Virus record (IMG/VR): IMGVR_UViG_3300024289_000590
Coordinates: 1-31,686 of that record
Source: a virus
Direction: 5' to 3' (one strand)
Length of the DNA: 31,686 bases
The notes below the pieces were generated by a model. That model ran no database searches. It saw nothing but the letters and a program-made list of their open reading frames with translations, and was not told the DNA's origin. How positions within the stretch are numbered: the first letter of the stretch is position 1; each line of letters opens with the position of its first letter. Positions 1-31,686 of the stretch are shown one piece after another. Position numbers and translations under genes: made by a program.

Positions 1-774
1 GGCCTCGCGATAGAGACGAACGAAAATCCAACTGCGCCTCCCACACACATAACCATCCTCGGCGCTGACTTCGTCGCGGTGAATCTAACCTACACTCAAT
101 CTATCAGCGATCCTAATGCTTGGATTCCCGCTGGTTATAACCCTGCTACCGATCCGTACATACAGTACGATAACGGATATGGGATTTGGGTTCCTGGATT
201 TAATCAAGCACTGTATGTCAACACAGGACCGTTGAACACACCATATGAACAGTGGGACACCAACCCACCATTGGGCAGTATAGCACCTACAGGAACCTAT
301 GATTACTCAAATATCTATACCCACACCTGGGAGTTTAAAAACTATGGTATGCTGAGATTCCCCGGCGGTGGCTATCTAAATGTCAAGGCCATTCCGCCCG
401 CACACAGCTATGGTGCCGAGGGAGACCGCATTGGTATGATGGCCTTCGACGGTGATTACATCTATTACTGCGTACAGAACTTTGAAATGCTTAATGTGGT
501 AGGCACTACTGGCAGCAACCACGACCACTTTGATTTCGGCGTCAACTATGGTTTCAACAAAATCAACACTGACATCCTAGGGTGGACTTTGGTGGTTCCA
601 GGTCAGAGCGCATCAGTAACAGTGACAAATGTGGACCAAAACCTAAACAACGGAACACAAACAGGACTGAATTTTAGCAACAACGTAACTTTCACTTTAA
701 CCAACACCTTTACATTCGTCAGTCCGGGCGGTGATATCTGGAAGCGTGTGGCTTGGAGTAACGGCTCCTGGTAA
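1..774 (+). CDS. Tail-fibre-like virion structural protein, 5' partial
   Basis: The frame is open from the first base, so the gene begins outside the window; the GTG at 79 is an internal Val codon rather than a start. The visible 257 residues are rich in Asn, Gly, Thr, Tyr and Trp and almost free of Lys-rich helices, as expected for a beta-structured fibre. The segment GDRIGMMAFDGDYIYYC followed near the C-terminus by DIWKRVAWSNGSW resembles a C-terminal module I associate with T4-like marine phage fibre and baseplate proteins (GD..G.iA.D..YIY.C ... iWkR). It stands at the head of a run of structural-type genes. The exact role (fibre, adhesin or baseplate decoration) cannot be told; receptor contact is possible. 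Confidence 0.6.
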   Translation, partial: GLAIETNENPTAPPTHITILGADFVAVNLTYTQSISDPNAWIPAGYNPATDPYIQYDNGYGIWVPGFNQALYVNTGPLNTPYEQWDTNPPLGSIAPTGTYDYSNIYTHTWEFKNYGMLRFPGGGYLNVKAIPPAHSYGAEGDRIGMMAFDGDYIYYCVQNFEMLNVVGTTGSNHDHFDFGVNYGFNKINTDILGWTLVVPGQSASVTVTNVDQNLNNGTQTGLNFSNNVTFTLTNTFTFVSPGGDIWKRVAWSNGSW

Positions 775-797
775 ATATGTAAAAGAGAGCGCAAACT

Positions 798-1352
798 ATG
801 TCTATACAAACAATCAATATCGGTAATGTAGTCAATGATGGTCTAGGTGATGATCTACGCACTGCCTTCCAAAAAGTCAACTCTAACTTTACTGCATTAA
901 ACTCCGAGCTAGCGGTTACTGGCCTAAACATAGGAACTACTGGAGTAGGGTTGTTTAAGCAAAAAAATGGATCTAATCTAGAGTTTAAAAATATAGTAGC
1001 TGGAAGAAAAGTATCATTAGATGATACACTAACTTCTGTAGTAATCAACAACGATGCCGACGCTGCTCTGACAAGGATCGAAACTAACTCAGGTTATGTA
1101 CAGGCCACTGATGGAAACAACGGTCGTATCACACTACAAGGCGGTGATGATGTTGATGTCACTTCTCTAGGTACTGTTATTACGGTCAACACCATACTAC
1201 CTGTTACAAAGATCATGACTACGTTTGATTTCGGTCCTATAGGTTCTTCATTCCAGTACACTGAACAGTTAGCATTAGCGTTTACAAACATCGACTTTGG
1301 TACTATAACTAACCCATCCTCTGTAAGTCTAGACCTTGGTTCGATCCAATAA
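798..1352 (+). CDS. Virion structural protein with NDGxGDxLRxAFxKVNxNF N-terminus
   Basis: A protein of 184 residues. The N-terminal 35 residues carry INIGNVVNDGLGDDLRTAF then QKVNSNF, a short helical motif common at the N-terminus of fibre and baseplate proteins of T4-like marine phages. The rest is Thr/Val/Asn-rich, with regular beta-strand spacing and few charged residues. The start ATG follows a weak purine-rich stretch at 782-790. It lies 24 bases after a fibre-like gene and 9 bases before a large Ig-like tail protein, which supports a tail or baseplate role. A divergent version of the same N-terminal motif occurs in the gene at 3956. The exact virion position is unknown. Confidence 0.6.
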   Translation: MSIQTINIGNVVNDGLGDDLRTAFQKVNSNFTALNSELAVTGLNIGTTGVGLFKQKNGSNLEFKNIVAGRKVSLDDTLTSVVINNDADAALTRIETNSGYVQATDGNNGRITLQGGDDVDVTSLGTVITVNTILPVTKIMTTFDFGPIGSSFQYTEQLALAFTNIDFGTITNPSSVSLDLGSIQ

Positions 1353-1361
1353 GGAGTAGGC

Positions 1362-3959
1362 ATGGCATTAACTTGGGCCACACCGGCAGGAAGTTTAGGA
1401 CTACTAACAGAAAGGATAACCATCAGTATTCCTTTGCTAGCTTCTTCTACGACTTCTAATCCTGTAACCTTTAGTCTTATTTCTGGAAAACTTCCCAGAG
1501 GTCTTAGATTAAAAAATAATCTCATAGTAGGTAGTCCTTCTGAAGTTAACAAGTTAGCGATCAGTAGATTTGTTATACGTGCTTCTGACGGGGTAGACCT
1601 TGAAGATAGAACATTCAGTTTAAGCATTGACGGATCAGATGTACCGTCATGGGTAACCAAAGAAGGATTCTTAAATGTAGGTCCCGATAATGCTTACTTT
1701 ATTTTAGATAATGCTAAAGTAGATTTTCAACTCGAAGTAACTGACCCAGATACTATAGCTGGTGATGTGTTGAAATATTATCTCGTGCCTACAGGCGGTT
1801 CTCTGCCTCCCGGCCTATCTCTAAGTGAAGATGGACGTATATTTGGATTCACTGATCCAGTATTTTCTGTAGAATACAATGCGTTAACTTCGGGAGCATA
1901 CGACACATATCCCTATGACAATATTCCTTTAGATTTTAGCGATGCTAAGTCAAGAGGCTACGATTCTTATCTCTACGACGATACTATCTACGATTATAGT
2001 CTTGTTAGCAGAGATCCTAAGAAACTAAGTAGAATCTATACCTTTGCTATTGCAGTCACTGATGGTATCAATACTGTTACCAGAGTTTTCAAGATATATG
2101 TAGTATCCGAAGAGTTCTTAAAAGCAGACAACACACTCCTACAGGTTGACACTAATCTTTTCCAAGCTAGCTCAGACGGACGTAGATTTCCTATATGGAT
2201 CACTGAAAGCTATCTGGGACGACATAGAGCCAACAACTACCTTACTATATTTTTAGAAGTATATCACCCTAGTTCATTAAACGGTTATATCAGTTACTTC
2301 CTAAAAACTAATCCAGGAACTTATAAATCTAAGTACACTGACGAATATTATTATTTCGGACGATGGGAAATATCAGGCAATATGCCACGTTTTCCTTTAG
2401 CAGAAAAACAACTTAATAGACTCACACAAGCAGGCGATTGGGATGTTATAACTCCCGAAACAGCATCCGACCTGCCGCCAGGGCTTGAACTAGATCAGAT
2501 CACTGGTGAGATAGCTGGCCGCATTCCGTACCAGGCAAGAGTGACAAGAAACTTCAAGTTCACTATTGACGCGGTAAGTTTTGATGATAACCCTTATACA
2601 ACCGATTACACGTTGAGAGGAGACTGGTCATCAACAACTATATATCAGGTCGGCGATGCAGTTAGATACGATAATACTATCTATATCTGTATTAAAATCT
2701 GTAAAAATATATTACCTATCGATACTACCTATTGGTATAGCACAGTTTCAGATACTGAAAAAACCTTTACCATAGATATCATCGGAGAGATAGAAAGTGG
2801 TATCTCTTGGATTAGCGGATCTGATCTAGGATCTATCAAACCCAATCAACCAAGTACTAAATCAGTAGAAGCCAAGAGTTTACTCTATGGCGGAAGTGTG
2901 ATCTACGAACTGGTCAATGGCAACTTGCCTCCAGGACTCAGTTTTACCAGCAATGGTAATATTATTGGAAAGGTCAAACAGTTTGCTGATGTAAACTCTC
3001 CCGGATTAACAAGATTTTTTGATCTAAACGGTAGTACTCGAGAGTTTAATATAACATTTGATGGTGAAACTACCAGCTTTGATAAAAAGTATACCTTTAC
3101 AGTTAAGGCCAGAGATTCTGTAAACTTTACTGAAAGCTTCAAGGACTTTAGCATTACTGTAGTTGCTGAAACTACTAAAACTTTTGCCAACCTCTATGTA
3201 AAAGCCTTCCAGAGCAAAAACAAGAGATTAGAATGGTTTAACTTTATTACCGATGCTAACATATTCCGAGCAGACGATCTTTATAGATACGGTGACGTTA
3301 ACTTCAGTGTTCAGACTGAGCTAAAGATGCTAGTCTTTGCAGGAATAGAAAGCACTGAAGCTATAAAATATGTCCAGGCTATGAGCAGGAATCACTATAA
3401 TAAGAGATTAAAGTTTGGTGATTTAAAATATGCCAAAGCTAAAGATCCGTTAACACAGAACACCGTCTACGAAGTAGTATACGTAGAAATAAAAGATGAC
3501 CTAGAAAAGAACGGTAAAAGTATCAGTCAAACTGTGCAGCTACCAGACAAGATCAATAGCAAAGTGTTGATAAGCTACGATTCTATAAAAATAGACAGTG
3601 ATATTCCCTTAGTCAGTGATGCAGATCATCAAAGAATATTTCCTAACAGCATAAAAAATATGAGGAAAAGGATATCCACTGTAGGCGAAAGAGATCGCGA
3701 GTTCCTGCCTTTATGGATGAGAAGCATACAAGACGAACAGAACTATGAGCCCGGATATATCAAAGCATTAGTGTTATGCTATGCAAAACCAGACAAAGCT
3801 CAATACATCATTTCTAGAATCAAAGCCAAAATCCGCGATGAAAACTTCGATTTCAAAGTATTTGACTTCGTAGCAGATCGCTACATCATAGATATTATCG
3901 ACGGAACTATAGAGGATAAATATCTAGCATTTCCGCAACGTGGAGAAAAATTACCGTGA
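1362..3959 (+). CDS. Large tail/baseplate protein with Ig-like (He_PIG-type) repeats
   Basis: A protein of 865 residues with ribosome site AAGGAG seven bases before ATG. At least four copies of an L-P-(P/R)-G-L signature followed by a G-x-I-x-G turn occur near residues 45, 148, 371 and 523. This is the hallmark of putative-Ig (He_PIG, cadherin-like) domains. Between repeats are Tyr/Asp-rich strands; around residues 423-455 there is a W-x-x-x-x-x-Y-x-x-G-D-x-V-x-Y segment resembling carbohydrate-binding type modules. The C-terminal 250 residues are more charged and lack the repeats, so they may be the virion attachment domain. Likely a fibre-like or baseplate wedge-associated protein that contacts surface glycans; the function is inferred from fold signatures and position. 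Confidence 0.65.
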   Translation: MALTWATPAGSLGLLTERITISIPLLASSTTSNPVTFSLISGKLPRGLRLKNNLIVGSPSEVNKLAISRFVIRASDGVDLEDRTFSLSIDGSDVPSWVTKEGFLNVGPDNAYFILDNAKVDFQLEVTDPDTIAGDVLKYYLVPTGGSLPPGLSLSEDGRIFGFTDPVFSVEYNALTSGAYDTYPYDNIPLDFSDAKSRGYDSYLYDDTIYDYSLVSRDPKKLSRIYTFAIAVTDGINTVTRVFKIYVVSEEFLKADNTLLQVDTNLFQASSDGRRFPIWITESYLGRHRANNYLTIFLEVYHPSSLNGYISYFLKTNPGTYKSKYTDEYYYFGRWEISGNMPRFPLAEKQLNRLTQAGDWDVITPETASDLPPGLELDQITGEIAGRIPYQARVTRNFKFTIDAVSFDDNPYTTDYTLRGDWSSTTIYQVGDAVRYDNTIYICIKICKNILPIDTTYWYSTVSDTEKTFTIDIIGEIESGISWISGSDLGSIKPNQPSTKSVEAKSLLYGGSVIYELVNGNLPPGLSFTSNGNIIGKVKQFADVNSPGLTRFFDLNGSTREFNITFDGETTSFDKKYTFTVKARDSVNFTESFKDFSITVVAETTKTFANLYVKAFQSKNKRLEWFNFITDANIFRADDLYRYGDVNFSVQTELKMLVFAGIESTEAIKYVQAMSRNHYNKRLKFGDLKYAKAKDPLTQNTVYEVVYVEIKDDLEKNGKSISQTVQLPDKINSKVLISYDSIKIDSDIPLVSDADHQRIFPNSIKNMRKRISTVGERDREFLPLWMRSIQDEQNYEPGYIKALVLCYAKPDKAQYIISRIKAKIRDENFDFKVFDFVADRYIIDIIDGTIEDKYLAFPQRGEKLP
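3915..3922 (+). promoter_or_regulatory. Candidate T4-type late promoter (GATAAATA)
   Basis: The octamer differs from the T4 late promoter box TATAAATA at one base and lies 33 bases upstream of the GTG start of the structural gene at 3956. It is inside the end of the preceding coding region (codons for Asp-Lys-Tyr), so chance is possible, but the same octamer precedes five other gene starts in this window. Confidence 0.45.
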
Positions 3960-4582
3960 CGAGCAATATAAACTATCTAACAATAAACGAAAACTATCCT
4001 GTAGCAGGGCAGGATAATGATACACAGACTTTTAGAGATAACTTTTCTAGTATCAAAACAAACTTCCAGGCCGCAGCCAGCGAAATAACAGCACTACAAA
4101 GCAAGTCTGTTTTAAACTCTGCACTAGGAGGCACAACGCCAGCAACGAACGATCTAGGGTTTTCCTACATCACTAAAGCTATGTTGCAGAATAATAGAAA
4201 TGTTGTTTGGGATTTTAGTAACCCTCTAACAGCTACACCCCAATCGATCGATTACATCCAAGGAAACTATCAGGTTATTAGACTCGGCGCGGATATTACT
4301 TTTACCTTTAGCTCGTTTCCAGGTGACCCAGGACTATCCGATACCGCCGGTGGTATGGGCAAAGTTACCTTAGAACTCTACAGCGATGGATCGGCAAGGA
4401 CAGCTACATTCCAAACTTCAGGAATAGCAGTTATTAAGGCCAATGGGTTTCCTCTTTCTAAGATCGGAAACAGCCAACAGCCAGTCGCTCTACCAACATC
4501 TACATCTACAGCAACTATCGTAGAAATTTGGCGTAGGAGAGAGTCCGAGTTCTTCATGAGATACGTGGGCCAATTCAGTTAA
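3956..4582 (+). CDS. Virion structural protein, tail-associated
   Basis: A protein of 208 residues that starts with GTG in a GTGA overlap with the stop of the large Ig-like protein, so translation is probably coupled. The N-terminus reads NENYPVAGQDNDTQTFRDNF followed by SSIKTNF, a diverged form of the N-terminal motif seen in the gene at 798 (D-x-x-R-x-x-F-x-x-x-x-x-N-F). The middle is Thr/Ser/Gly-rich, and the C-terminus ends in a charged IVEIWRRRESEFFMRYVGQF segment typical of a beta-structured phage protein. It closes the structural block. Likely a short fibre or baseplate component. Confidence 0.55.
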   Translation: MTSNINYLTINENYPVAGQDNDTQTFRDNFSSIKTNFQAAASEITALQSKSVLNSALGGTTPATNDLGFSYITKAMLQNNRNVVWDFSNPLTATPQSIDYIQGNYQVIRLGADITFTFSSFPGDPGLSDTAGGMGKVTLELYSDGSARTATFQTSGIAVIKANGFPLSKIGNSQQPVALPTSTSTATIVEIWRRRESEFFMRYVGQFS

Positions 4583-4812
4583 TGTTCCATCCTCTTTCAA
4601 AAGATCTTTCAGAGCTCAAAGATCAAGAAATCGAAGACAAGGTCATAGAGCTCAATAAAAAATACTATGCTGCGGCACGGTTAGGTAAACTTGAACTCTT
4701 GACACAGATCGCTACTTTTGTTACAATATATAAAGATGAGCTCGCTCTTAGATATGCACGTAACAAACAACAACTTGATGGCGATTTGGATCAACTGATC
4801 AATGTGGACTGA
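4582..4812 (+). CDS. Conserved small helical phage protein, function unknown
   Basis: A protein of 76 residues that starts at a TAATG junction with the preceding gene. It is highly charged and predicted helical: HPLSKDLSELKDQEIEDKV then a second helix with IYKDELALRYARNKQQLD. I associate this HPLS-DLS-LKD-EIE pattern with small conserved unknowns of T4-like cyanophages, but I cannot name a function. No membrane segment or cysteine is present. A near-perfect sigma70-type promoter lies inside it at 4699-4727, so the gene may mark the border between the late structural block and the following early-type block. It overlaps the next gene by 11 bases. Confidence 0.6.
   Translation: MFHPLSKDLSELKDQEIEDKVIELNKKYYAAARLGKLELLTQIATFVTIYKDELALRYARNKQQLDGDLDQLINVD
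4699..4727 (+). promoter_or_regulatory. Sigma70-type promoter, TTGACA-N17-TACAAT
   Basis: The -35 box TTGACA (4699-4704) and -10 box TACAAT (4722-4727) match the consensus at 11 of 12 positions with the optimal 17-base spacer. Transcription would start near 4734, inside the small gene and 68 bases upstream of the DnaE-like gene. Such a host-type promoter fits early phage transcription. Because it lies within coding sequence it could be coincidental, but three more promoters of equal quality with the same spacing occur in this window. Confidence 0.7.
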
Positions 4813-5269
4813 AAATAACACCCAAGAACAACTTATCAAAGGAATCATGAAATATGGTCCAGATATTCTGGAACATTGCTATTGCTCCGATGATCTGAAT
4901 CAATACCTTTCTCGTCTACAATCCGAGTATCTAGATTATCCAATCCCTCCAAAAACTATAGACACAGGTCATTGGTTTATACCCAAAGACTATTGTCCAA
5001 ATCTAGTGGAAATGTTGTATGGAATGTGTGAAACCGAAGAACAGCGGAATAGAGTAAGCCAAGAACTAGAACTGTTTATCAAGAACGGAATGTATGATAT
5101 ACTTCATGTCATAAAATATATAGTAGATACTTTAAGAGAAAACAACATTGTTTGGGGTGTAGGACGAGGTAGTTCCGTGGCCAGTTATGTACTCTATTTG
5201 ATAGGGATACATAAGATAGATAGTATTAAATACAACTTACCAATAGAAGAGTTCTTTAAGGGGGTATAA
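4802..5269 (+). CDS. Stand-alone fragment homologous to DNA polymerase III alpha (DnaE)
   Basis: A protein of 155 residues. Residues about 98-152 match the start of the palm/NTP-binding region of bacterial Pol III alpha: a helix ending in an NNIVWGVGRGSSVASYVLY segment, then IGIHKIDSIKYNLPIEEFFK. The cellular counterpart reads G-I-x-V-G-P-G-R-G-S-A-A-G-S-L-V-A-Y, LGITxIDPLxYxLLFERFL. The ORF stops just before the PDxDxD segment that carries the catalytic aspartates, so it cannot polymerise by itself. The N-terminal half has no PHP metal motifs that I can see. Frame, length and neighbours look intact, so this appears to be a conserved small protein, not a recent pseudogene. It might bind nucleotide or interact with the host replisome; this is inference. 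Confidence 0.7.
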   Translation: MWTENNTQEQLIKGIMKYGPDILEHCYCSDDLNQYLSRLQSEYLDYPIPPKTIDTGHWFIPKDYCPNLVEMLYGMCETEEQRNRVSQELELFIKNGMYDILHVIKYIVDTLRENNIVWGVGRGSSVASYVLYLIGIHKIDSIKYNLPIEEFFKGV

Positions 5270-5371
5270 ATGTCTAAACGAAGAAGTCCAAAAAGTGTTG
5301 CAAGCAGAAATGCAAAAAGAATTCTTGCGGGTCGCAAGACTCCAAAAACAAATCTCAAAAGGAGAAAATAA
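5270..5371 (+). CDS. Very basic 33-residue peptide
   Basis: A short frame from ATG 5270 to TAA 5369-5371, one base after the DnaE-like stop region and sharing an A with the ATG of the next gene (TAATG). An AAGGGGG-type ribosome site lies at 5258-5264. The product starts MSKRRSPKSVASRNAKR and is almost half Lys/Arg with no acidic residue at all, so it should bind nucleic acid or another polyanion. The perfect fit between two neighbours and the ribosome site support a real gene. Function unknown. Confidence 0.6.
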   Translation: MSKRRSPKSVASRNAKRILAGRKTPKTNLKRRK

Positions 5372-5595
5372 TGGGTAAAACTTATACCAGTATCAGAGGT
5401 TCAGAAATCGACATGGAGAAACTATCTCTCCAGAACGAAACTGTACCTGCTGTAGGAAATGCCAAGGTTAATGCTCGAGGCGATGAACTAGGACCCGGGG
5501 GCAAAGTTGTACGCACCCGCGAACAGGTTCTACAGGATTATTATGCCAATAATCAAAAATCTGTAGACGAGAAATCTATTAGCAGAAGGGCCTAA
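5371..5595 (+). CDS. Conserved small phage protein, function unknown
   Basis: A protein of 74 residues with ribosome site AGGAG at 5360-5364, starting in a TAATG junction with the small basic gene. The sequence is hydrophilic, with DELGPGGKVVRTREQVLQDYY as the most distinctive stretch and no membrane segment. I have seen this type of protein (…ARGDELGPGGKVV…) associated with T4-like marine phages near the gp31-like gene, but no function is known to me. It may be a partner of the adjacent co-chaperonin or a minor head protein; nothing in the sequence decides. Confidence 0.55.
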   Translation: MGKTYTSIRGSEIDMEKLSLQNETVPAVGNAKVNARGDELGPGGKVVRTREQVLQDYYANNQKSVDEKSISRRA

Positions 5596-5596
5596 T

Positions 5597-5998
5597 ATGA
5601 GTGGCGCATTCGGCGTTAAGAACATAAAAGTACGTCCATTACCAAAAGACATATTAGTCATTAATATGGATATGGGAGAGATGAAAACCGCAGGTGGTCT
5701 TATCATCCAAAGTGATGACGGTAAGGCACACGGTGTTAAACCTCGTTGGGCTCAGGTCTACAAGAAAGGCGATAAGGTCGACCTTGATGTAGAAGTGGGA
5801 CAATGGATTCTTATCGAGCACGGTCGATGGACTCGAAAGATTAAGATCGATGACGGCGAGGGTGTTAAAGAGTTTCAGAAAGTTGAAGTTGACAGCATCA
5901 TCGCTGTTGCCAACGAACGTCCAAATGATTTTTATATCGGACAAGAGTTTGGACACGGATCCACTGCGACTATACGTCCAGAAGACTTTATTAGGTAA
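5597..5998 (+). CDS. GroES-like co-chaperonin, gp31-type head assembly cochaperone
   Basis: A protein of 133 residues. The N-terminal 95 residues follow the GroES fold: IKVRPLPKDILV (first strand), a mobile-loop region around GEMKTAGGLIIQSDDGKAHG, then W-A-Q-V-Y-K-K-G-D-K, VGQWILIEHGRWT and DSIIAV. In T4, gp31 replaces host GroES so that GroEL can fold the major capsid protein gp23; an equivalent role is likely. It is longer than host GroES (about 97) because of a C-terminal extension of about 25 residues ending TIRPEDFIR. The hydrophobic tripeptide LII in the mobile loop would contact GroEL. It lies in the early-type block before small unknowns. Confidence 0.8.
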   Translation: MSGAFGVKNIKVRPLPKDILVINMDMGEMKTAGGLIIQSDDGKAHGVKPRWAQVYKKGDKVDLDVEVGQWILIEHGRWTRKIKIDDGEGVKEFQKVEVDSIIAVANERPNDFYIGQEFGHGSTATIRPEDFIR

Positions 5999-6237
5999 TG
6001 GGTTTCAAAAAATCTTGGGATGTAGCTGACATATCTAGTCAGTTACATTCTCTCGCAAGAGAATGCGCCAGTCCATATAATGATGGTTTTGCCGCTTTTG
6101 AATGTAAAAAAGAACTCTATCTAATCAAGCACATAGTAGACCAAGCACTCAATGATGCTCCAGATTTTGGACAACAAGAGCAGACTTGGTTGACAGAACA
6201 AGAAAAAAAGCGTATAATAAAGATACTAAAATCATAA
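5998..6237 (+). CDS. Small conserved helical protein, function unknown
   Basis: A protein of 79 residues beginning at a TAATG junction with the GroES-like gene. It is predicted all-helical and acidic to neutral, with two cysteines (ARECASPYND and FECKKELY) and a C-terminal helix EQEKKRIIKILKS. No known motif is visible. It probably forms an operon with the GroES-like gene. A perfect sigma70 consensus promoter for the downstream operon is embedded in its last 50 bases. Confidence 0.6.
   Translation: MGFKKSWDVADISSQLHSLARECASPYNDGFAAFECKKELYLIKHIVDQALNDAPDFGQQEQTWLTEQEKKRIIKILKS
6190..6218 (+). promoter_or_regulatory. Perfect-consensus sigma70 promoter
   Basis: TTGACA (6190-6195), a spacer of exactly 17 bases, and TATAAT (6213-6218) match the bacterial sigma70 consensus at all 12 positions. 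The expected start is near 6225, about 28 bases upstream of the nucleotide-sugar dehydrogenase start. It would drive the coupled five-gene operon 6253-9526 directly by host RNA polymerase, consistent with immediate-early expression. Confidence 0.85.
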
Positions 6238-6252
6238 TAGAAAGGTTTGATT

Positions 6253-7047
6253 TTGCGTATCGGTATCATAGGTTTTGGACATGTTGGTGGTGCCATTACA
6301 TGGGCACACCGCAGTCAAGACCTCATTATTAGAGATCCAAAACTAGAAAATAGCGCCAGCATGGACCAGTTTAATACCTGCGATGCGGTCTATGTCTGTG
6401 TGCCTACACCTAGCACTGATGATGGTCACTGTGACTCGACTATTCTAGAACAGACTCTCAAAGAACTATTGTTTGTTACTATCAACAAACAAATCCCTAT
6501 CATTTGTAAATCTACTGCTCCGCCTAGTGTATACGAAAAGTTGTGGAAACAATATCCTAATATCGTACACTGCCCAGAGTTTATTACTGCGGCTGATGCA
6601 AACACTGACTACCAAAATAGCGACTACTTTGTATTAGGTGGCGGTAAGGCATGGTGCGAGCAAGCACGTGAGATTATACGAACAGGTGTTCCGTTAGTTC
6701 ATGAAAAGTTTTTGATCACAGATATCAAGACCGCTGCCATGTATAAGTACATGATGAATACATATTTGGCTACCAAGGTAACTTTTATGAACGAGTTTTA
6801 TAAGTTATCTCAAGCATCTGATATCGATTTTAATCAACTCAAAGAGTTGACAATCTGGGATGACCGAATAGGTCGTACACACCTAGATGTTCCTGGGCCC
6901 GACGGTGAGTTTGGCTGGGGAGGAATGTGCTTTCCTAAAGACATAGCTGCCATACAAGAAGAAGCTATTGATCTAGGTGTAGACATGGAACTACTCGGCA
7001 GAGTAGAAGATATCAATAAAAAACATAGGAAAATAACCAATGACTAA
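6253..7047 (+). CDS. UDP-glucose/GDP-mannose dehydrogenase-family protein, short form
   Basis: An NAD-dependent nucleotide-sugar dehydrogenase family member. RIGIIGFGHVGG at the N-terminus is the Rossmann GxGxxG loop; PEFITAADA (family pattern PEFLxEGxA) and KYMMNTYLATKVTFMNE fit the central helix; GWGGMCFPKD carries the catalytic cysteine (about residue 226). The protein is only 264 residues against about 390-450 for cellular enzymes, because the C-terminal UDP-binding domain is absent. Start choice: TTG at 6253 has an AAAGG site seven bases upstream, whereas TTG at 6247 is too close to it. It is the first gene of the operon driven by the perfect promoter and overlaps the next gene by eight bases. 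It may make a uronic-acid sugar for surface or DNA glycosylation, or the substrate may have changed. Confidence 0.8.
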   Translation: MRIGIIGFGHVGGAITWAHRSQDLIIRDPKLENSASMDQFNTCDAVYVCVPTPSTDDGHCDSTILEQTLKELLFVTINKQIPIICKSTAPPSVYEKLWKQYPNIVHCPEFITAADANTDYQNSDYFVLGGGKAWCEQAREIIRTGVPLVHEKFLITDIKTAAMYKYMMNTYLATKVTFMNEFYKLSQASDIDFNQLKELTIWDDRIGRTHLDVPGPDGEFGWGGMCFPKDIAAIQEEAIDLGVDMELLGRVEDINKKHRKITND

Positions 7048-7411
7048 TCCATTTCGTGATCAAGAAAAGTTTATGCGGGCCTGTGATCAGACTGTAGATA
7101 CCTGGAACGTTGATCAGTTCAATCTTTACGTTAAGCTCATAGAAGAAGAATGGAAAGAGCTTAATGTCGCGATCGATAATGTTGATAAAGTAGAAGTAGC
7201 AGATGCGCTAGTTGACATTCTAGTCGTTACTATCGGCGCTCTACACAGCATGGGCGCCGATGCAGAAGGTGCTTGGAAAGAAGTCATGCGTACTAACTTT
7301 GCTAAGATCGATTCTGAAACTGGTAAAGTACGCAAGCGTGAGGACGGCAAAGTACTTAAACCTCTGGGCTGGACTCCTCCCGATCTCAAACCTTTTGTAA
7401 AGACGTCATGA
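7040..7411 (+). CDS. MazG/HisE-like all-alpha NTP pyrophosphohydrolase
   Basis: A protein of 123 residues. The helix LIEEEWKELNVAI gives the E-x-x-x-E metal-binding motif and KVEVADALVDILVVTIGA gives the second E-x-x-D motif of the all-alpha NTP-PPase superfamily. AWKEVMRTNFAKIDSETGKV then a GW-x-PPDL ending match the phosphoribosyl-ATP-pyrophosphohydrolase-like branch that is frequent in T4-like phages. Such enzymes hydrolyse (d)NTPs to NMP and pyrophosphate. In phages they are proposed to adjust nucleotide or alarmone pools, but the substrate here is not known. The ATG overlaps the preceding gene and the stop overlaps the following ATG (ATGA). Confidence 0.8.
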   Translation: MTNPFRDQEKFMRACDQTVDTWNVDQFNLYVKLIEEEWKELNVAIDNVDKVEVADALVDILVVTIGALHSMGADAEGAWKEVMRTNFAKIDSETGKVRKREDGKVLKPLGWTPPDLKPFVKTS

Positions 7412-8184
7412 GATTATGGATTTTACTATTCTTAATATTAACTAATCTAGCTCATGCAGAAAACGCTACCTATTATGTCTTTAATCAAACGGACAAAAAG
7501 GTAGTACATTCGTACAATGCTAGTTTAAAAAGACCCATAGCATCAGTGTCTAAACTAATGACGGCACTGGTCGTCGTTGAATCATCACCTAACTGGGATG
7601 AGAAAATAAAATATAAGGGTCATATATTTTTTAACAAACAGATTAGCAAGAGAGAACTATTTGAATCTCTCTTGATACGTAGCGACAATAAAGCCGCAGA
7701 TGCATTTGCAGACGCATGGCCCGGAGGGTATAATGCGTTTATTAAAGTAATGAACGAAACAGCTTCTCGACTAGGCATGACTGAAACTTATTTCGATGAT
7801 CCTAGCGGTCTAAGTAGAAATAATGTCAGCACCGCAGAAGACCTGAACAGGCTGATAGCCGAAGCTTCAAAGTATGATATCATAAGACATACTTCAAGTT
7901 CTAAATATCTCAAGATTGAAGAAAAGATTGGGAAGAAAGTTAAATCGGTATTATTAAACAATACCAATAAAGGTCTTCTTTTCGAGTTTGATCAAATCAT
8001 ATTGAGCAAAACTGGTTTTACGAATCCTGCTGGTCGATGTCTAGCCCTTCTAACAGAGAAGAACGGCAAGCGATATGCTATTGTGATTCTTGGAGAAAAA
8101 ACTCCCAGGGAACGAGAAGAACGGGCTAGACAACTGATCAATAACTATGTTACAATACAACAAGTTGAAAAGGATTTTGAATGA
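7408..8184 (+). CDS. Secreted penicillin-binding-type D,D-peptidase (peptidase S11 family)
   Basis: A protein of 258 residues with a signal peptide (hydrophobic residues 3-15, cleavage likely after AHA at 17). All three active-site motifs of D-alanyl-D-alanine carboxypeptidases are present: SVSK (Ser46, Lys49), SDN (92-94) and KTG (201-203). PSGLSRNN between them is also typical of the family. It should act in the periplasm on peptidoglycan stem peptides as carboxypeptidase or endopeptidase. At 258 residues it lacks the C-terminal beta domain and amphipathic anchor of cellular PBP5 and so should be soluble. It sits in an early-type operon, not in the lysis cassette, which argues for remodelling of the host wall during infection. 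It overlaps both neighbours by four bases. Confidence 0.85.
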   Translation: MRLWILLFLILTNLAHAENATYYVFNQTDKKVVHSYNASLKRPIASVSKLMTALVVVESSPNWDEKIKYKGHIFFNKQISKRELFESLLIRSDNKAADAFADAWPGGYNAFIKVMNETASRLGMTETYFDDPSGLSRNNVSTAEDLNRLIAEASKYDIIRHTSSSKYLKIEEKIGKKVKSVLLNNTNKGLLFEFDQIILSKTGFTNPAGRCLALLTEKNGKRYAIVILGEKTPREREERARQLINNYVTIQQVEKDFE

Positions 8185-8615
8185 AAATCGGTTTTACTTG
8201 TAGTACCTTCGATCTGTTTCATGCAGGTCATATCATGATGCTTAAAGAAGCAAAAACAGTCTGTGATCATTTAATCGTAGGATTACAAACAGATCCTACT
8301 ATTGATCGTCCGGACACCAAAAATAAACCTGTTCAAAGCGTGTTCGAACGATACGAACAGCTCAAAGCCTGCAAATATATTGACGAAATCCTAGTCTACG
8401 AAACCGAAGCTGATCTTGTAAACATCTTGCTTTCTTATCCTATAAATGTTAGAATACTAGGACAAGAATACGAAGATAGAGACTTCACCGGTAGATATGA
8501 ATGTATTAATCGTGGTATAGAATTTTATTTTAACAAACGTGAACATAACTTTTCGACTAGCGAACTACGCAGCCGTGTGATAGCCGCTGAAGTAGAAAAA
8601 GGACTAAGACAATGA
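8181..8615 (+). CDS. Cytidylyltransferase-family nucleotidyltransferase (TagD/RfaE-like)
   Basis: A protein of 144 residues. The N-terminus MKIGFTCSTFDLFHAGH carries the HxGH nucleotide-binding motif (His14, His17), and the C-terminus has FSTSELRSRV, the ISTSxLR-type loop that binds the triphosphate. RYEQLKACKYIDEI also fits glycerol-3-phosphate cytidylyltransferase and ADP-heptose synthase type enzymes. The product would be a CDP- or ADP-activated alcohol or sugar for a surface polymer or lipid. The neighbouring nucleotide-sugar dehydrogenase and D,D-peptidase suggest a joint role in host envelope or glycan metabolism, which is inference. Coupled by ATGA overlaps at both ends. Confidence 0.8.
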   Translation: MKIGFTCSTFDLFHAGHIMMLKEAKTVCDHLIVGLQTDPTIDRPDTKNKPVQSVFERYEQLKACKYIDEILVYETEADLVNILLSYPINVRILGQEYEDRDFTGRYECINRGIEFYFNKREHNFSTSELRSRVIAAEVEKGLRQ

Positions 8616-9526
8616 AAGAACTATGGGTTGAGAAGTACCGTCCTAAAAAGATGGACGGATATGTGTGGCGAGACAATGCGCAACGCAGACAGGTTGAGAC
8701 TTGGGTCAAGGAAAAAAGTATTCCACACTTACTTCTAAGCGGTCCTCCAGGTATCGGTAAGACTACCATGGCCAAGATGCTGGTTAATGAGATCGGTATC
8801 GAAGATGCCGATGTATTAGAAGTTAACGCCAGTCGAGAAACTGGTATCGATTTTATCCGTAATAAAATCGTTCCGTTTATCAGTAGCATTGCGTGGGGGC
8901 CATTTAAGGTTGTATTACTCGACGAAGCAGATCGGTTAAGTCCACATGCACAGGATTCACTTAAAGGTATCATCGAAGAATATAGCAACTTTGCTAGATT
9001 TATCCTAACCTGCAATAATCCTAATATGGTAGTACCAGCACTACATAGTCGCTGCCAGCAGTGGCATTTTACTAAACTAGATCAGACAGAGTTTACTGCT
9101 CGCGCAGCCACTGTTCTAGTTGAAGAAGCGATTGATTTTGATCTAGAAACATTAGACTTATATGTCTCAACAACATATCCTGATCTCCGCAAATGTTTGA
9201 ATCTTCTTCAACAGAACTGTAGCGAGGGCAAACTACACAGTCCTGCCAAAGAAGATGCTGGATCGCTCGAATGGAAGTTTGAGATGGTTGAACTTTTCAA
9301 GGCTAAAAAGATCACCGAAGCAAGAAAACTGCTCTGCGGAAAACTACAAGCAGATGAGATGGTGCATGTTTACAGATGGCTTTATGATAATCTAGAGCTG
9401 TTCGGTGATGAAAAAACACAAGACAGAGCTATTTTCATCATCAAGGCAGGACTTGTGGATCACACATCATGCATCGATCCAGAGATTAATCTTAGCGCAA
9501 CATTAGCAAAGCTGGCTAATCTGTGA
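8612..9526 (+). CDS. 44: Sliding-clamp loader large subunit, gp44-type AAA+ ATPase
   Basis: A protein of 304 residues (T4 gp44 is 319). It starts LWVEKYRPKKMDGYV, the typical clamp-loader opening. Walker A is GPPGIGKT (44-51), Walker B is VVLLDEADRL with DEAD at 104-107, and the SRC motif containing the arginine finger is at 146-148. The subunit would form the ATPase ring with gp62 and load the gp45 clamp on primer ends for gp43. The small subunit gp62 is not in this window, whereas gp43 and gp45 lie about 17 kb to the right, so the replication genes are split. It is the last gene of the coupled operon and ends inside the 5' arm of a convergent hairpin. Confidence 0.92.
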   Translation: MKELWVEKYRPKKMDGYVWRDNAQRRQVETWVKEKSIPHLLLSGPPGIGKTTMAKMLVNEIGIEDADVLEVNASRETGIDFIRNKIVPFISSIAWGPFKVVLLDEADRLSPHAQDSLKGIIEEYSNFARFILTCNNPNMVVPALHSRCQQWHFTKLDQTEFTARAATVLVEEAIDFDLETLDLYVSTTYPDLRKCLNLLQQNCSEGKLHSPAKEDAGSLEWKFEMVELFKAKKITEARKLLCGKLQADEMVHVYRWLYDNLELFGDEKTQDRAIFIIKAGLVDHTSCIDPEINLSATLAKLANL

Positions 9527-9546
9527 TAGGGGGTTACCCCCCTATC
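9525..9546. terminator. Convergent hairpin between gp44 and phoH
   Basis: GATAGGGGG (9525-9533) pairs with CCCCCTATC (9538-9546) through nine base pairs around a four-base loop. It starts within the gp44 stop codon and ends immediately before the phoH stop on the other strand, so it would serve both converging transcripts. Neither side carries a clear U-tract, so termination may be inefficient or factor-assisted; its symmetric position still supports the role. Confidence 0.6.
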
Positions 9547-10266
9547 TTATTGATCACCGTATATCGCTAGTATCTCCTTTACAGCTTCATGTCTCTCGAC
9601 ATCAGAGATAGTGAAATGACATACGTCTACGTATCTGTGATTGTCGAAGTTATTATACAGATTTAAAAACTCTAAAAGGCCGTTATTACTGGGTCGATCT
9701 GCTTGTTGTAGATCTCCTGTAACGACCATTCTTGACCCCTGACCTAACCTAGTTAACAGCATCTTCATCTGACTAGGTGTAGCATTCTGCATCTCATCAG
9801 CAATGATCACAGCGTTCTTAAATGTACGTCCTCGCATGTACGCTAGTGGACTTGTTTCAATCACCCCCTCTCTAACAAATCCTTCGATTTCGCGTTGATT
9901 AAAGTTTTCTGCGAAAACATCCATTATAGGCTTAGTCCACGGCTCCATTTTTTCTTGTAGGGTGCCTGGTAAAAACCCATGCTCTTCATCTACTGATACA
10001 GCTGGTCTTGTAATAATAATCTTATCAACTTCACCGTATTTGAGCTGGTCTATAGCCCATTGCACAGCCAACATGGTCTTACCCGTTCCGGCTGGACCGA
10101 TAGCAAAAACAATAATTTTTTGTTGATCGTTGAGCTTTAAAAGATAAGTCTCTTGACTGAGGTTTTTGGGGTATATTTGAACTCGCTTGCGTTTCTGTTC
10201 AATGCGTTGATTGATGTTTATTACATTCTCTTGCAGATATGCTGCTTGCGCTCTTTTTCGCTTCAT
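9547..10266 (-). CDS. phoH: PhoH-like P-loop ATPase
   Basis: A protein of 239 residues, the only minus-strand gene. Walker A is GPAGTGKT (57-64). It is followed by IIITRPAV, GFLPGTLQEKMEPWTKPIMD, an ADEMQNATPSQMKM Walker B region, and TRLGQGSRMVVTGDLQQ then D-R-P. These are the signature blocks of PhoH proteins (ATPase with proposed RNA helicase/ribonuclease-related activity), a very common T4-like marine phage gene of unsettled role. The frame is open further upstream, but ATG at 10266 has the only good ribosome site (AAGGAGGG at 10278-10285, spacing 11) and the extra upstream residues do not resemble the family. The basic N-terminus (MKRKRAQAA) is notable. Confidence 0.88.
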   Translation of the reverse strand: MKRKRAQAAYLQENVININQRIEQKRKRVQIYPKNLSQETYLLKLNDQQKIIVFAIGPAGTGKTMLAVQWAIDQLKYGEVDKIIITRPAVSVDEEHGFLPGTLQEKMEPWTKPIMDVFAENFNQREIEGFVREGVIETSPLAYMRGRTFKNAVIIADEMQNATPSQMKMLLTRLGQGSRMVVTGDLQQADRPSNNGLLEFLNLYNNFDNHRYVDVCHFTISDVERHEAVKEILAIYGDQ

Positions 10267-10384
10267 ATGTAGGTTAGCCCTCCTTGATTGTGTTAGGCAC
10301 GGACCTAGACCGTAGTGCCCGTACCGGACACAAAAGTATTTAACTTTGGGCGTAGAAAGTAATATGTAATGATTCTTTTTTGAC

Positions 10385-10392
10385 GATAAATA
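10385..10392 (+). promoter_or_regulatory. Candidate T4-type late promoter (GATAAATA)
   Basis: The octamer lies 14 bases upstream of the ATG at 10407, in true intergenic DNA at the head of the lysis-containing block. By T4 spacing the transcript would start near 10398, within the AAAAGGAG ribosome site, leaving a very short leader. It is one of the few copies outside coding sequence. Confidence 0.6.
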
Positions 10393-10406
10393 CAAAAGGA
10401 GATACT

Positions 10407-10955
10407 ATGGCTACAACTAAAGACATTTTAAAGAACATTGAACAGGTTTACGGCTCCAATAATAGCTTGAATTTACTCAAAGATTTCGAGCGTGTTATTG
10501 ATGAGCTAGATACCTATGTTTATGAAAACTGGCTCGACGGAGAGCTTGTACAGGGTCCTAAAGAATCACGCTATTTTGTAGAGTGTACTTTTATGTGGCC
10601 AAAAGATAATATGCCCGAACCCAAGGGTGGTATGAAACTCCTAGAATACGGATGCAAGGTACAATATGCTGAAAGCATGATTTCGTCCGTTCGCAGAATC
10701 AAGAAACCGGATGACATCAGACCGGGCACCAAGAAAGGCAAGATAGATCATAAACCTGTATGGTTGGTCAAGATCACTATGCCCAAGAAACTAATGCACG
10801 ACATCGATCGCGGATACACAGAACTAGATAAGAATAAGATAGAAGACATCCTTACACAAGGTGGTGGTGTGAATGCACATATCGATCCAGCAGATCAACA
10901 AGCACAGGAGATGGCTAATGCGACAGCAGCACCAGCAGCAGCACCAGCAGCTTAA
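10407..10955 (+). CDS. Conserved hypothetical protein with Ala/Pro tail
   Basis: A protein of 182 residues. ATG at 10407 has AAAAGGAG at 10394-10401 with spacing of five, preferable to the in-frame TTG at 10380 that would lie upstream of the promoter box. The body is soluble mixed alpha/beta with aromatic strands (SRYFVECTFMWPKDN, KPVWLVKITMPKKLM). The last 15 residues are a simple Ala/Pro stretch following a QQAQEMANAT linker. No family is recognised. The first gene of the block behind a late-type promoter, so a virion or assembly role is possible. Its tail overlaps the start of the next gene in another frame. Confidence 0.65.
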   Translation: MATTKDILKNIEQVYGSNNSLNLLKDFERVIDELDTYVYENWLDGELVQGPKESRYFVECTFMWPKDNMPEPKGGMKLLEYGCKVQYAESMISSVRRIKKPDDIRPGTKKGKIDHKPVWLVKITMPKKLMHDIDRGYTELDKNKIEDILTQGGGVNAHIDPADQQAQEMANATAAPAAAPAA

Positions 10956-11679
10956 TGAAGGCCTAAGAGCTGAAGACCTAAAAGAAATGGTCAAGGAAAC
11001 CTTCAAGGTTGATACCTATGCCTCGAAGATGGGCGAAGATAAAGATGTTTGCGTTTTAACTTTTGAAGTTAAAGATCGTTCACCTGCTAAAGATCTAATG
11101 GAGTTTGTAGAAAAAGGATTTTCATTTGTTCTCGACTCTGATGTTAGCTCGGGCGAGAATGAAGATGGAACCTACTATGTATTCGTAGAACTTTCTAGAT
11201 CTCCCAAACTAGCAGAAAATATCGACGAGCTTGTTTATAGTGTTAAGAAACTAACAGGCATTGATAAATTTAAATTCCAATATTATAAAGATAATACCGA
11301 ACACGAAGTAACAGAAGAAACACTAAAACATATAATCCCAGAGTCTGCATCAACTTATGAAATGATGGTCAACAAAGTAAAGACCGAAGATGTTCGCAGA
11401 TTCTTTACTAAGACTTTGATGGATGACCTAACATTAGATGGTGACATCATTACTATCCACAAACCATGGGATCAAAAAATACAACTTCGTATGGTCAAGG
11501 ACGGTGACCCTGAAGCAGTTCTAGAAGGTATCACAGATCCATTTACTATAGATCAAGAATCCACAAGCGAGATTTTTTGGCTTACTAAAGTATTAGGGGA
11601 TTACAATATTAACAAAGTTGGAGACAGCTTTGTTTTTGAAAATGGCCGTAGAGCCATGTTACTGCAAAGGATAAAATAA
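10918..11679 (+). CDS. Conserved hypothetical protein, acidic, 253 residues
   Basis: ATG 10918 is chosen because AGGAG lies at 10906-10910 with the optimal seven-base spacing; it lies 38 bases inside the preceding gene. The N-terminus is a Gln/His run read from the same simple-sequence DNA that encodes Ala/Pro in the other frame. The rest is acidic mixed alpha/beta (DVCVLTFEVKDRSPAKDLME, GTYYVFVELSRSPKLAENID), with the style of phage tail-assembly or recombination-regulator proteins but no motif that I can name. It ends at a TAATG junction with the endolysin. Alternative start: ATG 10987 (weak ribosome site). Confidence 0.6.
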   Translation: MRQQHQQQHQQLNEGLRAEDLKEMVKETFKVDTYASKMGEDKDVCVLTFEVKDRSPAKDLMEFVEKGFSFVLDSDVSSGENEDGTYYVFVELSRSPKLAENIDELVYSVKKLTGIDKFKFQYYKDNTEHEVTEETLKHIIPESASTYEMMVNKVKTEDVRRFFTKTLMDDLTLDGDIITIHKPWDQKIQLRMVKDGDPEAVLEGITDPFTIDQESTSEIFWLTKVLGDYNINKVGDSFVFENGRRAMLLQRIK

Positions 11680-12308
11680 TGAGCGACTTTGATTTTGATT
11701 TTACACTAGCTAAGTTCAAGGAATGTGTAGGAAATCCTCCATACGCAGATCATTGGCACGAAGCATTGTGTCAGATACTTCCAGACTACGATATTAACAC
11801 TGTGCCACGTGTGGCTGCTTTTCTAGCACAGACAGCACACGAGAGCGGCGGGTATCGTGCTATCAAGGAAAATCTAAACTACAAAGCAGAAAGCCTAGTT
11901 AAAGTTTGGCCACGCTATTTCCCAAGTTTAGATATTGCCAAGCAATATGCTCACAACCAACAGGCAATCGCTAATCGTGCTTATGCTAATCGTATGGGCA
12001 ACGGTGACGAAGCAAGTGGTGACGGTTGGAAGTTCTGCGGTCGTGGCTTGATCCAGTTGACTGGTAAAACAAACTATCAACGTTACGCTGAAAGTCTAGA
12101 GATTAGTCTAGACGAAGCCAGCGAACACCTAACAACATTTGAAGGTTGTGTACAGAGCGCGGCTTGGTTCTGGGAAGCAAACAACCTAAACCAATATGCC
12201 GACAACGGTGACATCCTTACAATGACCAAGCGTATTAATGGTGGTACACTCGGACTAGAAGACAGAACTAAGCATTACAAACACGCACTTCAAGTCCTAG
12301 GCGGTTGA
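11679..12308 (+). CDS. GH19-family endolysin (chitinase-like muramidase)
   Basis: A protein of 209 residues covering a single catalytic domain. RVAAFLAQTAHESGGYRAIK gives the GH19 block with the two catalytic glutamates at 55 and 64 (ESGGYRAIKE). GDGWKFCGRGLIQLTGKTNY is the second signature, followed by TKRINGG (family pattern T..INGG). No signal peptide or cell-wall-binding domain is seen, so it needs a holin for export. Phage GH19 enzymes cleave peptidoglycan glycan strands at the end of infection. It is followed within two bases by the spanin-like pair and, further on, a holin-like gene. Confidence 0.9.
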   Translation: MSDFDFDFTLAKFKECVGNPPYADHWHEALCQILPDYDINTVPRVAAFLAQTAHESGGYRAIKENLNYKAESLVKVWPRYFPSLDIAKQYAHNQQAIANRAYANRMGNGDEASGDGWKFCGRGLIQLTGKTNYQRYAESLEISLDEASEHLTTFEGCVQSAAWFWEANNLNQYADNGDILTMTKRINGGTLGLEDRTKHYKHALQVLGG

Positions 12309-12309
12309 T

Positions 12310-12774
12310 ATGTGGCAGTTCCAATGGATGCTGAGCCTTATACCAGATAGTCTGTTTATCTGGGTCACCTATGCTATGATAGGTGTGGGTCTAGCATTGT
12401 ATATTGCCAGTAAACTAGTAGCTTGGATTCCTCTCATGGGGCAATACAAGCTACCTGCAGAAATAGTCGGAATAATCTTTTTATTAGGTGGCGGATATCT
12501 ATTCGGTGGGTATGGAGTAGAAATGAGCTACCGAGCTCGCATAGCAGAGATGCAATCTAAGATTGACGAGGCTGTACAAAAAAGCGAAGCTGCTAATGAA
12601 GAACTAGACAAAGCACTAAAAGCAAAAAAGAATAACAACAGAGAAGTACAGATCGTTATCCAAGAAAGAATAAGAGAAGTTGAAAAGCGCATCGATGCAG
12701 AATGCAAAGTAGATCCAGAAGCGATCAGTATTCTAAACGATGCTGCCAGCAACCAAGGAGGTAAGAAAAAATGA
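12310..12774 (+). CDS. Inner-membrane spanin-like (Rz-type) protein with two membrane segments
   Basis: A protein of 154 residues. Two hydrophobic segments (about residues 15-40 and 49-67) are followed by a long charged coiled coil (about 75-135) ending in an ECKVDPEAISILNDAASNQ segment, similar to the C-terminal region of Rz/LysB-type i-spanins. The next gene overlaps by four bases and encodes a small lipoprotein, the expected o-spanin partner. Classical Rz has one N-terminal membrane helix; the extra one is unusual and raises the possibility of combined holin and spanin functions. The role would be outer-membrane disruption at lysis. Confidence 0.65.
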   Translation: MWQFQWMLSLIPDSLFIWVTYAMIGVGLALYIASKLVAWIPLMGQYKLPAEIVGIIFLLGGGYLFGGYGVEMSYRARIAEMQSKIDEAVQKSEAANEELDKALKAKKNNNREVQIVIQERIREVEKRIDAECKVDPEAISILNDAASNQGGKKK

Positions 12775-13040
12775 AAAAGATATTTTTAATACTTCCTATG
12801 TTATTTTTAACAGGTTGTGCAACCACTGTTCCTGTACACATGAGCTTTCCACAGGTCCCAGAAGACCTGATGCAGCCCTGTCCTGATCTTAAAAAAGTTG
12901 ACACCAAAACAGACAAACTCAGTGATGTCTTATCTACTGTCACGCAGAACTACGGTCAGTACCACGATTGTAAAGCCAAGTCAGATGCGTGGGCACAATG
13001 GTTCAGAACACAGAAGAAGATATTTGAGGATATCAAATGA
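12771..13040 (+). CDS. Outer-membrane lipoprotein, Rz1/o-spanin-like
   Basis: A protein of 89 residues. The signal sequence ends in the lipobox LTGC (Cys16), giving a mature lipoprotein of 74 residues. Features of Rz1/LysC type o-spanins follow: PxxLMxPCPDL, LSDVLSTVTQNYGQYHDCKAK and a C-terminal W/F-rich helix. It overlaps the i-spanin-like gene by four bases (ATGA). Together with that protein it would bridge the periplasm and fuse the membranes after peptidoglycan degradation. It lacks the proline-rich stretch of lambda Rz1; the pairing is inferred mainly from order and the LysC-like pattern. Confidence 0.7.
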   Translation: MKKIFLILPMLFLTGCATTVPVHMSFPQVPEDLMQPCPDLKKVDTKTDKLSDVLSTVTQNYGQYHDCKAKSDAWAQWFRTQKKIFEDIK

Positions 13041-13441
13041 AAAGATTATTAGCAATATTCTTACTAACACAGGCACTAACAGGCTGTGCGTTGTATGATG
13101 CGTACTTCATGGCCAGATTTGATAATAACGAATATTCATTGATCAACAGAATACGCACAGAAGCCAACCTAGGTGCTGCCAAATGCGGCAAGCCCGAAGT
13201 TGTCGAAGTAGTAGATCGTATGTGGTACACCGCAGTTGAGTTTAGAAACTACAGTCAATCTATTCCGCATAACGAAGAAACAACAAAAATGGGCAATGAG
13301 CTAGCTGAGATAGTAAAAGGGCTCAGCGAAAGATATCATGGCAAAGAGCCAGTTAGTATGATGTATTGTACTACCAAGTTTAGTAGTATCGAACGTAATG
13401 CTGTTAACATCCAAAACGTCGTAGGAGCGAAACCAAGATGA
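13037..13441 (+). CDS. Second secreted lipoprotein of the lysis region, function unknown
   Basis: A protein of 134 residues with an N-terminal signal and lipobox ALTGC (Cys17), predicted to be attached to a membrane. The mature part is helical with two further cysteines (AAKCGKPE and MMYCTT), which could form a periplasmic disulphide. It overlaps the o-spanin-like gene by four bases and the next gene by four bases, so it is co-expressed with lysis genes. It could be an alternative o-spanin, a lysis regulator or a superinfection-exclusion lipoprotein; sequence alone does not decide. Confidence 0.65.
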   Translation: MKRLLAIFLLTQALTGCALYDAYFMARFDNNEYSLINRIRTEANLGAAKCGKPEVVEVVDRMWYTAVEFRNYSQSIPHNEETTKMGNELAEIVKGLSERYHGKEPVSMMYCTTKFSSIERNAVNIQNVVGAKPR

Positions 13442-13692
13442 GTCAAGAAGTACACCAACAACTAGAATCAATCTACAATACCGGCGACCCTAATCTTCAA
13501 GATCTAGCAAACAGAGCTTTGGGTCTCAAGACCATGCTAGAGCAAGGGCAGATCAGCAAGAGCGAGTTTACAGAACTCGTTAACGATCTGTACCACGAAA
13601 AGAATATCAACGAAGCTGTACAAGATCTAAGATTAAAAGAGCAGATAAATACAGCTATGAATGCGCTGATAAGTTTAGCAGCACTATATTAA
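13438..13692 (+). CDS. Small acidic helical protein, function unknown
   Basis: A protein of 84 residues starting in an ATGA overlap. It is predicted helical and rich in Leu/Gln/Glu (LANRALGLKTMLEQGQISKS), and resembles the small 'short C-terminal/SHOCT-like' helical hairpins but is not a clear member. No membrane segment is evident, although the last 14 residues are hydrophobic (ALISLAALY). A GATAAATA box lies near its 3' end. Confidence 0.55.
   Translation: MSQEVHQQLESIYNTGDPNLQDLANRALGLKTMLEQGQISKSEFTELVNDLYHEKNINEAVQDLRLKEQINTAMNALISLAALY
13644..13651 (+). promoter_or_regulatory. Candidate T4-type late promoter (GATAAATA)
   Basis: The octamer is inside the end of the previous gene, 58 bases upstream of the ATG at 13710. 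It could give additional late transcription of the membrane-protein and holin genes. The evidence is only the motif and position. Confidence 0.4.
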
Positions 13693-13709
13693 TACATTAA
13701 GGAGCGAGA

Positions 13710-14300
13710 ATGGCATTAGTCGACTCAGTTTTAAATATCTTTACAAAGCAGTCTAAGGACGGCGGCTCAAGTTACGAGCAACTTAAACCTAGCTCACGCA
13801 GCGAGCGCGAAGCAAAAATCAAAGACAAGGCTGGTTTAGTTATTAACGTTTTCGCTCTACTATTAGCAGTTAATACATGGTACGGTGGAAAATTAAGTTC
13901 TACCATACTCAACAATACGATTGCAGCGAATGATACCTATGCTTTCTATCAAGCAAAGAGCTTGAAGAAGACTATGGCAGAATATGCTGCCGACGATGCT
14001 GCTGCTCGCAGCGATAAGAAAAGAGCAGATGAACTACGTGCCAAGGCAGACCGTTATCAGAACGAACCTAAAGAAGGTATGACTGATCTTCTCGCTAAAG
14101 CACAAAAACTAGAACACGAGCGCGATGAAGCAAAACTACGTAGTCCATGGATTGGCTATGCTAATACTGCATATCAACTAGCGATCGTGTTGTTGTCAGC
14201 AAGTATTCTTGCTGTGAGTATGCCGCTGTTCTGGGGTAGCTTCGGAGTAGCAGCAATAGGTTTGTTATTAAGCAGTCAGGGTGTTCTACTCTGGCTATAA
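13710..14300 (+). CDS. DUF4337-like membrane protein
   Basis: A protein of 196 residues with ribosome site AAGGAG nine bases upstream. There are three hydrophobic segments: about residues 43-58, 150-170 and 172-195. Between the first and second is a charged coiled coil. The order of an N-terminal membrane helix, an N-D-T-Y-A-F-Y-Q-A-K-S-L-K-K block, a coiled coil and a C-terminal double helix matches the DUF4337 family of bacterial membrane proteins. Function of the family is unknown. Position next to the holin-like gene suggests a role in the inner membrane during late infection, for example lysis timing; this is inference. Confidence 0.65.
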   Translation: MALVDSVLNIFTKQSKDGGSSYEQLKPSSRSEREAKIKDKAGLVINVFALLLAVNTWYGGKLSSTILNNTIAANDTYAFYQAKSLKKTMAEYAADDAAARSDKKRADELRAKADRYQNEPKEGMTDLLAKAQKLEHERDEAKLRSPWIGYANTAYQLAIVLLSASILAVSMPLFWGSFGVAAIGLLLSSQGVLLWL

Positions 14301-14310
14301 GGAGAAGATT

Positions 14311-14424
14311 ATGTTAGAAACTATTTTTTGGTTAGCACTAGGTGCTTTTATAGGTTGGAACTTTCCTCAGCCAGAGTTTGCAAAAACTATCCAGGCTAAA
14401 GTTCTAGGCATATTCAAAAAATAA
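14311..14424 (+). CDS. 37-residue single-span membrane peptide
   Basis: ATG 14311 has AAGGAG at 14299-14304 with six bases spacing; the frame ends at TAA 14422-14424. The product starts MLETIFWLALGAFIGWNF, one membrane helix, and ends with a basic amphipathic tail AKVLGIFKK. Tight fit between neighbours (10 bases after one gene, 19 before the next) supports a real gene. It could be an antiholin or pinholin-like partner of the holin-like protein, or a membrane-active peptide, but no family is recognised. Confidence 0.6.
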   Translation: MLETIFWLALGAFIGWNFPQPEFAKTIQAKVLGIFKK

Positions 14425-14443
14425 ACTTAAAAAGGAGCGAATA

Positions 14444-14995
14444 ATGGCAACGCAAGAAGAGTACGCAAATATGAGTGATGCAGAAAAGAAAAAAGAAGAT
14501 TGGATGAACAGTAAATGGCGTCCAATGATGGGATGGTTGTACATGGGTGTTTGCGCCTTTGACTTCGTGCTATTTCCTATCATGTGGAGTCTACTACAGG
14601 CAATAATGAAAGTAGGCACCATTACCCAATGGCAACCATTGACTTTACAAGGTGCGGGTTTATTCCACATCGCGATGGGTGCCGTTCTAGGTATAGCGGC
14701 ATTGGGTCGCACACAAGAAAAACTAGCAGGAGCAAACAATGGCGGAGCAGCAACACCAGCACCAACAGGCTTTAGCGTACCTCCAGCAGCACCAAGCGGT
14801 TTCCAGGCACCAGCTTCGACAGGTTTCGGAGCAACAGGCGCCCCAGGAGGCTTTAGCTCAGGCGGCTTTGGAAGCACACCTAGTCCAACACCAACAACAG
14901 GCTTTGGTAGCAGTACAGGATTTGGAGCGCCAGCGACTCCGGCCGTAACAGCAAGTGGTAAAAAGATCGTTCCAACAGACGATCCAGTTCTATAA
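14444..14995 (+). CDS. Holin-like membrane protein with Gly-Phe repeat tail
   Basis: A protein of 183 residues with ribosome site AAAGGAG seven bases upstream. The first half has the pattern W-R-P-M-M-G-W-L-Y-M-G-V, a second hydrophobic stretch (FDFVLFPIMWSLL), and HIAMGAVLGIAALGRTQEK. This fits the three-helix holin family found in gene transfer agents and T4-like marine phages. The second half (about 95-165) is a low-complexity Gly/Phe/Ala/Pro/Thr region with repeated GF and GFG units, ending KKIVPTDDPVL. Holins form the inner-membrane lesions that release endolysin. The GF-rich tail is not part of the usual family and should be cytoplasmic and disordered. Confidence 0.7.
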   Translation: MATQEEYANMSDAEKKKEDWMNSKWRPMMGWLYMGVCAFDFVLFPIMWSLLQAIMKVGTITQWQPLTLQGAGLFHIAMGAVLGIAALGRTQEKLAGANNGGAATPAPTGFSVPPAAPSGFQAPASTGFGATGAPGGFSSGGFGSTPSPTPTTGFGSSTGFGAPATPAVTASGKKIVPTDDPVL

Positions 14996-15004
14996 GGAAA
15001 CACT

Positions 15005-15061
15005 ATGTTTAACACAGACGAAGGCTGTCCAGTATGTGGCGGCAAGCATCCAAAAAAATAA
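15005..15061 (+). CDS. 18-residue zinc-knuckle-like micropeptide (tentative)
   Basis: ATG 15005 follows AAGGA at 14994-14998; the frame MFNTDEGCPVCGGKHPKK ends at TAA 15059-15061. The CPVCGGKH cluster would give two cysteines and a histidine, half of a zinc ribbon. The frame exactly fills the gap between the holin-like gene and the next gene, whose ribosome site begins in its stop. Could bind metal as an oligomer. Too short to be certain. Confidence 0.4.
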   Translation: MFNTDEGCPVCGGKHPKK

Positions 15062-15072
15062 AGGAAAATATC

Positions 15073-15264
15073 ATGAAATACATTTTAGCACTAATGATCT
15101 CGTTGGGCTTACTAGCTGGTACAACAACAGCGTATGCAGGCGGCGAAGTTAAAGAAGTCTGTAAAGAAGTCGAAAAGAAGGGCAAAAAAGTCCAGGAATG
15201 TAAAAAAGTCAAAGTACATAAAAAAGTAGATGGCGAAAAAGTTCCCGACGGTAAGAAAAAATAA
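15073..15264 (+). CDS. Small secreted Lys-rich periplasmic protein
   Basis: A protein of 63 residues. ATG 15073 is preferred over the upstream in-frame start because AAAGGAAAA lies just ahead and the N-terminus becomes a clean signal peptide with cleavage after AYA (residue 22). The mature 41 residues are about 40 percent Lys with repeated K-K-V and E-V units and two cysteines (EVCKEVEKK, QECKKVKV) that could form a disulphide. It should be exported and highly cationic, so it could bind LPS, peptidoglycan or outer-membrane lipid during lysis. Last gene before a strong terminator. Confidence 0.65.
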   Translation: MKYILALMISLGLLAGTTTAYAGGEVKEVCKEVEKKGKKVQECKKVKVHKKVDGEKVPDGKKK

Positions 15265-15289
15265 CGAGCTCAGTAAATCTCCATTAAAT

Positions 15290-15321
15290 AATAGGACTAC
15301 TTGACGTAGTCCTATTTTTTT
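15290..15321 (+). terminator. Strong intrinsic terminator of the lysis block
   Basis: AATAGGACTAC (15290-15300) pairs with GTAGTCCTATT (15306-15316) in a perfect 11-bp stem around loop TTGAC, followed by seven T (15315-15321). The loop plus the next base is also the -35 box of the downstream promoter. Confidence 0.9.
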
Positions 15322-15329
15322 CGTATAAT
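15301..15329 (+). promoter_or_regulatory. Sigma70 promoter nested in the terminator, TTGACG-N17-TATAAT
   Basis: The -35 box TTGACG (15301-15306) occupies the terminator loop; a 17-base spacer made of the 3' arm and T-tract leads to TATAAT (15324-15329). It matches the consensus at 11 of 12 positions. The start point should be near 15335-15336, only three or four bases before the dnaJ ATG at 15339, so the transcript would be almost leaderless. Confidence 0.85.
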
Positions 15330-15338
15330 GTGAGAACC

Positions 15339-16196
15339 ATGGATTATTATTCAACACTAGGATTGCAAAGAGGTGCTTCCGACGAGGAGATAAAAAAAGC
15401 CTATAGAAAAATGGCTATGAAATATCATCCTGATCGCGGTGGGGACCAAAATAAGTTTAAAGAAGTCTCTCAGGCTTATGAGTTTCTAAGCGACCCTGAG
15501 AAGAAACGAATGATCGATTCGGGTATCGATCCTAATCAGCCTAACCCGGGAGGTTTCCACTTCCATCAAGGACAGGGGAACCCATTCGAGTTCCATTTCA
15601 ACACAGGTACTCCTTTTGATGATATTTTTGGTAACTTTGGCTTTGGGCAAGGTTTCGGTGCGAGGCCACAACCAAAGAATAAGAGTTTCAGCATTAACAT
15701 CGAAGTTACTCTAGAAGAAGTTCTAAAAGGCAAAGAGCTTAATGCCGAAGTAGGTGTCCCTGGCGGAAAGAGCAAAATGATTAATATTTCTATTCCTGCA
15801 GGAATAGAACACGGCCAGCAGATACGCTTCGAAGGGATGGGCGATAACAGCATCCCTCATCTTAGAGCCGGCGACCTATTAGTAAATGTTTTTGTAAGAC
15901 CGCATCCTGTATTTAGGAGAGATGGCAGTTCATTGATAGTAGAGCATAGAGTTAGCGTGTGGGATGCTATCATAGGATCTAAAGTTGATATAAGAACTCT
16001 AGATGGAAAACAACTTAGTATAAATGTTCCTCCGGGAACACAGCCCGATACTACATTGAGCTGCAGAGGTGAGGGGCTGCCAGATATAAGAACTAGACAA
16101 CGTGGAAATCTGTTGATACATATCAATATAGAAATCCCAAGAAATCTTTCACCATTACAGATAGCTAGAATAGAACAACTTAAAAATGAACTTTGA
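15339..16196 (+). CDS. dnaJ: DnaJ/CbpA-type J-domain co-chaperone
   Basis: A protein of 285 residues. The J domain covers residues 1-65 (DYYSTLGLQRGASDEEIKKA, then HPD in MKYHPDRGG). A Gly/Phe-rich linker with many GF repeats follows (about 70-110), and then two C-terminal substrate-binding beta domains (SFSINIEVTLEEVLKGKEL; VRPHPVFRRDGSSL). The cysteine-rich zinc domain of DnaJ itself is missing, so it is a type II (CbpA-like) protein that would stimulate host DnaK. ATG 15339 is chosen over GTG 15330 because the latter lies before the predicted transcription start. There is no ribosome site ahead of either, in line with a leaderless message. It overlaps the deformylase gene by 11 bases. Confidence 0.9.
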   Translation: MDYYSTLGLQRGASDEEIKKAYRKMAMKYHPDRGGDQNKFKEVSQAYEFLSDPEKKRMIDSGIDPNQPNPGGFHFHQGQGNPFEFHFNTGTPFDDIFGNFGFGQGFGARPQPKNKSFSINIEVTLEEVLKGKELNAEVGVPGGKSKMINISIPAGIEHGQQIRFEGMGDNSIPHLRAGDLLVNVFVRPHPVFRRDGSSLIVEHRVSVWDAIIGSKVDIRTLDGKQLSINVPPGTQPDTTLSCRGEGLPDIRTRQRGNLLIHINIEIPRNLSPLQIARIEQLKNEL

Positions 16197-16683
16197 ACTA
16201 GGACCACACGACAGTCTCGTAGAAAAAAGCACACCATGGGATTTTTCATCCGACGGTGATGCTAAACAGTTAGAAAAAGACATGATTGATTTCATGATCG
16301 CCAGCAACGGCATTGGTCTCGCTGCTAATCAAATAGGATTGACCAAGCGAGTTTTTGTTATGGGTAGTAATAGTATTAAAGACTTTCCTGCACCGTTTGC
16401 TGTGTTTAATCCTGTTATTAAAGAAGTAAGTGAAGAACAGGTCCTAGATCAAGAAGGCTGTCTAAGTTATCCCGGTCTATATCTTAAGGTTAAACGTCCA
16501 GCATGGATCGTAGCCGAATATCAAGACAGTGAAGGAAACCTTAAAGAAATCAAAGTAGATGGATATCTCTCTAAATGTTTTCAACATGAATACGATCATT
16601 TAGAGGGCATTTGTTTTGTTGACAAAGTAAGTAGAATGAAGTTAGACTTAGCTATGAAGAAGGTAAGGAAAATAAAAAAATGA
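16186..16683 (+). CDS. def: Peptide deformylase
   Basis: A protein of 165 residues with all three deformylase motifs: GIGLAANQIG (motif 1), EGCLSYPG with the metal-binding Cys (motif 2) and QHEYDHLEG with HExxH-type His ligands (motif 3). It removes the formyl group from nascent proteins. Compact phage forms of this enzyme without the C-terminal helix are known in marine T4-like phages, where they are thought to keep phage and photosystem or structural proteins processed. It is translationally linked to dnaJ (11-base overlap) and clpA (ATGA), so the three proteins are co-produced early. Confidence 0.93.
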   Translation: MNFELGPHDSLVEKSTPWDFSSDGDAKQLEKDMIDFMIASNGIGLAANQIGLTKRVFVMGSNSIKDFPAPFAVFNPVIKEVSEEQVLDQEGCLSYPGLYLKVKRPAWIVAEYQDSEGNLKEIKVDGYLSKCFQHEYDHLEGICFVDKVSRMKLDLAMKKVRKIKK

Positions 16684-19025
16684 TCGAACCCAGCCAACAA
16701 CTACAACTTATTTTTGAAAACTCCGTTTCTGTTGCCAAGCAGCTCAATCACGAATATGTGACTATCGAGCATCTATTGTTTGGCATCGTCAGCGACGAGG
16801 ATTCATTTAAACTGCTCGAAGGGTTTGGTGCTGATGCTCTGTTTATAAAAACCAACATCGAGCATTATATAAAGAACAATCTTAATGATATCAAAACAAC
16901 TGATCCTAATACTCGTCCTAGAAAAACCAATAGTGTAGAGCGTGTTTTAAATCGTTGTTTTACACAGGTACTGTTCAGCGGCCGTCAGCGTATGGAAGTA
17001 GCTGATGTTATCATCAGTATCCTTAGTGAAAAGAATAGTTTCGCATTTTACTTCCTGCAGAAGGGCGGGGTCACTAAAGAAAAGTTTGTCAAGTACTTCC
17101 AAGAAAATGTAGCTGTACACGAAGACGAAGAAGAATCACCACAACAAATAACAACTACCTCAGGAGCGGATAGAATCTTGAATCAATACTGCACGAACCT
17201 TAGCTTGCGAGCAAAACAAAAAGCTATTGATCCTGTTATCGGAAGAGACGAGGAACTAGAAAAAACACAACTCGTTCTAGCACGTAGGAACAAGTGTAAT
17301 GTATTAATGGTAGGAGATCCTGGCGTAGGTAAGACTGCTATTGCAGAAGGTCTTGCACGTAAAATCTTTGAAAAGAAAGTACCGAAGTTTATTCAAGATC
17401 ACACAGTCTATGCATTAGACATCCCTGCGTTACTCGCAGGCAGCAAGTATCGTGGTGACTTTGAAGAACGCATTAAGGCTGTGCTAACTGCACTCGAACG
17501 CAAAGGCAAGATTATTTTATTCATCGATGAAGCACATATGATGAACGGTGCAGGTTCTGCTAGCCAGAACAGCAACGACCTTGCTAACATTCTTAAGCCT
17601 GTATTGACTAAAGGTATCATTAAACTCATTGCTTCAACTACTTGGGAAGAATATCGCAAGTACTTTGAAAAGGATCGTGCGCTGATGCGTCGATTCCAAC
17701 GTATTACTATTGATGAGCCAACTCCAGAGTTGACTGTTAAGATCATCAAAGGAATCCGTAAGTATTACGAAAAGCACCATAACGTCAAAATCACTGATGC
17801 TGCTATCGAACAGGCAGTAAAACTATCGATCAAATATATGGCAGATAAGAAGTTGCCAGACAAGGCCATTGATATTATTGACTGTGCCTGCGCTCGTTAC
17901 AAGATCAAGGATGATGAGACAATGGAAGGCGTCGAGCAGATTGTTGATCTAGAACAGGTAACCTATGAGCTTAGTAAAATGATCAGTATGCCGCTAGAAA
18001 CAGTAGCGCAGAAAGAATCAAAGAACCTTGCTGACCTCGAAGATGGGTTGAAGGCTTCTGTGTTCGGTCAAGAAGATGCTGTTCAGATTCTGCTTGATAA
18101 GATCTTTGTTTCGCAAGCAGGTATGAAAGCACCAAACAAGCCTATTGGCAGTTTCTTATTCCTAGGTCCCACAGGTACTGGTAAAACAGAAACAGCTAAG
18201 ACTCTAGCCGACAAAATGGGCATGGAACTTATTAGGTTTGATATGGGCGAATATCAAGAAAAGCATTCAGTTGCACGTCTGATCGGTGCACCTCCTGGAT
18301 ATGTAGGTTACGAAGATAACGCAGGTATGCTTATTACCAAACTACAAGAACATCCTAATGCTATTCTGTTGCTCGACGAAATCGAAAAAGCACATCAAGA
18401 TGTAAGCAATATCCTATTGGCATTCATGGATAATGGATTTGTTACAGGCAGCAACGGTAAAACCGCAGATGGCCGAAACACTATCCTTATCATGACGTCA
18501 AACTTAGGTGCAGCAGATAATGAACGCAACACTATCGGGTTTGGCGATTTGGCCAAAGATGGTGAAGATGATAAAGCGGTCAAGAAGTACTTCGCACCAG
18601 AGTTCAGAAATCGTTTAGATGCTATTGTTAAGTTCAAGAGCCTTGAGCCAGAAGTGGTTATTCAGATCGTTAAAAAGTTTGGAAAAGAACTCAACGATCA
18701 GCTTAAAGATAAAGGCATCGAAATCGTTATCAACAATGAAGCTGCTAAATGGTTGGCCGAAAAAGGTTACAATAAAAAGATGGGTGCTAGACCGTTGGCC
18801 AGATTGATCGATAACGAAATCAAGAGTCCATTGAGTCGTCGTGTGCTGTTTGGTGATCTTGTCAACGGTGGACGAGTGACTGTTTCAGTAAATGATAATA
18901 AACTCGAGTTTACAGTGAGCGAACTAGTTAAACCTTTAACCAAAGAGCAGAGAAAAGCTGCTAAACTACTGGCATTAGAAAATGGAACATCTGACCAAGA
19001 CAACCAATCGGAAGTTCTACAATAA
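16680..19025 (+). CDS. ClpA/ClpC-type AAA+ unfoldase
   Basis: A protein of 781 residues close to the length of ClpA. There is a double Clp_N repeat (1-145); AAA domain 1 with Walker A GDPGVGKT (212-219) and Walker B IILFIDEAH (278-286); and AAA domain 2 with Walker A GPTGTGKT (496-503), Walker B AILLLDEIEK (561-570) and FRNRLD (642-647). There is no ClpB-type long middle domain between the AAA modules. An IGF tripeptide at 619-621 lies where ClpA/ClpX carry the IG(F/L) loop that docks on ClpP, so the protein can plausibly recruit the host ClpP protease. No clpP gene is in the window. Overlaps the next gene by 44 bases. Confidence 0.9.
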   Translation: MIEPSQQLQLIFENSVSVAKQLNHEYVTIEHLLFGIVSDEDSFKLLEGFGADALFIKTNIEHYIKNNLNDIKTTDPNTRPRKTNSVERVLNRCFTQVLFSGRQRMEVADVIISILSEKNSFAFYFLQKGGVTKEKFVKYFQENVAVHEDEEESPQQITTTSGADRILNQYCTNLSLRAKQKAIDPVIGRDEELEKTQLVLARRNKCNVLMVGDPGVGKTAIAEGLARKIFEKKVPKFIQDHTVYALDIPALLAGSKYRGDFEERIKAVLTALERKGKIILFIDEAHMMNGAGSASQNSNDLANILKPVLTKGIIKLIASTTWEEYRKYFEKDRALMRRFQRITIDEPTPELTVKIIKGIRKYYEKHHNVKITDAAIEQAVKLSIKYMADKKLPDKAIDIIDCACARYKIKDDETMEGVEQIVDLEQVTYELSKMISMPLETVAQKESKNLADLEDGLKASVFGQEDAVQILLDKIFVSQAGMKAPNKPIGSFLFLGPTGTGKTETAKTLADKMGMELIRFDMGEYQEKHSVARLIGAPPGYVGYEDNAGMLITKLQEHPNAILLLDEIEKAHQDVSNILLAFMDNGFVTGSNGKTADGRNTILIMTSNLGAADNERNTIGFGDLAKDGEDDKAVKKYFAPEFRNRLDAIVKFKSLEPEVVIQIVKKFGKELNDQLKDKGIEIVINNEAAKWLAEKGYNKKMGARPLARLIDNEIKSPLSRRVLFGDLVNGGRVTVSVNDNKLEFTVSELVKPLTKEQRKAAKLLALENGTSDQDNQSEVLQ

Positions 19026-19656
19026 GTGGAACTATAAGATAACGGTTTATCAACCTGGGGCTCATGTCTTTAGGTATTCTCTAGATCAGGCTCGCGTTAT
19101 CTGCGATAGCGCGACTCCCAGTGAACATCCTTACAAGAGCAACAACCGTCTTAATAAAATCTTTGTCAATAAAGATGACCTTTTTGGCATGATTGATATC
19201 CTTGAAAAGATTGACAGCACAAAATGGTTTAAGCGTATTGAAGGTGAAAAACTAGACATCTATACCAATGATAGAGACATTTATGATGATCTATCCCTAA
19301 AGTTTAAAGATAAACTGACTCATAGGTTCCAGCCAGGTTCAGACGAAGATTTACTAGATGACTACGTAATAGTTTCTAAAAAATACCCGCACGATATCTA
19401 TCAGTATCGTGTCTATCTGCTTCCACATAAGTTGAAAAACGATAAACTAGCTAAGGAGCAGTATCTTAAATGGGTGAACTCTCAGGCTCCTAAGATCCGC
19501 TGTACAGAAGCTGTGAACAAGTGGTTCATGTATACTGACTGGAACTGGGATCGTAGATACGTGCTAGTGGACTCTGAGCAGACTCTGCTGATGTTAAAAC
19601 TTAGAAACTCCGAAGTAGTAGGCCGAGTTTACAAATACATTATCTCCGATAAATAA
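18982..19656 (+). CDS. Conserved hypothetical protein, 224 residues
   Basis: Starts 44 bases inside the end of the clpA-like gene, in another frame. A soluble, Tyr/Trp/Asp-rich mixed alpha/beta protein (NRKFYNKWNYKITVYQPG; FMYTDWNWDRRYVLVD). I cannot name a family. No signal or membrane segment. The long overlap makes co-translation with the unfoldase likely; an adaptor or a nucleic-acid-binding role would fit but is not shown. Confidence 0.6.
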   Translation: MEHLTKTTNRKFYNKWNYKITVYQPGAHVFRYSLDQARVICDSATPSEHPYKSNNRLNKIFVNKDDLFGMIDILEKIDSTKWFKRIEGEKLDIYTNDRDIYDDLSLKFKDKLTHRFQPGSDEDLLDDYVIVSKKYPHDIYQYRVYLLPHKLKNDKLAKEQYLKWVNSQAPKIRCTEAVNKWFMYTDWNWDRRYVLVDSEQTLLMLKLRNSEVVGRVYKYIISDK

Positions 19657-19659
19657 TTG

Positions 19660-20013
19660 ATGACCAACGAAATCAAAACTCTACTGCCCGCTACATCAAC
19701 TCCAGGAAACTTTACCGGCACACAGCAAAAAGGTGCCGGGTATCAGACTGGGTATGATAGCCTACATACTATCGTTTTTTACTTTAAAAACTGGTCTGGT
19801 GAGGTGAAAATACAAGCTACTCTAGCACTGTATCCGGGCGATGATGATTGGTTTGACCTCAAAGATACTGACGATAATGATGCTATGCTAGGTGACGGGT
19901 CTACTGACTACGATGACTCGTATACTATAAATGTTAAGGGTAGATTCGTATGGCTTCGTGCTATAGGTACCATTAACAGCGGTGAAATCACCGAGATCCG
20001 TTATAATTACTAA
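19660..20013 (+). CDS. Hypothetical beta-rich protein, possibly virion-associated
   Basis: A protein of 117 residues starting at ATG 19660 four bases after the previous stop; an in-frame TTG at 19657 is less likely. It has Gly, Thr, Asp and Tyr-rich strands such as HTIVFYFKNWSGEVKIQATL and FVWLRAIGTINSGEITEI, in keeping with a jelly-roll or beta-sandwich, and no cysteine. The style resembles small virion decoration or fibre-associated proteins of T4-like marine phages. It lies at the border between the early-type proteostasis block and the next late-type block, so timing is unclear. Confidence 0.5.
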   Translation: MTNEIKTLLPATSTPGNFTGTQQKGAGYQTGYDSLHTIVFYFKNWSGEVKIQATLALYPGDDDWFDLKDTDDNDAMLGDGSTDYDDSYTINVKGRFVWLRAIGTINSGEITEIRYNY

Positions 20014-20025
20014 CCGGCACTAAAC

Positions 20026-20033
20026 GATAAATA
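20026..20033 (+). promoter_or_regulatory. Candidate T4-type late promoter (GATAAATA)
   Basis: Intergenic, 25 bases upstream of the ATG at 20059, ahead of the block 20059-25673. By T4 geometry the start would be near 20039, leaving a leader with a GAGGGAG ribosome site. The most convincing copy of the octamer in the window. Confidence 0.7.
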
Positions 20034-20058
20034 TAGTATGACCTCGTGAGGGAGTACT

Positions 20059-21051
20059 ATGAGAGACCTTTTATCTAAAATAGATAATATTATAGCAGAA
20101 ACAGAGCTTAAGAGCCCAGAAGATCTGCAGGCAAAACGCAAGGCCCTGCAGGATCTACAGATGGATCCTATCGCTAGCAAAGATCCAGAAATCCGCCAAG
20201 CTATTATACAACGAAAGAACGATCTAGAACGTGAAGCCAAAGCCAAAGGTTTTGGAGAATCTGCATTCCAGATAGGCGACGATTTTGGTATTAGCTTTAA
20301 TGAAGATTTAGAAATAGCCACTGAAATCGTAGGATTTACTGAAGATGGCATCGTTATCGATCTTGATGATACAGCACTTGAGCACTTATCAAGAAACGGT
20401 ATACACTTCCTAGAAGGATTCCTAGAAGAAGGCCTCAAAGATCCCAAAGATAATCCATGTTGGAAAGGATACCATCCAGTGGGTACAAAGAAGAAGGGCG
20501 GCAAAACCGTACCTAACTGTGTACCAGAAGCCGCTAATCCTGCACAGCAGGCAGCTATAGCTATCAACATGAAGAAGCATCACAAAACTCCTAAACACGA
20601 GGGTTCCGATGCTGAATATGATGATGAAGCCGGTATGGCCGACAATAATCTCGAAACTATGAAACGTGCTGTACAAGGTCTAGACGATCTTATACACGCA
20701 GGTGATAATCTACCAGAATGGTGCCAAGAAAAAATAGCTGTAGCAAAGAGTATGCTAGTCGCTGTATGGGATTACATGCAGTCAGAAGAGCAGACAGAAG
20801 GCATCGAGAACGAAGCAGAGTATCACGGTAAGAATGTACCGCTAGGTAAGAAACTGCCAGGCGACGTTAAGAAATCAAAAGTATATGTACGCAAGCCAAA
20901 CGGCAATATCGTCAAGGTAAACTTCGGCGATAAGAAGATGCGTATCAAAAAATCAAACCCTAAGAGACGTAAATCATTTAGAGCACGTCACAACTGTAAG
21001 AATCCAGGACCACGTTGGAAAGCACGTTACTGGTCGTGTAGGAGCTGGTAA
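20059..21051 (+). CDS. Conserved late-type protein with candidate prohead-protease site and basic C-terminus
   Basis: A protein of 330 residues with ribosome site GAGGGAG. The N-terminus MRDLLSKIDNIIAE ends in an I-x-E signature like the T4 gp21 cleavage site. Then come a charged helical segment, a KDNPCWKGYHPVGTKKKGG motif, an acidic DAEYDDEAG linker, a helical AGDNLPEWCQEKIAVAKSML block, and a very basic C-terminus (about 275-330) with RRKSFRARHNCKNPGPRWKA and ARYWSCRSW. The Cys/His/Trp pattern at the end recurs in structural and core proteins of T4-like marine phages. Likely a head-core or internal head protein that binds DNA with its tail; this rests on composition, the late promoter and neighbours. 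Confidence 0.6.
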   Translation: MRDLLSKIDNIIAETELKSPEDLQAKRKALQDLQMDPIASKDPEIRQAIIQRKNDLEREAKAKGFGESAFQIGDDFGISFNEDLEIATEIVGFTEDGIVIDLDDTALEHLSRNGIHFLEGFLEEGLKDPKDNPCWKGYHPVGTKKKGGKTVPNCVPEAANPAQQAAIAINMKKHHKTPKHEGSDAEYDDEAGMADNNLETMKRAVQGLDDLIHAGDNLPEWCQEKIAVAKSMLVAVWDYMQSEEQTEGIENEAEYHGKNVPLGKKLPGDVKKSKVYVRKPNGNIVKVNFGDKKMRIKKSNPKRRKSFRARHNCKNPGPRWKARYWSCRSW

Positions 21052-21389
21052 TGTTACTGAGAGAAATGTTTAGTCCAATCGGCGGACCGAAAAAAACCGA
21101 AGAGCCCGAAATCGATTGGGGAGATGATTTGAAGTTTTATATCGATAATGATTCTGACCTATTGGCAAATCATCTATTTCCTGCTATAATGAAACATCAA
21201 CAGTTTCACGGAAGGCCCGATGCTTACAAGTTTTATATCAAACCGTTAGAACATTGCTGCGAGGATTACTGTGCAAAATTTGATATTAATGATAAGAATA
21301 AGAAGTTTACTCCAGAAGTTATTATCGACCTTGCTAAAAAAATAGCAGAAGAACAACACAAACATATTGAAGAAGGGCAGTATAAGTGA
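21051..21389 (+). CDS. Hypothetical protein with MLLREMF N-terminus
   Basis: A protein of 112 residues starting in a TAATG junction. The first seven residues resemble the short amphipathic N-termini of several neighbours (MRFRELF, MRLAEIL). The remainder is acidic and helical, with a CCEDYC cluster around residues 67-72 that could bind metal. No family recognised. The N-terminal similarity and the late-type block suggest a head-associated protein. Confidence 0.5.
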   Translation: MLLREMFSPIGGPKKTEEPEIDWGDDLKFYIDNDSDLLANHLFPAIMKHQQFHGRPDAYKFYIKPLEHCCEDYCAKFDINDKNKKFTPEVIIDLAKKIAEEQHKHIEEGQYK

Positions 21390-21976
21390 GATTCAGAGAA
21401 CTTTTCGAAGACGGGTCTAAACACGTTTCTTTCTGCTTTGGCAGGATGAATCCTCCCACATTGGGCCACGAAAAGTTAATGGACACTGTTGCTTCAGTCG
21501 GCGGCGATTATCGTATATTTCCTAGCAGGACACAGGATAAAAAAGAAAATCCTTTAAGTCCAGAGGATAAAGTAAGATTTATCAAACAACTATTTCCGCA
21601 ACATGCAGGAAAGGTAGTTGATGATGCTAATCTTAATACTATAGGAAAAGTTTGCTCTTATCTATACGATCAAGGTTATAAACATGTAACATTTGTAGCT
21701 GGTGATGATCGACTACCAGTTATGGGAAAGTTAATAAAAGACTACAACGGTATCGAAGGGAAAGCACACGGGTTTTATGATTTTGAAACTATTGATTTAA
21801 AATCAAGTGGTGCTAGAGATCCAGATAGTCCCGGTGTCGAAGGAGTGAGCGCAAGTAAAGCAAGAGCTGCGGCTGCAAACAATGATCTTCAAGGATTTGC
21901 AGAAGCAACGGGAGCAGGTGAACTAGCTGAAGAAATGTTTGCATTGGTCAGAAAAGGTATGGGAATAAAACAATGA
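21386..21976 (+). CDS. Nucleotidylyltransferase (NMN adenylyltransferase/cytidylyltransferase-like)
   Basis: A protein of 196 residues starting with GTG in a GTGA overlap. The enzyme domain begins HVSFCFGRMNPPTLGHEKL: the T/HxGH motif with His28. GVSASKARAAAANND near residue 155-170 is the ISxTxxR-type loop. The pattern matches the phage nucleotidyltransferases related to NadM/NadR that are common in T4-like phages. It would transfer an AMP or CMP moiety to a phosphate-containing acceptor. It is preceded by an unusual leader MRFRELFE whose L-x-E end fits a prohead protease site, so the enzyme may be packaged in the head and processed. The true substrate is unknown. Confidence 0.75.
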   Translation: MRFRELFEDGSKHVSFCFGRMNPPTLGHEKLMDTVASVGGDYRIFPSRTQDKKENPLSPEDKVRFIKQLFPQHAGKVVDDANLNTIGKVCSYLYDQGYKHVTFVAGDDRLPVMGKLIKDYNGIEGKAHGFYDFETIDLKSSGARDPDSPGVEGVSASKARAAAANNDLQGFAEATGAGELAEEMFALVRKGMGIKQ

Positions 21977-22635
21977 AAATCAAAGACCTACTATTAGAAA
22001 ATAAAAAAGATCGTAAGGCTAAGAAGTTTAATATTAAGCCAAGAACAGGTCATGCTCCTACACAGACAGGTGCTGGTCCCCATAAAGATAAAAAGAAATC
22101 TCAAAAACAGGGCGAAGTTAAACACAAGAAACCCATCGAAGTAGATGAAGCAACTGGCAATCCAGACGCTGATGCTAAAATAGCAAAGATTGAAGCACAT
22201 ATCTCTAGCTTAGAAAAAATACTTCCTTCGGTTCTAAAAATCAGCAGCGACAACCATTATGTGTTTGAAGAAATAGAAAGCCAGATTATGGGGCTAAAAC
22301 AATCTCTAGAAGGCTTCGATCAAAACAGTGTATTAGATCTAGAAGATGCTATTGACGAGTCAGTACAGGCTATACGCCAGGCTAACGGTAGCGTATATAA
22401 TCTAGAAAAAACAATAAAGAGTCTTATCAAATATGCCAACGACGAGATCGACGATATAGTCGACAGTGAAGAATGGGAAAGACGCTACGGCAATAAAGAA
22501 GAAACCACAGAAGGTATGAAGTTTCCAATGGCAGGATCATACAAGCAAGGCCCTGCAGGACAATGGAGTAACCGCGGTTCTAAAAAAAATCGTCCAGCGA
22601 AGAGAGGTGATCTAGTTGGAGGTGCAGGACTATAA
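21973..22635 (+). CDS. Charged coiled-coil protein, candidate internal head protein
   Basis: A protein of 220 residues. The leader MKIKDLLLE is followed by a very basic disordered segment (residues 10-50, Lys-rich), an IEVDE-ATG step, an acidic coiled coil (about 64-160) and a Gly/Lys/Arg-rich tail ending DLVGGAGL. The order of a short amphipathic leader with L-L-E, a basic part and a helical part is like T4 internal and core proteins. No catalytic motif. ATGA overlap with the nucleotidyltransferase gene and TAATG junction to the Fe-S carrier gene. Confidence 0.55.
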
Positions 22636-22958
22636 TGGTAGAAGTTACTCCATCGGCTAAAGTAAAGATACAAGATCTTTTAGATGAGGAAAACAATCCT
22701 AATCTAAAGTTGCGCACCTTTGTACAAGGCGGTGGATGTTCTGGATTCCAATACGGTTTTACCTTTGATGACGAGCAGAATGAAGATGATTTTGAAATAT
22801 CAGTAGGACGTTGGAAAATACTTATAGATTCGATGAGTATGACCTATATGACTGGTGCTGTTATTGATTATAAAGAAGATTTGATGGGCAGTCAGTTTAC
22901 TATAAAAAATCCTAATGCCACTACTACATGTGGCTGTGGCAGTAGCTTTGGAGTTTAA
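22635..22958 (+). CDS. A-type iron-sulfur carrier protein (IscA/ErpA/HesB family)
   Basis: A protein of 107 residues, the usual length. The three conserved cysteines are present: GGGCSGFQY (Cys35) and [10 protein letters not shown] (Cys99 and Cys101). The framing elements of the family are also there ([27 protein letters not shown]). It carries or inserts Fe-S clusters into target proteins. HesB/IscA-like genes are found in marine T4-like phages. Unlike its neighbours it has no amphipathic leader or protease-site-like N-terminus, so it probably acts in the cytoplasm. Its client is not evident: candidates are host enzymes or phage proteins outside the window. Confidence 0.88.
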
Positions 22959-22959
22959 A

Positions 22960-23295
22960 ATGAGATACAAAGATATTATAAAAAGTGATTTAGATGAGGC
23001 AGGCTACTTCGGTGGTGGCGGAAGCTACGATAGAGATTACAATAGTAGCGTAAGCGGGTTCGGTCGCAGAAATAGAGCTGACGATTGGGACGAGGGTAAT
23101 ACTGAACCACCAAATAACTTTGCCATCTATATCAATGGTAGGAAATGGAAGGTATTACACGGTCAAGGAACATACGCTGACGATCACAGAGAAATGGCCC
23201 AGCTTCGTCGTTTACAAGACATGTGCCGCAGAAAAACTGAGCAGACTGGTAAAAAATGGGAAGTATCTCGTACAGGTGAAAAGGCCACAGACTAA
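22960..23295 (+). CDS. Small protein with protease-site-like leader MRYKDIIKSDLDE
   Basis: ATG 22960 is chosen over an upstream in-frame ATG at 22915 inside the Fe-S carrier gene, because it follows GGAG at 22949-22952 and yields a leader like those of its neighbours. The product has 111 residues: the leader ends L-D-E before Ala-Gly, followed by a Gly/Ser/Asp/Arg-rich disordered segment and a compact domain from NNFAIYINGRKWKVLHGQG onwards with a basic C-terminus. The leader is the closest match in this cluster to the T4 gp21 consensus (L/I-x-E before A/G/S). Likely packaged; the catalytic role is unknown. Confidence 0.55.
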   Translation: MRYKDIIKSDLDEAGYFGGGGSYDRDYNSSVSGFGRRNRADDWDEGNTEPPNNFAIYINGRKWKVLHGQGTYADDHREMAQLRRLQDMCRRKTEQTGKKWEVSRTGEKATD

Positions 23296-23441
23296 TGGAC
23301 AAAACTCTTAAAGACTATATCGAAAGAACGACAAAACGTCTAGAAGAAGAAAATAAGTCACCGGAGCCTCAACAATATCCGGTATACCCAGAAAATAATA
23401 ACGAAGAAGATACTCCTAAAAATCCTTACGGACAACACTAA
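23295..23441 (+). CDS. 48-residue hydrophilic peptide
   Basis: ATG 23295 to TAA 23439-23441, linked to both neighbours by TAATG junctions. The product MDKTLKDYIERTTKRLEEEN begins with a charged helix and continues as a Pro/Asn/Glu/Gln-rich disordered tail ending NPYGQH. No motif recognised. The exact fit between two coupled genes makes it real with fair likelihood. Confidence 0.55.
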   Translation: MDKTLKDYIERTTKRLEEENKSPEPQQYPVYPENNNEEDTPKNPYGQH

Positions 23442-24613
23442 TGAAAGCAGCAGATCTACACTTACCAGAAGGAATGGAAGTCTATGTAGACATGGACGGT
23501 GTGATCGCGGACTTCTTTACAGAATATGCTAAACTTGCAGGAGTAAAAAGCGGTAACTACAGAGACATTCCTCCCGCCAAGGCAGATCCTACATTAGATA
23601 AGATGGTCGGTACTGATTTCTTTTTTAGGCTTCCTAAGTTTCCAACAGCAGATAAACTTTTAGATATAGTAGTCGATGCTGCCGGAAGTTATAAGATCTG
23701 TTCAAGTCCTCTTAGAGGAGATCACGAGAACTCAGGTGTACAAAAGCGTAGATGGATTCAAAAGAATCTACATGTACAACCTAAAGAAATCATTATAACT
23801 CCTAACAAGGCCAAATATGCTAAAAGTCCCAATGGACTTCCTAACGTATTAATCGACGATCGAGGAAGCAATATAACATCATGGGAAGCTGCTGGCGGCA
23901 TCGGTATCAAATATCAAGCAGACGAAGACAGTCTTAGAGTTATCTTAGACGGGCTTAAACGTGCCAGACGTGTAGCCAAAGGCGAACAAGATCACGAGCC
24001 TCAACAACTTGTTAGCAAAGATAGAGGTGGTAGTAACGCTATTGCTACAGCAAAAGATGAAAGCATCAGAGAAGACTATCATCCACATCAGAAAAAAGTA
24101 GAACACTTTATAAAATGGGTTTACAAAAAGCTAAACCTACACGATCCCCTACCAGAGATTATTTTTAGTAACAATACTAAGTTAGCAAAAAGCAAACATA
24201 GAACTGGTTATTTTAATAAAGAGAAAAATGTAATATATGTCTATACAGGACATAGAAATCTAGTAGATATCTTTAGAACCCTAGCGCATGAAATGACTCA
24301 TGAAAAACAGGGTGAAGAGGGTCGTATACATGGACATAGTCCTCCCGGGAGTCCCAATGAAATGGATGCAGATTCCAAAGCAGGATATCTGATGAAACTT
24401 TATACCAAGTCGCATCCTGAAATAATCGACGGTTCGTTAACTAAAGAAAACTTCGCGGACGGTAAAGGTCCTGGTCGTCCGGGTGATAGCCAACGTCACG
24501 GAATACCCAAAAAAGCTACTATGGCTGAACTAGAAAAGGCTTCACATGCAAAAGGGCGTAAAGGACAACTGGCCCGCTGGCAGATAAATATGCGTAGAGG
24601 GCATAAAAAATGA
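23441..24613 (+). CDS. HAD-type nucleotidase fused to an HExxH zinc metallopeptidase-like domain
   Basis: A protein of 390 residues. Residues 12-185 look like a 5'(3')-deoxyribonucleotidase of the HAD superfamily: DMDGVIADF (Asp17, Asp19), a CSSPL segment with the motif-2 Ser, a Lys-rich motif-3 region and VLIDDRGSNI with the Asp pair. After a linker containing KDESIRED, residues 225-335 hold a zincin-like domain with HEMTH (283-287) and a downstream NEMDADSKAGYL that could supply the third ligand. The C-terminus RKGQLARWQINMRRGHKK is a basic tail similar to other phage structural proteins. The fusion of dNMP phosphatase and peptidase is unusual. The linker has an I-R-E step that could be a prohead protease site. 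Confidence 0.7.
   Translation: MKAADLHLPEGMEVYVDMDGVIADFFTEYAKLAGVKSGNYRDIPPAKADPTLDKMVGTDFFFRLPKFPTADKLLDIVVDAAGSYKICSSPLRGDHENSGVQKRRWIQKNLHVQPKEIIITPNKAKYAKSPNGLPNVLIDDRGSNITSWEAAGGIGIKYQADEDSLRVILDGLKRARRVAKGEQDHEPQQLVSKDRGGSNAIATAKDESIREDYHPHQKKVEHFIKWVYKKLNLHDPLPEIIFSNNTKLAKSKHRTGYFNKEKNVIYVYTGHRNLVDIFRTLAHEMTHEKQGEEGRIHGHSPPGSPNEMDADSKAGYLMKLYTKSHPEIIDGSLTKENFADGKGPGRPGDSQRHGIPKKATMAELEKASHAKGRKGQLARWQINMRRGHKK
24583..24590 (+). promoter_or_regulatory. Candidate T4-type late promoter (GATAAATA)
   Basis: Inside the 3' end of the HAD/zincin gene, 19 bases upstream of the ATG at 24610. The predicted start near 24596 keeps the AGGG preceding the small gene. Motif-based call only. Confidence 0.45.
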
Positions 24614-24795
24614 GACTAGCAGAAATATTAAGGAAACCTGTAAAAGAGTCCGCTTCAGCGGGTGCTACAGGCGCAGGAGCTATAGCTAGTACATCTGCTA
24701 CAGGAGCAGGCCCTAATGTAGGAACGCTGTTTGGGGGCAGTTACGGGCAGAAACGTAAGAGCAAGAAGAAAAGCGAATCTATTATCAAAAGATAA
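24610..24795 (+). CDS. Small Ala/Gly/Thr-rich protein with basic tail and leader
   Basis: A protein of 61 residues starting in an ATGA overlap. The leader MRLAEILRKPVKE is followed by a low-complexity Ala/Gly/Ser/Thr stretch (ASAGATGAGAIASTSATGAG), then NVGTLFGGSYGQ and a Lys/Arg-rich tail KRKSKKKSESIIKR. The build (short amphipathic leader, flexible middle, basic end) suggests a small core or DNA-associated head protein comparable in size to T4 gp67/gp68. The family is not certain. Confidence 0.55.
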   Translation: MRLAEILRKPVKESASAGATGAGAIASTSATGAGPNVGTLFGGSYGQKRKSKKKSESIIKR

Positions 24796-24798
24796 ATA
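24791..24798 (+). promoter_or_regulatory. Candidate T4-type late promoter (GATAAATA)
   Basis: Overlaps the stop codon of the preceding gene and lies 32 bases upstream of the ATG at 24831, in a 35-base intergenic gap. The gap also has an AAGGAC ribosome site. Position and motif both fit. Confidence 0.6.
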
Positions 24799-24830
24799 CA
24801 TTATGAACCTTAAAACGCAAGGACACTAAC

Positions 24831-25673
24831 ATGGATTTTAAAGCACTCATTAACAAGATCGGAGAACTAGATGACAAGATCAGCTCAGTTCCTGCACCAC
24901 AGCTACCTAAAGCTGTACAGCTAAACGAAGACGCCCAGCTTCGTGTACTAGCTGGCACTTCTTCATATATTTCAGAAGCTAAGAAAAAAGCTGAAGAAAA
25001 GAAAGAAGATAAAGAAGAAGTCAAAGAAGAAATGAAAGTCGGCGATAAGAAGCCAAGCTCAACTGGCGGAACTATCGAAAAGACTAAAACAGGTATCAAA
25101 CACCACGCAGGCAAGAACTACGGCGGTGATAAAGCTCCTAATGTTAGTGACGACGAAGACGCACCAAAGAAGAAAGCTAAGAAAGAATCCATCGATCCAG
25201 TGGCATTTAAATCTAAGTTCAGCAAGATGGTAGAAGCCAAGAAAGCTGACGACAAGAAGAAAGCCAAGAAGGAAAAGATGGAAGAAGGTTCTAAGCCAGA
25301 TTTCCTAGATCTAGACAAAGACGGCAACAAGAAAGAACCAATGAAGAGTGCTGCTAAATCCAAGGGCGGAGACAAGAAGGACGATAAAAAGGGCATGAGT
25401 GCTAAACAAGCCAAGTTCTTCGGTAAAAAGAAAGCAGTTAAAGAAAGCATAGAACAAAAACTAACTTTCAAACAAATGATCCAACTAGTCCGTGAAAGCG
25501 GTGGCCAACAACAAATCGATCCAGTTGATCGTGAACTGTTTGCTTGGGCAACTAGAATCGCTCAAAGAAAGTTTAACGAATCAGCCAAACAAGAAGTTTA
25601 TGCTGGTTTAGTATACGAGCGTATGGGCGGTGTATTTGAAATGTACGACGTTCTATCCGAAGCACAAAAATAA
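24831..25673 (+). CDS. Highly charged Lys/Glu-rich protein, candidate internal head or scaffold-core protein
   Basis: A protein of 280 residues. The N-terminus MDFKALINKIGELDDKI has an I-G-E step. Residues 50-210 are dominated by Lys, Glu, Asp and Ala, with repeats of KK-A-KKE and E-S-I units and a DLDKDGNKKEPM calcium-loop-like motif (about 162-173). The C-terminal 60 residues form a compact helical domain (VDRELFAWATRIAQRKFNES) ending VLSEAQK. Composition resembles T4 gp22 or internal proteins that are removed or cut during head maturation. Several L/I-x-E steps (YISE-A, VLSE-A) could be cut by a prohead protease. Last gene before the terminator at 25693. Confidence 0.6.
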   Translation: MDFKALINKIGELDDKISSVPAPQLPKAVQLNEDAQLRVLAGTSSYISEAKKKAEEKKEDKEEVKEEMKVGDKKPSSTGGTIEKTKTGIKHHAGKNYGGDKAPNVSDDEDAPKKKAKKESIDPVAFKSKFSKMVEAKKADDKKKAKKEKMEEGSKPDFLDLDKDGNKKEPMKSAAKSKGGDKKDDKKGMSAKQAKFFGKKKAVKESIEQKLTFKQMIQLVRESGGQQQIDPVDRELFAWATRIAQRKFNESAKQEVYAGLVYERMGGVFEMYDVLSEAQK

Positions 25674-25692
25674 TTTTTGTTTTTGGTAATAT

Positions 25693-25723
25693 AAAGCCAG
25701 TCATAGGTTGACTGGCTTTTTTT
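25693..25723 (+). terminator. Strong intrinsic terminator of the late-type block
   Basis: AAAGCCAGTCA (25693-25703) pairs with TGACTGGCTTT (25709-25719) in a perfect 11-bp stem around a five-base loop (TAGGT), with seven T at 25717-25723. Its 3' arm contains most of the following promoter's -35 box. Confidence 0.9.
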
Positions 25724-25736
25724 ATGACTATATACT
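25708..25736 (+). promoter_or_regulatory. Sigma70 promoter nested in the terminator, TTGACT-N17-TATACT
   Basis: The -35 box TTGACT (25708-25713) begins with the last loop base and continues into the terminator 3' arm; 17 bases later lies TATACT (25731-25736). It matches the consensus at 10 of 12 positions. The start should be near 25742-25743, giving a short leader with AGGAGA at 25749-25754. It would transcribe the DsbA-like, membrane protein and gp43 genes. Confidence 0.82.
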
Positions 25737-25759
25737 TGTCTTATAGTCAGGAGAAACTA

Positions 25760-26020
25760 ATGGCAAAAATCTATGGTCCGGAAGAAAAAGCAAAACTAGA
25801 AAGATTGATCAACGAAGGATCAAATGTCCTACGCGAAGTAGAAGATCTGCAAGAAGGTCTTAAAGAAACAGTCAAGGCAGTAGCAGAAGAACTACAACTT
25901 AAACCAAGTATTATCAATAAAGCTATTCGCATCGCACATAAAGACAACTGGAAAGATCACGAAAACGAATGGGAAGAAATCGAAGGTATTCTTGGTGTTA
26001 CTAAACGCTTACCAGAATGA
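25760..26020 (+). CDS. dsbA: DsbA-like double-stranded-DNA-binding protein
   Basis: A protein of 86 residues (T4 DsbA is 89). ATG 25760 has AGGAG with optimal spacing; the in-frame ATG at 25724 lies upstream of the predicted transcript start. It is helical, with the pattern LKETVKAVAEELQLKP, INKAIRIAHKDNWKD, HENEWEEIEGIL. This follows the T4 DsbA layout (…DELGVDGKMFNRLLALYHKDNRD…E-E…). In T4 DsbA binds double-stranded DNA and is linked to late promoters. Here it is the first gene behind the terminator-nested early promoter and is coupled by ATGA to the next gene. Confidence 0.7.
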   Translation: MAKIYGPEEKAKLERLINEGSNVLREVEDLQEGLKETVKAVAEELQLKPSIINKAIRIAHKDNWKDHENEWEEIEGILGVTKRLPE

Positions 26021-26307
26021 TAGACTTATTAAAACCAACCTTTGATTGGATACGAGATGACTGGAACAGTAATCCTTTCCGTTTTATTGTTGAGCTTGTC
26101 GCTTGGGCTGTCAGTATTGGGTGCAGTATTACTATGGCTGTTACTGTCCCCAACCCACCACTTCTCGCTCTTTATCCTGTTTGGATCTCTGGCTGCGCCA
26201 TGTATGCTTGGGCTGCTTATACTAGGAAATCATTTGGCATGTTGGCTAACTACATCTTGTTGACCAGTATTGATACATACGGTCTGATAAGAATGCTAAC
26301 TAATTAA
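26017..26307 (+). CDS. Small multi-span membrane protein, function unknown
   Basis: A protein of 96 residues with three to four hydrophobic segments: about residues 22-42, 46-69 and 73-92. Loops are short and the N-terminus is charged (DWIRDDWNSNPFRF). The arrangement suggests an inner-membrane protein. The G-C-x-x-x-M-A...Y-x-V-W-I-S-G pattern recalls a half PnuC-type transporter, but the protein is too short to claim it. It lies between the DsbA-like and gp43 genes, overlapping the former by four bases. Confidence 0.6.
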   Translation: MIDLLKPTFDWIRDDWNSNPFRFIVELVAWAVSIGCSITMAVTVPNPPLLALYPVWISGCAMYAWAAYTRKSFGMLANYILLTSIDTYGLIRMLTN

Positions 26308-26317
26308 TATAAGGTTC

Positions 26318-26369
26318 GATCAGCCATAAATGATCAGTTGGGTATTTGCGAGCCGAAAATCGCAAGGAG
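26318..26369 (+). promoter_or_regulatory. Tandem hairpins before gp43: candidate autogenous translational operator
   Basis: Hairpin 1: GATCA (26318-26322) and TGATC (26331-26335) around loop GCCATAAA. Hairpin 2: TTGCGA (26346-26351) and TCGCAA (26360-26365) around loop GCCGAAAA. Both loops have eight bases, six of them identical. The 3' arm of hairpin 2 runs into the gp43 ribosome site AAGGAG (26364-26369). T4 gp43 represses its own translation by binding a hairpin with an 8-base loop next to the ribosome site, so the same type of control is likely here. Confidence 0.6.
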
Positions 26370-26375
26370 AAAAAT

Positions 26376-29045
26376 ATGAGTTACGTTGACGCATTCTATG
26401 ATCGCGAAGACGACATTATTCGTGTCGTTGAGCGCAATGAAAAAGGTGAAAGGCATTTTAAAGATTATCCTGCCAAGCATCTTTTCTATTATTACGATCC
26501 CAAGGGCAAGTATCAAAGTATCAAAGGTGAACCACTCACCCGTGTAGTCTGTAAAAATATCAAAGAACTACGAAAAGAACTTGCTATACATTCAAACAAA
26601 AAGCTATACGAATCAGACATCAATCCTATCTTTAGATGTCTAGAAGACCATTATATCAACATTGACGCTCCAAAACTAAATGTAGCATTTTTCGATATTG
26701 AGGTCGATTTCGACCCTGCTAGAGGATATGCTAGCCCAGACGATGCATTTATGCCTATCACATCTATCGCTGTGCATCTACAATGGGTTGACACATTAGT
26801 TTGTTTAGCTATGCCACCTAAGACGCTATCTATGGCTGAAGCAACCAAGGCTGTAGAAGATTTTCCTAATACCATGCTATTCGACAACGAAGCAGATATG
26901 TTAGATGCTTTTCTAGATCTGATACAAGATGCTGATGTTTTAAGCGGGTGGAACAGTGAAGGGTTTGATATTCCCTATACGGTCAATCGTGTTACCAAAG
27001 TCCTAAGCAAAGAAGATACACGTCGTTTCTGCCTTTGGAACCAATATCCTAAGAAAAGAGAGTATGAAAAGTTTGGTAAGACAGCGGTCACATATGATCT
27101 AATCGGTCGTGTTCACTTAGATAGTCTTGAGCTATATCGCAAATATACCTATGAAGAGCGTCACACTTATCGACTAGATGCGATCGGTGAGATGGAGATT
27201 GGCGAAAACAAAACAGTCTACGAAGGCACACTCGATGCGTTGTATAACAATGACTTTAAAAAGTTTATTGAATACAACAGACAAGATACAAGCCTACTTG
27301 ATAAGTTAGATAAAAAACTAAAGTTCTTAGATCTGTCAAACAAGATCGCACACGAAAATACTGTATTGCTACAGACAACTATGGGTGCGGTAGCTGTTAC
27401 TGAACAGGCTATTATCAATGAAGCACATCGCAGAGGTATGATCGTTCCTAATCGTAAGAAGATGGAAGAACACGGTGATACACAGGCCGCAGGTGCGTAT
27501 GTTGCATATCCTAAGAAAGGCATCCACGAGTGGATTGGTTCTTTAGATATTAACTCATTGTATCCTAGTGCCATTCGTGCATTAAACATGGGGCCCGAAA
27601 CTATCGTAGGACAACTGCGCCAAGATGGGACCAAAGCACACCTCGAAGCTGAAATGGCCAAAGGTAAGAGTTTTGCGGCCGCTTGGGAAGGCATCTTTGG
27701 AAGTCTAGAATACACTTCAGTGATGGAAAGAGAAGTAGGACGAGACATAACTATCGACTGGGAAGGTGGCGGCAGCGATACCCTTAGTGCCGCTCAAGTT
27801 TATGATCTTATATTTGAAAGTAATCAACCATGGATGATCAGTGCCAACGGTACTATCTTCACATATGAAACTGAAGGAATCATTCCTGGTCTGCTAGCTC
27901 GTTGGTATAAAGAGCGTAAAGAGATGCAGGCCAAACTTAAAGAATCTATCGCGGCAGGTAACAAGATTGAAGAAGAATATTGGGACAAGCGTCAACTGGT
28001 TAAAAAGATTAATCTTAATAGCCTTTATGGTGCAATCCTTAATCCTGGTTGTCGCTTTTTCGATAATAGGATCGGGCAATCTACCACGCTTACGGGCAGA
28101 GCTATTGCAAAACATATGGCCAGTAAAGTAAACGAAATCATTACCGGAGAGTATGACCATATCGGTCGAGCTATCATCTACGGTGACACAGACTCTTGTT
28201 ACTTCTCTGCGTATACTACGCTAAAGAAGGACATTGAGAAAGGATTGATTCCTTGGACTAGAGAATCAGTCGTAGAACTTTATGACACCATAGGAGAAAC
28301 TGTAAATGGAACCTTCGTCAAGTTCATGTCAGACGCTTTCCACGTGCCAAAATCTAGAGGAGAGGTCATCAAGGCAGGTCGCGAGATTGTTGCAAGCAAA
28401 GGACTCTTTATTACAAAGAAACGATATGCAGTCCTCTACTACGACAAAGAAGGCAAGCGATCAGACGTCGACGGCAAACCAGGCAAGATTAAAGCCATGG
28501 GGCTCGACCTCAAGCGGTCAGATACCCCGGTTGTTATCCAAGACTTTCTCAGTGAAGTCTTGACCCGAGTACTAAATGGCGTACCTAAAGAAGAAGTGTT
28601 AGAATATATCACTGACTTCCGAACCGATTTTAAAACTAGACCAGGTTGGGAAAAAGGTTCACCTAAACGTGCCAACAACATTACAGAGTATGCAGCCAAA
28701 GAAAAGAAAGCAGGCAAGGCCAATATGCCAGGTCATGTTAGAGCTTCCTTAAACTGGAATACTTTGAAACGTATGTTTGACGACAAGTATTCTATGACTA
28801 TCGTAGACGGTGCCAAGGTCATCGTCTGCAAGCTCAAAGAAAATCCTATGGGCTATACATCTGTGGCTTACCCAGTCGACGAACTGAGATTGCCGCAGTG
28901 GTTTAAAGATCTTCCATTTGACGATCATCAGATGGAAAATACCGTTATCGATGAAAAGCTAGAAAACTTGATCGGGGTCCTTGAATGGGACATCAGTCAA
29001 ACTAGAAGCGATAATACCTTTAACAAGTTATTTGATTTTGAGTGA
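26376..29045 (+). CDS. 43: DNA polymerase, family B, gp43
   Basis: A protein of 889 residues (T4 gp43 is 898). ATG 26376 follows AAGGAG with six bases spacing; the in-frame TTG at 26346 lies in the operator hairpin. The proofreading exonuclease has FFDIEVDFD (Asp107, Glu109) and an EYNRQDTSLLDKL Exo III block. The polymerase has DINSLYPS (391-398), KINLNSLYGA and YGDTDS (602-607) with the catalytic aspartates, followed by a KKRYAVLYYD block. No intein, intron or split, unlike some relatives. It would replicate the phage genome with the gp45 clamp that follows and gp44 further left. Confidence 0.97.
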   Translation: MSYVDAFYDREDDIIRVVERNEKGERHFKDYPAKHLFYYYDPKGKYQSIKGEPLTRVVCKNIKELRKELAIHSNKKLYESDINPIFRCLEDHYINIDAPKLNVAFFDIEVDFDPARGYASPDDAFMPITSIAVHLQWVDTLVCLAMPPKTLSMAEATKAVEDFPNTMLFDNEADMLDAFLDLIQDADVLSGWNSEGFDIPYTVNRVTKVLSKEDTRRFCLWNQYPKKREYEKFGKTAVTYDLIGRVHLDSLELYRKYTYEERHTYRLDAIGEMEIGENKTVYEGTLDALYNNDFKKFIEYNRQDTSLLDKLDKKLKFLDLSNKIAHENTVLLQTTMGAVAVTEQAIINEAHRRGMIVPNRKKMEEHGDTQAAGAYVAYPKKGIHEWIGSLDINSLYPSAIRALNMGPETIVGQLRQDGTKAHLEAEMAKGKSFAAAWEGIFGSLEYTSVMEREVGRDITIDWEGGGSDTLSAAQVYDLIFESNQPWMISANGTIFTYETEGIIPGLLARWYKERKEMQAKLKESIAAGNKIEEEYWDKRQLVKKINLNSLYGAILNPGCRFFDNRIGQSTTLTGRAIAKHMASKVNEIITGEYDHIGRAIIYGDTDSCYFSAYTTLKKDIEKGLIPWTRESVVELYDTIGETVNGTFVKFMSDAFHVPKSRGEVIKAGREIVASKGLFITKKRYAVLYYDKEGKRSDVDGKPGKIKAMGLDLKRSDTPVVIQDFLSEVLTRVLNGVPKEEVLEYITDFRTDFKTRPGWEKGSPKRANNITEYAAKEKKAGKANMPGHVRASLNWNTLKRMFDDKYSMTIVDGAKVIVCKLKENPMGYTSVAYPVDELRLPQWFKDLPFDDHQMENTVIDEKLENLIGVLEWDISQTRSDNTFNKLFDFE

Positions 29046-29054
29046 TTTGACACT

Positions 29055-29082
29055 TGTTTTTTTCTCAAGATCTAAATATAAT
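29055..29082 (+). promoter_or_regulatory. Probable sigma70 promoter for gp45
   Basis: A perfect TATAAT (29077-29082) lies 24 bases upstream of the clamp ATG. With a 16-base spacer the -35 is TTGTTT (29055-29060), four of six matches. A perfect TTGACA at 29047-29052 is present but 24 bases away, too far for normal use. An alternative is a phage-specific middle promoter in the same gap. Confidence 0.55.
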
Positions 29083-29105
29083 CAGATTATAACTGGAGAA
29101 CTCTA

Positions 29106-29843
29106 ATGAAAGACATTTTACAAGATATCGTGGGTCATACACAGAACCTCGGTTTTCTAACTACCGTCAAGGTAACAGGTACAGAAGAAAAGACAACTAT
29201 TAACTCAATGGCAGATGACCGTTCAGTTATCATGGAAGCTGAAACTTCTGCTCCATATGCAGACATGATTGGCGTATTCGGTATGCCGCAACTGCAAAAG
29301 CTAAAGTATCTGCTAGATGGTGCAGAATACAAAGATGATGCTAAAATCACTATCACTACAGCAGAACGCAATGGCGAAACTATTCCTGTAGGCATCCACT
29401 TTGAAAACAAAGACGGTGACTTCAAGAACGACTATCGTTTTATGAACTCAGAAATCATCAACGAAAAGATGAAGACTGTCAAGTTCCGTGGTGTTAAGTG
29501 GGACGTAGAAGTAGAACCTACTGTTGCTGCTGTACAGCGTTTTAACTTCCAAGCAGGTGCTAACAACGAGCATCCAACATTCCTTGCCAAGACAGAAGGT
29601 GGAAATCTAAAGTTTATCTTCGGTGATGCATCAACACACGGCGGAGAGTTTATCTTTGCACAGAATGTACCAGGTAAACTTGATCGTGGTTGGACTTGGC
29701 CTGTGTTGCCTATCTTGAGTATTCTTAAGATTTCAGATGTCAACAACACCAAGATGTCATTGAGCAATGAAGGCGCTATCCAGATCACGCTAGACAGCGG
29801 ATTGGCAACTTACAAATACATTATTCCAGCACAGGCGGCCTAA
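29106..29843 (+). CDS. 45: Sliding clamp, gp45
   Basis: A protein of 245 residues, slightly longer than T4 gp45 (228). There is no catalytic motif, as expected. The alternation of strands and two helices per repeat, the opening LQDIVGHTQNLGFLTTVKV, the middle FIFGDASTHGGEFIF and the C-terminus MSLSNEGAIQITLDSGLATY with YIIPAQ match the clamp family of T4-like marine phages. The trimeric ring holds gp43 on DNA and in T4 also activates late transcription with gp33 and gp55. ATG follows CTGGAGAAC. It has its own promoter separate from gp43. Confidence 0.88.
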   Translation: MKDILQDIVGHTQNLGFLTTVKVTGTEEKTTINSMADDRSVIMEAETSAPYADMIGVFGMPQLQKLKYLLDGAEYKDDAKITITTAERNGETIPVGIHFENKDGDFKNDYRFMNSEIINEKMKTVKFRGVKWDVEVEPTVAAVQRFNFQAGANNEHPTFLAKTEGGNLKFIFGDASTHGGEFIFAQNVPGKLDRGWTWPVLPILSILKISDVNNTKMSLSNEGAIQITLDSGLATYKYIIPAQAA

Positions 29844-30241
29844 TGATTAGTACTATTATGCCCACAGGTAGATATGTGCAGGTGTCAGGAGGCGGCGCCA
29901 GCACATACGTCAATAACTATTCTGGTTCACAGGGTGTCGGCAACATGCGATACAATACCAGTATGCAATGCATGGAAGTCTTTGACGGTCAGAACTGGCA
30001 AAAGATAAACATGGCAACCGCTTCAGTTGGCCTAAATCACGAAGCAGAGTCATTGCTAGACTGGGCCCGTGATAAACGTGCCGAAGAACTACAGTGGAAA
30101 TCATTGGCTGAAACTAACTCCGCTGTTAAAATAGCATTAGAAAATCTAGAAAAAGCAAAACAACAACTAAAAATAACTGCGACATTGGCACAAGAAACAT
30201 CACGTGACTATGGAGAAGTTATGGAACAGGCAAGCCCATAA
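29843..30241 (+). CDS. Conserved hypothetical with fibre-like N-terminus and coiled coil
   Basis: A protein of 132 residues in a TAATG junction with the clamp gene. The first 55 residues are Gly/Ser/Asn-rich with GVGNMRYNTSMQCMEVFDG then QNWQKI, a motif typical of phage fibre and trimeric adhesin C-terminal parts (MRYN...MEVFDGxxW). The rest is a charged helix (LDWARDKRAEELQWKSLAE) that should form a coiled coil. It looks structural, though it lies among replication genes. Function unknown. Confidence 0.6.
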   Translation: MISTIMPTGRYVQVSGGGASTYVNNYSGSQGVGNMRYNTSMQCMEVFDGQNWQKINMATASVGLNHEAESLLDWARDKRAEELQWKSLAETNSAVKIALENLEKAKQQLKITATLAQETSRDYGEVMEQASP

Positions 30242-30242
30242 T

Positions 30243-31686
30243 ATGAAAAGACAAATACACCTTACACCATTGCAGAAAGATTATGCTGTATATCTACCTG
30301 CTATCAGTAGTTTTTACAGCACCTATGTAGCTAAACAACGACTCGAAGAGTTTGTGCCTAACGACCGTATTCCTAAAGGAATGGATCGAGGTATCGAAGG
30401 AATGAACTTTCTTAACGAAGAAGAAGGTTACTTTACCTATACCTATGCGCTGTATTCTGCAGGACATGCTCAGTTAGATCTCCAGAAAAGCCTTGAGCAA
30501 GAATCAATGATACAGCAACGTAATAGAGGTCGTACCGTTATCGTAGGAGATTCCGGCGGATATCAGATTGGTAAAGGTGTTCTTAAGTTTGATTGGTTGA
30601 ACTTCGAAGGTGCAGAAGCTAACAAGACTCGTAAAAAGATTCTTGAGTGGTTAGAACTAACTGCTGACTGGTCTATGATGCTGGACGTTCCGACTTGGGC
30701 GTGTGACCACATTCACAGTCCAAAGACTGGGCTAAAGACTTTTGAAGACTGTCTAGAAAAGACTCGCTTCAATAACAAATATTTCCTTGATAATCGCCTA
30801 GGGCAAACTAAATGGCTTAATGTGCTTCAAGGTGGTGACTGGGATACTGCACAACAATGGTACGAAGGTGTTAAAGAGTTTAGCGATCCTAATGGCCCCT
30901 ATGCTGGTAAAGAAGCAGAAGGATGGGCCTTTGGTGGTGCCAACATGTGCAAGATGGACATTACCCTCAAACGTTTGATGGTGATGCGTGACGAAGGAAT
31001 GTTAACCGGTAAGAACTGGATCCACTTCCTGGGTACAGCACAGTTAGACTGGAGTTGTTACCTAACACAGATCCAACGTCAAATCCGTAAGCACATCAAT
31101 CCAGAACTGACTATTAGCTTTGACTGCGCTAGTCCATTTATTGCTACAGCTCACGGCCTTGTTTACACTAATGCACAACATCTTAACAAGCGTTGGTCAG
31201 TAATCATGGACAAGGCTCCTGATAATAAGGCACTAGCAGGCAGCGATATTCCGTTTCCTTTTGAAAGCGAGTTTGGTAGCAGATTAACAATGGGGGATAT
31301 CTGCTATATGGCTCCCGGTATGCTAAACAAACTTGGCAAAGAAGGTAAGACTAGTTGGGATAGTTTTGCATATGCTCTAATGATGGGTCATAATGTAGAA
31401 TGTCATATCAAGGCAGTACAACGTGCTCAACAGTTAATGGATATCGAATGCACTAGATTCAAACCAGATTGGCGTAACTGGGGTCTCGAAGGCAAGAAAG
31501 AGATCGAGTTAAGCGAATGGGTTCCTAGAAAGATCCTTTATTTCGGCACATTCATCGAAGAACTGTTTAATACTAAAGATAAAACAGAAGCATTTGATCT
31601 TATCAATAATGCCGGTGGATTCTTAAAGAGTCTCGAAGGTGCTCGACTACAAGGTGGTCCTGCTGATAACGAGTTTAATAACTTGT
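30243..31686 (+). CDS. DpdA/TGT-like base transglycosylase, 3' partial
   Basis: The frame runs from ATG 30243 to the window end without a stop (481 residues seen). Motifs of the queuine/archaeosine tRNA-guanine transglycosylase fold are in order: VIVGDSGGYQIGKG (Asp103, general base in DSGGxQ), SMMLDVPTWA, a GWAFGGANM block like the GGLAVGE loop, HFLGTAQ, and ISFDCASPFIATAHGLVYT (Asp294, the nucleophile in FDCxxPTRxARxG). The CxCxxC zinc motif of bacterial TGT is not seen in the part present. Phage homologues (DpdA) insert 7-deazaguanine bases in DNA to escape restriction; that role is likelier than tRNA modification. No queuosine or preQ0 synthesis gene lies in this window. Confidence 0.8.
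   Translation, partial: MKRQIHLTPLQKDYAVYLPAISSFYSTYVAKQRLEEFVPNDRIPKGMDRGIEGMNFLNEEEGYFTYTYALYSAGHAQLDLQKSLEQESMIQQRNRGRTVIVGDSGGYQIGKGVLKFDWLNFEGAEANKTRKKILEWLELTADWSMMLDVPTWACDHIHSPKTGLKTFEDCLEKTRFNNKYFLDNRLGQTKWLNVLQGGDWDTAQQWYEGVKEFSDPNGPYAGKEAEGWAFGGANMCKMDITLKRLMVMRDEGMLTGKNWIHFLGTAQLDWSCYLTQIQRQIRKHINPELTISFDCASPFIATAHGLVYTNAQHLNKRWSVIMDKAPDNKALAGSDIPFPFESEFGSRLTMGDICYMAPGMLNKLGKEGKTSWDSFAYALMMGHNVECHIKAVQRAQQLMDIECTRFKPDWRNWGLEGKKEIELSEWVPRKILYFGTFIEELFNTKDKTEAFDLINNAGGFLKSLEGARLQGGPADNEFNNL

Follow-up and report, generated by a model that had tools for sequence, protein, structure and literature searches.

Twin compact units, probably pseudoknots, as a putative operator in the DNA polymerase leader of uncultured aquatic phages

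Phages T4, RB69 and RB49 have provided characterised cases of autogenous control of the DNA polymerase. The T4 polymerase, gp43, binds a hairpin-containing operator that overlaps the ribosome site; the operator loop reads UAAC in both T4 and RB69 and UAAA in RB49, nothing points to a pseudoknot in the gene 43 operator, and some T4-related polymerases do not autoregulate (reviewed in PMC3014915). According to a 2010 review, the pseudoknot of T4 gene 32 was perhaps the only viral pseudoknot in translational autoregulation. In the T4-type gene 32 operator, the target of the single-strand binding protein gp32, one pseudoknot lies 67 nt upstream of the start and is followed by A+U-rich (UUAAA) repeats that take gp32 cooperatively.

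The locus described here belongs to a 31.7-kb virus record of IMG/VR, the whole of which was analysed and is called the window below. The top PDB match of its polymerase is RB69 gp43 (E=1.1e-61), and the nearest isolates, at 43–51% identity, are jumbo phages (Phosso, Atu_ph07, Vibrio 2.275.O and the 121Q/Munch/CBB types). Adjacent plus-strand ORFs of the window overlap or lie at most 2 nt apart in 26 of 41 pairs. The features of the locus are the following.

26308–26375, plus strand: polymerase leader of 68 nt, from the preceding gene to the polymerase, holding both units (ORF list)
26313–26335, plus strand: unit 1 (sequence; covariance model match of 17.2 bits)
26313–26315: unit 1, S1 5' strand, GGT
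26316–26317: unit 1, L1, TC
26318–26322: unit 1, S2 5' strand, GATCA
26323–26325: unit 1, S1 3' strand, GCC
26326–26330: unit 1, L3, ATAAA
26331–26335: unit 1, S2 3' strand, TGATC
26341–26365, plus strand: unit 2 (sequence; covariance model match of 31.3 bits)
26341–26343: unit 2, S1 5' strand, GGT, followed by L1, AT(T)
26346–26351: unit 2, S2 5' strand, TTGCGA
26352–26354: unit 2, S1 3' strand, GCC
26355–26359: unit 2, L3, GAAAA
26360–26365: unit 2, S2 3' strand, TCGCAA
26364–26369, plus strand: Shine-Dalgarno sequence AAGGAG, abutting or overlapping the end of unit 2, an arrangement repeated in relatives
26376–29045, plus strand: DNA polymerase family B of T4 gp43 type, 889 aa, ATG at 26376 (phrog_262, E=1.4e-197); candidate regulated gene and autorepressor

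Elsewhere in the window, an AAA clamp-loader-like gene occupies 8612–9526 and a PhoH-like ATPase is encoded on the minus strand (9547–10395) amid otherwise plus-strand genes. Directly after the polymerase, 29106–29843 encodes a 245-aa protein of phrog_12062 (unknown), which may be a sliding clamp, because the clamp of Phosso is annotated shortly after its polymerase.

The initial annotation had described twin hairpins with matching 8-nt loops at 26318–26369. Hairpin 1 is GATCA-GCCATAAA-TGATC (26318–26335) and hairpin 2 is TTGCGA-GCCGAAAA-TCGCAA (26346–26365); they are spaced by 10 nt, and their loops are identical at six of eight positions. The pair is real: virtually every one of the ~80 closest relatives shows both hairpins. 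Stems and loops stand as they were placed, and it is the start of each unit that had to be moved, 5 nt further 5', to the GGT at 26313 and 26341. Hairpin 2 had also been credited with sequestering part of the ribosome site. This holds in the window, where the AA of AAGGAG lies inside the hairpin, and in some relatives, but in most of them the stem ends 1–4 nt before the Shine-Dalgarno sequence. Although the twin pattern as described arose in just 3 of 20,000 local dinucleotide shuffles, about 0.25 such patterns are expected per shuffled window strand; the lone sequence is therefore suggestive and not compelling, and relatives were needed. The single units are marginal hairpins (-3 to -8 kcal/mol), and the minimum free energy of the 101-nt region is no better than that of shuffles (z = 0.57).

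Polymerase loci were gathered in three IMG/VR scans, for relatives of the window (87–100% identical), of L087, whose polymerase is 69% identical to that of the window, and of L155. In an alignment of 62 distinct units (A2), which was chosen partly on pairing, 96% of the paired cells hold standard pairs and all five S2 pairs vary on both sides; the covariation score is 0.555, whereas shuffles give 0.200 and slid structures 0.133 at most. The search pattern GGTATTTGNNAGCCNNAAATNNCA leaves the inner stem free and so provides a test that is not selected on pairing. With it, the inner stem positions of unit 2 were paired in 135/135 distinct contexts, in seven combinations (shuffled mean, 59). Copy 1, which is absent from the search pattern, was present in 136 of the 137 distinct contexts fetched through copy 2, with 31 stem variants and L287 as the sole exception. 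The covarying stems and constant loops that the initial annotation had proposed to look for among relatives are thus strongly in evidence. On this covariation we regard the S2 hairpins as certain: the loop GCCNNAAR is constant, and the stem is free in sequence yet paired. Chance, or dyads that act at the level of DNA, for example as sites of a DNA-binding repressor, might have been suspected from the quarter of a twin pattern expected per window strand, but arms that vary and stay complementary, together with conservation of the unit across polymerases more than 30% different, refute this explanation, and the probability that we leave to it is negligible.

A GGY precedes the stem of each unit by 1–3 nt and can pair with the GCC of the loop. 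It stands before all 75 of the class-B matches listed, though it is absent from the class-B pattern (as read from the matches). Among several hundred units, the loop reads GCU in four leaders (L026, L233, L279 and L353), all of them with AGY, and AGY was never found with a genuine GCC loop. Unit 1 of L279 differs from that of L321 (GGTTTGATCAGCCATAAATGATC) only by G→A and C→U, both at paired positions. On the polymerase tree, L026, L233 and L279 each form a tip of their own amid GGY/GCC relatives (L353 is too short to place). S1 has just 3 bp, commonly including a U-G pair, and draws its support from the covariation of its outer pair in the four leaders; in one leader, L341, TCC breaks the U-G pair. 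An L1 of 1–3 nt over a stem of 4–6 bp, the lack of a linker between the stems and a 5-nt A-rich L3 over a 3-bp stem correspond to the geometry of a compact H-type pseudoknot. Given the GGY/GCC pairing and its compensatory AGY/GCU form, the unit is best read in this way, and each unit probably folds as a tiny H-type pseudoknot. Two other pairings were considered and rejected. Pairing of the unit 1 loop with the GGU of unit 2 conflicts with the single-unit relatives, which retain both GGY and GCC, and with L026, where the compensating change is in the GGY of unit 1 itself; a fourth S1 pair was ruled out on inspection of the leaders.

The constancy of the loop had initially been ascribed to recognition by a protein. 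The constancy is upheld, whereas an open loop of the T4 type is less favoured, since pairing with the upstream GGY accounts for the GCC no less well. A plain twin-hairpin operator, in which no pseudoknot forms and a protein directly reads the open 8-nt loop together with the GGY beside it, would share the S2 hairpins that we consider certain; near-invariant GGY and GCC are also expected from direct recognition, and T4 gp43 does use an open hairpin loop. The exchange of GGY for AGY is, however, matched by that of GCC for GCU in the four leaders, and neither change was seen alone, which makes the plain hairpin unlikely in our judgment.

With the gene 43 operators of T4, RB69 and RB49 they share the gene family, a leader RNA structure at or near the ribosome site, the negative feedback proposed here and a similar hairpin size (18 nt in T4 and 16 nt in RB69). 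They differ in having two units instead of one, a GGY that would pair with the loop, and a loop of GCCNNAAR type where T4 and RB69 have UAAC and RB49 has UAAA; a loop sequence unlike that of T4 had been anticipated from the window. As the loop and the architecture depart from those of the gene 43 operator, we do not file the units as a member of that class, though they probably work alike. The T4-type gene 32 operator is an H-type pseudoknot, as each unit probably is; it too belongs to the leader of a replication gene, with translational repression (proposed here for the units). In contrast to its single, distant pseudoknot and repeats, there are here two short units, the last abutting the Shine-Dalgarno sequence, and they precede the gene of the polymerase and not that of a single-strand binding protein.

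Judged by sequence comparison, the units form an RNA element family that spans hundreds of uncultured aquatic phages. At least one unit was found in about 250 of 285 distinct polymerase leaders of IMG/VR; a permissive finder applied to the last 110 nt gave at least one hairpin in 259 of the 285, a few chance calls included. Under a stricter classification, 274 leaders comprised 129 twin, 118 single, 12 displaced and 15 without a unit, as assigned by an automatic classifier with occasional errors (L220 was called twin; L268 was called none and has both units ~170 nt upstream). In the clade of the window there are two units per leader. The duplication that the initial annotation had stressed is no novelty of this locus: on the polymerase tree, twin units occur all through one main branch, and the other has them in two small groups, which makes twinning old. 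The unit is restricted to an aquatic group on this tree, and the isolate outgroups are without it; none was found in the isolate relatives (Phosso, Atu_ph07, Vibrio 2.275.O, XaC1, CBB, Munch, Asteriusvirus types and a PA5oct-type phage). Within the family, no unit was detectable before the polymerases of L122, L136, L137, L162, L164 and L180, and the unit is therefore dispensable. A description of the motif was not found among open-licence papers. The phage polymerases of L086, L087 and L088 are on contigs in archaeal or Halobacteroidaceae MAGs and are probably misbinned phage sequence.

Most leaders of the other main branch combine a 5' hairpin of another kind (CG-YYC...GRRC-A, in many cases with an AA bulge) with a conserved (A/G)UGUAGAN linker and one unit just before the Shine-Dalgarno sequence. 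The 4-bp stem of this hairpin covaries in L106, L108, L125, L154 and other single-unit leaders (GCUC/GAGC, GCCC/GGGC, GUUC/GAAC), and the linker between it and the unit is conserved as AUGUAGAN. The 5' hairpin may be either a further recognised domain or the remnant of a first unit. A separate observation concerns terminators. In L287, an intrinsic-terminator-like hairpin (GAGTGGTTGATAGGTTTCAACCACTTTTTTT) takes the place of copy 1, immediately 5' of copy 2. The isolates XaC1, CBB and Munch (L489, L490 and L491) have a terminator-like hairpin with a T run, and no unit, in the equivalent intergenic position; that of Munch is annotated as a terminator.

The association of the unit with the polymerase gene is strict. 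All 76 loci among the matches listed for the copy-2 pattern precede a polymerase, as do 74 of the 75 among the class-B matches listed; the 75th contig breaks off after 49 nt and shares the MSY start. Every significant model match in 16 large records, those of 281,658 and 275,366 bp among them, is at the polymerase. This association supports the earlier proposal of a polymerase-specific operator. Some leaders that seemed to lack a unit were an artefact of the short search span: in ten loci (L165, L144, L166, L168, L201, L216, L227, L158, L161 and L156) the unit is displaced, 0.2–1.5 kb upstream of the polymerase, and an inserted gene starts 8–12 nt after it. The inserts are mutually unrelated (a weak 2OG-Fe(II) oxygenase match, a tryptophan halogenase, a ~235-aa protein of unknown family and a 51-aa ORF), and at all ten loci the polymerase start overlaps or abuts the stop of the inserted gene. 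The unit thus remains next to a translation start, and coupling of the polymerase to it may persist. Since the displaced unit is away from the ribosome site of the polymerase and stop/start overlap is common, this coupling is weak evidence for the polymerase as the target.

The comparison cannot name the binder, and an operator for another protein, be it from the host or a repressor that the phage dedicates to this task (RegA-like or other), would accommodate displaced units that precede other genes first. A global repressor such as RegA, however, acts on many mRNAs, whereas the unit was found only before the polymerase, even in records of 275–282 kb; a binder other than the polymerase strikes us as rather less than probable, if worth keeping in mind. 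We also considered an element at the 5' end of the transcript that serves mRNA stability, processing or enhanced translation with no repressor. A T4 late-promoter-like motif, TATAAATA, is found about 75–90 nt upstream of the polymerase in 17 of 129 twin leaders (0.9 expected from shuffles), and sigma-70-like promoters in 18 of 118 single-unit leaders (0.7 expected from shuffles), so that in this subset of relatives the mRNA may start close to the units. Most leaders have no such match, and a simple sigma-70 scan gave no plus-strand promoter near the window's own leader. A stabiliser, moreover, could do without GGY/GCC coupling, an invariant loop or a set place at the ribosome site, and we consider this function quite improbable.

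A tandem small-molecule riboswitch, nucleotide-sensing for instance, deserves mention since tandem arrangements and compact H-type pseudoknots beside the Shine-Dalgarno sequence are known among riboswitches; preQ1-I and SAM-II combine such a pseudoknot with an A-rich loop. The units differ from these two in sequence and have one target gene and no known ligand. The covariance models of Rfam 15, preQ1-I and SAM-II included, gave no match in the window, in its 301-nt leader region at E<=10 or in five relatives. With a core of 22–24 nt, few invariant bases and a stem of free sequence, a riboswitch is very unlikely.

We favour, by a modest balance of probability, the reading in which the twin units are a cis-acting pseudoknot operator in the 5' leader of the polymerase mRNA, probably bound by the polymerase and repressing translation. 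Each unit would have the form GGY-L1(1–3 nt)-S2(4–6 bp)-GCC-NNAAR-S2', with the loop GCC paired back to the GGY in an S1 of 3 bp, no linker between S1 and S2, and an A-rich L3 that could occupy the S1 groove. Since the 3' unit stops at the Shine-Dalgarno sequence, a protein bound to it would keep the 30S subunit off. The polymerase is the likeliest binder; it would repress its own synthesis when off the DNA, as T4 and RB69 gp43 do, and the two units would be two binding sites. We infer repression of translation, the identity of the binder and cooperativity; repression by the polymerase is favoured because of the position of the units and the T4-type precedent. More tentatively, and with the odds in our estimation against it, the tandem minimal pseudoknots, ~23 nt each, may bind two polymerases cooperatively, so that the phage would meter its free polymerase; a 5' hairpin and one unit would serve the same purpose in the single-unit relatives, and the whole would be a previously undescribed RNA family.

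The units provide a compact, well-bounded RNA family in a large group of uncultured aquatic phages, with natural single-unit, twin-unit, displaced and unit-less forms. Should the polymerase prove to bind them, these forms would be a ready series for the choice of a polymerase between its own mRNA and DNA, for the effect of a second site and for the evolution of RNA recognition, and would add a polymerase example to the pseudoknot of T4 gene 32.
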